From Candidatus Melainabacteria bacterium SSGW_16 (GTDB lineage: Bacteria; Cyanobacteriota; Vampirovibrionia; 2-02-FULL-35-15), in assembly GCA_004769085.1 (NCBI GenBank), contig DUDS01000003.1, positions 1 to 64,000 of the forward strand: 64,000 nucleotides of DNA. Direction: 5' to 3'. The position numbers and the translations under genes were made by a program. Numbering within the stretch: position 1 is the stretch's first letter; each line of letters begins with the position of its first letter. The notes beneath the pieces were generated by a model that saw nothing but the letters and a program-made list of their open reading frames with translations, made no database searches and was not told the DNA's origin. Shown piece by piece: positions 1-64,000 of this stretch.

Positions 1-377
1 CAACTCCGACACCAAACCTGGATTGTATTGGTAGTATTATTACTTATACTGCAGACAGAGCTAATGAGTTTTGCTCAGAAAAAAATTGCGATGCCCCTAA
101 TGCAGCATGTAAGGTTGTAATAACAACCGATCGGAGCGATGGTAGATCTGAGTATTTTTGCGGTTGCGTAACACCTACACCAACTCCAGCCCCTCTTCCA
201 TGTAGAGGTTTTCATACTGGTGCACTTGATCAAAGATATGCAACCGGAATATGCAGTCAACGTAATGCTTCATGCCCTTCACGTGTTTGCGTAGCTTCAT
301 TTGCTGCAACTAATCCTGAGGATCCTACTCGTCGCGAGTGGATCTGTGACTGTGCTGAATCGGTCCAACTACCATAA
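1..377 (+). CDS. C-terminal part of a Cys-rich secreted protein with PTPTP linkers (partial)
   Basis: The reading frame is open from the window edge (first full codon at 3) to TAA at 375-377, so the N-terminus lies outside. About 124 residues are visible. They form two tandem modules of about 50 residues, each with six cysteines and ending in an aromatic-x-Cys-x-Cys motif (YFCGC, WICDC). The modules are joined by Thr/Pro linkers (TPTP and TPTPTPAP). Cys-rich modules on Pro/Thr linkers are typical of extracellular proteins with disulfides, so export is likely, but no signal peptide can be seen. I do not recognise the family. The next gene is convergent. Confidence 0.72.
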   Translation, partial: TPTPNLDCIGSIITYTADRANEFCSEKNCDAPNAACKVVITTDRSDGRSEYFCGCVTPTPTPAPLPCRGFHTGALDQRYATGICSQRNASCPSRVCVASFAATNPEDPTRREWICDCAESVQLP

Positions 378-398
378 ATTTAATCTACAGGCATAATA

Positions 399-1076
399 CT
401 ATTTCAAAACAAATGGATTAAAATCAGTCTTGTAATCATAAAAATCTTCATGTTCTTTTTTCTTCAGAAAAGAAACTATTTTATAAGTAATTGGGGTTGC
501 AATTACTTCCCATAAGACTTTTAATAAATAGTTTGCAACCATTACTTTAAAAATTAAGTGCCATGGAAATGAAACCAGTCCTGCAAAAGCAAGGGGATAA
601 AAAATTAAAGTATCAACTGCCTCTCCTATAACGGTAGAACCAATTGTTCTTGTCCAGAGAGATTTACCTTTTGTAAGAATTTTCATTTTAGCCAGTGTAA
701 ATGAATTTGAGAACTCTCCAGCCCAGAATGCAATCATAGAAGCTATTACAGTTCTCGGCACATTAGAAAAAACGGTTTCATAAGCACTTTGATTATTCCA
801 ACCATTTGCTGGAGGCAAAAGCAATATAACCTGAATAGCAATAATTGACAGAACCATTGCACCAAAGCCTATCCAGATTACTCTTCTGGATTTTGAATAA
901 CCATATACCTCTGTTAAAATGTCCCCGATTAAATATGAAAGCGGGAAGAATATAATTCCTGAACCAAAGGTAAAATTTTTAATCTGAGATATTTTATTGT
1001 TTGCTACAAGATTTGAAAGAAGCAGAACAACTACAAAAACAACAGTAATTAAATCCAGATATTTGTATCTTTTCAT
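399..1076 (-). CDS. yhhQ: Queuosine precursor transporter, YhhQ/VUT family
   Basis: This 225-residue protein has about six hydrophobic segments (for example LDLITVVFVVVLLLSNLVA near the N-terminus) and matches the VUT_1/YhhQ family, inner-membrane importers of queuosine precursors (preQ0/preQ1). The motif GSGIIFFPLSYLIGDILTEV followed by YGY and a basic stretch is the family signature as I know it. It lies 32 bp after pyrG on the same strand. A 10-bp perfect hairpin fills that gap and reaches into the start codon, so expression may be attenuated there. queC, also in 7-deazaguanine metabolism, is 4 kb away, which fits partial de novo synthesis plus salvage. Confidence 0.88.
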   Translation of the reverse strand: MKRYKYLDLITVVFVVVLLLSNLVANNKISQIKNFTFGSGIIFFPLSYLIGDILTEVYGYSKSRRVIWIGFGAMVLSIIAIQVILLLPPANGWNNQSAYETVFSNVPRTVIASMIAFWAGEFSNSFTLAKMKILTKGKSLWTRTIGSTVIGEAVDTLIFYPLAFAGLVSFPWHLIFKVMVANYLLKVLWEVIATPITYKIVSFLKKKEHEDFYDYKTDFNPFVLK

Positions 1077-1107
1077 AGTAAGGGCCTATTGCAATACGCC
1101 CTTACTA
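1077..1107 (-). terminator. Perfect hairpin between pyrG stop and yhhQ start
   Basis: TAGTAAGGGC at 1076-1085 pairs with GCCCTTACTA at 1098-1107 around a 12-nt loop. It occupies the whole pyrG-yhhQ gap, and the A of the yhhQ ATG is in the stem. No T-tract follows on the minus strand, so it may be a translational or mRNA-stability element rather than a terminator. Confidence 0.4.
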
Positions 1108-2781
1108 TTATAAGGATTGTTGTTCTTTTATATTTAAATCAGATTTAATATTCTCACTGACTGAAATTGGTAACCCGGTAACTGCCCTCATAAAACCTAA
1201 AAACAATGGGTGTGGTTTCTCAGGCCTTGATTTAAACTCAGGATGAAACTGGCTAGCAACAAAATATGGATGGTTTCTAAGCTCTATAAGCTCGATAAGT
1301 GAATTATCAGGTGAACTACCACTAAAGACCATCCCTCCTAAATTTAATCTTTCTCTGTAAAAATTATTCAGTTCATACCTGTGCCTATGTCTTTCATAAA
1401 TAAGTTCTTCTCCATATACAGCTCTGGCTTTTGTGCCAGGAAGTAATACACATGGATAACGACCAAGTCTCATTGTTCCACCTTTTTGTGTAATGCTTTC
1501 CTGATCCGGCATAAGATCAATTACAGGGTGTAAGGTCTCTGGTGCAAATTCTTTACTGTTTGCACCGGTTAATCCACAGACATTTCTGGCAAATTCAATT
1601 ACTGCACACTGCATACCAAGACACAGTCCAAGATACGGGATTTTATTTTCCCTGGCATATTTAATTGCATTGATTTTTCCTTCAATACCACGATCTCCAA
1701 ATCCGCCTGGTACTATAATTCCATCAATTCCTTTAAACACCTCAGAAAGATTAGCATTATTATCAAGCTCATCTGATAAAACCCAAATCTTTTCAACATC
1801 CACACCACAGCTTGCAGTAGCATGATTTACTGCTTCTGCAACACTAATATAAGAATCTGAAAGTTTTACATACTTTCCTACAATTGCAATTCTTACAACT
1901 TTCTTATCTCCAATACCTTCAGGATTTTTAAGCCTGTTTACCATATTCTGCCACTTAGTTAAATCCGGCGGTGGACTAACAAGGCACAATTTATCAAGAA
2001 TCCTTTCTGCAAGCCCTTCTTTTTCCAGAGCAAGAGGAACTTCATAAATAACCTTCTGATCCCTGCATTCAATCACAGATTCAACGGGCACATCAGTATA
2101 TAAAGAAAGTTTTTCTTTAAGTAGCTTTGTTACTGCCTTTTCAGCTCTGCAGACAAGCATATCAGGCTGAATACCTTTTCCTCTCAGGATTTCAACACTA
2201 TGTTGCGTTGGTTTTGTTTTAATTTCATTAGTAGATTTTAAACTTGGAAGCAATGTTACATGTACATATGCTACATTTTCACGACCTACATCATTTCTGA
2301 ACTGCCTTATAGCTTCAAGAAAAATTAATCCTTCAATGTCACCAACTGTACCGCCAACCTCTACTATTACAATCTCAGCATTTGAACTGGTTGCAGCTCT
2401 CCTGATTCTTTCTTTTATTTCGTTTGAAACATGTGGCACCATCTGAACAGTCCCGCCAAGATAATCTCCTGCTCTTTCTCTGTTAATGACAGCCTGATAT
2501 ATGCTGCCTGAAGTAATATTATTTATCTGGGATAAATCAGTATCAATAAACCTTTCATAATGCCCAAGATCCAAATCAGTCTCAGCACCATCTTCAGTTA
2601 CAAAAACCTCGCCATGCTGATACGGTGACATTGTGCCAGGATCAACATTTAAATAAGGATCAAGCTTCTGAATAGTAACAGAGAATTTTCTTGCTCTTAA
2701 AAGACAACCAAGTGAAGCAGCAAGAATTCCTTTCCCTAGGCTACTTACAACACCACCTGTTACAAAAATGTACTTAGTCAT
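1108..2781 (-). CDS. pyrG: CTP synthase
   Basis: PyrG makes CTP from UTP, ATP and glutamine in the cytoplasm. The 557-residue protein has the usual family length. The N-terminal synthase domain starts [18 protein letters not shown] (nucleotide-binding loop). The C-terminal class I glutamine amidotransferase domain (about 295-535) has the oxyanion motif GGFGDRG, the nucleophile loop GLCLGMQ and the His/Glu pair in QFHPEF. The start ATG has an SD (GGAG, nine nucleotides upstream) that overlaps the end of gatC, 3 bp away, so gatC-pyrG is a translationally coupled operon. yhhQ follows. Nothing is missing. Confidence 0.98.
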
Positions 2782-2784
2782 TTC

Positions 2785-3069
2785 CTATTCTCCAATTTTT
2801 GGCACTCTAAAAAATCCATATTCTTCATGAGGAGCATTTTTAAGCATTTCACTTCTTTCAAATTGTTTTTTAACAATATCTTCCCTCATTACATTTACAG
2901 TCGGTATTGGCTGGGTCATGGGTTCCACACCTTTAGTATTAACTTCATTTAATTGATCTATATAATCAAGAATTTTTGAAAGTTGTTTTGTATAAAGTTC
3001 TTTTTCCTCATTAGTTAACTCAAGCCTTGCAAGCTTTGCTACATGTTCAACTTGTTCTTTTGTTATCAT
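2785..3069 (-). CDS. gatC: Asp-tRNA(Asn)/Glu-tRNA(Gln) amidotransferase subunit C
   Basis: GatC is the small chaperone-like subunit that clamps GatA to GatB in the tRNA-dependent amidotransferase. The 94-residue protein has the typical start MITKEQVEHVAKLARLELT, the conserved central PMTQP and the C-terminal FxVPKIGE. gatA and gatB are not in this window. It is the first gene of gatC-pyrG(-yhhQ). A minus-strand extended -10 (TG-T-TAGAAT, 3079-3084) sits 9 nt before the ATG and there is no SD, so the mRNA is probably leaderless or nearly so. Confidence 0.95.
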   Translation of the reverse strand: MITKEQVEHVAKLARLELTNEEKELYTKQLSKILDYIDQLNEVNTKGVEPMTQPIPTVNVMREDIVKKQFERSEMLKNAPHEEYGFFRVPKIGE

Positions 3070-3078
3070 ACAGATATT

Positions 3079-3087
3079 ATTCTAACA
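3079..3087 (-). promoter_or_regulatory. Extended -10 of gatC, leaderless spacing
   Basis: On the minus strand TGT-TAGAAT is followed by nine nucleotides and then the gatC ATG at 3069. No SD is present between them. Confidence 0.5.
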
Positions 3088-3117
3088 GGAATATAAACGA
3101 CGTTAAATTCATTAAAA

Positions 3118-3123
3118 TATAAT
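3118..3123 (+). promoter_or_regulatory. -10 hexamer of the pre-insertion mpg promoter
   Basis: TATAAT at 3118-3123 is followed by AAAGA and then ATG at 3129-3131. That ATG is in the left target duplication of the adjacent mobile element. Before insertion this hexamer stood 5 nt before the mpg start codon. Now it would start a transcript that reads through the element into mpg. Confidence 0.5.
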
Positions 3124-3131
3124 AAAGAATG

Positions 3132-3295
3132 GTTACTACCTAGCTCGGCAAGATGTCAGAGTAAACTGCTTATAAAGTAAGATTTTATCCGATTCATTCG
3201 GTAAAATCTGGATGGTGTGAAAAGAGGTGTCATCTAGATGTACTTTGCAAAGCCTGACAAGCGAAGAATGAGCGAGGAAGGCGGTAGGCAATAAC
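3132..3295 (+). mobile_element. MITE copy A (164 bp), inserted at the mpg start codon
   Basis: The element begins GTTACTACCTA and ends TAGGCAATAAC (imperfect terminal inverted repeats). It is flanked by perfect 8-bp direct repeats AAAGAATG at 3124-3131 and 3296-3303. It is nearly identical to copy B at 13955. Inside is a hairpin, AGATTTTA/TAAAATCT with an inner CCGA/TCGG (3180-3209), and the conserved 3' block GCGAAGAATGAGCGAGGAAG. It has no coding capacity. The right-hand repeat contains the annotated mpg ATG (3301-3303) and the left-hand repeat contains the displaced original ATG. Confidence 0.9.
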
Positions 3296-3300
3296 AAAGA

Positions 3301-3849
3301 ATGACTAAACCATTAAAGAGATCATTTTTTGAAAGAACCACCATTGAAGTAGCTCCTGAGCTGCTTAATAAAATTATTATTATCAGATCAGGGAAAAAAG
3401 AAAAAAAGGGGGTTATTGTTGAAGTTGAAGCATATACAAAAGACGATGCTGCATGCCATGCAAGCAGGGGTAAAACACCAAGGAATGAAGTTATGTTTGG
3501 ACCAGGGGGGTACAGTTATGTTTATTTCATCTACGGGATGTACCATTGTTTGAATTTTGTAACCGAAAAAAAGGATATCCCTGGTGCAATATTAATAAGA
3601 GCTCTTGAAATACCAGATGAAGATGAGAGGGTTGCCAGCGGGCCGGGAAAACTCTGCAAATACCTCAATATTACAAAAGCACATAATAAAATTGACTGCT
3701 GCAATGAAGACAGTTCACTGTTAGTTACAAATAATAATCAGAAAGAACATACACAAATTGTTCAAACAAAGAGAATTGGCATATCAAAAGCTGCTCACTA
3801 TCCCTGGAGGTGGTATATAAAAGATAACCTCTCGGTTTCAAAGAAATAA
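3301..3849 (+). CDS. mpg: 3-methyladenine DNA glycosylase (AAG/Mpg family)
   Basis: This monofunctional base-excision glycosylase removes alkylated purines. The 182-residue protein is near the family's usual length. Recognisable motifs are GVIVEVEAY, the catalytic-region sequence DDAACHASRGKTPRNEVMF (Glu of EVEAY as the general base in the family), YVYFIYGMYHCLNFVTE and SGPGKLCKYL. The ATG lies in the right 8-bp duplication of a MITE, so the leader upstream is element-derived. GGAAGG in the element, about 20 nt upstream, is only a weak and distant SD. A histidine kinase gene follows 45 bp downstream on the same strand. Confidence 0.95.
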   Translation: MTKPLKRSFFERTTIEVAPELLNKIIIIRSGKKEKKGVIVEVEAYTKDDAACHASRGKTPRNEVMFGPGGYSYVYFIYGMYHCLNFVTEKKDIPGAILIRALEIPDEDERVASGPGKLCKYLNITKAHNKIDCCNEDSSLLVTNNNQKEHTQIVQTKRIGISKAAHYPWRWYIKDNLSVSKK

Positions 3850-3859
3850 ATCTTATACC

Positions 3860-3873
3860 AAGGAGGTAAAATT
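3860..3873 (+). promoter_or_regulatory. Strong SD placed before an ATT codon
   Basis: AAGGAGG (3860-3866) is followed by TAAA and then ATT at 3871-3873. The ATT is in frame with the kinase ATG at 3895, eight codons downstream. The SD is 28 nt from that ATG, too far for normal use, so ATT is a candidate start codon. Confidence 0.4.
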
Positions 3874-3894
3874 ACATCTCAAGTAAAAAATAAA

Positions 3895-5118
3895 ATGGTC
3901 TCAAATATGCAAATGCTTAATGAAGTCTATATAGCTTTTCTTGAAGAAGTAAACCTTGCAAAGGATATTAATTCTCTTTATCAAAGTCTGTTCAAAGCTG
4001 TTTCAAGTGTTTTCAGGGATTTCAGGCTTCAGATCTGGGAAAGCATAGACGACGAGACAGGCTATTCAATAATTGTAGATTTAACTGAGAATAAAGAATC
4101 TTCAATGCTAAAGTTTAGGGTTAAACAATTCCCTGAATCCTTTAAAAGAACTATTAAAAAGGATTTCATACAGGAAGCTCAGATAAACGATGAACTGTTA
4201 AACAAACTAAATATATTTTATGGGATTTTCCTGGGACTTTCATTACAGGAATCAACAAATGCATTTATTGTTATTGCGCTAGAAAAAAAACCAAAGGAAC
4301 TGAGCCAAAATGAAATTGATTTTTTTGAAAAACTTAGAATACATTTTGAAAAAGCATTAAAAAAAGAAACTTTGCTTGGAAAAAAAAATGATGATTCAAA
4401 AAGACTTCTGATGCAAAATGAAAATCTAAGAGAGCAGGACCGACTAAGAACAAATTTCATAAACAACATCAGCCATGAATTTAGAACTCCATTATCCAGC
4501 ATCTTAGGATTCAGTAAAATGCTTGTTACAAAAAACAGTTTAAATGACTCTACAAAAGAAATTGCCCAGCAGATCCAGCATGCAGCAGGAAGGCTTTCTT
4601 CCCTGATAACCGACTTCCTTCAGATTAATAGAATTACAACAGAAGGCTGGCTTGCACATTTCGAGCCTTGTGATATTGGAGAAATAATAAAAAGTTCTGT
4701 GGAGGAATTCTCATCCCTCAACAAAGCGTACAAAATATCCTATAAAGTTTCTGATAATTACCCAATTCTTAAGACAGATCCAAAACTGGTTCGTCAGGTA
4801 ACAGACAATTTAATTTCAAACGCAATAAAATATTCTCCTTCCGGAAGCATAATAAAAATCACTCTTGAAGTTTCAGACAATAAAAAAGAAATTTTAGTTA
4901 CAGTAACAGATGAGGGAATAGGAATAACGAGAGATGAAATACCAAAAATCTTCAACAGACTTTATCGATCATCGAGTCCAGAAGTACAAAAAACTCCCGG
5001 TTCAGGACTGGGGCTTACAATCTGCAGAGAAATAATCATAGGTCTTGGAGGTAAAATTCATGCTGAAAGTGAATCAGGGAAAGGGAGTAAATTCACATTT
5101 ACGCTACCTGTAAACTAA
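3895..5118 (+). CDS. Sensor histidine kinase with N-terminal GAF-like region
   Basis: This 407-residue kinase has no membrane segment and is therefore probably cytoplasmic. Residues about 10-160 resemble a GAF-type sensory domain, followed by a short coiled coil. HisKA (about 175-250) has the phospho-acceptor H-box FINNISHEFRTPLSSILGFS. HATPase_c (about 290-405) has the N-box DNLISNAIKYS, DEGIGI and GSGLGLTICREI. It resembles cyanobacterial two-component kinases. No response regulator is adjacent, and the nearest CheY-like gene is at 30.5 kb. The start may be eight codons upstream at an ATT behind a perfect SD. Confidence 0.93.
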   Translation: MVSNMQMLNEVYIAFLEEVNLAKDINSLYQSLFKAVSSVFRDFRLQIWESIDDETGYSIIVDLTENKESSMLKFRVKQFPESFKRTIKKDFIQEAQINDELLNKLNIFYGIFLGLSLQESTNAFIVIALEKKPKELSQNEIDFFEKLRIHFEKALKKETLLGKKNDDSKRLLMQNENLREQDRLRTNFINNISHEFRTPLSSILGFSKMLVTKNSLNDSTKEIAQQIQHAAGRLSSLITDFLQINRITTEGWLAHFEPCDIGEIIKSSVEEFSSLNKAYKISYKVSDNYPILKTDPKLVRQVTDNLISNAIKYSPSGSIIKITLEVSDNKKEILVTVTDEGIGITRDEIPKIFNRLYRSSSPEVQKTPGSGLGLTICREIIIGLGGKIHAESESGKGSKFTFTLPVN

Positions 5119-5132
5119 ACCAGCTACCAGGA

Positions 5133-5891
5133 TTACTTATATTTATACAACCATTTCTTATAGTAATCAGGTAACTTTTTATAAGATAAAGGATCTTTTG
5201 TACCAGCTTCCATAAAACCTTTTAGGCGAAGCCGGCAACTATCGCACAAACCACATGGCTGTCTTCCACCCAGATAACAACTCCATGTATCCTGCCAGGG
5301 CACATGCAACCTTTCACCAAGTTTGACTATATCTGCCTTGGTTAATTGTAATAATGGTGTCTTAATCTTTATACCTTTTCCTTTTACTCCTGACGCTGTT
5401 GCCAGTTTTGCCAGTTCCGTAAACTTCCTTATAAAAGCTGGTCTACAATCTACATAGCCAGAATAATCAATTGAGTTTACCCCTATATATATTTCCTCTG
5501 CTCCAATAGTTTCAGCATATGACAATGCAAAGGCTAAAAATATTGTGTTTCTTGCTGGCACATATGTTACTGGTACTTTTAGTGATTTTCTATTTGCCAA
5601 AGCCCCTGGAAGCCTTTCTGACAAAGGGATACTGACTTTAGAATCTGTTAACGCTGAGCCTCCCCAGAGAGTTAAATCAAACTTAATTACTTTATTGGAA
5701 ACTGCTCTTATTCTCGTACTTATTTTTCTGGCACACAGGATTTCCCTTCTGTGTCTTTGTCCATAATCGAAGGTTAATGTATAAACCTTATTCTTCAAGT
5801 AAGCTCCTGAATTTTTTGCTGCAAAGTATGCAAGTGTCGAAGAATCCAGGCCGCCAGAAAGAATCACAATTACCTTTTTTGTTTTTCTCAT
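5133..5891 (-). CDS. queC: 7-cyano-7-deazaguanine (preQ0) synthase
   Basis: QueC converts 7-carboxy-7-deazaguanine to preQ0 with ATP and ammonia in queuosine biosynthesis. The 252-residue protein has the PP-loop ILSGGLDSSTLAYFA, the FDYGQRH motif, VPARNTIFL, GVNSIDYSGYVDCRP and the C-terminal zinc site in CYLGGRQPCGLCDSC (four Cys). It is convergent with the kinase gene, 14 bp away. yhhQ at 399-1076 belongs to the same pathway. I checked upstream for a preQ1 riboswitch and saw none. Confidence 0.97.
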   Translation of the reverse strand: MRKTKKVIVILSGGLDSSTLAYFAAKNSGAYLKNKVYTLTFDYGQRHRREILCARKISTRIRAVSNKVIKFDLTLWGGSALTDSKVSIPLSERLPGALANRKSLKVPVTYVPARNTIFLAFALSYAETIGAEEIYIGVNSIDYSGYVDCRPAFIRKFTELAKLATASGVKGKGIKIKTPLLQLTKADIVKLGERLHVPWQDTWSCYLGGRQPCGLCDSCRLRLKGFMEAGTKDPLSYKKLPDYYKKWLYKYK

Positions 5892-6079
5892 TATTCAAAA
5901 TCCAGCATTATTCCTATGTTAAAAGAGGGAATTCCGGGTATGAAGATAATATATCAGGATAATTTTAAAACAAGAAAAGGAGGATTAACCAGTTCATAAC
6001 ATAAAAAATAATTTGATTTAGAAACAAACCTGTTATTTTTTAAACAAATTTATTTATTAGAAGGACGATGGAGTCTCAA

Positions 6080-6874
6080 ATGAAAGGTTTCTTGTACAAT
6101 TTTTTAAGCATTTTAATACTATCAAACACTATACTATTGCCTGCATATTCAAATGAAAACACTCTGGAAATTTCCAAAGAATCAGTACTAAAAGGTAAAG
6201 CATCAAAGTCAGATTATCTTAAAAAAAACACAAAATTAAAAATCTCAATAAATCAAGAGTTAAGCTCGCTTGCAAATGAAATTGGTGATGAATTTTCTGC
6301 AACTCTATTAAATGACGTAAATGTAAATGATGTAAATTTAATTCCAGTAGGTAGCATAGTAACAGGGCATATTGCAGACATAATGCATTCAGGAAAAGCA
6401 AGCAAGCAGGGAACAATTGAAATTTTACTGGATAAAATTCTTCTTCCATCAGGAAAATATATATCCCTTAGTGGTGCAAAATTTGCAGCTAACAGTAAAT
6501 ATACAAACAAGAAAAGAGAGATTAAAGGTGAAGGAAATGGACTTGCCAGAAATATAGGGCTTGGTGTTGTAAAAGGTGCAACATTATCATTCATTCCTGG
6601 TAACAAAGCAGTAAAAACTGCTGCAGTTGGCGCAGCAGCAACAGGAGCAGTATTCAGTGGTGGTTGGAGCTTAACATCAACAGCCGTTATAGGTGGTATA
6701 AGCGGTCTTGTTTACGGACTTAAAAAACATGGTAAAGAAGTTATGATTGCTTCAGGACAAGAACTGGAAATTGAACTTAACGGTGAGCAGGATTTAACTC
6801 CTCTTGAAGTTGCAGTAGATGACATTATGAACCAGGGCGTACAGGAAGCAGATACCGGAACAGTTATAAAATAG
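6080..6874 (+). CDS. Secreted protein, TrbI/VirB10-like beta domain
   Basis: About 264 residues with a signal peptide (KGFLYNFLSILILSNTILLPAYS then NENT). The mid part (about 50-135) carries the pattern GDxFxAxLxxDV ... LIPVGSIVTGHI ... LLPSGKYISLSG, which recurs in the exported protein at 54293-55012, so the two are paralogous. The fold is probably the beta-rich domain of TrbI/VirB10-like surface proteins. A glycine-rich hydrophobic stretch (GVVKGATLSF to GGISGLVYGL) follows. I prefer ATG 6080, with GGAG six nucleotides upstream, over ATG 6068. Its role is unknown. Confidence 0.65.
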   Translation: MKGFLYNFLSILILSNTILLPAYSNENTLEISKESVLKGKASKSDYLKKNTKLKISINQELSSLANEIGDEFSATLLNDVNVNDVNLIPVGSIVTGHIADIMHSGKASKQGTIEILLDKILLPSGKYISLSGAKFAANSKYTNKKREIKGEGNGLARNIGLGVVKGATLSFIPGNKAVKTAAVGAAATGAVFSGGWSLTSTAVIGGISGLVYGLKKHGKEVMIASGQELEIELNGEQDLTPLEVAVDDIMNQGVQEADTGTVIK

Positions 6875-6896
6875 TATGTCATTCAATTGACATCGG

Positions 6897-6902
6897 TATA
6901 AT
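6897..6902 (+). promoter_or_regulatory. -10 of the SAM hydrolase gene, leaderless spacing
   Basis: TATAAT, then nine nucleotides, then ATG at 6912. No SD is present. Confidence 0.45.
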
Positions 6903-6911
6903 ATTCTACTG

Positions 6912-7685
6912 ATGTCAATCATAACTCTTACTACTGATTTTGGTGGCAACGATCCCTTTTTTGGAATTATGAAAGGGGTTATTCTTAAAATCTGCCCTAA
7001 AGCAAGAATTGAAGATATTACACATGATATTTCACCACAAAATGTCTGGCAGGCGAATTTTATACTCCAGTCCTCTTATCATTATTTCCCTAAAGACACA
7101 ATTCATGTATGTGTAGTAGATCCTGGCGTAGGTTCAAAAAGAAAATCATTATTAATTCAAACTAAAAATTATTACTTCATAGGACCTGACAACGGCTTAT
7201 TCACCGGAATCCTTAATAAAGAAAAAGTAATTAAAGTTATTGAGCTTACAGAAAAAAAATACTGGCTTAAAAATGTAAGCCAGACTTTTCATGGCAGGGA
7301 TATTTTTTCACCCGTAGCTGCCTATCTGGCTAAAGGTATAAAACCTGAAAGTTTTGGAAAATCTGTTTCAAAGCATACGCTTATAAAACTCGAAATAAGC
7401 AAATCTCTTAAAAAGAAAAATTGTTTTACAGGTATGATTCAATACATAGACCACTTTGGGAATTTAATTACCAACATATCAAACAATGAAGTTCCTTTAA
7501 AAATCAACGGCAGGGTAAAAAATAAAACATTCACTGGTCTTGTTTCAAGTTTTTCACAGGCAAATAATAACAAGCTAACTGGTATTAAAGGCAGCAGCGG
7601 TTTTATTGAGCTTTTTATAAACAAAAAAAATGCAGGAAAGTTAACTGGTATTAAGTTAAAAGATAAGGTAATAATTAATTTTTAA
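6912..7685 (+). CDS. SAM hydroxide adenosyltransferase (DUF62 family)
   Basis: This 257-residue protein belongs to the DUF62 family, related to fluorinase/chlorinase. Most bacterial members hydrolyse S-adenosylmethionine to adenosine and methionine. Seen here: the N-terminal LTTDFGGNDPFFGIMKG, ITHDISPQNVWQANFIL, VVDPGVGS and FIGPDNGLFTG, then FHGRDIFSPVAAYLA (the Asp/His/Arg set of the hydrolase type). A beta-rich C-terminal domain has IDHFGNLITNI. It starts 37 bp after the preceding gene with its own -10 and no SD. The cellular role of these enzymes is not settled. Confidence 0.92.
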   Translation: MSIITLTTDFGGNDPFFGIMKGVILKICPKARIEDITHDISPQNVWQANFILQSSYHYFPKDTIHVCVVDPGVGSKRKSLLIQTKNYYFIGPDNGLFTGILNKEKVIKVIELTEKKYWLKNVSQTFHGRDIFSPVAAYLAKGIKPESFGKSVSKHTLIKLEISKSLKKKNCFTGMIQYIDHFGNLITNISNNEVPLKINGRVKNKTFTGLVSSFSQANNNKLTGIKGSSGFIELFINKKNAGKLTGIKLKDKVIINF

Positions 7686-7764
7686 AAAATGTTGACTTTA
7701 CAATCATTTGAAACTTATACACATCAAGGTAGAATCTTAATAGTTAAAGAAAGAGGTGTTAATC

Positions 7765-8559
7765 ATGCAAAACAGAGATAAAGTTCTAAATGCACTTAAA
7801 AATAAAAATCTAGTAAAAATTATTTCAGGAATTCAAAATTATGACAAACAAAAAACGCTTGCAGTTGCAATGGCAGCAGAAATGGGTGGAGCAACTGCGC
7901 TTGATATCTGCGATGACCCGGAAATTATTAGATCAATAAGAGCTCTTGTACAGCTTCCATTATTTGTGTCCAGCACAGATCCATTAAAACTAATTGCTGC
8001 ACAATCATATGGAGTAGATGTGCTTGAAATCGGTAATTATGAAAGCTTTTACAAACTCGGAAAAATGTTTACACCAAAAGAAATACTAGATATAGCCCAG
8101 TTTGTTAAAAAATCAATTACGACTGATATTCTTTTATGCTGTACAATTCCTGCAACTCTTGAATTGAAAAATCAGATAAAACTTGGTAAAGAACTCCTTT
8201 CTTTAGGTTTTCATATGATCCAGACCGAAGGGTTCTCACCGGGAACTCCTGTATCCGACAGGAAAGATACTGGTTATAACGATATCCTAAAAGCAGCATC
8301 AACATTGACAAATACACTTGAACTCAGAAAAGCACTTCCAAATGCAAATATAATTTGTGCCAGTGGAATAAGCCTTACTACTGCACCACTTGCACTTGCC
8401 ATGGGTGCAACAGGTGTAGGCATTGGTACTTACATAAACTCACTTACAAGCCAGAATGAAATGACAGAAAAAGTAAAAGAAATAATGTCCAGTGTAAACT
8501 CCTTTACACACAATTACCTGGAAGAACTGAAATCCACAAAAAAAATGCTCGTAGTATAA
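7765..8559 (+). CDS. ycf23: Ycf23/DUF561 family protein
   Basis: The 264-residue TIM-barrel-like protein matches the Ycf23/DUF561 family. Visible landmarks are VKIISGIQNYDKQK, AAEMGGATALDICDDPEI, LPLFVSST and the C-terminal phosphate-binding-like ASGISLTTAPLALAMGATGVGIG. The family is found in cyanobacteria and red-lineage plastids and has no established function. The start is ATG 7765 with SD GAGGTG six nucleotides upstream, rather than the GTG at 7756 that forms part of the SD. It lies between the SAM hydrolase and lysS. It is a useful lineage marker. Confidence 0.88.
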   Translation: MQNRDKVLNALKNKNLVKIISGIQNYDKQKTLAVAMAAEMGGATALDICDDPEIIRSIRALVQLPLFVSSTDPLKLIAAQSYGVDVLEIGNYESFYKLGKMFTPKEILDIAQFVKKSITTDILLCCTIPATLELKNQIKLGKELLSLGFHMIQTEGFSPGTPVSDRKDTGYNDILKAASTLTNTLELRKALPNANIICASGISLTTAPLALAMGATGVGIGTYINSLTSQNEMTEKVKEIMSSVNSFTHNYLEELKSTKKMLVV

Positions 8560-8632
8560 ATAACGAGTAATAAGTACCCAGAGATGAGCAACTAGTTTTT
8601 AGTGACTTAATTATTCTTTGCTTGATGCTAGG

Positions 8633-8638
8633 TATAAT
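8633..8638 (+). promoter_or_regulatory. -10 of lysS, leaderless spacing
   Basis: TATAAT is followed by six nucleotides and then ATG at 8645. Transcription would begin at or next to the start codon. Confidence 0.55.
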
Positions 8639-8644
8639 AATGAA

Positions 8645-10093
8645 ATGACTACTAAAGAACAACAAACCGATCAAGCGCATGAATCATCAAGGATCAGAAA
8701 CCAGAGACTCCAGAAACTTGAAAAAATTATTTCCTTAGGATTAGACCCATACCCATATAAATTCAAAAGAACACACAAGAATTCTGAGTTACAAGTCAAA
8801 TATAAAGATCTTGCTAATAGCCAGGAAACACAGGACATAGTAATAATTTCCGGAAGAATCCATAATGAAAGAAATGACTGGATGTTTATCGATCTCTATG
8901 ATGATACAGGAAAAATGCAGATATACTGCGACAAAGAAAAACTTGATAAATCGCTTCTAGAAATATTACCACTTCTTGATAAGGGAGATTTTATCGGTGC
9001 AAAAGGTACTGTTTTCAGAACACCACGTGGCGAACTTTCAATAAAAGCCAAGGAAATAACAATACTTTGTAAATCACTACTACCACTTCCTGAAATTATT
9101 GAAGGGAAAAAACGACATTTAGGGATACATGATATTGAAACCAGATACCGTCAAAGATATTTAGACTTAATTGTTAATCCAACACCTAAAGAAACTTTAA
9201 AAAAAAGAGCAAAAATTACTTCAGAAATCAGAAACTATTTAGATGCTAAGGGTTATTTAGAAATAGATACTCCTGTTTTACAGGTAGAAGCTGGTGGTGC
9301 TGAAGCTCGTCCTTTTATTACACACCACAATGCATTGGGTATTGATCTTTACTTAAGAATAGCAACTGAACTCCATTTAAAAAGACTTATAATCGGGGGA
9401 TTTGAAAAAGTATATGAGCTGGGAAGAGTTTTTAGAAACGAGGGGATATCAACAAAACACAATCCCGAATTTACCATGCTTGAATTATATGAAGCATATA
9501 GTGATTACAATGACATGATGGATTTAACAGAGGATCTGGTTAAAAACCTTTCTAAAATGACTTGTGGAACATCACAAATAGAATATCAGGGAAAAATAAT
9601 AGATCTTGGAAAACCTTGGAAAAAAGCTTCCATGATTGATTTGATAAAAGAATATGCAAATGTTGATCTTTCTTCTGAACCTGTTGAAAAAATAATTGGG
9701 ATTTTTGAAGAAAAGGTTGAAAAACACCTGGTTCAGCCTACTTTTGTAACAGATTTCCCATTAGAGATTTCACCACTTGCAAAAAAGCACAGATCAAATA
9801 ACAGGCTTGTTGAAAGATTTGAACTTTATATTAACGGATGGGAATTTGCAAACAGCTTTTCTGAATTAACTGATCCTATTGATCAAAGAAACAGATTAAC
9901 TGAACAATCCAGGAAAAAAGCACAAGGAGATCATGAGGCACATTCACTGGATATAGACTTTATAACCGCAATGGAATATGGCATGCCTCCAACAGGCGGA
10001 TTAGGAATTGGAATTGACCGTTTGGTTATGCTCTTAACAAATTCAGCCAGCATCCGTGATGTAATTGCATTCCCAACAATGAAACCTGTTTAA
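8645..10093 (+). CDS. lysS: Lysyl-tRNA synthetase, class II
   Basis: LysS charges tRNA(Lys) in the cytoplasm. From MTTKEQQ the protein is 482 residues, the normal length. It has an N-terminal OB-fold anticodon-binding domain (about 55-150, VIISGRIHNERNDWMFIDLYD). The class II catalytic core follows, with motif 2 YELGRVFRNEGISTKHNPEFTMLE and motif 3 GLGIGIDRLVMLL near the C-terminus. The upstream in-frame TTG at 8618 is rejected because the -10 TATAAT at 8633 would lie inside the ORF. Confidence 0.98.
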   Translation: MTTKEQQTDQAHESSRIRNQRLQKLEKIISLGLDPYPYKFKRTHKNSELQVKYKDLANSQETQDIVIISGRIHNERNDWMFIDLYDDTGKMQIYCDKEKLDKSLLEILPLLDKGDFIGAKGTVFRTPRGELSIKAKEITILCKSLLPLPEIIEGKKRHLGIHDIETRYRQRYLDLIVNPTPKETLKKRAKITSEIRNYLDAKGYLEIDTPVLQVEAGGAEARPFITHHNALGIDLYLRIATELHLKRLIIGGFEKVYELGRVFRNEGISTKHNPEFTMLELYEAYSDYNDMMDLTEDLVKNLSKMTCGTSQIEYQGKIIDLGKPWKKASMIDLIKEYANVDLSSEPVEKIIGIFEEKVEKHLVQPTFVTDFPLEISPLAKKHRSNNRLVERFELYINGWEFANSFSELTDPIDQRNRLTEQSRKKAQGDHEAHSLDIDFITAMEYGMPPTGGLGIGIDRLVMLLTNSASIRDVIAFPTMKPV

Positions 10094-10112
10094 GAACTAC
10101 AATTTGAAATGT

Positions 10113-10118
10113 TATCAT
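10113..10118 (+). promoter_or_regulatory. Extended -10 before the 10128 gene
   Basis: TG-T-TATCAT is followed by nine nucleotides and ATG at 10128, with no SD. This argues for ATG 10128 over the TTG at 10104. Confidence 0.4.
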
Positions 10119-10127
10119 TACCCAAAT

Positions 10128-10559
10128 ATGATTACCGTAACATTTTCACCTTTTACCCGGCAATCAAAAGAATATTTGAATCTACGTCGATTTCTAATAG
10201 AACACTCACCTGCTCCAGATCCTGGCAGTATTGGGTTGCCTTTTGGCACATACGAGACAAATCAGCTCCATGATCAAAATGGCAACGGAGGCAGGCAAAT
10301 TCTAAAAGAATTAAGTTACAGACCTAAAAGAGCAGTAATTATCGATGCAAGAGATCCAGATTTAATTTCAGATACTTTAACAACTTTAAGAAAATTAACC
10401 GGTACTGAGGTTTTTCGTGCTGCTGATATGGTCGGTAGATTCTTTATAGTTACCCAAAATTCGGCTGGAGACATACTAAACGGGCTTCTTTCAAGATACG
10501 ACGAACATTTAAGGAATCTGGTAGAAAAACCACATACTGACCAGATTAGGTTTTTTTAA
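10128..10559 (+). CDS. Uncharacterised 143-aa soluble protein
   Basis: I do not recognise this protein. It is a mixed alpha/beta sequence (MITVTFSPFTRQSKEYLNL) with no signal peptide or membrane helix. A central stretch PKRAVIIDARDPDLISDTL has a hydrophobic strand followed by acidic residues and could be a nucleotide-binding-like fold, but no motif is complete. It starts 35 bp after lysS with its own extended -10 and converges on speD, 16 bp away. Confidence 0.7.
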   Translation: MITVTFSPFTRQSKEYLNLRRFLIEHSPAPDPGSIGLPFGTYETNQLHDQNGNGGRQILKELSYRPKRAVIIDARDPDLISDTLTTLRKLTGTEVFRAADMVGRFFIVTQNSAGDILNGLLSRYDEHLRNLVEKPHTDQIRFF

Positions 10560-10575
10560 GACAATTCTTTTTTAG

Positions 10576-11004
10576 TTATTTAACGCTAGCTATCCTTCTT
10601 CGTTCTTGGTGAACAACTTTTGCAGCCCTGCCTATAGATCTGGGGAATTCTCTTCCACGGTTGAATACTGTTTCATCAAAATGAACTGGTTCAAGTATAT
10701 CCAGGGCAATATCAACTGCCATTCTTACATCAAAATCCTTACATGAAAATATATCCAAAGTAAAAAACTCTTTTTCAGGGAAAGTATGTAAAGCAATGTG
10801 TGACTCAGCAATTAAAACCACACCACTAATACCCCAGTCTTCTTCTACTCCTCCCCCGTCATATTTAAATACATAGGGAGGCATAATTTTATGCATTTCA
10901 AGTTTTTGAGGGTAAACATCCAATAATTCACTAATTGCGCCAAGATCTGATAGTTTCCCTTTAGGTGAACCGTATGCTTCCAGTAATAAGTGTGGTCCAA
11001 ACAT
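10576..11004 (-). CDS. speD: S-adenosylmethionine decarboxylase proenzyme (prokaryotic type)
   Basis: SpeD makes decarboxylated SAM, the aminopropyl donor for spermidine. The 142-residue proenzyme self-cleaves before Ser in ESHIALHTFPE, making the pyruvoyl cofactor; His of LHTFPE is the processing residue in the family. CKDFDVRMAVDIALDIL provides the conserved Cys. The ATG has a strong SD (GGAGG, eight nucleotides upstream, 11013-11017) and a long structured leader, unlike the leaderless genes nearby. No spermidine synthase gene is in the window. Confidence 0.96.
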   Translation of the reverse strand: MFGPHLLLEAYGSPKGKLSDLGAISELLDVYPQKLEMHKIMPPYVFKYDGGGVEEDWGISGVVLIAESHIALHTFPEKEFFTLDIFSCKDFDVRMAVDIALDILEPVHFDETVFNRGREFPRSIGRAAKVVHQERRRIASVK

Positions 11005-11030
11005 TCTTTTTTCCTCCAGCCTTTCTTGCT

Positions 11031-11145
11031 CTCACAGGTCAGATATTTTTAATTTTTACCAACCTGAAATTACTAACCACCGATTTGCCCATTTTAATTT
11101 CCAAATTTTTGTTTGGCCGGAATTGGGCAGTCACCGTTAGGTGCT
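11031..11145 (-). promoter_or_regulatory. Structured 5' leader of speD with competing helices
   Basis: Hand folding of the minus strand gives a nested stem. CCAAA/TTTGG (11101-11105 with 11112-11116) lies inside AATT/AATT and TGCCC/GGGCA (11086-11090 with 11125-11129). CTAAC (11073-11077) can pair with GTTAG (11136-11140), but the latter overlaps the hairpin CACC-gtta-GGTG (11132-11143), so the two are mutually exclusive. CAGGT (11035-11039) pairs with ACCTG (11062-11066) near the SD. It resembles a regulatory leader but matches no riboswitch class I know. Confidence 0.45.
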
Positions 11146-11159
11146 AGTATTTATGCCTT

Positions 11160-11497
11160 ATTCGTCTCCTCTCACTTTTATTAGGTAATTTCGACCTGTA
11201 TTTAAATTTCTTATACTTCTTTTTCTATATTCCCAAAATATTTTTTTTGACAACACAAAAAAAATATTTTTTATAACTTTTTGATTATACAGGAGATTAT
11301 CTTTCATTAGAGATGCCTTTCAGTTTTTTTTATAATTGAATTCATGGGAAAAATTTTCTTCAGCTGTGTCTGGAAAACAAAAAATCAAATCACAAAATTC
11401 TTTAAATTTTCGTTGTTTTAAGGCAATTTGCGACATTTTACATTGTCTGGTATTTTTGTGATTGGAATTTTGTGCCATAATTTTCTTGTTATCAATC
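11160..11497. other. A/T-rich intergenic region between speD and pheT
   Basis: The stretch has divergent upstream sequence for speD and pheT, with long T and A runs around 11220-11340. No ORF, tRNA or convincing hairpin was seen. CATAAT at 11476-11481 is a possible pheT -10, 16 nt before its ATG. pheT has no SD. Confidence 0.5.
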
Positions 11498-13945
11498 ATG
11501 AAACTTTCACTAAACTGGTTAAATGAGTTCCTAAATTTAGACGAAGTAACTCCTGAAGAAGTTGCTAAAAAACTAACTCTTGGCTCCTTTGAGGTGGAGG
11601 AAATTCATCAGGTGGGTCCAAAACTTAAAGGACCTATATTAGTCGGGCAGATTCTAAGCATCCAGAAACACCCAAATGCTGACCGTTTATCCATAACAAA
11701 AGTTACTACCGATGGAAAGAACGAGCTTCAGATTGTTTGTGGAGCACAGAATATCAAGGAAGGACAGAAAGTACCTGTTTCACTTGAAGGGGCTGTGGTA
11801 ATTAACAGGCTTGATGGCTCAGAATTTCCAATTAAAACAAGTAAAATCAGAGGAATAGAATCTTTTGGAATGCTTTGCTCACCTTCTGAGCTCGGTGTAA
11901 TTGGTGCTGACCCTAACGGAATCTTAACTCTTTCTGAAGATTTAAAAATCGGGGAAAGTGTCATTGACCTCTTATCTTTAAAACAGGATATTGTTTTAGA
12001 GGTAGGTTCACGTTCAAACAGGGGGGATGCACTCTCCGTATACGGTTTAAGTAAAGAAATCAGTGCAGTAACAGGCAAAAAGCTAAAATCTGTTGAATTT
12101 AAAACACCTCTATATTCAGATTCAGTAAAAAATATTGCTCCAAAAATTGAAAACCCTGCTGATAGCCGCATTTTTTACACAGTAACAATAGAAAACATAA
12201 AAATAAAAGAAAGCCCGCCCTGGCTGAAAAACCTTCTTGGATCAGTTGGCTTAAGGTCAATAAATAACATTGTTGACATTACCAACTACATAAATATAAC
12301 CTTTGGTCAGCCAATGCATGCCTATGACAGGGAAAAGCTTCGAGGAACAACGCTTATTGTCAGAAGGGCTAAATCAGGCGAAAAAATTACCACTCTTGAC
12401 GGAAAAACAAAGGAATTAAAGGAAAATATCCTGGTTATAGCTGATGAAAAAGGACCAGTTGCTGTTGCAGGAATTATGGGCGGAAAAGACAGTGAAGTAT
12501 CTGAAAATACAACTTCAATTGTTCTCGAAGCTGCTGTTTTCAGTCCTCCTATTGTAAGAAGGGGTTCAAGAGCAATCGGGCTTTTTTCTGAAGCATCCAA
12601 AAGATTTGAAAGGGGCGTCGATAGTAATTTTACTTACAATACCCTTTTAAGGGCAGTTGAGCTTGTAAAAGAATGCTCTGGAAGTAAAGATAAAAGTATA
12701 AATGTAGGAAAAATTCTTGTAGCAGGAGCCCCGGACAACAGGGAGGTAAAAATAAAACTTGAAAACAAGGAAATAAAAAGAGTGCTTGGGGTAGAACTTA
12801 ACACTGACGAAGTCTGTAAACTACTTGAACTACTAGAATTTAAAACAAAAAAAACTACAAATGGTACTTTTGAAGTGCTGGTACCAAAATCAAGAATTAA
12901 TGATATTTCAAGACCTATTGATTTAATTGAAGAAATTGCAAGGATTTATGGTTATGACAAAATACCGACTAAACCACCATGTATAACTATCTCTCCAGAA
13001 AGAGCAAACACTGGGACTGAATCAATTAAAAATCATTTTCTATCATGTGGATTTTCAGAAATATTTTTAAGCAGTCTTGTTGGTGAACACTTTCTAAGCC
13101 TGAAGGATTTTCCTGTAACCACTAAATCACTTGTAACCATGCTTAATCCACTTTCAAAAGAACATTCAACTCTAAGACAAAGTTTAATACCAGGATTATT
13201 AGAAGCACTGAGATGGAACCAAAGTCACCAGATAGTACCAATCAAAATTTTTGAAATCGGAAAAGCTTATTCCTCAACAAACCCTGGAAAAGGTTCAGAA
13301 AAGGAAACAGGCGTTACGGAAGAACTAAAAACTGCAGGTATTTTGTACGGAAGAAACGAATCATGGCTTACAAACAACAGGAACATAAGTATCACGGATG
13401 AACTTTTTTTCCAGGCTAAAGGATTCCTGGAAAATCTGTTTAAAAAAAACAGGTGCCAGGTAGTATTTTCTCCCCACAAAGAGAATTACTTACATCCAGG
13501 TTATACATTAAAAATGACCTTAAATGAAAAATCAACAGGAATACTTGGATATTTGCACCCACTAACAGAAAAGACTTTAGGAATAGAAGGTCCTGTTATT
13601 ATTTTTGAACTTAGTTCTGATCCATTAATAAAAGCAGCTACAAAAGGAACTACATTTCAAAGAATTTCTTCGCAACCAGCAGTAACAAGGGACATAACAG
13701 TTGATATCTCTAAAAAATATGGTGCTGGTGAGGTTTTCAGGGAAATACATTCTGTTAAATCAGATTTTGTCAGATCTATAAACCTTATAAGTGTTTATGA
13801 ACTTGATAAGCAAAACAGAAGCCTGACATACAGGCTTAAAATGCAGGATCTGGAAGAAACTCTTACAAGTGAACAAACAGAAAGTGAAGTAAACAAGGTA
13901 AAGATTCATCTAACTTCTTGCTTTCAGGCAAAATTCAGGGTTTAA
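11498..13945 (+). CDS. pheT: Phenylalanyl-tRNA synthetase beta subunit
   Basis: PheT is the large, non-catalytic subunit of the alpha2-beta2 enzyme, with tRNA binding and editing functions. From MKLSLNWLNEFL it is 815 residues, the normal length. Domains in order: N-terminal tRNA-binding OB domain (about 40-155, ILVGQILSIQKHPNADRL), B3/B4 editing domain (about 210-385), B5 domain, catalytic-like core, and C-terminal anticodon-binding FDX-ACB domain (about 720-815, SSQPAVTRDITVDI). The TTG at 11462 gives an implausible hydrophobic extension, so ATG 11498 is used. pheS is not adjacent. MITE copy B lies 9 bp after the stop. Confidence 0.97.
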   Translation: MKLSLNWLNEFLNLDEVTPEEVAKKLTLGSFEVEEIHQVGPKLKGPILVGQILSIQKHPNADRLSITKVTTDGKNELQIVCGAQNIKEGQKVPVSLEGAVVINRLDGSEFPIKTSKIRGIESFGMLCSPSELGVIGADPNGILTLSEDLKIGESVIDLLSLKQDIVLEVGSRSNRGDALSVYGLSKEISAVTGKKLKSVEFKTPLYSDSVKNIAPKIENPADSRIFYTVTIENIKIKESPPWLKNLLGSVGLRSINNIVDITNYINITFGQPMHAYDREKLRGTTLIVRRAKSGEKITTLDGKTKELKENILVIADEKGPVAVAGIMGGKDSEVSENTTSIVLEAAVFSPPIVRRGSRAIGLFSEASKRFERGVDSNFTYNTLLRAVELVKECSGSKDKSINVGKILVAGAPDNREVKIKLENKEIKRVLGVELNTDEVCKLLELLEFKTKKTTNGTFEVLVPKSRINDISRPIDLIEEIARIYGYDKIPTKPPCITISPERANTGTESIKNHFLSCGFSEIFLSSLVGEHFLSLKDFPVTTKSLVTMLNPLSKEHSTLRQSLIPGLLEALRWNQSHQIVPIKIFEIGKAYSSTNPGKGSEKETGVTEELKTAGILYGRNESWLTNNRNISITDELFFQAKGFLENLFKKNRCQVVFSPHKENYLHPGYTLKMTLNEKSTGILGYLHPLTEKTLGIEGPVIIFELSSDPLIKAATKGTTFQRISSQPAVTRDITVDISKKYGAGEVFREIHSVKSDFVRSINLISVYELDKQNRSLTYRLKMQDLEETLTSEQTESEVNKVKIHLTSCFQAKFRV

Positions 13946-13954
13946 TATTAGCTG

Positions 13955-14120
13955 GTTACTGCCTAGTTAGGTAAGATGTCAGAGTAAACTACTTATAAAG
14001 TAAGATTTTATCCGATTCATTCGGTAAAATCTGGATGGTGTGAAAAGAGGTGTCATCTAGATGTACTTTGCAAAGCCTGACAAGCGAAGAATGAGCGAGG
14101 AAGGCGGTATAGGCAATAAC
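13955..14120 (+). mobile_element. MITE copy B (166 bp) between pheT and the 14170 gene
   Basis: The ends GTTACTGCCTA and TAGGCAATAAC are inverted repeats matching at 10 of 11 positions. Perfect 8-bp direct repeats ATTAGCTG lie at 13947-13954 and 14121-14128. The sequence is almost identical to copy A at 3132, differing at scattered bases and by a 2-bp length change near the right end, so the two copies are recent. It sits just after the pheT stop and 49 bp before the next start codon. Confidence 0.9.
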
Positions 14121-14169
14121 ATTAGCTGGTTTGTGAAATTACCTTATACAGTAGACAAGCAATTATAAA

Positions 14170-15891
14170 ATGTACAGGCTAATCGGACCTAAGTTAATCT
14201 TATTTATACCTATAGTTGTTTTAGGAATTTTTATTGTTGCTTTTATTCCTTCACGTTACGGTGCAGAAAGAATACTTTCCTTTACTGCACTCTTAATGGG
14301 AGAGGCAGGATTAAGTTTTATTCCAATACTTGCTTTATATCCAAAAGCAACCCCCATTCAGGCTGGTTTACTTGCAATAATTTATTTTTTTATAACTTTT
14401 ATAATTTGCTTCAGTGCATTTGGCATAAACGGTCTCGGGTGGCCCGGCAATTATGCTTTTGCATTAAGAGACGGCAACTTTGTAATAAACACATTTGCAT
14501 TATTTGCAGCAAACATTTTTTCAACTCTTGCTCTAATTTTAAATTTTAAGCTTTTGTATGACGAAGAGCTTACTAAAAATTTTATCAGTAAACAAAAATC
14601 AGGTTATAAAGTTAAACAAAGATTTTTCCCGTCTGAAAAACCTTTCTTAAAACAGCCTGTAATAGGAGGTCCGATTAAAGAGACTTCTAAACAAAAGAAA
14701 GAAGAATTTAAAAAATCTGGCATGAAAAGTGATTCATTTGAAGATGAGATTCTGAAACCATTTGAATTTCAGCCTGAGACTGAGAATATTAATCCTGAAA
14801 TCTTGCCTGAAGAAAGTTCAGGGAAACTGTTCTCACCAAAGGAAAAGGAAACAAACAAAACCTCAGACTTTTTTGCTGAAGAAGAAAGCAATGAACAAAT
14901 TTTATTTAAAGATACTTTAGACAGATTTGAAGGTGAAAGAAAGACTTCTGTGCAACAAACAAAACAATCATCTTCAAGCCCCTTTCCACCATCAGACATA
15001 AAAGATGATCTTCAGGCTATTTTTGAACAATACTCCTCGCTAAATGCAGTTAAAAAACTAACTTCTCCAAAGATCGAAAAACAATTACTGTTTCAGAAGA
15101 GAAAGTCAGTTGAAAAACCGGTCGCGGACATTCCACAGGTTGAGTCAAAAGAGGAACCAGCATCCTTAAAAGAAGAAGAAATTATATTTGACGCGACTTA
15201 CAGGCAAATAACAGAAGAGGAAAAACTTGCAGAAATAAAAGAAGAGCTAAAAAAACAACTTAAAGAAGAACTCGAGGCAAAGCTTCAGGAACAAATACAG
15301 GTAAAAGAAGAGGAAAAAACTAAGGAAGATTTAACTCAAAGTATTCAAACACTTAAGAACGAACTAAAGAAGGAACTGGAAGAAAAGGAAGAAAAAATCA
15401 TCCAGGAATCTCAGGAAACCAAAGAAGATTTAATCCGCTCCCTAAAAAAAGAACTTATTGAAAGTTTAAAAGAAGAGCTAAAAAAAGAAATCGTAGTACC
15501 TGAACAAAGAATACAAAAAGAGGAACCAAAACCAACCCGGGAAGATTTAAAGAAAATGTCAGAAATACTAACGACTTTAAATAACACTCTTAAATCCACA
15601 AGTTCCATGTTCCTTGATTACTCAGGTAATTTACTAACAAGAGGTGAAACAGATAAAAGAGTCATACAGGAAGATGTGTGCAAAGCAATAGCAGGTTTGT
15701 TTAGTACCATAAATAAAAACATAACATCAACAAATCAGGGCAAATTATTACATGTTTTGTTAGAATCAGAAGAGGGGACATTGGTACTGGCAGAAACAAA
15801 AAATAAAATATTAACCATTGGTACAGCCGGAACTGGAGAAGCATCTTCCGCGCAGATTCTAAGAGCAATATCAGAGATAGAGGAAATTTAA
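14170..15891 (+). CDS. Membrane protein with long coiled coil and C-terminal roadblock-like domain
   Basis: This 573-residue protein has four predicted membrane helices in residues 1-130 (for example LILFIPIVVLGIFIVAFIP). A charged, low-complexity linker follows (about 140-330). A Lys/Glu-rich coiled coil occupies about 340-455 (repeated EELKKELEEK-type heptads). The last ~110 residues look like a roadblock/LC7 domain: SMFLDYSGNLLTRGE, then LLESEEGTLVLAE and ILRAISEIEEI. Roadblock proteins often scaffold small GTPases in motility or polarity. The stop is 2 bp before pilT, so the two are co-transcribed and may act together at the pilus base. The roadblock assignment is by eye. Confidence 0.7.
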   Translation: MYRLIGPKLILFIPIVVLGIFIVAFIPSRYGAERILSFTALLMGEAGLSFIPILALYPKATPIQAGLLAIIYFFITFIICFSAFGINGLGWPGNYAFALRDGNFVINTFALFAANIFSTLALILNFKLLYDEELTKNFISKQKSGYKVKQRFFPSEKPFLKQPVIGGPIKETSKQKKEEFKKSGMKSDSFEDEILKPFEFQPETENINPEILPEESSGKLFSPKEKETNKTSDFFAEEESNEQILFKDTLDRFEGERKTSVQQTKQSSSSPFPPSDIKDDLQAIFEQYSSLNAVKKLTSPKIEKQLLFQKRKSVEKPVADIPQVESKEEPASLKEEEIIFDATYRQITEEEKLAEIKEELKKQLKEELEAKLQEQIQVKEEEKTKEDLTQSIQTLKNELKKELEEKEEKIIQESQETKEDLIRSLKKELIESLKEELKKEIVVPEQRIQKEEPKPTREDLKKMSEILTTLNNTLKSTSSMFLDYSGNLLTRGETDKRVIQEDVCKAIAGLFSTINKNITSTNQGKLLHVLLESEEGTLVLAETKNKILTIGTAGTGEASSAQILRAISEIEEI

Positions 15892-15893
15892 AG

Positions 15894-16982
15894 ATGAAAG
15901 AACTTATTGAACTGGTTATTCAAAAAAAAGCAAGCGATCTGCACATAAGCGTAGGATCACCACCGGTGCTTAGAATCCATGGAAAGCTTGTGCCAACAGA
16001 GTATGAATCACTTACTGCAGTAGATACCAAAGCATTGATTTTCAGTATACTAAGTCTTGAACAAAGAAAGATACTTGAGCAAAGACTTGAACTGGACTGT
16101 AGTTATGGAATCGAAGGGCTGGGCAGATTTCGTGTAAACGCTTACAAAGACAAAAACGGATTTGCGGCAGCTCTAAGAACAATAACAACAAAAATACCAA
16201 CATTTGAAGAATTAAATCTTCCAAAAGTATGCCAACAAATCTGTGCAAAACCAAGGGGACTGACACTTGTAACAGGACCAACAGGATCCGGAAAATCTAC
16301 CACCCTTGCAGCAATGATTGGATGGATAAATGAAAACAGATCTGATCACATACTCACTATAGAAGATCCTATAGAATATATTCACACCAGCAAAAGATCC
16401 CTTGTAAACCAGAGAGAACTTGGTGCAGATACACACAGTTTTGACAATGCTCTAAGGGCTGCACTTAGAGAAGATCCTGATGTAATTCTAATAGGTGAAA
16501 TGAGAGATCTTGAAACTATTGCTCTTGCATTAAAAGCTGCAGAAACAGGACACCTTGTATTTGGAACACTTCATACCAGTTCAGCAGCACAGACAGTTGA
16601 CAGAATTGTGGATGTATTTCCACCTGATCAGCAGGCACAAATAAGAATTCAGCTCAGTAACGGACTTGTAGCTGTATTCAGTCAGACTCTTATACCGAAA
16701 TTAAACCCACAGGGACAAACTGACGGCAGGGTAATGGCTATGGAGATTTTAGTTAATACCCCTGCTATCGGTAATTTAATTCGTGAAGGTAAAACAGCCC
16801 AGATATATTCAGCTATTCAGACAGGTGGTAGACTTGGAATGGTTACACTGGAAAACAGTCTTGCAGAACTTGTTAAAAAGAAACTCATAAAGCCAGAAGA
16901 TGCTCTTGCAAAAAGCTCAAGACCTGAAGATTTGGAAAAATTAATTGCGTCTGAACTTACTGCTGCAGGATTGAAGCAATAA
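15894..16982 (+). CDS. pilT: Type IV pilus retraction ATPase PilT
   Basis: PilT is the hexameric AAA-type secretion ATPase that powers pilus retraction and twitching. The 362-residue protein has the N-terminal PAS-like domain (about 1-100), Walker A GPTGSGKSTT (128-137), Asp box ILTIEDPIEYIH, Walker B DVILIGEMRD and His box GHLVFGTLHTSSA. AIRNLIRE-type PilT signature residues appear as AIGNLIREGK. Start and stop positions show tight coupling with the upstream roadblock-like gene. It converges on the SbcD-like gene 4 bp after its stop. Confidence 0.97.
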   Translation: MKELIELVIQKKASDLHISVGSPPVLRIHGKLVPTEYESLTAVDTKALIFSILSLEQRKILEQRLELDCSYGIEGLGRFRVNAYKDKNGFAAALRTITTKIPTFEELNLPKVCQQICAKPRGLTLVTGPTGSGKSTTLAAMIGWINENRSDHILTIEDPIEYIHTSKRSLVNQRELGADTHSFDNALRAALREDPDVILIGEMRDLETIALALKAAETGHLVFGTLHTSSAAQTVDRIVDVFPPDQQAQIRIQLSNGLVAVFSQTLIPKLNPQGQTDGRVMAMEILVNTPAIGNLIREGKTAQIYSAIQTGGRLGMVTLENSLAELVKKKLIKPEDALAKSSRPEDLEKLIASELTAAGLKQ

Positions 16983-16986
16983 CAAC

Positions 16987-18201
16987 TCATTCAAGACTAT
17001 CAATAAGAGATTTTGCTTTCTCAAGTATAATTTTTTTCTCTTCTTCACTATAATCAAACAAATATTTTTCAAGAGCAGAAACCGGATTTGTAACCATATC
17101 AACATCAAGATCAGCAATTCTGTATGTTCTTTCCTTATGAACGATTTCAGGCTGTAAAACATATGAAAAGGAATCCGTGAGAAGATTCTTTATTTTTTCA
17201 TTATTAACAGCACCAAAATTTTCTTCATTTATTTTATACCTAATCCTTATAATAGCTGCTGGTTTTTTATTTTTAATAATTGCATCTTCAAGCTCTTTCT
17301 GAGGATCACTGCTCTGAGTTAAGTCAACAGAAATTGTAATAAATGGTCTTGGATTTGTTGAAATAAATTCATGCTTGACTTTTCCTTTTTCAATTTCAAG
17401 ATAAATAAAACCTTTATCCTCGTTTTCTTCCCCAAAATCAACTCTTTCAAGTGAACCGGCATATAAAATAAGCGGTTTGTCTTTTTGCAAAACCTGATGC
17501 CTGTGTATATGACCAAACCCTATATAATCAAGTTCTGTTTTCTGAAAAAACCCAAGAGGAAAACTGAAAACTTTACCGATTGACAAATCCTGTTCAGAAC
17601 CAAATTGTGCTGTTTCAATAGTCCCGTGTCCTATTAAAATAGCAGGATCAACCGGATCAATCTTTTGCAAACAGGCTTCTAAAGCCTGTTTTACTTTTTC
17701 TATCATTAACTGATCCTGTTCTTTTGTACCAAGATTTCTGTGCTCTTCTTTTGTCAGTAATCTGCTTTTTGTTACATGCGGGAGAGAGATTATCTGAACA
17801 GTACCATTTTTTGTAATTATATTTTTTTTCTCTATTTTGTTAAAAACAGTCACGTGGTTAACCTGCAGAGTATCATAAATATCAAGTGCATCAGAACCAT
17901 CAACCCTGTACAAAACATCGTGATTTCCTATAAGTAAAATCGTGGGTATTTTGCTATCTGATAATTTTTTTATTCTTTTTGCAAATTCTTTCTGGTAAAC
18001 AGGTTCAGGCGTCGCATGTTTATATGTGTCACCAGTAAAAATTACCAAATCAGCATCTTTATTCACTGAAAAATTAACAGCTTTATCAAGCGCAGATATG
18101 AAATCTTCAAATCTTTTATTTAAACCGGTTTCAGGATTTATCGAGCCATACCTCTCTCCTGAGCCAAAGTGAAGGTCTGAAAAATGTACTACTTTAATCA
18201 T
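16987..18201 (-). CDS. SbcD/Mre11-like DNA repair exonuclease
   Basis: From MIKVVHFSDLHFG this calcineurin-like phosphoesterase is 404 residues. The metal-binding signature motifs are present in order: DLHFG, GDTY, GNHD, GHGTIE and GHIHRHQ. The layout matches the Mre11/SbcD nuclease family, which resects DNA ends with an SbcC/Rad50 partner. No SbcC gene is adjacent, so this may be a stand-alone YhaO-like nuclease. The TTG at 18210 is rejected as a start. The pgeF promoter is divergent and only about 30 bp separate the two start codons. Confidence 0.88.
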   Translation of the reverse strand: MIKVVHFSDLHFGSGERYGSINPETGLNKRFEDFISALDKAVNFSVNKDADLVIFTGDTYKHATPEPVYQKEFAKRIKKLSDSKIPTILLIGNHDVLYRVDGSDALDIYDTLQVNHVTVFNKIEKKNIITKNGTVQIISLPHVTKSRLLTKEEHRNLGTKEQDQLMIEKVKQALEACLQKIDPVDPAILIGHGTIETAQFGSEQDLSIGKVFSFPLGFFQKTELDYIGFGHIHRHQVLQKDKPLILYAGSLERVDFGEENEDKGFIYLEIEKGKVKHEFISTNPRPFITISVDLTQSSDPQKELEDAIIKNKKPAAIIRIRYKINEENFGAVNNEKIKNLLTDSFSYVLQPEIVHKERTYRIADLDVDMVTNPVSALEKYLFDYSEEEKKIILEKAKSLIDSLE

Positions 18202-18216
18202 AATAAACAATTAGTG

Positions 18217-18225
18217 TGATATATT
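18217..18225 (+). promoter_or_regulatory. Extended -10 of pgeF, leaderless spacing
   Basis: TG-A-TATATT is followed by seven nucleotides and ATG at 18233, without an SD. Confidence 0.5.
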
Positions 18226-18232
18226 TTACCTT

Positions 18233-19024
18233 ATGCAATTTTTAAAGAAATTAAAGAAAGAGGTATGGACTGAAGCCAATCAAGGTCATATAAAAGGCTG
18301 GCAGTGCAGTTATTTACTTCAATTCCCAGCTTTAAAACATCTCTTTACAGGTAAAGCAGGAGATTTAAATTTAGCAAAACATCAACCTACTGTTTTCCCT
18401 GAAAAAAGCGTGGAAAAGAATCGTGAATCATTATGTAAATGCCTGGAAGTAAATTATAAAAATTTAATTGTCGTACCTATTTCACATACAGATATTGTTC
18501 AGGTTTTGGAAAATGAAAATCAAAAATTAAAAGAATGTGATGCTATTATAACCCATTTGACAGATATTCCAATATTAATTACTGCAGCAGACTGCGTACC
18601 AATACTTTTATATTCACCAGAGAAGAAAATACTAGGACTAGTCCATGCCGGATGGAAAGGCACTGCAGGAAAAATTATAGAAAAAGCAGTAATTGCAATG
18701 CAGGAAAATTACATGGTAAGGCCATCACAAATAGTTGCTGTAATAGGTCCTGCTATTGGAAGAAAAAGCTATGAAGTAGGGCAGGATGTTGCAGATCTTC
18801 TGGTACATGCAACAGAAAGTGCTGAGATTTTAGATACTTCAGGATCAAAACCAAAAGCAGATTTGAAACTTGCAAATAAAATACAGTTAGATAAAGTAGG
18901 TGTAATGAAAATATTTGTTTCAGAATTAGATACAGGTATTAATACCGGCTTGCTTTATTCACACAGAATTCAGGGGAAAAGAGCTGGCAGACAGGGTTTA
19001 ATTGCTTCTATGGTTTCAAATTAA
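18233..19024 (+). CDS. pgeF: Peptidoglycan editing factor / YfiH-laccase domain protein
   Basis: This 263-residue member of the YfiH (DUF152) family is described as a multicopper-like oxidoreductase fold that removes wrongly incorporated Ser from peptidoglycan precursors, or as a purine nucleoside phosphorylase. Conserved features present: SHTDIVQVL, DAIITHLTDIPILITAADCVPILLYSP (Cys of the metal site), GLVHAGWKGTAGKI (His) and the Gly-Pro-Ala-Ile-Gly motif. It overlaps the convergent STAS-like gene by 4 bp at its stop. Confidence 0.93.
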   Translation: MQFLKKLKKEVWTEANQGHIKGWQCSYLLQFPALKHLFTGKAGDLNLAKHQPTVFPEKSVEKNRESLCKCLEVNYKNLIVVPISHTDIVQVLENENQKLKECDAIITHLTDIPILITAADCVPILLYSPEKKILGLVHAGWKGTAGKIIEKAVIAMQENYMVRPSQIVAVIGPAIGRKSYEVGQDVADLLVHATESAEILDTSGSKPKADLKLANKIQLDKVGVMKIFVSELDTGINTGLLYSHRIQGKRAGRQGLIASMVSN

Positions 19025-19314
19025 ACACATATAGCCAGTATTTTTTTTACCCTTGCTACCTGAAATACTTTATAGATATTGGGCTGCACATTTAAGATTC
19101 TTACATCTACCCCTAAATCTATAGCTCTGTCTATAAGCTGCTCAAATCTTTCAAGGAAATATACTGAAATAAATTTGATGTTTTTAAAATCGATTGGGAT
19201 TTCTTTTCTGTCAAGAATCTCTTTACCTAAAATGTCAAGGATAGCTTTAATTTGTTTTTCTGTTGTGATTTTACCCTGAAATAAATCTGCAAGGATGCCA
19301 TTATTAGTATGCAT
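19021..19314 (-). CDS. STAS-like (anti-anti-sigma type) small protein
   Basis: The 97-residue protein resembles the STAS fold: a beta strand IPIDFKNIKFISVYFLERFEQL in the place of the FISSAGL-type phospho-loop, then LGVDVRILNVQPNIYKVFQVARVKKIL, typical of the STAS helix-strand-helix end. The usual phosphorylatable Ser after ISS is replaced (ISVYFLERF), so it may not be kinase-regulated. Its start overlaps the end of adhE by 11 bp, so the two are translationally coupled. No anti-sigma kinase is adjacent. Confidence 0.6.
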   Translation of the reverse strand: MHTNNGILADLFQGKITTEKQIKAILDILGKEILDRKEIPIDFKNIKFISVYFLERFEQLIDRAIDLGVDVRILNVQPNIYKVFQVARVKKILAICV

Positions 19315-21940
19315 TTCTAAAGATCTCCTCTAATTCCTGAACCAAAGGCATTCTGGGATTAGTTCTAATGCTTAAGTCGTTTATGGTCTTGTTTATTAAT
19401 TCTGGAATACTCTGCAGATAGTCATCTAGTTTTATTCCCAATTCACCAACTCTGGAAGGAAGCATAGAATCCTTAAGGAGTTTTTTTACTTTATCTTTAA
19501 AACTATTTATCAGTACCTTTGTATCATCACCATTACAACCAGTTAATTGGGCAAGAGATAAATACTTTTCAGGTGCTACATATTTTTTGTAATTTGGAAA
19601 TGGCATAAATTTGGTCGGTGTTCCTGAATTAAAATCAATTGTACTTAACAAAAATACTGCATTTGCTCTGCCATGAGAGATGCCAAATTGTGCACCAAGA
19701 GAGTGAGCTAATGCATGGTTTATTCCAACAGAAGCATTACTAAATGCCATACCTGCAAGGGTCGCTGCATTATGCATTCTCTGTCTAAGGTACAAATCTT
19801 TTGGATTTTTTATTACTTCAGATAGGGTTTCAAAAATTATCTTTATGGACTGAATACAAAGAGCATCAGTATAATCTGATGCATAAATTGAAACATATGC
19901 TTCCAGGGCATGTGTAAATGCATCAATCCCTGTATCAGCAGTAGGCCCCTGAGGTAAGTCTTTAACAACTTCTGAATCTACTATTGCAATATCCGGTGTC
20001 AATCCGTAATCAAAAATAGATATTTTAATATTATTATTTTTGTCTGCTATAACACATGCAGGGCTGACTTCACTTCCTGTTCCACTGGTCGTAGGAATTG
20101 CAATAAGCTTTGACTTTCCGAGGATAGGGAATTTTACTACTCTCTTCCGTAAATCAACAAAATCAACAAATAAATCTTCAAACTTAATTTCAGGACACTC
20201 ATAAAATAACCTGATTGCTTTTGCTGAATCAATTACTGAACCACCGCCAATTGCAATAAAATAATCAGGATTATATCCACTCAACTGTTCAATTCCTTTA
20301 TTAATAATATCCATTGAAGGTTCCGGTGTTACATCACAAAATGTTCGGACATTACAACCGTCAGAAAGATTTTCAGTCACTTTGTTAAGTAATCCAAGCT
20401 TTTCAATAACGTGATCTGAAATAATAAATGCATTTTTTATGTTTAGCGTTTTAAGAATACGCAGGGAACCTTCATTAAAGTAAATTTGGTTAGGCAACTT
20501 AAAACACATTGGCTCAATTTGTCTTCTTGGCACACGTTTTATATTAAGCAAATTATAGATATTAACATTGTCTGTAGTACTGTTACCACCACCAGTTCCA
20601 CATCCAAAACTTAAAGTCGCAGATAAATTATTATACATTCCACCTAAGCCACCAAGTGCTGTAGGCTGGTTCACAATTATTCTTCCTGCATTTATGAGTG
20701 ACTGAAAATCTGAAATTGCTTTTTCATCATCTGCAAATATCCCTGCAGTATGACCGGTTCCACCACCATAATTAACAAGTAGACATTTGTTAATAGCATC
20801 AGACTGGGAATCAGCTTTCATAACTGCAAGAACAGGCATTAATTTTTCTTTTAACAAAGGATGATTTTTGCTTTCAACTTCACAAATAAGAATTTTAGTA
20901 TTTTTGTCTACATTTATTCCCGCAGCAGAAGCTATTGTGAATGCACTTTTCCCAACAAATTTGTAATTCATTGCATTTGTTTCAGAATCAATAACATACG
21001 GTGTAATTTTTTTTATTTCTTCAGGAGAGCATATATGACAGTTTAATTTTTTAAATTCATTAATTACATCCTGGTATATTTCCTTATCAACTACAATTGT
21101 CTGCTCAGATGGACATTCATTCCCATTATCAAAAGTTTTTGAAATACAAATATCCATAACTGTGCTCTGTATATTTGTTGTTTTATGAACATAAACCGGC
21201 GTATTACCGGAACCCACACCAATAGCTGGTTTTCCAGAACTATAAGCAACTTTTACCATGGTAGTGCCACCAGTTGCAAAAACAAGATCAACTTCTTTGT
21301 GATGCATGAGATAATCAGTTTGTTTTCTAAGTTTTGAATTTCTCTTTAACCATCCTATACATCCTTCAGGAGCACCAGCTGCAATAGCAGCTTTGTATAA
21401 AACTTCTGCAGTATACATTACACATTTACTAGACATTAAATGTGGGCTGAATACAATTGCATTTCTTGTTTTTAAAGCAATTATTGATTTATAGATTACA
21501 GTGCTTGTGGGATTTGTTACAGGTGTCAAAGCTGCTATAACACCTATTGGTTCGGCAACTTCAGTCATCTGCTCATCTTTAAAATCCCTGATAATATCTA
21601 CGGTTTTTTTATCTCTTATCTGGTGATATAAAAACTCGCTTGCAACAATATTCTTTAGAACCTTATCCTCAAACAAACCCATTCTGGTTTCTTCAACAGC
21701 AAGTTTTGCAAATTCTCTGGAATGCTTTAATGCTGCTTTGACAACTTCATAAACAATCCTGTCCACTTCACTTTGAGAATACTGGGTAAAAACTGCACAA
21801 GCTTTTCTTGCTTTTGCAAGAATTTCATCTACCTGTGGAAATGTTTCATTGGTAATTTCCTGGTATAAATCAATGTTTAATTTTGCTAATTTCTCATCAA
21901 GCAAAACACTTTCACTGTCATTCTCAGGTAAAAGGGGCAT
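19304..21940 (-). CDS. adhE: Bifunctional acetaldehyde/alcohol dehydrogenase
   Basis: AdhE reduces acetyl-CoA to acetaldehyde and then ethanol with NADH, a fermentation endpoint that assembles into spirosomes. The 878-residue protein has the normal length. The N-terminal aldehyde dehydrogenase domain (about 20-450) has the active Cys in FDNGNECPSEQT. The C-terminal iron-dependent alcohol dehydrogenase domain (about 460-875) has the NAD motif GGGSVIDSAKAIR and the iron ligands in GIDAFTHALEAYVS and GINHALAHSLGAQFGISHGRAN. It implies anaerobic or microaerobic metabolism. It is followed by the coupled STAS-like gene. Confidence 0.98.
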   Translation of the reverse strand: MPLLPENDSESVLLDEKLAKLNIDLYQEITNETFPQVDEILAKARKACAVFTQYSQSEVDRIVYEVVKAALKHSREFAKLAVEETRMGLFEDKVLKNIVASEFLYHQIRDKKTVDIIRDFKDEQMTEVAEPIGVIAALTPVTNPTSTVIYKSIIALKTRNAIVFSPHLMSSKCVMYTAEVLYKAAIAAGAPEGCIGWLKRNSKLRKQTDYLMHHKEVDLVFATGGTTMVKVAYSSGKPAIGVGSGNTPVYVHKTTNIQSTVMDICISKTFDNGNECPSEQTIVVDKEIYQDVINEFKKLNCHICSPEEIKKITPYVIDSETNAMNYKFVGKSAFTIASAAGINVDKNTKILICEVESKNHPLLKEKLMPVLAVMKADSQSDAINKCLLVNYGGGTGHTAGIFADDEKAISDFQSLINAGRIIVNQPTALGGLGGMYNNLSATLSFGCGTGGGNSTTDNVNIYNLLNIKRVPRRQIEPMCFKLPNQIYFNEGSLRILKTLNIKNAFIISDHVIEKLGLLNKVTENLSDGCNVRTFCDVTPEPSMDIINKGIEQLSGYNPDYFIAIGGGSVIDSAKAIRLFYECPEIKFEDLFVDFVDLRKRVVKFPILGKSKLIAIPTTSGTGSEVSPACVIADKNNNIKISIFDYGLTPDIAIVDSEVVKDLPQGPTADTGIDAFTHALEAYVSIYASDYTDALCIQSIKIIFETLSEVIKNPKDLYLRQRMHNAATLAGMAFSNASVGINHALAHSLGAQFGISHGRANAVFLLSTIDFNSGTPTKFMPFPNYKKYVAPEKYLSLAQLTGCNGDDTKVLINSFKDKVKKLLKDSMLPSRVGELGIKLDDYLQSIPELINKTINDLSIRTNPRMPLVQELEEIFRNAY

Positions 21941-22092
21941 AGTTTTAATAGTTTACCCATTAACAAAATAATATTCATAATTCTTTTAGTTTATTTAAGC
22001 TCATAAATACATTTTAGCTTCGGTTAAATTAAAGCATTACTTACAATTTAATACCTAAATGTGAAACTGATTTTTTATTCTGGATTATCAGT

Positions 22093-22500
22093 TTAGTTTG
22101 ATAATGCTACTAAAGAAGTTTTTTGTTTCAGTTCGAGCAATTCAGCAACTGAAATTGTAGTCATTGGTGTACGAATAAATCTAGGTAACAATGGATTAGA
22201 CTCTTTTAATGGAGTTATTCTTAATTTCCCAACTGCAGGATTAATAGAGTTCATTTGAGCTAAAGTAGTTCGCAATCCATGCTCAGTTAATAAACAAACT
22301 GGTGGATCCTCCCATGGGATTTGCAGAGCATAATCAAAATCCCTATCACTGGTAATCTCTTCCCCTTCCCCCGATAATACAGAAAAATTCTTGAATGGAG
22401 ATGGCTCTTTATAGCTGGTTAAACGACTTACTATCATGTTTATTAAAAAAAAGTTATGTAAATTGAGTAAGATAATAACAGCTGCTATTAACCAGGTCAA
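22093..22500 (-). CDS. Uncharacterised 135-aa membrane-anchored protein after fliI
   Basis: I do not recognise this protein. One N-terminal hydrophobic helix (TWLIAAVIILLNLHNFFLI) precedes about 110 soluble residues with FDYALQIPWEDPPVCLLTE and a C-terminal helix SVAELLELKQKTS. It begins 14 bp after the FliI/SctN stop on the same strand, as third gene of flhA-fliI-this. Position suggests a role in the export apparatus, but it does not look like FliJ, FliH or FliO. No SD is evident. Confidence 0.6.
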   Translation of the reverse strand: MTWLIAAVIILLNLHNFFLINMIVSRLTSYKEPSPFKNFSVLSGEGEEITSDRDFDYALQIPWEDPPVCLLTEHGLRTTLAQMNSINPAVGKLRITPLKESNPLLPRFIRTPMTTISVAELLELKQKTSLVALSN

Positions 22501-22514
22501 TATGTCTAAAATTT

Positions 22515-23909
22515 TTACTTGCCTTGTTGATAAATTTCAATCATAAGTCTTAATGTATCATCAAAACCTGTAGTCTCATAAATACCCTGCTGTAAGAAGG
22601 AATCAATAACAGGTTTCAGCAATATTGCTTTATCAATTCTTGGATCTGAGCCTTTTTCATATGCTCCTATTGCAATTAAATCTTCTGCATTATTATATGT
22701 TGCCATCATATTACGAATAAATCCTGCGGCTTCCTGGTGTTCTTTACCAGCCAGCTCAGGGAAAAGTCTGCTTACACTGTTTAAAACATCAGTAGAAGGA
22801 TAATGATTTCTTGCTGCAATAGAGCGCGACAGAATAATATGACCATCAAGAATCCCCCTGGCTGCATCAGCTATTGGTTCATTAAAATCATCCCCTTCAA
22901 CAAGCACTGTGTAAATAGCAGTAATAGCTCCTGTTTTTGACCTACCAGATCTCTCAAGCACTCTCGGAAGCAGCGCAAAAACAGAGGGGGTATAACCTTT
23001 CATTGTAGGTGGTTCACCAACAGAAAGTCCTACATCTCTGGCTGACATAGCAAGTCTCGTAATAGAATCTGCCATAAGTAAAACATTTTTCCCCTGATCC
23101 CTAAAATATTCAGCAATTGTAGTTGCAGTTAAAAGACATTTAACTCTAAGCATTGCAGGCTGATCTGAAGTAGCAACAACAACAATAGACTTTTTCAAAC
23201 CTTCTTCACCAAGACTTACTTCAATAAAATCCTGAACTTCACGGCCTCTTTCTCCAACAAGTGCAATAACGTTTACATCTGCATCTCCATACCTTGCAAT
23301 CATACCCATTAGTGTACTTTTACCAACTCCCGAGCCTGAAAATATGCCTATTCTTTGCCCAACTCCAAGTGTCAGTAAGCCATCAATAACTCTTACACCT
23401 GTTGCAAATATAGTATCAATTCTTGGCCTGCCATATGCTTCAGGAGGCGGAGCATCCAGTGCTCTGGGTACAAGATTTCCTATTATCTCTATTCCCTCAA
23501 GAGGATTTCCAAAAGTATCAACAACCCGACCAAGCAATGCCTCACCAACATTTACTTCAACAGGTCTTCCTGTCTGAATTATTTTACTGCCCTGATGAAC
23601 TCCTCTTCCATCTACAAGTAAAAGTAAAAGCGATGTTTCTCCTCTAAAACCAACTACTTCTGCAGGTTTAACATCACCATGGTCAGTTATAACATGGCAC
23701 AATTCACCAATCATTGCACCTGGAAGTCTGGCTTCAAGCAAAAGTCCTACTACTTTATTTACAAAACCTGTCCATTTTCGGGTTTCGTTTTTACTTAAGA
23801 TATTGCCAACTTCTCGTCTTAAATTTTTTATATAGTTATCATCAACTAGAGATTTATCAACTGCTGGTAAACCTTTTAAGATATCCTCTTCTGTAATTTT
23901 TTTTACCAT
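22515..23909 (-). CDS. fliI: Type III export ATPase (FliI/SctN family)
   Basis: This 464-residue hexameric ATPase energises unfolding of substrates at flagellar or injectisome export gates. It has the F1-beta-like N-terminal barrel and Walker A SGSGVGKST (191-199). EYFRDQGKNVLLMADSITRLAMSARDVGLSVGEPP is the family hallmark, and PSVFALLPRVLERSG and EGDDFNEPIADAARGILDGHI complete the core. It lies directly after FlhA/SctV (28 bp). Sequence alone cannot separate flagellar FliI from SctN. No other flagellar or injectisome gene is in the window, so fliI is only the closest symbol. Confidence 0.9.
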   Translation of the reverse strand: MVKKITEEDILKGLPAVDKSLVDDNYIKNLRREVGNILSKNETRKWTGFVNKVVGLLLEARLPGAMIGELCHVITDHGDVKPAEVVGFRGETSLLLLLVDGRGVHQGSKIIQTGRPVEVNVGEALLGRVVDTFGNPLEGIEIIGNLVPRALDAPPPEAYGRPRIDTIFATGVRVIDGLLTLGVGQRIGIFSGSGVGKSTLMGMIARYGDADVNVIALVGERGREVQDFIEVSLGEEGLKKSIVVVATSDQPAMLRVKCLLTATTIAEYFRDQGKNVLLMADSITRLAMSARDVGLSVGEPPTMKGYTPSVFALLPRVLERSGRSKTGAITAIYTVLVEGDDFNEPIADAARGILDGHIILSRSIAARNHYPSTDVLNSVSRLFPELAGKEHQEAAGFIRNMMATYNNAEDLIAIGAYEKGSDPRIDKAILLKPVIDSFLQQGIYETTGFDDTLRLMIEIYQQGK

Positions 23910-23937
23910 TTAAGTCTCCTGCCAGTACTAAATGTTT

Positions 23938-26046
23938 CTATGCTGCTGGTGCAGTAACTCCCCCCGTCCCTGTTTGTGCTGATTCAGGCTGCCCAAGTGT
24001 TTCAAGAACCTGCACGTTAAAATCAGGTGAAAGTTCTGCATAAGATAAAACATGGATGTGCGGATCAAATTGTTCAAGCAGTCTGTATAACGGTAGCCTT
24101 AAGCCTGGTCCACAAATTAAAACCGGCCTTCTGCCATACCTTTCATTAATTCTCTTTGAAGCTCTTGAAATCATTGTTACCAACTGCTGGATTTGTCTTG
24201 GATCAAGAATCAGGACCAGGTTATTTTCTACTCTCTGCAGTGACTCTTCCAGTTTTCGTTCCCAGTTAGGGTGAAATGCTACAGAATAAATTTGTTTTTC
24301 AGGTGTTGCAAACTCAAGGCATATCTGCCTTCCGAGAGTAATCCTAAGTTTCTCTGAAAGTAAATCAGGATCCTTAATACCAGAACAAAGATCTTCAAGT
24401 CTTTCAAGCAGATATTGGACATCTCTGATAGAGACTCTTTCCTTTAAAAGATTTACAAAAACTCTTCTTAAATCACCTATGCTTATTAAGCCTGGTACAA
24501 GGCTATCAACTATCTGTGTATCTTTTTGTTTTGCCTGTTCAAGTACTCTCTTAACATCAGCTTTTGTAAGAAGCTCATCAATGTTTTTCCTGACTACTTC
24601 AGCCAGGTGAGCAGTAATTACTCTGACTGCAGGCGTTGCAGGATATTGCCAGTCAATTTGTTCAAGGTAATCTGGATCAATCCAGTATGCAGGCTCCTGA
24701 AGAGCTGAATCCCAGCCCGGAAGGGCACCAGGTGGAGGTTCTGAATAAATCCTGTCCCAGTATTCTCTCAGAACAAGCATTCGATCAGGATATGCCTCGC
24801 TTGAAGAAACAGTTGTATCCCTTATAACAATTCTGTATTCATTTGGATTCAGACTTGGTGCATCCATAATTCTTACAGAAGGTAAAACATAGCCCAGGTT
24901 TAAAGTAAGCTGGTGACGAAGCGAAGCAATCTCAGGTACCAGAGTACCTTGTCTGCCAGGATCTGCAATATCAAGTAAATTTCTTCCAACCCATATTGCA
25001 AGATTATCAACCTCAAGCAATGAATACATCATGTCAGGGCTGCTTGGATTAATTTTCGGTTCAGCTGTTGCCTGCTCTTCAGAAGCTTTCTGATCTCTAT
25101 ATCGTTTAGAAAAAACTGTACCTGCCATTACACCAACAATAATTGATAAAGTTATAAATGCAAAGGTAGGCAGCCCCGGGAGAAATGCAATCAGAAACAA
25201 TAAGCCAGATGCAAGAGCTAAAGCATTTGGTCTATTCATTATCTGGACACCAATATCCTGTCCCAAGCTTTCAGCGCTTGAAGTAGAACGGGTTACTATA
25301 AGACCTGCAGCAATGGAAAGAATTAGTGCAGGCACCTGTGCTGATAATGCATCACCTACGGTCAATATTGTGTATTTGCTTGCTGCCTGCCCGAGATCAA
25401 GTCCTTTCTGGGTTACACCAATAGTTAAGCCTGCAGTAATGTTCACAATAGTTATAACAATACCTGCAATAGCATCGCCTTTTATAAACTTACTTGCACC
25501 GTCCATTGCTCCATAAAATGAAGACTCTCTTTCCAAATCTGCTCTTCGTTGTTTTGCCCCTTCACTACTGATTAATCCTGCATTAAAATCAGCATCAATA
25601 GACATTTGCTTACCTGGCATAGCATCCAGTGCAAACCTGGCAGAAACTTCAGCAATTCTCTCTGCACCTTTAGTAACCACTATAAACTGGACTACTGTAA
25701 TGATTATAAAAATTATGATACCTACAACTATATTTCCACCAGCTACAAAATTCCCAAATGCCATAACCACTTCACCGGCATATCCTTCTTCAAGAATCAA
25801 TCTTGTAACTGCAATGTTAAGTGAAAGTCTCAAAAGTGTTGTAATGAGCAGGACAGAAGGTAAAACCGCATAATCAAGAGGTCTCGAAATATAAAGTGCA
25901 ATTCCTAAAGTAACTATTGCAAAAGAAATGTTTGTAGCTAGTGCCACATCCATAAGCCACGGAGGTAAAGGTACTAAAATCAGGAGGAGTAATCCAAAGA
26001 CTACTGACCCAACAACAATTTCACTGATTAAATGATTTCTATTCAT
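23938..26046 (-). CDS. flhA: Type III export gate protein (FlhA/SctV family)
   Basis: The 702-residue inner-membrane protein forms the nonameric export gate. The N-terminal half (about 1-310) has eight hydrophobic helices. The FHIPEP signature is present as AERIAEVSARFALDAMPGKQ with the following Asp-rich IDADFNAG. The C-terminal half (about 345-690) is the cytoplasmic ring that receives chaperone-substrate complexes. A Gly/Thr-rich tail ends the protein. It is the first gene of a three-gene block. There is no SD, and a 20-bp inverted repeat abuts the start codon. Length and signature fit FlhA slightly better than SctV. Confidence 0.9.
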   Translation of the reverse strand: MNRNHLISEIVVGSVVFGLLLLILVPLPPWLMDVALATNISFAIVTLGIALYISRPLDYAVLPSVLLITTLLRLSLNIAVTRLILEEGYAGEVVMAFGNFVAGGNIVVGIIIFIIITVVQFIVVTKGAERIAEVSARFALDAMPGKQMSIDADFNAGLISSEGAKQRRADLERESSFYGAMDGASKFIKGDAIAGIVITIVNITAGLTIGVTQKGLDLGQAASKYTILTVGDALSAQVPALILSIAAGLIVTRSTSSAESLGQDIGVQIMNRPNALALASGLLFLIAFLPGLPTFAFITLSIIVGVMAGTVFSKRYRDQKASEEQATAEPKINPSSPDMMYSLLEVDNLAIWVGRNLLDIADPGRQGTLVPEIASLRHQLTLNLGYVLPSVRIMDAPSLNPNEYRIVIRDTTVSSSEAYPDRMLVLREYWDRIYSEPPPGALPGWDSALQEPAYWIDPDYLEQIDWQYPATPAVRVITAHLAEVVRKNIDELLTKADVKRVLEQAKQKDTQIVDSLVPGLISIGDLRRVFVNLLKERVSIRDVQYLLERLEDLCSGIKDPDLLSEKLRITLGRQICLEFATPEKQIYSVAFHPNWERKLEESLQRVENNLVLILDPRQIQQLVTMISRASKRINERYGRRPVLICGPGLRLPLYRLLEQFDPHIHVLSYAELSPDFNVQVLETLGQPESAQTGTGGVTAPAA

Positions 26047-26066
26047 TAAAACAAAAATTTGTTTTA
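26047..26066. repeat. 20-bp inverted repeat at the flhA start
   Basis: TAAAACAAA and TTTGTTTTA are separated by two bases, immediately upstream of the flhA ATG. It could be an operator or a weak hairpin over the translation start. A/T-rich chance occurrence is possible. Confidence 0.3.
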
Positions 26067-26293
26067 CTTTTAAGCTTTGTCCCCTATATCATTAATATTC
26101 ACATAGCCATTCTGTTCTAACTAGGTAATCAAAAGCTTAAAATATAACCAAATTATCGGATTTTTTCATAAAAAGATTAGAATTTCAGGCTAAAAACATA
26201 GGTACCCTGTATATATTTAGGATCTTAAGAGGGTAATCCACTGGGGTTAGCAGCACTTATTATTTTAAATTATAGTCAGATAATTGTCTGAAA

Positions 26294-27286
26294 CTAATAC
26301 TCACTGGCTACAAGTCTTCGTTCATGATCGAGATTAACAGAATCTTTTACCTGATAGGTTTTCTTATCCTGGGATTCAAAATATGTTCTCATCATAATAT
26401 CTGCAAGTATTCCCATAAGTAAAAGCTGCATCCCTACAATAACAAACACAGCAGAAAATATAAGAAGCGGTGTTGAATCCAGATCAATATGTCTGAATAT
26501 TTTCAGATAAAATGACCAGATTGTAGTTAGCGCAGAAAATGCAAAACAAAGAAATGCAAAACCACCAAAAAAATAAATTGGCTTTGTTGAAAAGTCTGAT
26601 AAAAACTTAAGCACAATTAAATCCAGCAAAACTTTATATGTTCTGCTTAGCCCGTATTTTGATTTCCCAAAAATTCTTTGTCTGTGATTAACTCCTATTT
26701 CAGTAACTTTAGCTCCGTTCCATGAAGCGCAAATCGGGAGAAATCGGTGTAATTCACCATATAATCTAACTCCTTTCAGAATATCTCTTCTGTAAGCTTT
26801 CAATGAGCATCCATAATCATGCAGCTTTACTCCTGAGACCCATGAAACAAGCCGGTTTGCAATCATTGAAGGAATTTTTCTGTCTAATGTTCTGTCTTGC
26901 CTGTTTTTTCTCCAGCCACTGACCAAATCATATCCTTCAGAAATTAAATTAAGCAATTTGGGTATGTCATTAGGATCGTTTTGAAGATCTGCATCCAGTG
27001 GGACTATTACATCTCCTGTTGAAAAATCAATTGCAGCCAAGAGTGCTGCACTCTGTCCATAATTTTTCCTGAGTCTTAATACTTTAATCTTAGGATTTTG
27101 TGATGCAGCTTCCTTCAACAGGACATATGAATTGTCAGTGCTTCCATCATCAACAAAAATCACTTCATAATCATATTCAAAATTCTTCAGAAAATAGTCC
27201 ATTTCATCAAGCAAAACCCTCAGGCTTGTAGCTTCGTTATAAGCAGGGACTATTATTGAAACTTTTTTAAGTGCTGAATCTGTCAT
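26294..27286 (-). CDS. Membrane glycosyltransferase family 2 (GtrB/ArnC/DPM1-like)
   Basis: The 330-residue GT2 enzyme has the catalytic domain at about 7-230: VSIIVPAYNEATSL, EVIFVDDGSTDNS, the DXD-type metal site PLDADLQNDP, and the acceptor-side GCSLKAYRRDIL. Two C-terminal membrane helices follow (about 235-310). This architecture transfers a sugar to polyprenyl phosphate for cell-envelope glycan or protein glycosylation. The exact sugar cannot be read. It stands alone with no SD. The 250-bp region upstream of flhA lies behind it. Confidence 0.9.
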   Translation of the reverse strand: MTDSALKKVSIIVPAYNEATSLRVLLDEMDYFLKNFEYDYEVIFVDDGSTDNSYVLLKEAASQNPKIKVLRLRKNYGQSAALLAAIDFSTGDVIVPLDADLQNDPNDIPKLLNLISEGYDLVSGWRKNRQDRTLDRKIPSMIANRLVSWVSGVKLHDYGCSLKAYRRDILKGVRLYGELHRFLPICASWNGAKVTEIGVNHRQRIFGKSKYGLSRTYKVLLDLIVLKFLSDFSTKPIYFFGGFAFLCFAFSALTTIWSFYLKIFRHIDLDSTPLLIFSAVFVIVGMQLLLMGILADIMMRTYFESQDKKTYQVKDSVNLDHERRLVASEY

Positions 27287-27434
27287 ATGAAGATTAGTTT
27301 AGCAGGGGTTTGTTAAGCTCTTAAATACTGCTTGTAAGGTAATATTCCAGTAATTTACAAGGTAAATCTAAATATAAGACAAAACTTTATAATAATTTAA
27401 GGACAGTCTTAAATATTTAACCAATACGGATAAA

Positions 27435-27797
27435 ATGCAAGCAATTACCAAAAAGAAAGAAACAGATCAAAGGAAAAAACTTTCAATTGAGCTTTGTGAG
27501 AATTTTACCCGAAGGTTACACCCATCACAGTCCAAAGAATTAAAAACAGGGGCATTAATTGCAATTAAAAACTTTATCAAAGAAACAAAAATTGATGATG
27601 ATATTCTTTTAAGCTTTCTTGTAGATTCTATTACAGATCCGGACAAGGAAATAAGAAAACTTGTTTCAAGTATTATTAAAGAAGTGGTAAATAATGAAAT
27701 TATTGAGCTTCTGGAAATAAAATTAAATGAATCAAACGGTTCAGAAATAAAGGAAGAAATTCAGAAAGTACTAATTGATTCAGTCACCTCAGGGTGA
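27435..27797 (+). CDS. Small HEAT-repeat-like protein
   Basis: This 120-residue all-alpha protein has one HEAT-like unit: LLSFLVDSITDPDKEIRKLVSSIIKEVV followed by a second helix pair, with the usual Asp-Pro between helices. The first 30 residues are basic. No enzyme motif or export signal was seen. It is probably a small protein-protein adaptor. Its 3' end overlaps the convergent gene at 27761 by 37 bp, so transcripts of the two would form antisense pairs. Confidence 0.6.
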   Translation: MQAITKKKETDQRKKLSIELCENFTRRLHPSQSKELKTGALIAIKNFIKETKIDDDILLSFLVDSITDPDKEIRKLVSSIIKEVVNNEIIELLEIKLNESNGSEIKEEIQKVLIDSVTSG

Positions 27798-28198
27798 GGC
27801 TGTATGTTTTTTGTCTGACAGTCTTTAATGTATTCTTTAGAGCAATATTCAAATAGTTTTTCAAAACGTTCTGTATCTTCCATATCAGAAAGATAGCCCT
27901 TTAAAACAGGTGGAAGTGACCTGATAGGAGATTTTTCAATTCCAATTTCTTTTTCATAACATGCTTTTTTAAGCTGGTACAAACTTTTTTTAATATCACC
28001 TTGTTTCCCTAACAAAATTAGTGTTATCGAGTCAGGTCCATGCTCTGAAGCAGGAGAAATATTTAACAATGAAACCTGATGTTTCATAAAGTGGGAGGAC
28101 AAGTCTTTTCCCATAAGATCAATCACTTTCTGGGAAGTTATAACCATTGCTTGTATAATACTGTCTTTGTTTTTATTTTTATCGTTATCTTTAATCAT
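27761..28198 (-). CDS. Uncharacterised ~145-aa protein
   Basis: I do not recognise this gene. The frame opens at ATG 28234, but the first twelve codons (MIFFSIIIIIDE) overlap a TATAAT-type -10, so I place the start at ATG 28198 (MIKDNDKNK). The product is soluble and mixed alpha/beta: VITSQKVIDLMGKDL, PDSITLILLGKQGDIKKSLYQLKKA, and a C-terminal region LPPVLKGYLSDMEDTERFEKLFEYC. It overlaps the HEAT-like gene convergently. MITE copy C lies upstream. Confidence 0.55.
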   Translation of the reverse strand: MIKDNDKNKNKDSIIQAMVITSQKVIDLMGKDLSSHFMKHQVSLLNISPASEHGPDSITLILLGKQGDIKKSLYQLKKACYEKEIGIEKSPIRSLPPVLKGYLSDMEDTERFEKLFEYCSKEYIKDCQTKNIQPHPEVTESISTF

Positions 28199-28292
28199 TT
28201 CATCAATTATTATTATAATCGAAAAAAATATCATTTACCTACAATAATATAAATAAATTAAAATCTATTAAAGACACAGATAAAGCTAGGCA

Positions 28293-28454
28293 TAACTACT
28301 CACAATCCATAAAATGACCACAATAGCAATTTATCAGGAAAGGTTTTGTCCGACTTGTTCGGCAAAACCTGGACATCGCGGTAAGAAGCAGATATTTAGT
28401 GCACTCTGGAAAGGTGGCGAAGCGAATTATGAGCGAGCCACCTGAGTAAAAAAA
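28293..28454 (+). mobile_element. MITE copy C (about 162 bp), diverged subfamily
   Basis: It has the same architecture as copies A and B. A hairpin AGGTTTTG/CAAAACCT with inner CCGA/TCGG lies at 28341-28370. The 3' block is GGTGGCGAAGCGAATTATG...GAGCGAGCCACC (ends at 28442). Relative to copy A the stem shows compensatory A-T to G-C changes. ACTCA and TGAGT lie near the two ends. The proposed flanking duplications GCTAGGCA (28285) and CCTAGATA (28455) match at only 5 of 8 bases, so the borders are approximate. It sits upstream of the 27761 gene and downstream of the cobO-like gene. Confidence 0.65.
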
Positions 28455-28466
28455 CCTAGATAATTC

Positions 28467-29102
28467 TTACCACTCAATACCTTTTGTATACCCCATGTAA
28501 TGTTTAGATATTTTGCCTTCAACAACAGTAGTTGCAAGTTCTTTTAGCCAGTCAGGGCATAAATGCCCGGTTGCAAGAACTGTAGTACCAGGATAAATGT
28601 TCTCAAAAATCATTCTTGCATTTTTTTCAGAGATTCGCTGTTCTTTATGGTACATAAGGTCTGTAACTTCATCCACACAGATTAAGTCATACTGAGCCGA
28701 AGATACATCATTTACTAGGTGCCTTAACCCCTGTTCTAATTTAAGCTGGTCCTGAAGCGTCCATCCGTCAGGATCACCAAAAAACCTGAAAGTTCCATTT
28801 TCTCTTATTCTGGAGGTCCCTGCAAAAAAATAGTCAAAGTGACTTGGAAACTGAGCCTTTAATATTTCATATATTTTTGATTCGCTGGTTGTCTCTTCAC
28901 ACTTGGAAAATAAAAGCATTTTTACTCTTAAACCTGCTCCTATAGCACGTAATGCAACCCCATTAAGCGCTGTAGTCTTACCAGGAGCATATCCCAGATA
29001 AAGTCTTAATTTTTCTATTTTTGGGCTATTACGAATTACCTCATCAAATTTATTCTCAGGATGAAATGAGTCTAAGGGCAAAGAATTTTGTGCATTATTC
29101 AT
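28467..29102 (-). CDS. cobO: Cob(I)alamin adenosyltransferase-like protein (CobO/BtuR family)
   Basis: The 211-residue protein resembles CobA/CobO, which adenosylates cobalamin with ATP. It has a P-loop-like GYAPGKTTALNGVALRAIGAGLRV, LLFSKCEETTSESKIYE and the Walker-B-like YDLICVDEVTDLMY. It ends in TKGIEW, like the CobA C-terminus. The P-loop is unusual (GYAPGKTT instead of GNGKGKTT) and there is an N-terminal extension of about 30 residues. No other cobalamin gene is adjacent. Function is likely but the variant loop leaves some doubt. Confidence 0.8.
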   Translation of the reverse strand: MNNAQNSLPLDSFHPENKFDEVIRNSPKIEKLRLYLGYAPGKTTALNGVALRAIGAGLRVKMLLFSKCEETTSESKIYEILKAQFPSHFDYFFAGTSRIRENGTFRFFGDPDGWTLQDQLKLEQGLRHLVNDVSSAQYDLICVDEVTDLMYHKEQRISEKNARMIFENIYPGTTVLATGHLCPDWLKELATTVVEGKISKHYMGYTKGIEW

Positions 29103-29236
29103 TTATATATATCTTCTAAAAGTCTAACTCATAAGATTCCAGACAACTCAGAGAATTAAAAGTTGCAATGAAACATTCACATTATAATTTTATCCTCTTT
29201 TGACTATGTTAACAAATCATAACAAAACAGTAATTT

Positions 29237-29665
29237 TTAATGCTTTTTTACATTCTGGATATAATCTTCAAGTATATATCTGGCTGCTTCCTGATCGATT
29301 ATTGATTTAATTTCTTTTGCATTTTTACCACTTTCTTTTAGTCTTTCTTCAGCCATAAAACTGCTTAAACTTTCATCAATGGCTTCTATAGGAATGGAAA
29401 CATTTTCTTTTAATTTGTTTATAAAACCTGTTATAAGAGACTCCATAGAATCAGAGTCAGTAATATCTGGTTTCCCTCTATAAGGAACACCGACAATTAT
29501 CAAATCAATATTCTTGTCCTCAATAATTTTAACAATTAGCGATAGAACAAATTTGAAATTCTTGTTTTCAATTGTACCTAACGGAAATGCAAATATTTTT
29601 TCAGGATCAGAAACAGCAAGCCCAATCCTTTTTAATCCATAATCAATAGAAAGAATACAACCCAT
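29237..29665 (-). CDS. ruvX: Putative pre-16S rRNA nuclease RuvX/YqgF
   Basis: YqgF processes 16S rRNA 5' ends and is related to Holliday-junction resolvases. From MGCILSIDYGLKRIGLAVSD the protein is 142 residues, the standard length, with Asp in the first strand, IIVGVPYRGKPD, and the C-terminal ESLSSFMAEERLKE and IDQEAARYILEDYI. A longer frame starting GTG at 29692 exists, but its first nine codons come from a MITE remnant, so ATG 29663-29665 is preferred. It follows the rRNA methylase gene by 27 bp. Confidence 0.94.
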   Translation of the reverse strand: MGCILSIDYGLKRIGLAVSDPEKIFAFPLGTIENKNFKFVLSLIVKIIEDKNIDLIIVGVPYRGKPDITDSDSMESLITGFINKLKENVSIPIEAIDESLSSFMAEERLKESGKNAKEIKSIIDQEAARYILEDYIQNVKKH

Positions 29666-29674
29666 TCGATTTTG

Positions 29675-29698
29675 ACTCACCGCCTTCCTCACTCATTC
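29675..29698 (-). mobile_element. 24-bp remnant of the MITE 3' end (copy I)
   Basis: The segment matches the terminal block of copy E (from 53126) with one mismatch over 24 bases. It contains the stop codon (29693-29695) and the last sense codon of the rRNA methylase gene and lies 9 bp before ruvX. The rest of the element is absent, so either an old insertion decayed or a short end was captured. Confidence 0.6.
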
Positions 29699-30472
29699 CC
29701 TGTAAAATTCCCATAAAACGATACTTACAGCAACTGAGAGATTTAATGACTCAATTTTTGGCAAGTGAGGAATCCTTATACATTTATCTGAAGCCTGAAG
29801 TAACCCATCTGTAAGTCCTCTACCTTCATTGCCAAACATAAAAACATGAGGCAGGTTTTTTGTTATCTTGTCAGGCTCAGTGCCAGTCTTTGACGAGGTA
29901 GATACAAATGTATAGTTTTTGCTTTTTATCGTCTTGTAAAAGTTATTGAAATCATCAATAGAAACAACAGGCATGCTAAAAGCAGCACCAGCACTTGCTC
30001 TTATTACTTTTGTATTAAAAGAATAAACGGATTCAGAAAGTAAAATTATGCCACCAATATTAAAACCAGCTGATGAACGGATAACCGACCCAAGATTGCC
30101 TGGATCCTGAATGTTTTCAAGAAGTACTATATCTTTCCCGGATTTTAAAATATCGTCAAAATTCCATTCGGGTTTTTCTGCAAGAGCTACAATTAAATCA
30201 TTTTTATCAGGAACATTTTCAGTGGTAAATGTAGATCCTATAAGTAAATTACTCATAAAAATAACCTGACAATCATTTTTATTTTTCAATTCTTCAGGAA
30301 GACTGCTATAACTGTCCTTATCAACAAAAATCTCTTTTATCCTAAGATTTGCTTTCAATGCCTCTTCTAATAATTTTCTTCCTTCAATAAAAATAGACGT
30401 TTCTTTATCAGTGGCTGTTTTTTTCAGTCTTTTATAATTATGGTTTTCTTTACTTGAGATTTCAGGCAGCAT
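29693..30472 (-). CDS. TrmH/SpoU-family RNA 2'-O-methyltransferase
   Basis: The 259-residue SPOUT enzyme has an N-terminal L30e-like substrate-binding domain (about 1-100). Its C-terminal trefoil-knot domain has motif 1 IVLLENIQDPGNLGSVIRSSAGF, motif 2 HVFMFGNEGRGL and motif 3 IPHLPKIESLNLSVAVSIVLWEF. The likely target is 23S rRNA (RlmB/TsnR-like), but the nucleotide cannot be read. The final Glu codon and stop lie inside a MITE remnant, so the C-terminus may have been trimmed or replaced. ruvX follows. Confidence 0.92.
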   Translation of the reverse strand: MLPEISSKENHNYKRLKKTATDKETSIFIEGRKLLEEALKANLRIKEIFVDKDSYSSLPEELKNKNDCQVIFMSNLLIGSTFTTENVPDKNDLIVALAEKPEWNFDDILKSGKDIVLLENIQDPGNLGSVIRSSAGFNIGGIILLSESVYSFNTKVIRASAGAAFSMPVVSIDDFNNFYKTIKSKNYTFVSTSSKTGTEPDKITKNLPHVFMFGNEGRGLTDGLLQASDKCIRIPHLPKIESLNLSVAVSIVLWEFYRE

Positions 30473-30498
30473 GTGAAAAGTTATAAGTATATCTTACA

Positions 30499-30891
30499 TT
30501 ATGGCTTCTTTTCTTCAATTTTATTCTGTGTGAGAATTTTTTCAACCAGATTATAAAGCTCAATAGGACTAAATGGTTTTGTGAGAAAATAATCAGTGCC
30601 TACCGAAATCGCCCAGTCACGATCTGACTGCTGTCCTTTAGCAGTAAGCATAATGATTATTATGTTTTTTGTTTTTGGATCATTTTTCAGCCTCTCGCAA
30701 ACTTCAAATCCACTCAAGCCCGGCATCATTACATCAAGTAGAAGCAAATCTGGCATTTCAGTCTGCGACTTACCTAATGCTTCATGTCCATCAGCAGCTT
30801 CAATAAGATCAAGGGCTTTATTAGCACTTAATGTTGCTCTTACAAGAAGTCTCAGTGAAGGTTCATCATCTGCAATTAGTATTTTAGGCAT
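30499..30891 (-). CDS. Single-domain response regulator (CheY-like)
   Basis: This 130-residue stand-alone receiver has the acidic pair DDE (residues 7-9), phospho-acceptor Asp in LLLLDVMMPG (about 53), the conserved Thr in IIMLTAKG, and Lys in FLTKPFSP. It has no output domain. Similar receivers work in motility or phosphorelays. The orphan kinase at 3895-5118 is a possible partner but is not linked. The gene is alone between the rRNA methylase and MITE copy H. Confidence 0.94.
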   Translation of the reverse strand: MPKILIADDEPSLRLLVRATLSANKALDLIEAADGHEALGKSQTEMPDLLLLDVMMPGLSGFEVCERLKNDPKTKNIIIIMLTAKGQQSDRDWAISVGTDYFLTKPFSPIELYNLVEKILTQNKIEEKKP

Positions 30892-30976
30892 AACTTAATT
30901 TAACCTTTATAATTTTATACCTACCACGAGTTAAAAAATTCTTATCAATCCATACAGAACAATAATACTTCATGTA

Positions 30977-31042
30977 TGTAATTACTCACCGTCCTCCTCG
31001 CCCCTTCGTCGCTTGTCAGGCTTTGTAAAGTACTCATGTATA
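30977..31042 (-). mobile_element. MITE copy H, 66-bp internally deleted derivative
   Basis: Only the conserved terminal block remains (on the minus strand TTTACAAAGCCTGACAAGCG and the GGCGGTGAGTAATT-type end seen in copy E). Perfect 8-bp direct repeats TTCATGTA flank it at 30969-30976 and 31043-31050. The hairpin half is missing. It lies about 100 bp upstream of the GH57 start, between divergent genes. Confidence 0.65.
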
Positions 31043-31133
31043 TTCATGTAGATGGAATTTTAGCATTTAAAGAGGAAATCTTGAATTTGAGATAATTAAA
31101 TCTGTAGGGCTAGCCTTAAATGTTTGCAGACTA

Positions 31134-31139
31134 TATTAT
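31134..31139 (+). promoter_or_regulatory. -10 of the GH57 gene, leaderless spacing
   Basis: TATTAT is followed by nine nucleotides and ATG at 31149. No SD is present. Confidence 0.4.
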
Positions 31140-31148
31140 TTGTATTGT

Positions 31149-33155
31149 ATGACCAAAACAGAAACCAAAATAAAACTGCTTCTTGGGTTTCATACACATA
31201 TACCATCACAGATTGCATCAAAAAACAGTGAAAATGGAAATGCAAAAAACTATTTTGATTTTATAAAAAATATTCTTGAGCTTTTACATAACTCCAGCAA
31301 TATAAAAGCTGCATTTCACATAAGTGGAACTTCTATATCATTATTGGATAAAAAACTGGACGGATTTTCAAACAATATCAGAACTCTTCTTGACAGGAAC
31401 CAGATTGAGCTCTTGGGCGGTGGAATCTATGAGCCTGTATTTTCTTTTATACCAAAAGAAGACAGGCAAACACAACTTATGTTAATGGGAAGACTGCTTA
31501 ATCATACTTTTGGTTATACTCCGAACGGTGCCTGGATAACAGAATTAAGCTGGGATCCTTCCTTTGCAATTGATTTCTCAAAATCAAGGATACACTTCAC
31601 ATGTCTTCCAAAAGAATACTTTATACAAAGCGGTATAAATGAAAATGATCTGAGTGGTTATTTTGTTACTGAAGAAGAAGGACGAAAGGTTGCTGTATTC
31701 CCTATATTATTTGAACTAAACAAACTAATGCAAAACCTCACTCCTGAAAGTGCAGTTGAAAACATTACAAAAACAATAAAAGAGACCAATTCTTCTTCAC
31801 CATCAGCATCAATTTTTTATAAAAGCAACAGTCCTACCAAAGAAGACATAAACTGGATTAACAAGTTCTTTATATTAATAAATGAATCAGGTGTATTTGA
31901 AACAGTTCTTTTCAGTGATTACTTTCATAATTACAAACCAAAAGGAAGAATATACCTCCCTGCAGCCCAATATCATTCCTCAAATAATGGTACTTACTGG
32001 AAACACTCCATCTTAAATAATTATGAAATAAACCTGCTTCATAAAAAAATGCTTAGGGTAAGCAAAAAAATTAACTCGGCAAAAGAAGGAAAATCCAGGT
32101 TTAAAGTTATAAAAGAAATGATAACCCAGGCTCATGATCTTTTATTAAAGGGACAGTGCAATGATGCATACCTTTGTTCTGACTGGTCAGGTATACAGAT
32201 CCCACAACAGAGACATAATGCCTATAAAAATTTGATTAAAGCAGAGAATCTTATTGATTCGGCATCAAAGCAAGGTTCAAAATGGATTCAGGCTTATGAA
32301 ATTGATTATGACTGCGATGGTCATGATGAAATCATAGTTGAAACAGAAACTCAAAACATTTACATATCACCGGGATTTGGCGGGACAGTTTTGGAACATG
32401 ATTACAGACCTAAAAACACAAATATAACAAATGTACTTTCCCGCAAAAAAGAATGGCATTATACTGCTGAAAATGGAAAAACTGTATTTGATTACTACCA
32501 AAAATTAAATTTAATTGATCATTTCCTAGACAAAGGTATTTCACTTGAACAGTGCATTTCAAATAATCTCCCCCACTTAACAAAAGAAGTTATTAAACCA
32601 TATGGAATAGAAAAAATTAAAGCGAAGGAAGAAATATGTAAAATAACACTGAACTCATTATTTGCACTTGAAAATCATAATGATAAACCATCTGTTCAAC
32701 TGGAAAAACAAATTTCTGTGAGATCCGGGGACTCCTCGGTGTTTTACGAATACAAACTAACCAACAAAAGCTCCAAACCAGCACAATTTATTTTTGGAAT
32801 TGAATTTAATTTCAATATTACACCTAGTTTAGAAAATGACTGTTTTGTATACACTGATGGAGATAAAAACAAAAAATTCAATTTACCATCACCTGCTTCA
32901 GCAGAAACAATTAAAGACCTAAAACAAATTTCTATATTTAATAAATCTGAAGGGCTTGATCTTTCTCTGTCATTTGATAAGCAATGTACATTGTTCCGTT
33001 ATCCTGTTGAAACAGTACAAAAGCTCACCAACACAGAAGAAAAGATTTATCAGGGGACAACATTTCTTGCTACATGGGAAATTAATATTGAACCGGAAGC
33101 AGTCTGGGATATTTCCATAAAGCAGGATATTAATGCATCTTCAGAAGAATTATAA
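31149..33155 (+). CDS. Glycoside hydrolase family 57 alpha-amylase / 4-alpha-glucanotransferase
   Basis: The 668-residue protein matches GH57 4-alpha-glucanotransferases (about 660 residues). The catalytic barrel (about 1-320) has LLGFHTHIPSQ, the GGGIYEPVF region and GAWITELSWDP, whose Glu is in the position of the catalytic nucleophile. YLPAAQYH follows, then the beta-sandwich C-terminal DUF1925/1926-type domains (about 380-665). It has no signal peptide, so it likely acts on cytoplasmic glycogen-like polymer. The start is ATG 31149, not the TTG at 31140. rsmD follows with a small gap. Confidence 0.9.
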   Translation: MTKTETKIKLLLGFHTHIPSQIASKNSENGNAKNYFDFIKNILELLHNSSNIKAAFHISGTSISLLDKKLDGFSNNIRTLLDRNQIELLGGGIYEPVFSFIPKEDRQTQLMLMGRLLNHTFGYTPNGAWITELSWDPSFAIDFSKSRIHFTCLPKEYFIQSGINENDLSGYFVTEEEGRKVAVFPILFELNKLMQNLTPESAVENITKTIKETNSSSPSASIFYKSNSPTKEDINWINKFFILINESGVFETVLFSDYFHNYKPKGRIYLPAAQYHSSNNGTYWKHSILNNYEINLLHKKMLRVSKKINSAKEGKSRFKVIKEMITQAHDLLLKGQCNDAYLCSDWSGIQIPQQRHNAYKNLIKAENLIDSASKQGSKWIQAYEIDYDCDGHDEIIVETETQNIYISPGFGGTVLEHDYRPKNTNITNVLSRKKEWHYTAENGKTVFDYYQKLNLIDHFLDKGISLEQCISNNLPHLTKEVIKPYGIEKIKAKEEICKITLNSLFALENHNDKPSVQLEKQISVRSGDSSVFYEYKLTNKSSKPAQFIFGIEFNFNITPSLENDCFVYTDGDKNKKFNLPSPASAETIKDLKQISIFNKSEGLDLSLSFDKQCTLFRYPVETVQKLTNTEEKIYQGTTFLATWEINIEPEAVWDISIKQDINASSEEL

Positions 33156-33177
33156 ACTGGTTCAATATCTATTTCTA

Positions 33178-33738
33178 ATGTACGTTACTGGTGGAAAACT
33201 TAAAGGAAGAAAACTTGCAAGCTGCAAAGGTAAAACTATCAGACCTGCAATGGGACTGGTAAGAAAATCAATTTTTGACACCTTAAATAACTTCATAGAA
33301 GGGATAAATGTTCTCGATCTTTGTGCAGGCACAGGGATTCTCGGCATTGAAGCCATAAGCCGTGGAGCAGAAAAGCTAACACTTATTGACTCTGACAAAC
33401 AGTCTATAAAATTAATTCAAAAGAATCTGGAGTTATGCAATATTAAAGCAAATGTAATACGCGGAAGGCTTCCGGATATATTAAATAAACTAAATAACAG
33501 AAATGAGAAATTTCACTTAATTTTTGTTGATCCCCCCTATGGAAAGCCCAACTTAATTAAAAATGTTTTAGAACTAATAGTTCTAAATAAATTAATTGTT
33601 AATAGCGGGATTATTTCAATAGAAACCGAATTAAAGAATAATTTTGAAATACCTTTAGAATTAAAAGTAAAAAAAGAAAAAAAATATGGCAACACAAAGG
33701 TTACGTTTTTAACCAGTAATGATTTAATGCCTATATAA
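33178..33738 (+). CDS. rsmD: 16S rRNA (guanine-966-N2)-methyltransferase
   Basis: RsmD methylates G966 of 16S rRNA using SAM. From MYVTGGKLKGRKL it is 186 residues, standard length. Family marks are IRPAMGLVRKSIFDTL, the SAM loop VLDLCAGTGILGIEAISRGA and the catalytic motif FVDPPYG. The longer frame from 33133 overlaps the GH57 end and gives a non-homologous N-terminus, so ATG 33178 is chosen. A MaoC-like gene follows 8 bp downstream. Confidence 0.96.
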   Translation: MYVTGGKLKGRKLASCKGKTIRPAMGLVRKSIFDTLNNFIEGINVLDLCAGTGILGIEAISRGAEKLTLIDSDKQSIKLIQKNLELCNIKANVIRGRLPDILNKLNNRNEKFHLIFVDPPYGKPNLIKNVLELIVLNKLIVNSGIISIETELKNNFEIPLELKVKKEKKYGNTKVTFLTSNDLMPI

Positions 33739-33739
33739 T
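33734..33739 (+). promoter_or_regulatory. -10 of the MaoC-like gene, leaderless spacing
   Basis: TATAAT overlaps the rsmD stop region, seven nucleotides before ATG 33747. No SD is present. Confidence 0.5.
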
Positions 33740-33746
33740 AGAATTA

Positions 33747-34187
33747 ATGCCTGTTGACACAAAATTTATTGGAAAAGAATATGATCCGGTTATCTATGTA
33801 ATCGGTGAAGAAAAAATTAAAGAGTATGCTTTTGCAGTAGGCGATCTTAATCCTCTTTATATAGACAGAGAGTTTGCAAAAAAGTCGAAGTATAAAACAA
33901 TAATTGCACCACCAATGTTTGTTGTTGTATTTGCCAGGGATACTATATTCAGTTTGTTCGAGGACAAAGAAATAAAAATTAACATGTCAATGCTTGTCCA
34001 TGGTGAGCAGGAATTTACTTTTCACAAAATCGTCAAAGCAAACGACATAATAAAATCAACCAGTAAAATTAAAAACATTTTTCAGAAAAATAACAATGAC
34101 TTTATAGAATTTGAGACAAAATCATATAACCAGAACAATGAACTCGTGGTAGAGGGTAACTGGATATTTATTATCCGTGGACAGTAA
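33747..34187 (+). CDS. MaoC-N-like hot-dog protein (HadA-type)
   Basis: The 146-residue hot-dog fold protein resembles the N-terminal half of MaoC/FAS1-type dehydratases: EEKIKEYAFAVGDLNPLYIDREFAKKSKYKTIIAPPMFVVVF. The position equal to the catalytic His of hydratase 2 is Tyr (NPLYID), so it is probably the non-catalytic partner. A second MaoC protein with intact Asp/His is at 36745-37131, and the two may form an (R)-hydratase heterodimer like mycobacterial HadAB. The genes are 2.5 kb apart on opposite strands, so the pairing is inference. Confidence 0.75.
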   Translation: MPVDTKFIGKEYDPVIYVIGEEKIKEYAFAVGDLNPLYIDREFAKKSKYKTIIAPPMFVVVFARDTIFSLFEDKEIKINMSMLVHGEQEFTFHKIVKANDIIKSTSKIKNIFQKNNNDFIEFETKSYNQNNELVVEGNWIFIIRGQ

Positions 34188-34251
34188 GGTCGTCTAATAA
34201 AGTATTTACCCCGGGACTTTCACAAAAGCGAACCTATTGCCCAGAGCGTAA

Positions 34252-35592
34252 TTAGGCTTTTTTCTTATTCCTGAATACCATTTTTAAAGGACTTCCGGAG
34301 AAATCAAATCTCTTCCTTATCTCTTTTTCAAGATATCGCGTATATTGTTCGCTTACAAGAGATGAGTCATTAACAAAAAACACTATTTCGGGCGGTTTAA
34401 TACCTGCCTGGGTAACATAATATATTCTTAAATGCTTCCCTTTTTTTCTCGGCGGGGAAACTAAAAGCAGGATTTCTTCCAGAGCCTGGTTTAATTTGCC
34501 GGTCGAAATTCTTTTTTGGTAATTTGAATAAACTTCCCTTATCAATGCCCAGATTTTATGTACATTCTTTTTTTCAGTTGCACTTGTAAACAAGACTTTA
34601 GAGTAACCAACAAACTGCAAATCTGAGATTATACTCTCTTCATAAATATTTATTGTATTTGACTTTTTATTCTGTACGAGATCCCATTTATTTACTACAA
34701 CTATTGATGCTTTGTACCTGTCCTTTATAAGATTTGCAATCTTTTGATCCTGATCAGACACCAGGTTAGTAGCATCAATTACAAGTAAAACAATTTCAGC
34801 TCTTTCAATTGCAGAAATTGTTCTTGCGGTTGCATATCGTTCAATTACAGAAGATACTTTTGACTTTCTCCTCAACCCGGCTGTATCAATCAGCAAATAT
34901 TGTTCACCATCCACAGTAATATTAGTATCAATAGTATCTCTTGTGGTACCAGGAACAGGAGTTACAATTGCCCGTTCTTCACCTGTTATACAGTTCAGTA
35001 TGCTTGATTTCCCAACATTTGGTTTACCTACAATAGCTATTTTTACTTCATCGTGAGCAGCAACAGAACTACTCTTTGATCCTTTTGATATTTGATCGAG
35101 TATGTCTGCCATTCCTTTTGAGCCAGCTAATGCAGAGACTGGATATGGTTCTCCAAACCCCAGTGAATAAAACTCATGCACCAAATCAAGCTGCTTCTCA
35201 GTATCAATTTTATTTACAGCAAGAAATATTTTTCTTTTGTTTTTAATTTTTCTCAGGCTTGAAGCAATTTTTGCATCCTGTGATGTAATCCCTGCTTTAC
35301 CATCCACTAGAAAAATAATAGAACCAGCATCTTCAATTGCTAAGTACACCTGTTTTCTTACTTCAGGAGAAAAACTGTCAGCTAAAGCATCAGGACCTTC
35401 AAGCAAGCCCCCTGTATCAATAAGAGTCATTTGTTTCCCGTTCCATTCAATATCAGCATATATTCTGTCGCGTGTAACACCTGGCGTATCATCTACAATA
35501 GACCTTCGTTCCCTTATTAATCTGTTAAAAAGGGTTGACTTACCTACATTAGGTCTTCCAACAATAGCAACTTTTGTATAATTATCCGGCAT
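34252..35592 (-). CDS. der: Double-GTPase ribosome assembly factor Der/EngA
   Basis: Der acts in 50S subunit maturation. The 446-residue protein has two tandem GTPase domains, each with its P-loop (GRPNVGKSTLFN near residue 11; GKPNVGKSSIL near 190), switch DTGG/DTAG and NKxD (NKID, NKWD). A C-terminal KH-like domain follows (about 355-440). All family motifs are intact. A minus-strand TATAAT (35607-35612) lies 14 nt before the ATG, giving a very short leader without SD. Confidence 0.98.
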   Translation of the reverse strand: MPDNYTKVAIVGRPNVGKSTLFNRLIRERRSIVDDTPGVTRDRIYADIEWNGKQMTLIDTGGLLEGPDALADSFSPEVRKQVYLAIEDAGSIIFLVDGKAGITSQDAKIASSLRKIKNKRKIFLAVNKIDTEKQLDLVHEFYSLGFGEPYPVSALAGSKGMADILDQISKGSKSSSVAAHDEVKIAIVGKPNVGKSSILNCITGEERAIVTPVPGTTRDTIDTNITVDGEQYLLIDTAGLRRKSKVSSVIERYATARTISAIERAEIVLLVIDATNLVSDQDQKIANLIKDRYKASIVVVNKWDLVQNKKSNTINIYEESIISDLQFVGYSKVLFTSATEKKNVHKIWALIREVYSNYQKRISTGKLNQALEEILLLVSPPRKKGKHLRIYYVTQAGIKPPEIVFFVNDSSLVSEQYTRYLEKEIRKRFDFSGSPLKMVFRNKKKA

Positions 35593-35656
35593 ATTCAGAA
35601 ACTAAAATTATATCCCATTTAGCATTTTGAATTTCCGAATGACAATACAAATGTTG

Positions 35657-35662
35657 TAAAAT
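35657..35662 (+). promoter_or_regulatory. -10 of the HAD-RNase H gene, leaderless spacing
   Basis: TAAAAT is followed by seven nucleotides and ATG at 35670, with no SD. Confidence 0.45.
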
Positions 35663-35669
35663 TAGCTGT

Positions 35670-36776
35670 ATGTCAGCAAAAATAACATCTGGAAATCAGA
35701 GCTTTACTATTGATCAAATCATCTGGGACAGAGATTCATTTTTTATTGACTTTAATTCTTACTGGATAAGGTTAACAGCAACAATAGCACAGATGACTGC
35801 TGAAAGAGTTACAAATAACTGGAGCAGTTTTAATCTGATCCGTACTGAAGTAATAAAAACACTTGGAATAAACCCTGAAACCTCAGAATCACTTTCATCA
35901 TCTTCACCAATTAAAATTATGCCTGTAAATTCCTATCCATACATAATCGCTCCGTCTATTTCCAGAATCGCTTCTGATCATTCTCAGGAAACTATAATTG
36001 ACATTTTAAAAGAAGTTATAAGCAAATCCCTGACTGAATGTAGTAAGCATCTTAGTGAAACTGTAGTCAAAAAAAATGCTGATAAAGTTAAGAATTTACC
36101 CGGATCAGCAAACATTTTAATAACCAATGATTCCAAAGAAAATAATTCATTATTTTTAAAAGAATCAGGAATTGGAAATAATTTTCATAAGATTTTCCCT
36201 CAAAAAAACAAAGATGAACTAACTGATCTATTAACAGATAAATCGCTTTTCATTACTGACAATGAATTTCTTAAAAAATCATATAAAAAAAGAGGCTTTG
36301 ACAACATTTTGCTTACTGACAATCTGGACAATCTAACTATTATTCAGGAAGAGCAATCTGCAATAACCATTAATGTTGACGGGGCATCAAGGGGTAATCC
36401 CGGACCTTCAGCAATTGGAATTATATTTAAAGAAGGTACAAATATCATTCATGAAATATCTGAATACATAGGCAACCATACCAATAATTTTGCTGAATAT
36501 ACGGCTCTTATAAGAGCACTTGAAACAAGTCATGAAAAAGGATTTAAAAAAATTGAAATTAAATCTGATAGTGAACTAGTAGTAAAACAAATAAACAAAA
36601 CCTACAAAGTAAAAGATGCTGATATAAAAGAACTCTTTGATAAAGCATCAGCATTAATAAGCAAATTTCCTGATTTTAAAATTGTCCACATTCCAAGAGA
36701 AGAAAACTTAAAAGCAGACAAACTTGCTAATAATGCTTTAAATCTTATTCTTCAATCACAGCAAAAGCATTTGTAA
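35670..36776 (+). CDS. Fusion of a HAD-like domain with RNase HI
   Basis: The C-terminal part (about 231-360) is a complete RNase HI: ITINVDGASRGNPGP (catalytic Asp237), NNFAEYTALIRAL (Glu), IKSDSELVVKQI (Asp) and EENLKADKLANNAL (Asp). It cleaves RNA in RNA-DNA hybrids. The N-terminal part (1-225) looks like a HAD phosphatase: IIWDRDSFFID carries the DxD of motif I (20 and 22), ANILITNDSKENN matches motif II, and LFITDNEFLKKSYKKRGFDNILL matches motif IV. It lacks the normal DGT sequence, so activity is uncertain. The 3' end overlaps the convergent MaoC gene by 32 bp. Confidence 0.82.
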   Translation: MSAKITSGNQSFTIDQIIWDRDSFFIDFNSYWIRLTATIAQMTAERVTNNWSSFNLIRTEVIKTLGINPETSESLSSSSPIKIMPVNSYPYIIAPSISRIASDHSQETIIDILKEVISKSLTECSKHLSETVVKKNADKVKNLPGSANILITNDSKENNSLFLKESGIGNNFHKIFPQKNKDELTDLLTDKSLFITDNEFLKKSYKKRGFDNILLTDNLDNLTIIQEEQSAITINVDGASRGNPGPSAIGIIFKEGTNIIHEISEYIGNHTNNFAEYTALIRALETSHEKGFKKIEIKSDSELVVKQINKTYKVKDADIKELFDKASALISKFPDFKIVHIPREENLKADKLANNALNLILQSQQKHL

Positions 36777-37131
36777 CAACCTGCTCATTTTTCTGATTTT
36801 CAGCAAACAGATCAAAAGTAACAAGATTATTTTCAATCTTTGAAACTTTTCCTTTTATTGTAAGTTTATCAAGTGGTTTAACTATGCCGCGAAAACGAAC
36901 TCTGAATGATTTAATTTTCTCAGGATCTTTATCTCCCATTACTGCACGGTAAACAAAAGCCATTGTACAAAGTCCCTGTAATATAATTCCTCCAAGTCCT
37001 ACAGATTTTCCAAATTCATCATCAATATGAATAGTATTAAAATCTCTTGAAGCACCTGCATAATAATACGGTCTGTATTTATCTACCTCTATCTGAACCG
37101 GTTTAATCTCCTGACCAGGTATATAGCTCAT
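36745..37131 (-). CDS. MaoC-like (R)-specific enoyl hydratase (HadB-type)
   Basis: The 128-residue hot-dog protein has the hydratase signature ASRDFNTIHIDDEFGKSVGLGGIILQGL with catalytic Asp and His in place. This suggests reversible hydration of trans-2-enoyl-thioesters. The start is ATG 37131 (MSYIPGQ), preceded by SD GGAGG six nucleotides upstream. The in-frame ATG at 37146 lies in front of this SD and is rejected. It is 11 bp downstream of the PstS-like sensor gene in the same operon. Its partner may be the MaoC-N protein at 33747. Confidence 0.88.
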   Translation of the reverse strand: MSYIPGQEIKPVQIEVDKYRPYYYAGASRDFNTIHIDDEFGKSVGLGGIILQGLCTMAFVYRAVMGDKDPEKIKSFRVRFRGIVKPLDKLTIKGKVSKIENNLVTFDLFAENQKNEQVVTNAFAVIEE

Positions 37132-37142
37132 GATTTCCTCCG

Positions 37143-38519
37143 TCATTCTTCATCAGTTCTGACTGGTAGCAGTCCTGCTTTTTTCACAATATTCTGGCCT
37201 TTTTTAGATAAAACCCAGCCAATAAAGTCACTTATGCTTTCAGACTGATCAACAGCTGTAATCAGATACAAATAATGCGCAAGCGGATAATCACCATATC
37301 TTACTGCATTTTCATTTAATTTATGACCAATAAAAGGAGCCACAGGGACTGAATCAGGATAAGTTTTAATTTTCATATATTTTATTTTTTTATTTCCCCA
37401 GGGGAAATTGTTTGAATTAATAAAAGCAATGGCACCTTCACTCTGGGATATAAAATCAAATATTTCTTTGTTTGATTTTTTTCTAATAGGCTCACCAGGG
37501 AAATCAGTATTTTGCAGAATTCTGCTGAGTACAAAATCATTAGTACCGCTTCCTTTTTCTCTTATCACCGGTGCCAATGGTTTGTTAAAACTGCTTATAT
37601 CCTGCCAGTTCTGAACCTCACCATTAAATATTTTTTCCAGATCTTCAAGGCTTAGATCTTTTACAGGATTAGCAGCATTTACAGCTATAACAAGTGCATC
37701 AAGTGCAACCCTGTTTTCTACAAGCTCAATTCCATTTTGATTTGCCTTTTTCTGATCCTGGTGACTTACAGGCCTGCTTGAGTTTGCAACTTCAACATCA
37801 CCTGTGATAAGCGCTTTTATTCCGCTGTCAGAATCGGATTGTATAAGAGATACTTTATATTTTGGGTAATCAAGGATAAAAGCATTTTTCCACTTTTTTG
37901 ATAACGCTAGCAAGCTCGTAGAGCCTGATATCCTTAACCTGTTTGCTGGAACAGAACGAACAGTTTTTTTAGCTGTTTTATTTCCCTCAAACTGGACATG
38001 AGAACCAAGATTATTGAATGTAGTACCCAGTTGGTTTAATACTTCTGGTTTTGTAATATTGGTTACAAACAAATATACTACCCAGAAAGTAAATGCAAAT
38101 ATCACCATAAAAATCATTAAAATAACTATCACAGACCATCTTGAAACAGTTCCAGGGCTCTGGCTAGGAACCATTTTGGGTTCATCTGGTTTTTTAAATC
38201 CCTGAGCCGGAATGTCAGTTTTTGCTTCTTTTAAATTTCTTTTAATACTTTTAATAGCATTACCTAAAACATTTCCTATTTCTTCCCTGTTCCTGCCAAG
38301 CTGTGTGCTTATTGCATCTTTATTCAGATTACGAAAGTATCTTAATTCAACTATTTTTTTTTCTGCATCAGGCAGGAAAGATATTGCTTTTTTTACCTTA
38401 TCCCTGAGGGATTGTAATTCATTTACTGCAGACTTATCATATTTTTCATTTGGTTTAAGGTTTAAGATTATCTCTATGGATTTTTCATTTAACTCTTCAT
38501 AGAACTGTTTATTCTGCAT
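37143..38519 (-). CDS. Transmembrane protein: sigma70-region-4-like HTH, TM helix, PstS-like binding domain
   Basis: The 458-residue protein has three parts. Residues about 45-97 (ISFLPDAEKKIVELRYFRN, then LNKDAISTQLGRNREEIGNV) match sigma70 region 4, a DNA-binding helix-turn-helix. One strong membrane helix follows (about 128-152). Residues about 193-455 form a PstS-type substrate-binding protein: RISGSTSLLALSKKW, ANSSRPVS, LEDLEKIFNGEVQNW, REKGSGTNDFVL and YPLAHYLYLIT. A cytoplasmic HTH joined through one helix to an outer phosphate-like sensor suggests a ToxR-like one-component regulator. The ligand could be phosphate or another oxyanion. I know no standard family with this order. A MaoC gene follows in operon. 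Confidence 0.85.
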   Translation of the reverse strand: MQNKQFYEELNEKSIEIILNLKPNEKYDKSAVNELQSLRDKVKKAISFLPDAEKKIVELRYFRNLNKDAISTQLGRNREEIGNVLGNAIKSIKRNLKEAKTDIPAQGFKKPDEPKMVPSQSPGTVSRWSVIVILMIFMVIFAFTFWVVYLFVTNITKPEVLNQLGTTFNNLGSHVQFEGNKTAKKTVRSVPANRLRISGSTSLLALSKKWKNAFILDYPKYKVSLIQSDSDSGIKALITGDVEVANSSRPVSHQDQKKANQNGIELVENRVALDALVIAVNAANPVKDLSLEDLEKIFNGEVQNWQDISSFNKPLAPVIREKGSGTNDFVLSRILQNTDFPGEPIRKKSNKEIFDFISQSEGAIAFINSNNFPWGNKKIKYMKIKTYPDSVPVAPFIGHKLNENAVRYGDYPLAHYLYLITAVDQSESISDFIGWVLSKKGQNIVKKAGLLPVRTDEE

Positions 38520-38569
38520 AACAAGTTATATTTTAACTATTCCGACACCATATTATGAGAAAAGTAAAA

Positions 38570-38722
38570 CAACTAATTAAGAAAGGTTTTGTTCCGCCTT
38601 AGGCGGGCAAAACCTATAAACCGTTAAAGTTAGAACCTACCAAGTGCACATTGGAAAAGTGGCGAGTCAAAGCAGCAAGGCCTTGCTGCGGTTATAAATA
38701 AAGAGCGAGCCACCTGATTAAT
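38570..38722 (+). mobile_element. MITE copy D, diverged and 5'-shortened
   Basis: It carries the family hairpin AGGTTTTG/CAAAACCT with a longer inner stem CCGCC/GGCGG (38584-38615). GTGCACATTGGAAAAGTGGC and the GAGCGAGCCACC end follow, as in copy C. An extra hairpin GCAGCAAGG/CCTTGCTGC is inserted between. The first 40-50 bp of the element appear absent and no target duplication was found. It lies upstream of the sigma4/PstS-like gene. Confidence 0.6.
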
Positions 38723-38730
38723 ATTACATT

Positions 38731-38756
38731 TTACTCATATGAAAGAATATGAGTAA
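38731..38756. terminator. Perfect 10-bp hairpin near MITE D
   Basis: TTACTCATAT and ATATGAGTAA flank a 6-nt loop. It lies downstream of the small minus-strand gene at 38797 and could terminate it, although the T-tract is poor. The ends resemble the MITE terminal sequence TTACTCA/TGAGTAA. Confidence 0.4.
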
Positions 38757-38796
38757 TTAATCCCTGTATCTCTTTACATTAAAGCAGTTATGTTTA

Positions 38797-38985
38797 TCAG
38801 ATTTGACCTAAATCCTGCGGTCTGATTTCCTCTTGCTTTGAAGTCAAAGTCTGCTTGGGTAATTTTCCTACCTGATATTGCTGGCATGTAATTTCAATAA
38901 GTATATTACAAGCTGCAGGAGAGACTAGCTCTAACCACTCATCCTTATAATATGATTCAATTTCATTTCTATTTAAGGACGTCAT
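38797..38985 (-). CDS. Small uncharacterised 62-aa protein
   Basis: I do not recognise this protein. It is acidic-neutral and soluble (MTSLNRNEIESYYKDEWLEL), with a central Cys-containing helix PAACNILIEITCQQYQVGKL and a Gln-rich polar tail. No signal peptide was seen. It is the last of a run of five small minus-strand genes (38797-40917), none of which I can assign. A hairpin 40 bp downstream may terminate it. The coding call rests on its plausible composition, on a neighbouring gene set of the same style, and on the lack of competing ORFs. Confidence 0.5.
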   Translation of the reverse strand: MTSLNRNEIESYYKDEWLELVSPAACNILIEITCQQYQVGKLPKQTLTSKQEEIRPQDLGQI

Positions 38986-39058
38986 ATAAATCTAATATAA
39001 CAATAAACCAAGATGGTTTTATCTTTTATACTGTAATAATTTCTATGTAAATCTTATT

Positions 39059-39340
39059 TTATGCATCTGTGATATTTCGTGGCTTATTGTTAGATGCAAG
39101 CCTATCATTTCCCTGCATTAAATTAGTCAAATCATCCTTTGCCCCACTTGATAACCTGGAACCGGTAAAGAAGGAAGCAACTTGTTCACCTAATGTCTGG
39201 GCATTTCTAGCTGCTACATTTGGGGTCCTGTCAGCCTTTTTCTTTACACCAGCTGCTTTGGCAATTTCAGAAGATGCGATACGAGAAGGATCAAAATCTC
39301 CTCCAAGTCCGCCTATATTTCCTATTTCAAGCACAAACAT
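39059..39340 (-). CDS. Small Gly/Ala/Ser-rich protein with MFVL start
   Basis: I do not recognise this 93-residue protein. It begins MFVLEIGNIGGLGGDFDPSR, continues with Ala/Lys-rich helix IASSEIAKAAGVKKKA and ends in a polar, Asn-rich tail. No Sec signal or membrane helix. The opening MFVL followed by a strand with Gly recurs in the gene at 40534, so the two N-termini may be related. Low-complexity polar N-termini without a Sec signal are compatible with type III substrates, but this is only a guess. It has its own transcription unit. Confidence 0.55.
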   Translation of the reverse strand: MFVLEIGNIGGLGGDFDPSRIASSEIAKAAGVKKKADRTPNVAARNAQTLGEQVASFFTGSRLSSGAKDDLTNLMQGNDRLASNNKPRNITDA

Positions 39341-39504
39341 AATCTTCCTCTGCTTTCTATTTTACTTACTTTTGTTAACCTTTGTTTAACCTTACACCAC
39401 TATTGCACGCTTATATAAAGTAATAGTCCCCCCTTTTTTGATAGCATGAATATTAAATATTTCTAATATTGGCTAAATCTTAATATTTTGACTTAAAACA
39501 ACTA

Positions 39505-39536
39505 AAAAAGGGACTGTCATAGAGCAGTCCCTTTTA
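39505..39536 (-). terminator. Rho-independent terminator after the 39555 gene
   Basis: AAAAGGGACTG and CAGTCCCTTTT form an 11-bp stem with an 8-nt loop. On the minus strand it ends in a run of T. It lies 20 bp beyond the stop codon of the 39555-40016 gene. Confidence 0.85.
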
Positions 39537-39554
39537 AGCTTTAATTATAAAAAC

Positions 39555-40016
39555 CTATACTGACATACCATTTACTGCTTCTTTTAAGCGCTTATTTTCA
39601 TTTTGACGAAGGGTATCAATTGCACCATCTATCTGATCAGTATATGCCAGATTTGAAGCAAGTTGCGCATGTCTTTGTTTTGACATCTGTGCAATTTCAT
39701 TCATATCACCCATTGCCTGTCCATAAATTCTATTACCGAGTGAGTTGCCTATAAATTTACCAATGCCATTCCCAAGAGTATATCCTAATGCCATACCACC
39801 TGGTCCACCAAGTGCCCCGGCAGCAGTTCCTATAGTTCCTCCTAAAGCACTTACTCTTTGTACTAGCTTAGATAACCTCATCTGGAACTGAGCTCCCTGC
39901 TGGAGTGAATCCATATAATCCTGAAAATTTGCATTCAAGAGCAAAGTATACTTGCTGTGCCTACATGAATTGTCCACATAAAGATCGGTTAAAGTAGTAG
40001 GGTCATTAATATACAT
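39555..40016 (-). CDS. Uncharacterised protein with glycine-zipper hydrophobic segment
   Basis: The 153-residue protein starts MYINDPTTLTDLYVDNSC with no Sec signal. Residues about 50-95 are a glycine-zipper stretch (GGTIGTAAGALGGPGGMAL, then GYTLGNGIGKFIGNSLGNR) able to insert in or pack on membranes. It is flanked by amphipathic helices (FQMRLSKLVQRVSAL; AMGDMNEIAQMSKQRHAQL). The layout (helix, glycine-zipper, helix) resembles translocator or pore-type proteins, which is an inference only. It lies 29 bp after the 40046 gene on the same strand and ends at a clear terminator. Confidence 0.6.
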   Translation of the reverse strand: MYINDPTTLTDLYVDNSCRHSKYTLLLNANFQDYMDSLQQGAQFQMRLSKLVQRVSALGGTIGTAAGALGGPGGMALGYTLGNGIGKFIGNSLGNRIYGQAMGDMNEIAQMSKQRHAQLASNLAYTDQIDGAIDTLRQNENKRLKEAVNGMSV

Positions 40017-40045
40017 TTATATTCTCCTATAAACTTCTATAAAGC

Positions 40046-40315
40046 TTATGAATCTTTTACAAGGTCCCATGCTTTTTTCATGCTTTGTTTTTCTTCTTTT
40101 ATCATATTGATCCAGAATTCTTCTCTTTGACGTTGGTTTCCTATGTTTGCTCTGGTTACTGCAAGAATATGCCTTGCAACAGCTGGATCACCGTAGCCAT
40201 AAATAGCTAATTGAACTAATTGTTCAGCAAATGTATCCTCCTGTTGATATTGAGAGAGGCTTGACTGTGCAGTAGCTAATTCTGAAAGCGGGTTTACATA
40301 AGTTATAACTGGCAT
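40046..40315 (-). CDS. Small helical 89-aa protein
   Basis: I do not recognise it. It is a soluble alpha-helical protein: MPVITYVNPLSELATAQSSL, AEQLVQLAIYGYGDPAVARHIL, REEFWINMIKEEKQSMKKAWDL. No Sec signal. The ATG has an SD (GGAGG, eight nucleotides upstream, read on the minus strand). It is the first gene of a pair with the glycine-zipper protein, 29 bp downstream. Small helical proteins encoded just before translocator-like genes are often chaperones or needle-type subunits in type III systems; nothing here proves that. Confidence 0.6.
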   Translation of the reverse strand: MPVITYVNPLSELATAQSSLSQYQQEDTFAEQLVQLAIYGYGDPAVARHILAVTRANIGNQRQREEFWINMIKEEKQSMKKAWDLVKDS

Positions 40316-40464
40316 TGTTTTTCCTCCGGTTCTATAAGGATCTTTTCAGTTCGTTGTGTACGAACATGCATATTTATCCAGATCCCTGTTAAAGCAAAGT
40401 TATGAAATTTATTAATTTTTTCTAATTGAAACAAAAATAGAACTTAAGTACTAAAGGAACATAA

Positions 40465-40500
40465 AAAAAATGCACGCTTTTTTTTTTGCGTGCATTTTTT
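40465..40500. terminator. Bidirectional rho-independent terminator
   Basis: AAAAAATGCACGC pairs perfectly with GCGTGCATTTTTT across a 10-T loop. It has A and T tracts on both sides. It ends the minus-strand gene at 40534-40917. Confidence 0.85.
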
Positions 40501-40533
40501 CTTTTTTTGAAGTTGAACAACAGAGCTGGTAAA

Positions 40534-40917
40534 TTATCCACCGCCACCTTGTTGTAAGGATTTGGTGCTGGCAATACCTTTCTTGTCTTCGTCGATTTGA
40601 CTTTGAAGAGCTGATTCTTCTGTTCTCATCAAACCAAGGTCTGCTCTTATTTGTGACAATGCTTGTCTTGTGGTTTGTTCATTATCACTATCAAATACAG
40701 TTATGTTACTAGGTAGCTGGTAGCCTCCCTTATTTCCATCTGTATCTGTTAAACCAGCGAAATTTCCATTTATCAATCTGGTAGATAATACGCCTTCCAT
40801 GTCACTAATTGCTGCTTCAAGCTTTGAAATACGAGCCCTGACTTCTGAAAGCTGGGCAAGTTTATCATTGCCTTTTGATTGTAGTGGTCCAAAATCTATT
40901 GATACTAATACGAACAT
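40534..40917 (-). CDS. Small coiled-coil protein with MFVL start
   Basis: I do not recognise this 127-residue protein. Two coiled-coil segments (LAQLSEVRARISKLEAAISDME, about 20-45; TRQALSQIRADLGLMRTEES, about 83-105) flank a polar, Gly/Asn/Asp-rich middle. The tail is Gln/Gly-rich (KSLQQGGGG). It begins MFVLVSIDFGPLQ, like the 39059 gene. Coiled coil, polar linker, coiled coil and absent Sec signal suggest a filament-, needle- or tip-like protein, as inference. It has a clear terminator downstream and is divergent from the surface-protein gene at 41459. Confidence 0.6.
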   Translation of the reverse strand: MFVLVSIDFGPLQSKGNDKLAQLSEVRARISKLEAAISDMEGVLSTRLINGNFAGLTDTDGNKGGYQLPSNITVFDSDNEQTTRQALSQIRADLGLMRTEESALQSQIDEDKKGIASTKSLQQGGGG

Positions 40918-41040
40918 GTTTCCCCCTCAAGTAAGTGCTGTTCTTACTTTGTTTTGTTTATTACTTGACTTACAGTCTTTTAGTTTGCAGTCAATTTATG
41001 CCGTATATTTAGCCTTTAGAAGTTTAAAAGAAAGTAAATG

Positions 41041-41458
41041 CCAATTTTCCAAACACGTTAAATTTATTTAATTTTACAAAGGGGTAATCTTAAAAAAATA
41101 ATGCAAACAAAAAAAATATGAGAGAAAAAATTATTTTTAGGGCTTAGATTATGATTCAATTAAAAAAATTAGATTTTTTAAGGGGATCCCCTTAAAAAAT
41201 ATCTTACATTTTAATACAGTGTTATCACTAAAACAAATTAAACCAGACAGAAATATTTCCTAAAGATCATATTCCTTATATATATGTAAGGTCCATTGAA
41301 ATCAGTTTAAATTAATCGCCTAAAAAACAAAAATAGATATTTAATCTGCTTAAAGGGATAACATTAATCCAAAAATACTAGGGCAGGGTATTAAGTCCGA
41401 GGTAATACCAGAAAATTTTCTGGTTTAGTAATGGTTAAAGATCCTTAGGGGGAAAAAC
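41041..41458 (+). other. Leader/intergenic region of the surface protein gene
   Basis: No ORF was seen. The region contains a perfect 28-bp palindrome (41173-41200), a hairpin GGTATTA/TAATACC (41387-41409) directly followed by an 18-bp palindrome ACCAGAAAATTTTCTGGT (41407-41424), and an SD AGGGGG six nucleotides before the 41459 ATG. This long, structured, SD-bearing leader contrasts with the leaderless genes elsewhere. Confidence 0.5.
41173..41200. repeat. Perfect 28-bp palindrome
   Basis: The half-site ATTTTTTAAGGGGA is followed exactly by its reverse complement. It lies between divergent genes (40917 and 41459), so it is not needed as a terminator for either. It may be an operator for a dimeric regulator or a cruciform/terminator for an unseen transcript. 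Confidence 0.5.
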
Positions 41459-43831
41459 ATGCGAAGAAACAAGAAATTTCTTTCATTAATATCAATACTT
41501 CTTTCAGTCCTGCTCATTGGTCAAAGTGCAAATGTAGCACTTGCAGCAGGAAAGAGAGCAACACTTAATTTTGAATCTTCAGTAATACAAGGTAGCATTG
41601 CTTACCCAGAGAGAAATATTCTGAGCATAAAAGATGCGGGTGGAATAAGCTCAGTAACCATTTCTCCAGCAAAAGGAACTCCGGCAAGCATAAGATCAAT
41701 TTCACTTGGTGTAATTGACGGAAAAGTAGATCTTAGTGCCCTTGGAAGAATTCCAAGCGGAGCATATAATGTAAAAGCAAAAAAAGGTAAAAGAGTTTTA
41801 AAAGGAAAATTTGATTTTATTTCTCCGACAATTCTTGCAGGAAAAGTTGTGCTGCCATCCGGTGGTTTAACAAGCACCACAGCTGGTAGAACAATCAGGC
41901 ACCAAGAAGTAGAAGGTGCAACCGCAATAGTAACAACATACAATATTACTGGTTCATTAGAAGATGCTCAATCAGCAGTTGAAGTACCTGTGGTAGATGG
42001 CGTAATTGAGTATGCATGTGAAGGTAATCAAACCACTACAAATGGTGGAGACTACTTTGTAACAAGAGCAAGCGTACAAGATGCAGATGGTAATAATCTT
42101 GGTGACATAACATCATTACCTACAGGTGGCTCAGGTGATATAACCGTACCAGATGCAGATATATCAACAACTGCAACAACAAATACCACTGTAGCAATTG
42201 TTAATGAAAGTAAAACTAACGGGGTAGAAGTTGACGCAGTCCAAATCGCCAATGAAATTGCTCCTGAATTTGTTGCTTTAAATGAATCACAAACTTTACA
42301 AGATGGGTTAGCAGCCATACCTGGTTATACTGCAGGTGTTGCTGGAAATGTAATTGAAAATTTAGAAAATTCCTTTGAGTTTGAAAATTTCGACCCAATT
42401 GTTAATGGTATAACAAAAGCACCAAACATTAGTAATTTTAGTGATTTAGGAAACCTAGATGAAATAACAGCATCTGCACAGGCATTTGGAACAATGCCTC
42501 CGGGAATAGCATCAAAATTATCTCCTGATGGATTTAGCAAACTTCAAGAAGCAACTGGGATTGAACCAGGACTTCTTGAAGTAGATCAAGCCAGCCTGCA
42601 AAGCATTATTCAGGCTGGAGGTGCTCCACAGTTTAATGTTAACGGGAATGCATTAGCTAATGCAAAAGGAAATATTGTAATTCCTACAGGCGCAGTTCTT
42701 GATGCAGCAAACATACCAAGAGCTGCAACAGGAAATTTTACCTTTGGTCCTGGCTCTTTCTTAATAGATCCACTAAATGCAGGTTTACCTCCACTTGCTA
42801 GTTTTGCTGCAGCTATAGGTTCTCTCATTGCAGGAAATGTAGCAAATAATGTTCAACAATCAAACGCTAACATTCCTCAAGGTGCTACAGCTACAAACCT
42901 AGCTAACTTTGGGGTAACAGGTAACGTTGCATTTATCCCGCCAACTTTCAATTTTGGAGGGAACTTTAATATAAATAGTTTTCAAGCAGTAACAAATACT
43001 GGTATTCAAGCTGCACAAGTATTTAATTTAGGAAACCAAACTGGTGGACCAGGAAATGGAGCACAACATTTTACTGGAACACCAGATCAGCTTGCCGCAC
43101 TTCAAGATGCTCTGCAAAGCTTACCACCTGTTTCAGCAGGTGGACCTGGCGGAACCGGTCCTTCTTCTGGCCCCAGTGGTGGTCCTTCTGGTGGTCCCAG
43201 TGGTGGTGGCTTCGGATTCTTTGGTGGAGCAGCTCTCGGACTTACAAATGCAATTCAAGCCGCAGGTGCAAATGCAAGTGCAACAGCTTTAGGTGTACTT
43301 AATACACTGAGTGGTTTTGTTCCAACCTTTGGAGCTCCTCCTCCAGGATCGCTTCCAGCTATTTTATCGGGTACTCAATTTACAGAAGCTGTAAATAATC
43401 AACCTCCAATTCCAGGCGGTATTCCTCCAGGCGGTGCAATTCCTCCAGGTGGTGCAATTCCTCCAGGTGGCGCAATTCCCCCGGGTGGTGCAATTCCTCC
43501 AGGTGGTGCAATTCCTCCAGGTGGTGCAATTCCTCCAGGTGGCGCAATTCCTCCAGGTGGCGCAATTCCCCCGGGTGGTGCAATTCCTCCAGGTGGCGCA
43601 ATTCCCCCGGGTGGTGCAATTCCTCCAGGTGGTGCAATTCCTCCAGGTGGTGCAATTCCTCCAGGTGGCACAGCAGTTCCTCCAGAAGGTGCTCCTCCTC
43701 CAGGCGGATTTATACCTCCTCCAGACGGCGGCGGCACATTTATACCTCCTCCTGTATTTATACCTCCTCCAGACGCTCCACCACCACCACCACCTCCTCC
43801 TCCTCCTCCTCCTCCTCCACCTCCTCCATAA
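41459..43831 (+). CDS. Large secreted Pro/Gly-rich surface protein with 13 GGAIPP repeats
   Basis: The 790-residue protein starts with a signal peptide (RRNKKFLSLISILLSVLLIG, cleavage after ALAA). Residues about 30-150 are beta-rich with carboxypeptidase-regulatory-like spacing (GVIDGKVDLSALGRIPSGAY). The middle (about 200-570) is Ala/Asn/Gly-rich with no recognised domain, then a Ser/Gly/Pro region. From about 658 come thirteen exact GGAIPP units, then GGFIPPPDGG-type repeats and a final polyproline run ending in Pro. Such a tail could be rigid or ligand-binding. It has a strong SD and a terminator, and is followed by a NarL-type regulator. It may be an adhesin or an envelope matrix protein. 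Confidence 0.85.
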   Translation: MRRNKKFLSLISILLSVLLIGQSANVALAAGKRATLNFESSVIQGSIAYPERNILSIKDAGGISSVTISPAKGTPASIRSISLGVIDGKVDLSALGRIPSGAYNVKAKKGKRVLKGKFDFISPTILAGKVVLPSGGLTSTTAGRTIRHQEVEGATAIVTTYNITGSLEDAQSAVEVPVVDGVIEYACEGNQTTTNGGDYFVTRASVQDADGNNLGDITSLPTGGSGDITVPDADISTTATTNTTVAIVNESKTNGVEVDAVQIANEIAPEFVALNESQTLQDGLAAIPGYTAGVAGNVIENLENSFEFENFDPIVNGITKAPNISNFSDLGNLDEITASAQAFGTMPPGIASKLSPDGFSKLQEATGIEPGLLEVDQASLQSIIQAGGAPQFNVNGNALANAKGNIVIPTGAVLDAANIPRAATGNFTFGPGSFLIDPLNAGLPPLASFAAAIGSLIAGNVANNVQQSNANIPQGATATNLANFGVTGNVAFIPPTFNFGGNFNINSFQAVTNTGIQAAQVFNLGNQTGGPGNGAQHFTGTPDQLAALQDALQSLPPVSAGGPGGTGPSSGPSGGPSGGPSGGGFGFFGGAALGLTNAIQAAGANASATALGVLNTLSGFVPTFGAPPPGSLPAILSGTQFTEAVNNQPPIPGGIPPGGAIPPGGAIPPGGAIPPGGAIPPGGAIPPGGAIPPGGAIPPGGAIPPGGAIPPGGAIPPGGAIPPGGAIPPGGAIPPGGTAVPPEGAPPPGGFIPPPDGGGTFIPPPVFIPPPDAPPPPPPPPPPPPPPPPP
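43430..43663 (+). repeat. Tandem repeat, 13 x 18 bp (GGAIPP)
   Basis: Thirteen exact-length 18-bp units encode Gly-Gly-Ala-Ile-Pro-Pro. Variation is confined to synonymous third bases (GGT/GGC, CCT/CCC, CCA/CCG). Unit number probably varies between strains by slippage without frame loss. Confidence 0.95.
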
Positions 43832-43854
43832 GTGAGAGGGAAATAGCACTTACT

Positions 43855-43888
43855 CAAAAGCCCCATTTACATGGGGCTTTTGCTTTCT
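43855..43888 (+). terminator. Rho-independent terminator after the surface protein gene
   Basis: CAAAAGCCCCAT and ATGGGGCTTTTG form a 12-bp stem with loop TTAC, followed by CTTTCT. It lies 23 bp beyond the stop codon. Confidence 0.85.
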
Positions 43889-43962
43889 AAGTCATACAAA
43901 AATACAGATCCTATAAAAATACTAGGAATTTAGCCAGTAGCCAGCGGGTATGTTCAGTATAT

Positions 43963-43968
43963 TAGAAT
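43963..43968 (+). promoter_or_regulatory. -10 of the NarL-type regulator, leaderless spacing
   Basis: TAGAAT, then six nucleotides, then ATG at 43975. No SD is present. Confidence 0.45.
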
Positions 43969-43974
43969 TAGACT

Positions 43975-44685
43975 ATGCTAGAAACAGTCACACAGGATAC
44001 TTTTGTAATTGCTGATGATCACCCGCCAATAAGGGCCTTCAGTAAAAACATCTTAAAAGAAAACTTCCCAAACTGTAATATCTTAGAAGCTGAAAATGGT
44101 TCTAAAGCAGTTGAGTTAAGTTTAAAGAACAAACCATCGCTTGTAATTATGGACATAGCTATGCAAGAACTGGATGGTATTGAAGCTACACAAAAAATCA
44201 TTAGCAGCCTTCCACAAACAGGTATTGTAATTTATTCAAACTATGGTGATGAAGTTTATGTCAGGAAAATCAGACAGACTGTACCAGTTGACAGAGCATT
44301 TGCATATGTTTTAAAAACTGCCAGTCAGGAACAGTTTACCCAGGCTATAAAACAGGTTCACTCGGGTGAAGTATGGCTGCACCCTGATGTTCAGCAGGTA
44401 GTATGGAGACTGAACCTGAATAAAAAATCCACACAGCTTACAGATATTCAGCAGCAAATTTTACTTGCGGTTAGTATTGGAAAAACAAATGACTGGATTG
44501 CAGAAAAACTTTACATGAGCAATAAAACTATTCAATATCACCTATACTCTATATACGATAAACTTGGAATTAACAGCGCTGCTAAAAAAGTTAATCCACG
44601 AAATGAAGTGGTTTGTGTTTCACTTTTAAGAGGTTTAATTGATGCTCAGGATTTAAAAGCTGCTTATGAAAAGGAAAACCATTAA
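43975..44685 (+). CDS. NarL/FixJ-type response regulator
   Basis: The 236-residue regulator has an N-terminal receiver (about 8-130) with the acidic pair DDH, phospho-acceptor Asp in LVIMDIAMQELDG (about 61) and Lys in YVLKTAS. A C-terminal LuxR-type HTH (about 155-230) follows: LTDIQQQILLAVSIGKTNDWIAEKLYMSNKTIQYHLYSIYDKLG. It is transcribed toward, and likely regulates, the exported proteins downstream (44687 and 45345) or the surface protein upstream. No partner kinase is adjacent. Confidence 0.93.
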   Translation: MLETVTQDTFVIADDHPPIRAFSKNILKENFPNCNILEAENGSKAVELSLKNKPSLVIMDIAMQELDGIEATQKIISSLPQTGIVIYSNYGDEVYVRKIRQTVPVDRAFAYVLKTASQEQFTQAIKQVHSGEVWLHPDVQQVVWRLNLNKKSTQLTDIQQQILLAVSIGKTNDWIAEKLYMSNKTIQYHLYSIYDKLGINSAAKKVNPRNEVVCVSLLRGLIDAQDLKAAYEKENH

Positions 44686-44686
44686 A

Positions 44687-45358
44687 ATGGGCAAACCTGC
44701 ATTTAATGAATTAACTAATTCGTTGTGTATAGTTTTGTTACTTATATGTCTGAGCTTTAATTCTGCTTTTGCATACTCGCATAAATCAGCATCAACACAG
44801 ACAGTCGTAACATATGCCAGAAATCTTCTTTACAGCATAGTAGACAGTAATTTCCGTGGAAGCTGGGTAATAGATACAAATGAAGCAGATAAGGTTAAGC
44901 AAATCACCCAGAAAATACAAAAATCATTCACTAGTCTTGCAAATATTAAAATCGGGGCAAGTTCCAGACAAATAAGGGAATTATTAAAAAATCCCGTAGA
45001 AATAAGAAACAATGGGAAAATATGGATTTATGGCACTCCTAAAGGTAATGGAACCTATGAGGACCTGTTTGAAGTCTTTTTTGATGATAAGCAGGATAAA
45101 GTGACAGGGATCATATCATTCAATCCTAAAAATATAGTAGAAGATATAGGTGTAAATGTTGGTGATTCGATTGATAAAATGATTTCGGTTTATGGTGAGC
45201 CTGTTGATGAAAAAGATTTTATTGAAGACCCTGATAATAAGGAGTACCTTGGATTATATTACCTTTATCCTAGATCAGGTGTTGGCTTCCTTGTTGGACA
45301 GGAAAAAGCATCAAAAGATTTGCTTGTTCACGGAGTCCTTGTTTTTGGAAAATCATAA
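44687..45358 (+). CDS. Secreted protein with OmlA/BamE-like repeat
   Basis: About 223 residues with a signal peptide (SLCIVLLLICLSFNSAFAY). Two similar halves follow. Each has a strand-loop motif resembling SmpA/OmlA: IKIGASSRQIRELLKNPVEIRNNGKIWIYG, and VNVGDSIDKMISVYGEPVDEKD with YYLYPRSGVGFLV. It is an exported protein of unknown role. I place the start at ATG 44687, just after the regulator's stop. ATG 44666, which overlaps it, is also possible. The CHAT protease gene overlaps its end. Confidence 0.7.
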   Translation: MGKPAFNELTNSLCIVLLLICLSFNSAFAYSHKSASTQTVVTYARNLLYSIVDSNFRGSWVIDTNEADKVKQITQKIQKSFTSLANIKIGASSRQIRELLKNPVEIRNNGKIWIYGTPKGNGTYEDLFEVFFDDKQDKVTGIISFNPKNIVEDIGVNVGDSIDKMISVYGEPVDEKDFIEDPDNKEYLGLYYLYPRSGVGFLVGQEKASKDLLVHGVLVFGKS

Positions 45359-48107
45359 AACAATTAAAAAAATATTTGCTGCACTAGCTATATTTCTATG
45401 TTTATTATTTTTCTTACCTGCTGCGAAATCCCATCACGATGAATCTCACAATCCACCTTTAATTTACAGTATTACTCCCCAATTTATCCCTCAGGGACAA
45501 ACAACAACAGTCATAGTAACCGGTGAAAACCTTCCCAGTATAGTAGGTGTTGACGGAGATATTTTTGCAGTAATTTTAAAAAAAGACAAAGCAAATAAAT
45601 CACTTACAATCCAACTTTCTGCAAGTCCAACAGCACTTGGCCCCAAAAACCTTATACTAAGAAATGAATATGGCGTTGAAACTACTTTTCCATTTCAGGT
45701 AATACCATCTGGTTCTCCACAGGTTGAAAACATTGAACCAAATATTGCATATCCGGGGGACACTATTCTTGCTAGGATGTATGGAAAGAATCTTACAAGC
45801 CCTTTTATTGCAGCACTAAGCGAACAACTTTTAATAATCTCTTCAAGACCAACAAATGACGGATCAGTAGTTGATTTAACAATTTCTGTGAACCAGGATA
45901 TTCAGCCAGGCACTTATCCAATTATAATAAGCACCCCTTATGGACAATCTGAAATCCCTTTTACTATTCTTAATTCTTCAAATAAAACAACAAGCTCTGA
46001 TTATTTTAATCCGGATCCATACTCACCGGGAATTTTTTCTGTGGAGTTTGATCAGTTAAGCAAAACAGTAACAATTAAAGGTTCAATGTTCGATCCAAAT
46101 CCATTGAATAACATTGTTACCTTGCTTGAAAACAGCGATGGATCAGTTATAGGCAGACAGGTGGAAATATCCTACGCAGATAACAATGAAATTGTAATTA
46201 ATTTGCCTGATGGTATTACTTCTGATTCACTTAGCTTTGCAGTCTCAAATTCAGAAGGAAGATCCAGTAATATAAAAACCGTAAGTCTTGAACCGATAAC
46301 AGAAACTGATTTATCAGACACAACAACCACAGACCAGTCAGAAAAAGATGCACAGGCAGACACTTCAGCAATGTCAGGAGGAGGTTTTATTGATCTTAGT
46401 ACTACTGTTGCTTCTAGCCCTGTAAAGCCAGTTCAGCAGGATACAGTAAACCTTCCAAAAGATACTCAGACACACGATCAAAATAAACCTGCTGATAAGC
46501 CAGTCACTTCTGTTACACAAGGAACTACAGAACTTATAGAAGACCCAAGCATTGTACAGAATGTTCACAATCTTACACAGTACTTATTAAGCTCTACTGA
46601 AGGCACAAAAAAAGAAGAGATTTCAGAACCAAGAATCAATGAAATAAAGGATCCAGCCAAAATTATCTCTACTATTGAAGAAACAAAACAAATTAAAGAC
46701 CAGGCAGATTTAATTATGCTTGCACTGGATAATGCAAAGGACAATGTCGAACTTCTTGATGCATTGAAAAGATCAGAAACATTAAAGTCAAAAGTTGATG
46801 AGCTTGAAAAACTGCTCAGTGTTGAAAATCAAAAGCACAAACCTGATCAGAAAAAACTTGCACAGTACCAAAAACTCCTTGCTTCAGCAAGTGCAGAATC
46901 AAAATCAAAGACATTTGAATTATTAAATAATTTACTTAAATATAAACCTCAGCTGAAAAATCTTTTTAGCCAAAAACCATTTGATCTCGCTGCAATACAG
47001 CCAAACATTCCTGATGATTCAATTATCCTTCAGTATGTCCCTACAGAAGAAGGACTAATAATATTTGCAGTAGACAATAAAAACTTAAAAACAAGAATAA
47101 ATAAAAATATTACAAAAGATATTTTAAACAGGGAAGTACAGGCTTACAGACAGCTATTTGAAAAAGAAATTGAAAAAATTAAGTTGACCGGCAGAGTAAC
47201 ACCTATTCTGAGCTGGAAAGCTAATAATACAAACCTCTATAAAAAAGAAATCAGACCATTAAAATTAAAAAGTGTCTTTCTCTACAATGCTCTTATAGAG
47301 CCAGTTGAAAGAGATATTACAGGAAAGAAGAATATTGCAATTATTGCAAATGGGTGGCTCAGATATCTGCCATTCCAGTCTCTGGCAAAACTCACCGAGG
47401 ATGACAATCTGAAATTCCTCATTGCAGACAAATCTATTACATACCTGGACAGCGTAATAGCTGTAAGTAAAAACTCCTCAACTGCTCTGAATAATAAATC
47501 ATTAATAACTGTTTTTGCAAATCCAGATGGCTCATTAAATGGTGCAAACAAAGAAGCAGAAATTATCACAAAGCTATTCAGTAAAACTGTTACAAGTCTT
47601 GTACAAAGATCATTTAACATACCACTCATCAATGAGGTTTCAAAAAAAGCTGATATACTTCACCTGGCCACACATGGATATCTTGACAGTAAAAACATAC
47701 AGTCCAGTTATCTCGTTTCCGGGAAAAAGCAAAACAGTAAATCACCTACACAGACAAAAATATTCCTTAAAGACATTTATGATTTGAATCTAAGCAACTG
47801 CAAACTCGTAGTTTTAAGTGGTTGTGATACAGGAACACTTGGCAGTTTATCAGGTGAGCCAGATGATATTGTAGGAAGCCTGGCAACAGCTTTCAGGGTA
47901 GCCGGTGCAAATACAATTCTGGCTAGTTTATGGAAGGCTCATGATGAAGCTACAAAAGTAATAATGCAGAACTTTTATCAAAATCTTAAAAGCGGTCAGA
48001 ACAAAGCTGAATCACTCAGAAAAGCACAGCTTGCATTAAAAGAAAATCCTCAGTACAGCCACCCATTATTCTGGTCTGTATTTAATCTTATTGGTGACTG
48101 GAGATAA
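45345..48107 (+). CDS. Exported TIG/IPT-CHAT protease
   Basis: About 920 residues. A hydrophobic signal (IKKIFAALAIFLCLLFFLPA, ending AAKS) precedes IPT/TIG-type beta domains (about 38-300: PPLIYSITPQFIPQGQTTTV; PQVENIEPNIAYPGDTILA). An acidic linker and coiled coil (about 340-560) follow, then a C-terminal CHAT domain (about 570-920). The catalytic dyad is His777 in LATHG and Cys827 in SGCDTG. CHAT is a caspase-like Cys protease fold, usually cytoplasmic with TPR repeats, so an exported version is unusual. The start TTG at 45345 (GGAG nine nucleotides upstream) overlaps the previous gene, showing coupling. The long frame from 45192 is rejected because it runs inside that gene. Confidence 0.88.
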   Translation: MENHKTIKKIFAALAIFLCLLFFLPAAKSHHDESHNPPLIYSITPQFIPQGQTTTVIVTGENLPSIVGVDGDIFAVILKKDKANKSLTIQLSASPTALGPKNLILRNEYGVETTFPFQVIPSGSPQVENIEPNIAYPGDTILARMYGKNLTSPFIAALSEQLLIISSRPTNDGSVVDLTISVNQDIQPGTYPIIISTPYGQSEIPFTILNSSNKTTSSDYFNPDPYSPGIFSVEFDQLSKTVTIKGSMFDPNPLNNIVTLLENSDGSVIGRQVEISYADNNEIVINLPDGITSDSLSFAVSNSEGRSSNIKTVSLEPITETDLSDTTTTDQSEKDAQADTSAMSGGGFIDLSTTVASSPVKPVQQDTVNLPKDTQTHDQNKPADKPVTSVTQGTTELIEDPSIVQNVHNLTQYLLSSTEGTKKEEISEPRINEIKDPAKIISTIEETKQIKDQADLIMLALDNAKDNVELLDALKRSETLKSKVDELEKLLSVENQKHKPDQKKLAQYQKLLASASAESKSKTFELLNNLLKYKPQLKNLFSQKPFDLAAIQPNIPDDSIILQYVPTEEGLIIFAVDNKNLKTRINKNITKDILNREVQAYRQLFEKEIEKIKLTGRVTPILSWKANNTNLYKKEIRPLKLKSVFLYNALIEPVERDITGKKNIAIIANGWLRYLPFQSLAKLTEDDNLKFLIADKSITYLDSVIAVSKNSSTALNNKSLITVFANPDGSLNGANKEAEIITKLFSKTVTSLVQRSFNIPLINEVSKKADILHLATHGYLDSKNIQSSYLVSGKKQNSKSPTQTKIFLKDIYDLNLSNCKLVVLSGCDTGTLGSLSGEPDDIVGSLATAFRVAGANTILASLWKAHDEATKVIMQNFYQNLKSGQNKAESLRKAQLALKENPQYSHPLFWSVFNLIGDWR

Positions 48108-48133
48108 ACCAGAATGACACTCTTTTAAAAATT

Positions 48134-50074
48134 TTACAACTTATTTATAACAGATGGATCCTGAGCCGAAGATCCATTAGTACTAATCTCACTCTCTTTT
48201 TTAGTGCTATTTTTTCTGGGTTCAAATGTAAAAGTGCCGGTATCGACTTTTTCAACTATTTCTTTAAATTCATCTTTTTCAATTGTTTCTTTATCCAGGA
48301 GAACCTGCATAAGTGCATCCATGTGTTTTCTTTTCTCAGTAAGTAGTTTTTTGCATTCATCATAAAGATGGTTTATTATTCTTTTCATTTCAGAATCAAT
48401 CTGAGTAGCAATTTCTTCACTGTAATCCCTGACATGACCAAAATCACGTCCTAAGAATACATGTTCATTTGTCTGCCCAAATGTCATAGGACCAAGCTTT
48501 TCACTCATGCCAAACTGAGTAACCATTTTTCTCAAAAGTTCGGTTGCTTTCTGAAGATCATTCTGTGCACCTGTGGTTATATCACCAAAAACAATTTCTT
48601 CTGCGATTCTTCCGCCAAGAAGCACTTTAATACGGGCAAGGAGCTGTGATTTAGACAGATTCAGGTGATCTTCTTCTGGTAATGTCATGGTCATCCCAAG
48701 TGCCATACCACGGGGAATAATCGTGACTTTGTGAAGAGGATCAGAATCTTTTTCATAAAATGCCACCAGGGCATGTCCTACCTCATGATATGCGGTAACT
48801 TCTTTATCCTTTGCTGTGATTATTCTGCTTTTTCGTTCAGGTCCGGCTAAAACTTTGTCTATTGCCTGCTCAAGGTCCTCCATGAATATTTCTCTTTTGT
48901 TTTTCCTGGCTGCAAGCAAAGCGCCTTCATTAAGTAAATTTGAAAGATCAGCACCTGTAAAACCAGGTGTTCTTCTGGCAAGCACTTTTAACTCAACATC
49001 ATGAGCAAGAGGTTTCCCTTTTGCATGTACTTTTAATATAGCTTCCCTGCCACCAATATCAGGTCTGTCAATAACAATCTGCCTGTCAAATCTTCCGGGT
49101 CTTAATAAGGCAGTATCCAAAATATCCGGTCTGTTAGTAGCAGCAAGGACAATAATACCGCTTGTAGCTTCAAAGCCATCCATCTCAACAAGTAACTGAT
49201 TTAATGTTTGCTCCCTTTCATCGTGTCCACCACCTAAACCTGCTCCCCGTTGTCTCCCTACTGCATCAAGTTCATCAACAAAAACAATACATGGAGAATT
49301 TTTCTTTGCTTGCTCAAACAAATCTCTGACTCTTGATGCACCAACACCAACAAACATTTCGACAAAATCTGAACCACTTATACTAAAGAACGGCACTGCT
49401 GCTTCACCAGCTACAGCTTTAGCCAGAAGTGTTTTACCAGTACCGGGTGCACCTACAAGTAAAACCCCCTTTGGGACCCTTGCGCCAATAGCCTGATATT
49501 TTTCACTGTTCTTTAAAAAATCAACGACTTCCTGAAGTTCCTGTTTTGATTCATCTATACCTGCGACATCTGCAAATGTAATTTTTACTTTTGAATCATG
49601 TTGAAGCTTGGCTCTGCTTTTACCAAAACTCATAGCCTGCGAACCACCTGCCTGAGCACTTCTAATCATAAAAATCAGCATTATTAAAAAAAGAACAGGC
49701 ACAAAAATCGATGTTAAAAAGCTCAACCAGAAGTTACTACCGCTTGGAGGACGAACTTCTACTTCAATAAATCTTTTTGCAAGGTTATCCGCAAGGTCTT
49801 TTAATGATTTTCCATCAGAGTTTGGTACTCGTACAATTTTTTCACTGTCATTCCTGAAAATAACAACTGCATTATCAGTATCATTTGTTAAAACAACTTT
49901 TTTTATCGGAGACTCACCTTCTTCCGGAAGAGCAAGCCTTAAAAACTCACTATAAGTAAGAATATCGTTTCTTTCTTTCTTAGCCACAATGGTAATTACA
50001 AAGAGGCTAAGAAGCATAAATAAGATTACAAAAGGAATCGTTGTGCTGAATTTTTTCATTTTCATTTCACTCAT
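48134..50074 (-). CDS. ftsH: ATP-dependent zinc metalloprotease FtsH
   Basis: FtsH degrades membrane and unstable cytoplasmic proteins. The 646-residue protein has two N-terminal membrane helices (about 8-28 and 105-130). The AAA domain (about 165-390) has Walker A GAPGTGKT, Walker [13 protein letters not shown] and the second-region-of-homology [10 protein letters not shown]. The M41 protease domain has HEVGH. A minus-strand extended -10 (TGC-TAAGAT) lies just upstream. If its start site is normal, the true start could be the fourth codon (ATG 50065) on a leaderless message. Order tilS-hpt-ftsH is conserved in many bacteria. Confidence 0.98.
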
Positions 50075-50166
50075 AATCTTAGCATAAATTAAGGTTTTAA
50101 GCCGGTTAAACCAGAATTATCCCAAGGTATCTATACCACTAATATTTGTTTTGTAACCAGTAAAAT

Positions 50167-50703
50167 TTATTCATATATTGCAAGATAAGGTAAATGTCTG
50201 AAATCCTCAGCGCTATCAAGACCGTATCCTACAAGGAAATAATCATCAACTTCAAATCCTACATAGTCAGCAAGAATATCAATTTCTCTTCGTGACTTTT
50301 TATTCAAGAGACTTGCAACTTTAAGACTTCTTGGCTTGAACTGATCTCTTATATATTCTTTTAAAAAACCTATTGTCCTTCCACTGTCAACAATATCTTC
50401 TATTATCAAAATATCTCTTCCAGTAAGATCAGGCAGCATTAACAATGGTGCATCGATTTTCCCGCTTGATATTGTCCCTGATCCATAACTTGAAATTCTT
50501 ACAAACTCAAGCTGTATCGGAAGTTTGATTTCCCTGATTAAATCCGCAGTAAAAATAAATGCACCCTTTAATACTGAAATAATAACCACTGATTTATTGC
50601 TTTTTCTTTTAGAATAGTCCTGTACTATTTCCTTTGCAAGAGATTTAACTCTTGACTTGATTTTTGATTCAGAATATAGAACTTTTAATTTTTTTTGTTT
50701 CAT
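50167..50703 (-). CDS. hpt: Hypoxanthine phosphoribosyltransferase
   Basis: Hpt salvages hypoxanthine and guanine to IMP and GMP with PRPP. The 178-residue protein is family length, with VVIISVLKGAFIFTADLIRE, the PRPP loop DILIIEDIVDSGRTIGFL and the C-terminal DYVGFEVDDYFLVGYGLD. It lies between tilS and ftsH, in the common tilS-hpt-ftsH order. A minus-strand TAAAAT at 50711-50716 is seven nucleotides before the ATG without SD, so it may also have a leaderless transcript of its own inside the cluster. Confidence 0.97.
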   Translation of the reverse strand: MKQKKLKVLYSESKIKSRVKSLAKEIVQDYSKRKSNKSVVIISVLKGAFIFTADLIREIKLPIQLEFVRISSYGSGTISSGKIDAPLLMLPDLTGRDILIIEDIVDSGRTIGFLKEYIRDQFKPRSLKVASLLNKKSRREIDILADYVGFEVDDYFLVGYGLDSAEDFRHLPYLAIYE

Positions 50704-50728
50704 GGTTTAAATTTTACTTTCTGAGAAT

Positions 50729-52111
50729 TTAACCATAATTCCGTTTAAGTTCAAGTTTATGAGTAGGAATTGTTTTTACCCTTATTCTTTCACTCAAAGC
50801 ATGCCCAGGAACCCATAAAACCTCCTTATCAGAACAAAGAAGCGGTAATTCATATCTTTGGTCTCTAGATATTTTCCTGTTAATTAAAAAATTCTTTAGC
50901 TTAAGAGTATTTAATGAACCCAATGGCTGAAAAATGTCATGTGGTTTTCTATATCTGATTGTAAGGCTCTTTTGTAAAAACCTTGACAGATCAACAAAGG
51001 CTCTATTTTCAACATCCAAAGGATATTTTGTTAAGAATTTCTTGGATAAAAAAGGAGTTATTACCAATACGTTCTTATTATCAAAAGTGACTTTACAGGG
51101 TTTTGTATTTATTTTAAGCTTCAGGTCCTTTTTTGGATTATGTTTAATTTTCTTCTCCTGACTTTTCTGTCTAAGAGCTACTGAATCATTATTCACCTCA
51201 AGAATACATTTACTATCCAAATCAAGTTTCCCATAATTGTTAATAGCATAAATCACAGAATCAATCTTCTTTAGATTTCCCCTTACACCAATATTACTTA
51301 AAAGCCAGTACAGAAAAGGAACAAGAAAATTATACCCATGTAAAACAAGTTTTGTTCTGCTCATCACTACAGGAAATATTTCTTTCTTCTTGTCAGTTCT
51401 GATTTCACAAAGCACTCTGCTGAAATAATTATCTAGCTCAACGTTCTGACTATAAACAAGATTAGAAAAAAGTAAAATATTATTCGTATAGTTTTTATTG
51501 ATTTTTTTCATGTTTGGAACAATATTTAATCTGATTAAATTTCTGCTGAACTTCAGATCTAGGTTGGTTTTGTCTTCTATAAATGAAACATGGTGTTTCT
51601 TTGCATATTGCCTGATTTCTTCACGGGTAAACTGAAGGAAAGGTCTATAAATTACAGTATGAGAAATAAGATGACTGACTTCTTTAATAGGTAAAAGACC
51701 ATTTGTCCCTGTACCCCTTATAAGTCTGAAAAGAATAGTTTCAACTTGATCATCTTTATGATGTGCAGTACAGACAAAGTCAAGCTTATTTTTTAAAGCA
51801 TGTTTTTTAAAGAAATTGTATCTTTCATTTCTTGCATTCTCTTCACTTTTAATTACTTTTCCTCTGGCTTCACCATAAATAAAACTGATTTTGTTTTTAA
51901 GGCAGTAATTTTTTACTAACTTTAAATCTTTTATTGATTCCTTCCTCCATTTATGGTTATAGTGCAAAACATAAAGTTCAAAACCTAGCTTTAATCCAAT
52001 AGAATCAAATAAATGCAGAAGCACCATTGAATCAGCACCACCTGAGACTGCCAGTGCAACCTTTTTCTTTTTTAGGAAGGAGAGTTTACTCTGAATCTTG
52101 TAGAAGTTCAT
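50729..52111 (-). CDS. tilS: tRNA(Ile)-lysidine synthase
   Basis: TilS makes lysidine at the wobble base of the AUA-reading tRNA(Ile), an essential function. The 460-residue protein has the PP-loop AVSGGADSMVLLHLF near the N-terminus, and HHKDDQVETILFRLIRGTG. The C-terminal domains include TIRYRKPHDIFQPLGS. It begins inside the 3' end of the interrupted secreted-protein gene (26-bp overlap), so it depended on that upstream gene for coupling or has its own promoter there. hpt follows 25 bp later. Confidence 0.96.
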   Translation of the reverse strand: MNFYKIQSKLSFLKKKKVALAVSGGADSMVLLHLFDSIGLKLGFELYVLHYNHKWRKESIKDLKLVKNYCLKNKISFIYGEARGKVIKSEENARNERYNFFKKHALKNKLDFVCTAHHKDDQVETILFRLIRGTGTNGLLPIKEVSHLISHTVIYRPFLQFTREEIRQYAKKHHVSFIEDKTNLDLKFSRNLIRLNIVPNMKKINKNYTNNILLFSNLVYSQNVELDNYFSRVLCEIRTDKKKEIFPVVMSRTKLVLHGYNFLVPFLYWLLSNIGVRGNLKKIDSVIYAINNYGKLDLDSKCILEVNNDSVALRQKSQEKKIKHNPKKDLKLKINTKPCKVTFDNKNVLVITPFLSKKFLTKYPLDVENRAFVDLSRFLQKSLTIRYRKPHDIFQPLGSLNTLKLKNFLINRKISRDQRYELPLLCSDKEVLWVPGHALSERIRVKTIPTHKLELKRNYG

Positions 52112-52931
52112 TTTCTATATTGTTATGCTTTTCGATTTCTTTTTCTTTTTCCTGCTCTTCTTTCTGAATACTGCCATAAACATCAAGGAAATCCACTTCC
52201 TTTATAAGTGCAGAACGAGCAGGTGATTTAATTATACTTACTTCAGACATAACCTCAGAAACAGGTATAACATTTATTCTTCTTGTCAAAAATACCAGCC
52301 CAAGGAGTCTTGGTTTTAATGCTCCTCCTGTAAGACCTATTGTTGCTGTAACAAGCTCGTTTTTATTTATTTTATTTGCAGTCAGAAACTTCTCCAGATT
52401 TAATTCATTTACCAGTCTGAATTTATCTTCCTGAGAGCTGTGAGGATAAATTAAAACTTCTTTGCTTATGGCTGCAACTGGTTTAATTTCATCTGCCAAA
52501 TCAAAATCAATGCTGGCAGTATATTGTTGACCGCTTGCAACCTGTTCAGGGGCAGAAAGTTTTATCTTTCCCTGATCAACCAGCTCTGAGCCAATACCAT
52601 ATCCAATACTTACTTTTTCAAATAATGTTTTATCACTTGTAATCTTCCAGCTCGGGCCTAATTTTTTAAGAAAGAGATTTCCAACAGATACAGCTTTTAA
52701 AATTCCTTTTGAACCGACTTCGGGTCTGACTTTTGTTGATTCTCCATAATAATGATCCAGGCTTTCAACTGTGGCATAGTCACCATATACTCTTACTGTT
52801 CTTTCCTGAGTTTTACTCTTTATATCAGGATAGGCATCCCACAATTCCTGGGTAAGGCTTTTAACAGAATCAAGACCCAAACCATCACCATTAACAAAGT
52901 CCTGCAAATAATAAGAAAGAACTTTATTCAT
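52086..52931 (-). CDS. Secreted NTF2-like protein, 5' end severed by a MITE
   Basis: The intact frame from ATG 52931 gives 281 residues: an NTF2/SnoaL-like domain (about 1-120: LSYYLQDFVNGDGLGLDSVKS, ERTVRVYGDYATVESLDHYY, FLKKLGPSWKITSDKT), then a beta-rich domain and a Glu/Lys-rich coiled tail. The frame stays open 62 codons further upstream and encodes a signal peptide, but it has no ATG/GTG/TTG before the MITE. The original start is on the far side of the element. The present gene is thus disrupted and may be silent, or may start at a rare codon. It overlaps tilS downstream. Without a signal peptide the product would be cytoplasmic. Confidence 0.8.
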   Translation of the reverse strand: MNKVLSYYLQDFVNGDGLGLDSVKSLTQELWDAYPDIKSKTQERTVRVYGDYATVESLDHYYGESTKVRPEVGSKGILKAVSVGNLFLKKLGPSWKITSDKTLFEKVSIGYGIGSELVDQGKIKLSAPEQVASGQQYTASIDFDLADEIKPVAAISKEVLIYPHSSQEDKFRLVNELNLEKFLTANKINKNELVTATIGLTGGALKPRLLGLVFLTRRINVIPVSEVMSEVSIIKSPARSALIKEVDFLDVYGSIQKEEQEKEKEIEKHNNIENELLQDSE

Positions 52932-53120
52932 ATCGTGCTGATTCCAGTCTCTCTCAAGCCTGTCCAGACTCTGGTTAATCTTCTGGACTTCAGTTATTGT
53001 GTTTATATCTTTTGATTCAGCATTAACAGAAAACGAGGCACTTTGTGGATCAAATGAAAATACCTCGGTACAGGTAACCAGAAAAAATATAATTAACTGA
53101 ATACAAATTAAAAAGTTCTT
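52932..53120 (-). pseudogene. Displaced 5' part of the secreted NTF2-like gene (signal peptide remnant)
   Basis: The minus-strand frame continues open from 52931 to the MITE edge at 53120. It encodes NFLICIQLIIFFLVTCTEVFS, a signal peptide, then FDPQSASFSVNAESKDIN and IDQ-type helix residues. No start codon of the usual types occurs before the in-frame TGA inside the MITE (53127-53129). Joining across the element through the duplicated AAGAACTT gives ATGAATAAGAACTTT, an in-frame Met-Asn-Lys-Asn-Phe start, so the reading frame was intact before insertion. Confidence 0.85.
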
Positions 53121-53282
53121 AATTACTCACCGCCTTCCTCGCTCATTCTTCGCTTGTCGGCTTTGCAAAGTGCTCATGGTCTGCCACTTGTAATATTATA
53201 CAGATTTTGCCGAATGAATCGTCAAAATCTTTTCATGTTGACTGCTTGCTGATAGATTATTGTAGTAGCTGAGTAATTGCAA
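53121..53282 (-). mobile_element. MITE copy E (about 162 bp), interrupting the secreted NTF2-like gene
   Basis: Ends carry AATTACTCA (53121-53129) and TGAGTAATT (53270-53278). Direct repeats of AAGTTCTT (8 bp, 53113-53120 and 53283-53290), or AAAAGTTCTT counting two more matching bases, flank it. The minus-strand sequence has the family hairpin (AGATTTTG/CAAAATCT) and the GAATGAGCGAGGAAGGCGGT end block. The insertion is in codons 3-4 of the disrupted gene. It is also just upstream of the divergent asparaginase gene. Confidence 0.88.
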
Positions 53283-53319
53283 AAGTTCTTATTCATTCTA
53301 CGATATAGCAAACAATAAC

Positions 53320-53325
53320 TATTAT
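53320..53325 (+). promoter_or_regulatory. -10 of the asparaginase gene, leaderless spacing
   Basis: TATTAT, then seven nucleotides, then ATG at 53333. No SD is present. It is 37 bp from the MITE edge. Confidence 0.45.
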
Positions 53326-53332
53326 ATTTCAT

Positions 53333-54298
53333 ATGCCAAATCCAAATAAACCAAAACCTGATCTTCTAGCATATACAACAAGAAATAATGGTATTGAAAC
53401 TTTACATTATGGATGGGTTTTTGTCTTAAATCAGGATAAAAATATGCTTTATAAAAGAGGTAATCCTAATGACCATGTCTTTCTAAGATCATGTGCAAAA
53501 CCCATCCAAGCAATACCACTAGCTGATAGGAGTATAAGAGAAGACGAAATGGCTGTTATATGTGGTTCTCACTCAGGTTCAAAAGAACACATAAAAGTAC
53601 TGGAAAATTTCATGAGAAGGTTTGATCTAAAAGTGTCTGATCTGAAATGTGGTATTCATTACCCATTCGATGAAAAAGAAAGAAATAAATTAATCCTAGA
53701 AGAAGAAAGACCTTGTGCCCTCCATAATAATTGCTCCGGAAAACATTTGGGCATGCTGTATGTATGCAAACAAAATAAATGGAATACAAAAACATATCTA
53801 ACCACAAATCACCCCCTTCAAAAGTTAATTTTAAATACGATTAGCACTTTATCAGAAACACAAGATATAAAAACCGGGGTAGACGGCTGTGGCGTGCCAA
53901 CATTTGCACTCCCGGCAAAAAATATTGCAGTTATATTTTCAAACTTTACCAAAGAAAAATCTTTCCAGGGAATTGTTAGATCAATGAAAAACTATCCATA
54001 TTATATGGGCAGTAAAGGACAGATAGACAGCGAAATAATTGTGGCATCAGACAAAAAACTGATATCAAAAGTAGGAGCTGAAGGAATAATAGTTGTTGCA
54101 TTTAAAGGAAACTGTGCAATAGTAAAAATAGCAGATGGGTCCCCAAGAATCAGATCATTTATAATACTTAAACTGCTGGAAAAACTTGGGTGGTTGTCAA
54201 AAAAAAATATTAAAGATTCAATACTTGAAGAGGTTTCAAAAGGTATTATAAAAAATTATGCAGGAACTATTACAGGAAAAATCAAATCTAATCTATGA
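53333..54298 (+). CDS. Asparaginase II family protein
   Basis: The 321-residue protein matches the asparaginase II (PF06089, ReAV-type) family, which hydrolyses asparagine to aspartate and ammonia. Conserved signatures present: HVFLRSCAKPIQAIPL, CGSHSGSKEHI, CALHNNCSGKHLGML, and VDGCGVPTFALP. In place of the usual GSHSGE there is GSHSGS. Its start is 43 bp from the MITE. The 3' end overlaps the convergent gene by 6 bp. No signal peptide was found, so it is cytoplasmic. Confidence 0.9.
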   Translation: MPNPNKPKPDLLAYTTRNNGIETLHYGWVFVLNQDKNMLYKRGNPNDHVFLRSCAKPIQAIPLADRSIREDEMAVICGSHSGSKEHIKVLENFMRRFDLKVSDLKCGIHYPFDEKERNKLILEEERPCALHNNCSGKHLGMLYVCKQNKWNTKTYLTTNHPLQKLILNTISTLSETQDIKTGVDGCGVPTFALPAKNIAVIFSNFTKEKSFQGIVRSMKNYPYYMGSKGQIDSEIIVASDKKLISKVGAEGIIVVAFKGNCAIVKIADGSPRIRSFIILKLLEKLGWLSKKNIKDSILEEVSKGIIKNYAGTITGKIKSNL

Positions 54299-55012
54299 TC
54301 TATCAAACTTAAGTTTCTTTTTAAGAATAATCTGCAATTCCTGACCAGGATTATATATGTTCTCTTCATTTTGAACTGTCAGAGCTTTAAGTGTCCCTGA
54401 AATCAGAAACGGAATAAGCTTTGAATCAATTTTATCTACTATGACAGCCTGATCTAATGATTCCTGATTAATATTTTTTTCATTCTGCTCAAGTGGCTCT
54501 ACGATCCCATTGCTATCAAAAAAACCTTTTTGTAATGCAACTTCAGTGTTCAGAGTAGATACATCACCGTAAGGAGTTACAATTTGGTAAAGTTTTAAGT
54601 TCACTGTACTGGACATTATAAAAAATGCTGGTCGTTTAATAAAACTTATCCTTCCTCTAACCCAGGAGCCTTTTGGAATTATTAATACCGGCGGTTCAAG
54701 AGGAAGGTAAAAATCTTCTAAAACATGTGCCTTAAAATAATCTCCCACTTTTGAAACTTTTGTATTTATAGTTGTATCCAGAGATATCCTTAGTCTTGAA
54801 TCTATAGCTGTTTCAGGAGGAATTTTACTAACATCTACTTTTGGAAAGTTTGGGTAGTTTTTAATATTTATCTTCGTAGGTACATTTTGTTCAATATTTT
54901 TTGCTTCAGGAGGTTCCTTTATAGGGAAATTACAATCCTGGGCAAAAACATTTAGGACAGGAGAAAGCAATATAAAAACTAAAAAAAACTTTTTAAACAA
55001 CAATTTACTCAA
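54293..55012 (-). CDS. Secreted protein, TrbI/VirB10-like beta domain
   Basis: Starting at TTG 55012 it is 239 residues with a signal peptide (LLFKKFFLVFILLSPVLNVF, then AQDC, where Cys could be a lipid anchor but no lipobox is clear). Residues about 85-175 carry GDYFKAHVLEDFYLP ... LIIPKGSWVRGRISFI ... ATVNLKLYQI-like strands, the same pattern as the 6080 gene. The first TTG of a longer frame at 55114 runs inside the YtxH gene and is rejected. It is the last gene of a four-gene small-membrane-protein operon. Confidence 0.68.
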   Translation of the reverse strand: MSKLLFKKFFLVFILLSPVLNVFAQDCNFPIKEPPEAKNIEQNVPTKINIKNYPNFPKVDVSKIPPETAIDSRLRISLDTTINTKVSKVGDYFKAHVLEDFYLPLEPPVLIIPKGSWVRGRISFIKRPAFFIMSSTVNLKLYQIVTPYGDVSTLNTEVALQKGFFDSNGIVEPLEQNEKNINQESLDQAVIVDKIDSKLIPFLISGTLKALTVQNEENIYNPGQELQIILKKKLKFDRS

Positions 55013-55013
55013 C

Positions 55014-55322
55014 TTACTGGATTTCTTCCTGAACAAGGATTTCACTGCCTCGTTTAGCCAGTTCATCCAGTTTAGAACTAATTCTTGTTGCCTTTTCCTG
55101 GAAAGTTGTTGCAACTTTTGTTGCCTGACCTTTACTCATTTCTTCCAGTTCATGCAATTTACCTTTTGTCAAATCTTTTAACTCTTTTGACTTGTCAAGA
55201 ATATCCTTTCTAAGCTCCTGACCAGGCTTTGGCGCAATTAAAAGACCAACCACTATACCTGATATCAAACCAGATATAATCCCCGCAACAAACTTAAAAA
55301 AACTTCCTTCACCTTTTGACAT
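55014..55322 (-). CDS. YtxH-like small membrane protein
   Basis: The 102-residue protein has one N-terminal helix with the YtxH pattern FVAGIISGLISGIVVGLLIAPKPGQELR, then a long amphipathic, Lys/Glu-rich coiled coil. YtxH (general-stress/envelope) proteins have unknown function. A similar protein is encoded two genes upstream (55702), so the operon contains a duplicated YtxH unit. Start ATG 55322. Confidence 0.8.
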   Translation of the reverse strand: MSKGEGSFFKFVAGIISGLISGIVVGLLIAPKPGQELRKDILDKSKELKDLTKGKLHELEEMSKGQATKVATTFQEKATRISSKLDELAKRGSEILVQEEIQ

Positions 55323-55334
55323 AACTAAACTTTT

Positions 55335-55691
55335 TTACCCACTATCTTTCTTACCATTGTAACTGTTTTCGACTGTTTTGCAAGAAGAAAAATATTCCTT
55401 AACACCTGTTAAAACCCCATGAGCTACAGAAACAGTCATAATACTTGCTTCATTTAAATTAGTCCTTATAGATGAGCTACTTTTACTGAAAAGATTCTTA
55501 ACATTACGAATACTTTCTTTGACCTCTTTTACTTCAGGTTCAAAATCAGAGACTGTATCCATAAGCCTCTGTAAAGAACTCAATGCTTTAACAAGCTGAT
55601 AAACCACAGGTATCATTACAACAAAAAAACAAAAAAATAAAAGAGTAAAAATCACAAATGAAAAAACCAAGAGTAAATTTAAATCAACCAT
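55335..55691 (-). CDS. DUF948-like membrane protein
   Basis: The 118-residue protein has an N-terminal membrane helix (LLLVFSFVIFTLLFFCFFVV) and a downstream amphipathic region (LMDTVSDFEPEVKEVKESIR). This is the layout of DUF948 proteins, which are usually encoded beside YtxH genes as seen here. It lies 12 bp upstream of the YtxH-like gene and 10 bp after the other one. It is probably part of an envelope-associated complex, but no function is established. Confidence 0.7.
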   Translation of the reverse strand: MVDLNLLLVFSFVIFTLLFFCFFVVMIPVVYQLVKALSSLQRLMDTVSDFEPEVKEVKESIRNVKNLFSKSSSSIRTNLNEASIMTVSVAHGVLTGVKEYFSSCKTVENSYNGKKDSG

Positions 55692-55701
55692 TTTAAGTTT
55701 T

Positions 55702-56016
55702 TTACTTCACAGACTGACCAGAGTTTGCATATTTTTTAAGTTCGTCAGCTTTTACCCTGGCTGCAGCAATACCCGTGGAAAGAGCACTTGAAAGTCTTTC
55801 TCTCTGCTCCTGAAAAGCTGATTTTGCAAAATCCAGAACAGATAAAGTTAAATCAATCAGACTCTCAAGAAAATTAAAAAAATGAAAAGGTACCTTGTCT
55901 ACCTTACCCTTTAACTCTTCTCTCAGCTCCTTACCTGATTTGGGAGTATACAAAACTGCAGATGCAAGCCCAATCAATAAACCAAGCAGTAAACCATTTT
56001 TAAGTGATAATTTCAT
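55702..56016 (-). CDS. YtxH-like small membrane protein (second copy)
   Basis: From MKLSLKNGLLLGLLIGLA it is 104 residues, with one hydrophobic helix, the basic motif YTPKSGKELREELKG and an amphipathic C-terminus (QRERLSSALSTGIAAARVKADELKKY). The frame also allows ATG 56034 (MLLYFV), but 56016 gives the YtxH-like start. First gene of 55702-55335-55014-54293, all minus strand with 10-12 bp gaps, so one operon. MITE copy F is 99 bp upstream. Confidence 0.78.
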   Translation of the reverse strand: MKLSLKNGLLLGLLIGLASAVLYTPKSGKELREELKGKVDKVPFHFFNFLESLIDLTLSVLDFAKSAFQEQRERLSSALSTGIAAARVKADELKKYANSGQSVK

Positions 56017-56114
56017 AACAAAATATAATAGCATTATAAACGGCTAACGGTAAGTATCTTTAAATCAACAAAGAAAGTCATACAAATTATAAAGACTCTG
56101 ATTATCTTTCAAAG

Positions 56115-56279
56115 GTAATTTACTCACCGCCCTCCTTGCTCCTTCGTCGCTTGTCGGGCTTTGCAAAGTACTCCCAGTCTGCTATTTATAACATTCTACA
56201 GATTTTGCCGAGTAAATCATCAAAATCTTTCCTTACTGAAAGTTATATTTCGACTTTTACAAAGCACCTGAGTAATTAT
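56115..56279 (-). mobile_element. MITE copy F (165 bp) at the glycosyltransferase stop codon
   Basis: The 165 bp have TTTACTCA and TGAGTAATT near the ends. Flanks TTTCAAAG (56107-56114) and TTTCAGAG (56280-56287) match at 7 of 8 bases and are read as an aged target duplication. The minus-strand hairpin AGATTTTG/CAAAATCT and the GACAAGCGACGAAGGAGCAAGG block are family-specific. The right flank ends exactly at the TAG of the GT9 gene (56288-56290). It lies between two minus-strand operons. Confidence 0.8.
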
Positions 56280-56287
56280 TTTCAGAG

Positions 56288-58508
<2,221 letters not shown>

Positions 58509-58556
58509 CATTTTTAACTCCACAATTTTATTAACCAATAGTAATGATATCAAATT

Positions 58557-58702
58557 AGGACTTACGCACATGTCATACGAACTAAACTGGCGCGTCAGCA
58601 TAAGTATTATTTTTGCGACACCAGAGCGTAGTGACAAGGAGCAAAAAAATACTTGTGCGGTTAAACAGCCAGTTTTAAACCTACTAACTCTGCGTAAGTC
58701 CT
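58557..58702. mobile_element. Second MITE-type palindromic element (146 bp)
   Basis: Perfect 12-bp terminal inverted repeats AGGACTTACGCA and TGCGTAAGTCCT. Inside, AAACTGGC pairs with GCCAGTTT, and AAGTATTATTTTTGC pairs imperfectly with GCAAAAAAATACTT, so nearly the whole unit can fold into one hairpin. It is non-coding. Its sequence is unrelated to the A-I family. The ends resemble those of cyanobacterial MITEs as I remember them (not checked). No clear target duplication was found. Confidence 0.7.
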
Positions 58703-58864
58703 GCAAATATCTGATTCCAGCTTAAAAACACAGATTTATCAGATTTTAAATTAGAAAAACATGCAGTACTGGATTTAATTTTTAAGGGCTACCCCTTTTC
58801 TTTACCCAAGTTATTGGATGAGTTTACATACACATAATTACAGGGAAAATAACTTTTAGAAATC

Positions 58865-59056
58865 ATGTGCATAAGAGAAATAAAAGAAGATCTTTTGTCA
58901 GAAGCTGAACTGCTTATCTATCAGATGAAAGCAGCACAACTTACAAAAGACTATGAAGCAGTAAGTGATAGAGCATTGTCACTTACTAACATTTGCAAAA
59001 AACTCGACTTCATAAGAGAAGAGGAAGAAAGATTTATCCAGGAGTCAGATTTTTAA
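58865..59056 (+). CDS. Small helical protein (63 aa)
   Basis: I do not recognise it. The whole sequence is predicted helical and charged (MCIREIKEDLLSEAELLIYQ, SDRALSLTNICKKLDFIREE). No signal or membrane helix. It is directly followed, 30 bp later, by another small coiled-coil protein, so the pair is probably co-transcribed and may form a heteromer. No SD is evident at the ATG. Confidence 0.55.
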   Translation: MCIREIKEDLLSEAELLIYQMKAAQLTKDYEAVSDRALSLTNICKKLDFIREEEERFIQESDF

Positions 59057-59086
59057 ACTGATAAATAAATGTCAACAGGGGTAAAA

Positions 59087-59311
59087 ATGAGCACAGAAAA
59101 TATAAGGGTTCAGATTGAACTCTTAAAAAATAAACTTGACAATATTGAAGAAACATTAAATGTTCAGGAAGAAGTGCTTGATCTTTTATACAAAAAATCA
59201 AAATGCTTATTTGAGGATGCAATAAAAGAAACACGAACATTCAGCCAAGAAGATATTATAAGAAGAGCCTTTACAAAAGGAAGAATTCCAAAAATACTGT
59301 TTAAAAAATAA
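59087..59311 (+). CDS. Small coiled-coil protein (74 aa)
   Basis: I do not recognise it. It is a charged coiled coil (VQIELLKNKLDNIEETLNVQ) followed by a basic C-terminus (RRAFTKGRIPKILFKK). I prefer ATG 59087 with GGGGT just upstream over ATG 59069. It is the second of a tandem pair of short helical proteins. The next gene is 395 bp away. Confidence 0.5.
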   Translation: MSTENIRVQIELLKNKLDNIEETLNVQEEVLDLLYKKSKCLFEDAIKETRTFSQEDIIRRAFTKGRIPKILFKK

Positions 59312-59706
59312 CCTATAGCATTAAAAACCTATAGAAAATATATCTGCTTTAAATACAGAATGTTGATACTAAAAAGCATTTTAAAACCATGTTTTAAAAA
59401 TCCCAAAGCTACAATTATTTAGAAATTGGGCCATTTTCGGCCATTTTCAATTATCTTTACTTACTTTTTTCTTACCTGACTCCTGTTCAGGCCGAACCAA
59501 ACAAACAATCATGGTTATAACTTATGTAAAGCAGATAATATATTTTCTTGACAAGTTATCTAAAGTCCGCAATTCTATATATTGCAGAAGGATTTTGACA
59601 GGCATTATATTTTTTTCAGGCATATAAGACGGTTTTACTGAAAATTTTTTGTTCTGAGTTTTCACAAAACTGACTAAAGCATGAAAAAAAAATTGAAGAA
59701 AATAAT
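59312..59706. other. Intergenic region before yggS
   Basis: No ORF of note. Two direct copies of GGCCATTTTC lie near 59430-59450, and TTGACA occurs near 59550 and 59600, but no well-spaced -10 pairs with either. No terminator was identified for the preceding gene pair. Confidence 0.4.
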
Positions 59707-60375
59707 GTGAGCGTTAAAGAAAACCTATTAAAAATAAAGGAACAAATAGGTAGTAACAATGTCAAGATTATTGCTGTAACCAAGTACGCAAAATGGGATC
59801 AGATATTTGAAGCTTGTTCATTCGGAATATATGACTTTGGTGAAAGTTATGTACAAGATGCCCTGGAAAAGCTGTCACAGGATTATCAAGGACAAAAGCT
59901 TGAGAATTTAATCAGATGGCATTTCATAGGAAGGCTTCAAAAAAATAAGGCAAAATTTATTATAGGTAGATTTTTTCTTATTCATTCTGTCGACTCTATT
60001 GAGCTTGCAAAAACGATAAATAAAATTGCTGTTCAAAAAGAAGTTACACAAAACATTTTGCTGCAGGTGAATCTGACTGAGGAACCCCAAAAGGGTGGAT
60101 TTAATAAAGACGATTTAAAAAAATCCATGAAAGAGTTACTCAGTTTCCCAAATATAAATATTCAGGGATTAATGACGATTGGACCTAAGACAGAAAATAC
60201 AGACGAGAGCAGGAAGTGTTTTTTAAATCTAAAGGACATAAAAAGCAACCTGGAAGAAGAATATAGTATAAGCCTGAATGAATTATCGATGGGAATGAGT
60301 AACGACTACAAACTAGCAATAGAATGTGGTTCAACAATGATAAGAATTGGAAGAATTTTATTTAAGGAAGAATAA
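59707..60375 (+). CDS. PLP-binding homeostasis protein YggS family
   Basis: The 222-residue protein binds pyridoxal phosphate and balances PLP supply. Family marks: IIAVTKYAKWDQIFEA (PLP-Lys), FGESYVQDALEKL, WHFIGRLQKNKAKF, SVDSIELAKTINK, and SMGMSNDYKLAIECGSTMIRIGR. It starts at GTG 59707. It is paired with sepF, 32 bp downstream, as in Firmicutes and cyanobacteria, where yggS lies beside the division genes. Confidence 0.95.
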   Translation: MSVKENLLKIKEQIGSNNVKIIAVTKYAKWDQIFEACSFGIYDFGESYVQDALEKLSQDYQGQKLENLIRWHFIGRLQKNKAKFIIGRFFLIHSVDSIELAKTINKIAVQKEVTQNILLQVNLTEEPQKGGFNKDDLKKSMKELLSFPNINIQGLMTIGPKTENTDESRKCFLNLKDIKSNLEEEYSISLNELSMGMSNDYKLAIECGSTMIRIGRILFKEE

Positions 60376-60407
60376 TTTAAAAAAATAGAAAGCAGGAGGG
60401 TAATAAA

Positions 60408-60983
60408 TTGAGTCTGGTAGATAGATTAAGAAGTATCTGGTATGGCAAACATCAGGATTCTGACGTGTATGATTCAGATGATTTTGAGAAATTATGGGAA
60501 ATTGAGGAACAAGGCACTATTTCCCCTAGTCCAAATAATAAGCAACAAGAAAAAACAAACAAAAGAGAAATTATTTTTGATCAAATTAAAACAAGGGAGA
60601 ATACAAACGTGATACAGCATCCATCGATAACGCCACAAAGTGAGGTCGTAGTAATTGAACCAAGATCATTTGATGAAGCATTAGACATAGTAGAAGAATT
60701 AAGATGCAGGAGATCAGTAATATTAAATCTTCAGTATCTTGACTCAGAACAGTCACAAAGAGTAGTTGATTTTCTGTCAGGCGCAACACATGCACTTGAA
60801 GGGCACCAGCAAAGAGTTGGTCAGGGGGTGTTTGTATTTGCACCAAATAATTTCACAATAAATGCAGAATCAAAAGAAGCAAGAGCTTTGAGAGATGCAT
60901 TCTGGGGCAGAAGAACTGAAATAATGGAAAAAGAACCTCAGCTTCAATATGCCGAGCCTATAAAGAAAAGTTCTATATTTTAA
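60408..60983 (+). CDS. sepF: Cell division protein SepF
   Basis: SepF anchors FtsZ to the membrane and takes part in septum assembly. The 191-residue protein begins with an amphipathic helix (MSLVDRLRSIWYG) that binds membranes. A variable linker follows, then the SepF core (about 85-170: PRSFDEALDIVEELRCRRSVILNLQYLDSEQSQRVVDFLSGATHAL; VFVFAPNNFTI). SD AGGAGG precedes the TTG start at 60408. It follows yggS. Confidence 0.96.
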   Translation: MSLVDRLRSIWYGKHQDSDVYDSDDFEKLWEIEEQGTISPSPNNKQQEKTNKREIIFDQIKTRENTNVIQHPSITPQSEVVVIEPRSFDEALDIVEELRCRRSVILNLQYLDSEQSQRVVDFLSGATHALEGHQQRVGQGVFVFAPNNFTINAESKEARALRDAFWGRRTEIMEKEPQLQYAEPIKKSSIF

Positions 60984-61004
60984 GTAACTATTTTTGTTTC
61001 CCAC

Positions 61005-61013
61005 TGATAAAAT
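61005..61013 (+). promoter_or_regulatory. Extended -10 of metG, leaderless spacing
   Basis: TGA-TAAAAT is followed by seven nucleotides and then GTG at 61021. No SD is present. Confidence 0.5.
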
Positions 61014-61020
61014 GTAGCTT

Positions 61021-62571
61021 GTGGCTGCCAGAAAAAAAACTTTCTATATCACATCTCCTCTATATTACGTAAACGACCTGCCACACATAGGCAGTGCATA
61101 TACAACAATAGCCTGTGACTGCATAGCAAGATATAAAAGGCTACAAGGCTATGATGTCTGCTTTCTGACAGGTACAGATGAGCATGGACAGAAGATATTT
61201 AAATCTGCAAAAGAAAAAAACCTGCCTCCAAAAGATCATTGTGATTATATAGCAGGAAAATTTCAGGAACTATGGAGACTGTTAAATATAAAATATGACA
61301 AATTCTCCAGAACAACATCAGCCAACCATGGAAAAATTGTACAGGAATTTTTTAAACTGGTTCACAGTAACGGCGATATTTATGAAGCAGATTATGAAGG
61401 TTTGTACTGTGAAGCATGTGAAGATTTTAAAAGTGAAAAAGATTTACTAGAAGGAAATATCTGTCCTATACACAAAACCAAAGCTCAGGAGTATAAAGAA
61501 AAAAATTATTTTTTTCCATTATCTAAATTTGAAGAAAGACTTTTAAAACATCTGGACCAGAATCCTGGTTTCATACAGCCTTCATATCGCAGGAATGAAG
61601 TGCTTGGATGGATAAAAGAAGGACTAAAAGATTTTCCGGTTTCAAGAAGATCAGTCCCCTGGGGAATATCGCTTCCTATTGACAGTACTCAGACTATATA
61701 CGTCTGGTTTGATGCACTGCTTGGTTATGTATCTGGATTATTAGGTGATTCTGATATCCCATCAATTGAAAATGCACTTAAAAATTATTGGCCGTGCTCT
61801 GTTCATATTATAGGAAAGGATATTTTAAGGTTTCATGCTGTTTATTGGCCATGTATGTTAATGTCAGCAGGGCTGCCTCTTCCTGAGAAAGTATTTGGTC
61901 ATGGATTCTTAACAAAAGATGGAGAAAAGATGGGAAAAACTACAGGAAATATAGTTGATCCCTATGAGCTTATAAATGAATTTGGAACTGATGCAGTTAG
62001 ATTTTATTTTTTAAAAGAAATTGCATTTGGAAAAGATGGGGACTATTCAAGACAAAGTTTTATAAACAGAATTAATTCAGATCTTGCAAATAATCTGGGA
62101 AATTTATTAAATAGAACTCTTAATCTGGTTAATAAAAACTTTAATGGAGAAATTAAATATGAAAGTAGTGCAGGAGAAACCCTGAATCTTGCTGAAAAAA
62201 CAAATTTAACAATTAAAAACTATGAAAAAGCAATGGATAACCTTGAATTAAAAGATGCTTTGGATATAGTCTGGGAGCTTGTGGATAGTACAAACAGGGT
62301 ATTTAATAATTTAGAACCCTGGAAATTAATTAAAAACAATGAAATTAGCAAGGCTAGAAGCTGTCTTTACGAAACCTTAGAGATTTTGAGGAATATATGT
62401 TTAACGATTTGTCCTTTCATACCTGAAACAGCAAATAAAATAATGCTACAGCTCGGATATGATAGACTAGATGAAGAATTAAGTTGGGAAAAGGCTGGCT
62501 GGACAAAAACTAAAGCCACTTATAAAGTAAAAGAAGGAAAGCCGGTTTTTCCAAGGTTAGAGCAAATATAA
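61021..62571 (+). CDS. metG: Methionyl-tRNA synthetase
   Basis: MetG charges initiator and elongator tRNA(Met). The 516-residue class I enzyme has FYITSPLYYVNDLPHIGSAY (HIGH region), FLTGTDEHGQK, a zinc knuckle-like CEACEDFKSEKDLLEGNICPIH with only one full Cys pair, and GEKMGKTTGN as the KMSKS motif. There is no C-terminal EMAP-type dimer domain. The start is GTG 61021, seven nucleotides after an extended -10. It is not in an operon with sepF (37-bp gap). Confidence 0.97.
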   Translation: MAARKKTFYITSPLYYVNDLPHIGSAYTTIACDCIARYKRLQGYDVCFLTGTDEHGQKIFKSAKEKNLPPKDHCDYIAGKFQELWRLLNIKYDKFSRTTSANHGKIVQEFFKLVHSNGDIYEADYEGLYCEACEDFKSEKDLLEGNICPIHKTKAQEYKEKNYFFPLSKFEERLLKHLDQNPGFIQPSYRRNEVLGWIKEGLKDFPVSRRSVPWGISLPIDSTQTIYVWFDALLGYVSGLLGDSDIPSIENALKNYWPCSVHIIGKDILRFHAVYWPCMLMSAGLPLPEKVFGHGFLTKDGEKMGKTTGNIVDPYELINEFGTDAVRFYFLKEIAFGKDGDYSRQSFINRINSDLANNLGNLLNRTLNLVNKNFNGEIKYESSAGETLNLAEKTNLTIKNYEKAMDNLELKDALDIVWELVDSTNRVFNNLEPWKLIKNNEISKARSCLYETLEILRNICLTICPFIPETANKIMLQLGYDRLDEELSWEKAGWTKTKATYKVKEGKPVFPRLEQI

Positions 62572-62636
62572 CAACGATAGTTATGTTTTAAACAATATAT
62601 ATATATTATAAGTCTTATTTAAGGAGTAGATAAAAA

Positions 62637-63338
62637 ATGGAAAGCCCTCTTAATTTCATAGGGGATAGTTCACGAGGAAGAATTGCAATCTTTATTGATG
62701 GCAATAATCTTTTTCATGCTGCAAGAACAATTGGAATAGAAATTGACTATGCAAAATTACTAAAACTCCTTTGTCATGGCGGTTCCCTTTTAAGAGCATT
62801 TTTCTATACAGGCGTGGATGAAAATGCAGCAAAACAACAGGGGTTTTTACTTTGGATGAGAAGAAACGGATACAGGGTTGTACAAAAAGAACTTAAGATT
62901 TTTCCTGATGGAACAAAAAAAGCAAATCTTGATGTTGAAATTGCAGTTGATATGCTTGGTTTATGTGGAAAGTACGAGACTGCAATCCTTGTAAGCGGTG
63001 ATGAAGATTTTTCATATGCAGTAAATGCAGTTGCTTATAAAGGCGCAAGGGTAGAGGTAGCTGGTTTTAGAAATAATACATCACCAAAACTAATTGATGT
63101 AGCAGACAGATTTATTGATCTGGACAGTTTAATACCATATATAGTAAAAGAACCCGACAGCGAAGAACAAAAAGCAGCAATTGCAGCAGCAAAAGCAAAT
63201 GGACTATTATTTATGGATGATGATGTTTTGCAGACCGCTCGTGAAAGAACATCCCCATTTATGAGCAAAAGAGCAGCACAGGAAAGCAAGTCACCAACAG
63301 AAGTTACCATTCCAAAACATCCTGCTGGTCGTGAATAG
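62637..63338 (+). CDS. NYN-domain (LabA/DUF88) nuclease-like protein
   Basis: The 233-residue protein has an N-terminal NYN (PIN-like) domain: RIAIFIDGNNLFHAARTIGI, KANLDVEIAVDML and ETAILVSGDEDFSYAVNAV carry the acidic metal site. A C-terminal extension (about 165-233) is low-complexity. LabA proteins are cyanobacterial; function here unknown. A strong SD (AAGGAG) precedes ATG 62637. Confidence 0.88.
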   Translation: MESPLNFIGDSSRGRIAIFIDGNNLFHAARTIGIEIDYAKLLKLLCHGGSLLRAFFYTGVDENAAKQQGFLLWMRRNGYRVVQKELKIFPDGTKKANLDVEIAVDMLGLCGKYETAILVSGDEDFSYAVNAVAYKGARVEVAGFRNNTSPKLIDVADRFIDLDSLIPYIVKEPDSEEQKAAIAAAKANGLLFMDDDVLQTARERTSPFMSKRAAQESKSPTEVTIPKHPAGRE

Positions 63339-63418
63339 AAATTTATTCTATGATATAAAAAGATATAAGGATTCATTTAATTAAAAGTTGTATAAGAAAT
63401 TAAAAAATCTAAACCAAA

Positions 63419-64000
63419 ATGGCAGTCAAGCAAAAACCAAACTTGATTCAAAAAGTTACCGCACTGATAAGAAGCGGTGAAAAAGACGAACTTACAAATT
63501 TCTTAAATGATTTATATCCACAGGATCTTGCCCCGATAATAGAAAACCTTAAAGATGAAGAAAAAATATCATCTTTTAAGGTACTTGAGCTGGAAAATGC
63601 AGCAAAGGTTTTCTCTGAATTTAACAGTGAAATGCAGAAAATCATGCTTGAACTTTTAGGAGCTGAGTCTGTTGCACAGATAATTTCTGAAATGGATGTG
63701 GATGATGCTACTGATTTAATAATACGTTTACCAGAAGAAGAAAAAGTAAAACTCCTGAAAGTTCTTCCTGATCCTGTTCAACAGGCTCATGTCCAGGAAC
63801 TGATAAATTATCCCCATGAATCAGCAGGTGGAATAATGTCTACTGATTTTTTAAAATTACGTTCGGATATGACTGTACACCTTGCATTTAACTGTGTGAG
63901 AAGGCAGGCAGCAGAATATAAAGCACAGATTTACTATCTTTATGTAGTTGACAATGAAAACAAACTTGTTGGTGTAATAAGTCTCAGGGATCTAATTTGT
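63419..64000 (+). CDS. mgtE: Magnesium transporter MgtE (N-terminal part, truncated by window edge)
   Basis: 194 codons are visible and the frame is open at the window end. The N-domain (about 20-130: LYPQDLAPIIENLKDEEKI, LLGAESVAQIISEMDVDDA, TDLIIRLPEEEKVKLLKVL) is the superhelical Mg-sensing part. It is followed by YPHESAGGIMSTDFLKL and a CBS domain start (VVDNENKLVGVISLRDLI), exactly as in MgtE. The membrane part lies outside. No SD is evident before ATG 63419. Confidence 0.92.
   Translation, partial: MAVKQKPNLIQKVTALIRSGEKDELTNFLNDLYPQDLAPIIENLKDEEKISSFKVLELENAAKVFSEFNSEMQKIMLELLGAESVAQIISEMDVDDATDLIIRLPEEEKVKLLKVLPDPVQQAHVQELINYPHESAGGIMSTDFLKLRSDMTVHLAFNCVRRQAAEYKAQIYYLYVVDNENKLVGVISLRDLIC

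What the first reader, a model, noticed from the sequence alone, without database searches (positions are those of the whole stretch)
37143..38519. Single-pass protein joining a sigma70 region-4-like HTH to a PstS-like sensor
DNA-binding motif in the cytoplasmic half (FLPDAEKKIVELRYFRN...), one TM helix, and a phosphate-binding-protein fold outside (GSTSLL, SRPVS, GSGTNDF). This would be a membrane-bound one-component regulator with an SBP as sensor, transducing ligand directly to promoters or RNA polymerase. It is followed in the operon by a MaoC-type hydratase gene, which gives a possible target pathway. I know of no named family with this order.
Basis: partly seen in the sequence, partly recalled or inferred. 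Interest (0 to 1): 0.78.

Follow-up and report, generated by a model that had tools for sequence, protein, structure and literature searches.

The report
Phosphate-type sensor fused to sigma-factor fragment
In an uncultured order of non-photosynthetic cyanobacterial relatives, one membrane protein joins an outside phosphate-binding-type sensor to an inside fragment of a flagellar-type sigma factor; it is real and conserved, but the part that would read DNA is its least conserved folded part, so it may signal by gripping transcription proteins rather than promoters.

Summary
The protein is real: 458 aa on the minus strand, 37143-38519. It has a sigma70 region-4-type helical domain (residues 1-99), one membrane helix (127-155) and a PstS-like binding domain (about 191-452). 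All 11 genomes of its order (Ca. Melainabacteria/Caenarcaniphilales-type groundwater MAGs) carry one copy in the same place; in one fragmented genome it is split over two contigs. A divergent form occurs in a second family of the class. The cytoplasmic domain resembles the end of a FliA/WhiG-like sigma factor of the same genomes, encoded beside flhB. New here: across the order the DNA-reading helix is the least conserved folded part (32% identity versus 59% for the preceding helices), whereas in three true sigma factors of the same genomes it is 87-98% conserved. Both linkers are long, variable and predicted disordered. The binding pocket is invariant. A small FlgM-like protein, candidate anti-sigma-28, was found at one syntenic site in 10 of 11 genomes. 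I favour a membrane-tethered sigma-28 mimic that binds proteins (anti-sigma or RNA polymerase) under control of a phosphate-type sensor; confidence is moderate and no interaction was shown. Direct promoter reading is possible but weakened. The architecture is unnamed in the libraries searched.

The parts
37143..38519 (-). Complete fusion gene, 458 aa (P0001)
   Evidence: orthologues in all 11 genomes of the order, 42-52% identity
38223..38519 (-). Cytoplasmic domain, residues 1-99: five helices, like the sigma 3.2-4 part of a FliA/WhiG-type sigma factor
   Evidence: AF2 helices 4-19, 29-47, 51-61, 67-74, 78-99; hhalign to in-genome sigma S1, E=1.2e-13, 93 columns
38241..38384 (-). Sigma70 region-4 match, residues 46-93
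   Evidence: PF04545
38229..38294 (-). Position of the recognition helix, residues 76-97; least conserved folded part
38145..38222 (-). Cytoplasmic linker, residues 100-125, low confidence, variable length
   Evidence: pLDDT about 34 for 101-120; 26-55 aa, 13% identity
38055..38141 (-). Single transmembrane helix, residues 127-155; N-in/C-out inferred
37950..38054 (-). Extracytoplasmic linker, residues 156-190, mostly disordered
37164..37949 (-). PstS-like binding domain, residues 191-452
   Evidence: PF12849 E=4.7e-38; Foldseek to PstS
37542..37562 (-). Oxyanion pocket motif R320-x-x-GSGT326; with S200, S202, S230, S248, invariant in the 10 full-length copies
38530..38535 (-). Conserved TAAAAT/TAGAAT box just before the start codon, -10-like
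   Evidence: Present in 11 of 11 genomes
36745..37146 (-). Downstream MaoC/HadB-like hydratase gene; start more likely at 37131 after GGAGG

Best explanation
A single-pass membrane sensor whose inner output is a captured sigma-28-type region 3.2-4 fragment. Outside, the PstS-like domain binds a phosphate-like oxyanion (pocket intact: shown; ligand: inferred). Inside, the sigma-like domain keeps its fold and a conserved non-DNA part while its DNA-reading helix has drifted (shown). I infer that it works by protein contact, as a sigma mimic or decoy: binding the FlgM-like anti-sigma, the sigma factor S1 or its polymerase site, so that ligand state changes how much S1 is free. Flexible linkers suggest control by clustering, a partner or proteolysis rather than a rigid push through the helix (inferred).
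For: Architecture in all 11 genomes of the order. The N-domain profile hits S1 with 44-50 bits against 27 or less for the other in-genome sigmas scored; hhalign to S1 1.2e-13 including an N-terminal EKxxExIL helix, though that helix alone scores only E=0.012. S1 best matches FliA_WhiG, E=2e-19, and lies beside flhB/sctU. Recognition-helix conservation is inverted relative to S1, S2 and S3. Variable disordered linkers. Pocket residues invariant. FlgM-like proteins: PF04316 is the only family matched by all 9 members scanned, best E=7.3e-5, all at one syntenic site. PhyR is a known precedent for sigma mimicry (PMC4598750).
Against: No interaction was tested. FlgM candidates are below the Pfam cut-off and hit no FlgM structure in a profile search. 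The 64-column domain tree does not join the fusion to S1. FlgM contacts sigma domains 2 and 4 in FliA (PMC4598750), and the fusion has no domain 2. Variability of the recognition helix could reflect changing DNA targets. The fusion gene is not beside S1 or the FlgM-like gene. The second family's N-domain has no recognisable region 4.
Confidence: 0.4

Rival explanations
1. Membrane-bound one-component regulator that binds promoter DNA through the region-4 HTH when the PstS-like domain binds or loses ligand.
For: HTH fold intact, about 1.3-1.5 A from sigmaE region 4 solved on -35 DNA; position 78 is basic in 8 of 11 members and position 83 is Lys in 7 of 11.
Against: The reading helix is the least conserved folded part (32%), the reverse of real sigma factors in the same genomes; position 82, aligned with the sigma70 R588 site by my own mapping, is never basic.
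Confidence: 0.25
2. A membrane-tethered phosphate-binding protein serving uptake (for instance for the pstCA operon that lacks pstS in most of these genomes); the sigma-like domain is an anchor or relic.
For: pstCA found in 10 of 11 genomes; pstS precedes it only in G002 and G004, and the G008 locus is cut inside pstC so its upstream side cannot be judged; no PiT transporter found in the order; SBP pocket intact.
Against: G001 (98% complete) gave no pstC hit yet keeps the fusion; another plain SBP is present in these genomes; the N-domain before its last two helices is as conserved as the SBP (52-56% versus 57%), unlike a relic.
Confidence: 0.2
3. The cytoplasmic domain contacts RNA polymerase (beta-flap) directly and tethers or recruits it, without an anti-sigma.
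For: The part conserved in the fusion (34-65) corresponds to region 4.1 of sigma factors.
Confidence: 0.12

Closest known systems
FliA/WhiG-type sigma-28 factors (TIGR02479), region 4
   Same: Domain fold and helix order; nearest in-genome relative is S1 beside flhB
   Different: No region 2; membrane-fused; recognition helix not conserved
PstS family, TIGR02136 / PF12849
   Same: Same fold, oxyanion pocket motifs kept
   Different: No own signal peptide; scores 168.7 against cut-off 206.6; attached to a cytoplasmic domain through a TM helix
PhyR sigma-mimic response regulators (PMC4598750)
   Same: Sensor plus sigma-like domain; proposed protein-binding output
   Different: PhyR has sigma2- and sigma4-like parts and a receiver domain, with no membrane span or PstS-like sensor; binding to an anti-sigma is proven there, not here
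ToxR/CadC membrane one-component regulators (own knowledge)
   Same: Cytoplasmic HTH, single TM helix, extracytoplasmic sensor
   Different: Those use an OmpR-type winged helix; here sigma region 4 and a PstS-like sensor
Cyanobacterial CHAT-TM-PBP_like_2 proteins (e.g. L097)
   Same: Cytoplasmic module, hydrophobic segment, PstS-like domain in that order
   Different: Cytoplasmic module is CHAT, not a sigma fragment

Membership tests
Sigma70 region 4 (PF04545) | Profile match above the curated score and region-4 fold | tested here: met
   25.3 bits against 24.1 for the isolated domain, though 21.2 for the whole protein; 11 of 11 genomes over cut-off; fold
Functional sigma-70 factor | Region 2 (core and -10 binding) present | tested here: not met
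   No region 2 match; only about 45 residues precede region 4
Functional sigma-70 factor | Conserved -35-reading helix | tested here: not met
   32% identity against 87-98% in S1-S3
PstS (TIGR02136) | Score above curated cut-off | tested here: not met
   168.7 against 206.6 bits
PstS (PF12849 PBP_like_2 fold) | Fold and oxyanion pocket residues | tested here: met
PstS | Binds phosphate and feeds PstCAB | not testable with these tools
   Needs purified protein and transport assays
Membrane one-component regulator | One TM helix between cytoplasmic HTH and outer sensor | tested here: met
   orientation inferred from charge and domain type
Membrane one-component regulator | Specific DNA binding | tested here: inconclusive
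   Fold retained, reading helix not conserved
Sigma mimic (PhyR-like) | Binds an anti-sigma factor | not testable with these tools
   FlgM-like candidate found, binding untested
Sigma mimic (PhyR-like) | sigma2- and sigma4-like parts plus receiver | tested here: not met
   Only a sigma4-type part and a PstS-like sensor

The most novel reading that the evidence does not exclude
A transmembrane sigma-28 mimic: extracellular phosphate-type ligand changes the ability of a captured region-4 domain to titrate a FlgM-like anti-sigma, thereby setting the activity of the flagellar-type sigma factor without kinase, receiver or DNA binding.
Probability: 0.18. Interest if true: 0.85.

Novelty: new variant of a known kind. 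Interest (0 to 1): 0.57.

Why it matters
If it works as proposed, it would be a one-protein route from an outside nutrient to a sigma factor, extending sigma mimicry (known in PhyR) to a membrane sensor. If it instead reads DNA, it would be an unusual membrane regulator with a sigma region 4 as its DNA-binding part. Either way it is a conserved, single-copy, order-wide protein of an uncultured sister lineage of photosynthetic cyanobacteria, and it yields a testable sigma/anti-sigma set (fusion, S1, FlgM-like).

Tried and rejected
Frameshift or assembly fusion: rejected, 10 intact orthologues plus one contig-broken copy. Chance HTH: rejected, 11 of 11 members match. MaoC as regulatory target: not supported beyond synteny. 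Domain tree to prove descent from S1: too short, unresolved, one in-genome sigma misplaced inside the fusion clade. N-terminal helix alone against S1: not significant. PDB profile search for FlgM-like proteins: no FlgM hit. Literature searches for a published sigma-region-4/PstS membrane fusion gave nothing relevant. A conserved regulatory site upstream: only a -10-like box seen. Receiver domain in cyanobacterial L087: not confirmed by Pfam.

Full report
Observation. The ORF 37143-38519 lies on the minus strand and encodes 458 aa. Pfam finds PBP_like_2 at residues 189-439 (E=4.7e-38) and Sigma70_r4 at 46-93. The region-4 score is below the curated cut-off for the whole protein (21.2 bits) but above it for residues 1-100 alone (25.3 bits), and every one of 11 orthologues is above it in the genome scan. 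Best NCBIfam matches are PstS TIGR02136 (168.7 bits, cut-off 206.6) and, for the N-domain, sigma-70/FliA/WhiG types.

Structure. AlphaFold2 on 16 homologues gives helices 4-19, 29-47, 51-61, 67-74 and 78-99, a long helix 127-155 as the membrane span, and an SBP from about 194, mostly pLDDT above 90; residues 100-123 and 161-189 are below 50. The isolated N-domain folds the same way. Foldseek places it only among sigma-factor region 4 structures and sigma-RNAP models in the 50 hits listed; E-values are weak, as expected for a small domain (best 3.7e-3), but 60 residues superpose on sigmaE region 4 at 1.3 A. The SBP matches PstS structures.

Distribution. One full-architecture gene occurs in each of the 11 genomes of the order, with about 15-20 kb of shared gene order in most of the fetched stretches. 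Named records are 'Candidatus Melainabacteria' and 'Caenarcanales' MAGs, several from groundwater. A class-wide sample of 240 genomes adds only eight divergent members in one other family. Those keep the layout and a weakly alignable N-domain (hhalign E=1.2e-5) but have no recognisable region 4, have lost the pocket Arg, and sit in another context, near dnaN in some. Cyanobacteria proper contain at least one CHAT + hydrophobic segment + PBP_like_2 protein, so the 'inner module-TM-PstS' plan is not unique.

Origin of the inner domain. Scored with the fusion N-domain profile, a 257-aa sigma factor S1 of the same genomes gives 44-50 bits over nearly the whole domain; the other in-genome sigmas scored give 27 or less. 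Profile alignment to S1 has E=1.2e-13 over 93 columns. S1-like sigmas elsewhere in the class score 35-54 bits. S1 best fits FliA_WhiG (E=2e-19, below the cut-off) and lies beside a FlhB/SctU export gene. Published work reports flagellar genes in several Melainabacteria and shared flagella genes in Caenarcaniphilales (PMC3787301, PMC4040986). The descent from S1 is not proven: the short-domain tree leaves the fusion as a near-separate clade, and the extra N-terminal helix alone is not significant (E=0.012).

Does it read DNA? Mean pairwise identity across the order is 32% in the recognition helix (columns 76-97) and 59% in columns 34-65 (p=3e-4 by Mann-Whitney on columns). In the controls from the same genomes the recognition helix is 87% (S1), 98% (ECF-type S2) and 98% (S3). 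Selection thus protects the fold and the preceding helices, but not one DNA-reading surface. This does not exclude DNA binding with shifting targets. Both linkers vary in length (26-55 and 33-52 aa) and are 13-16% identical.

Ligand. S200, S202, S230, S248, R320, S324, G325 and T326 are invariant in the 10 full-length copies, matching the PstS-type pocket motifs seen in the alignment to PstS structures; which of them touch the ligand is inferred from established PstS structures, not tested. Phosphate is therefore likely but unproven. In this order pstCA was found in 10 of 11 genomes, but pstS precedes it only in G002 and G004; G001 gave no pstC hit and keeps the fusion. PhoU domains were found in all 11 and no PiT in any.

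Possible partner. Ten weak FlgM hits prove to be orthologous 53-70 aa proteins at one syntenic place beside mnmE and groESL. Scanned singly against all of Pfam, all 9 aligned members match FlgM, and no other family matches more than one of them (best E=7.3e-5, all below the cut-off). A profile search of PDB did not hit FlgM. They are candidates only.

Interpretation. I favour a membrane sigma-28 mimic acting by protein contact (0.40), then direct DNA reading (0.25), tethered SBP for uptake (0.20), and direct polymerase contact (0.12). PhyR shows that sigma mimicry exists (PMC4598750). Shown: architecture, conservation, predicted fold, pocket motifs, inverted helix conservation. Inferred: ligand, topology, partner, direction of control.

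Caution on the operon. A MaoC gene begins about 0-40 nt downstream in all 11 genomes and a TAAAAT/TAGAAT box sits just before the fusion start in 11 of 11, so co-transcription is plausible, but shared gene order over the whole region makes this weak evidence of function.

Noticed in passing
window 39059-40917 (minus): Cluster of small conserved ORFs (93, 153, 89, 127 aa), no useful Pfam match; two begin MFVL, and a MFILSIVPIPL-type relative of the 127-aa one recurs in one or two copies near the fusion in several related genomes.
   Followed up: partly
L194-L203: pstCA operon without an adjacent pstS in most genomes of the order; pstS present at the same site only in G002 and G004.
   Followed up: partly
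L260:5743-5952 and syntenic loci L262-L269: Small FlgM-like proteins (53-70 aa) beside mnmE and groESL, candidate anti-sigma-28 of this order.
   Followed up: partly
window 41459-43831 (+): 790-aa protein with many IPPGGA repeats and a polyproline end, no Pfam match.
   Followed up: no
window 43975-48107 (+): Response regulator with GerE output followed by a conserved 230-aa protein and a 971-aa CHAT-domain protein.
   Followed up: no
window 33747-34187 (+) and 36745-37146 (-): HadA-like and HadB-like MaoC hydratase genes about 2.5 kb apart on opposite strands, conserved in the order.
   Followed up: no
G001:C48:39813-39974 and G003:C6:2987-3148: Strong Sigma70_r4 matches inside 1027- and 900-aa open frames, possibly other long sigma fusions.
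   Followed up: no
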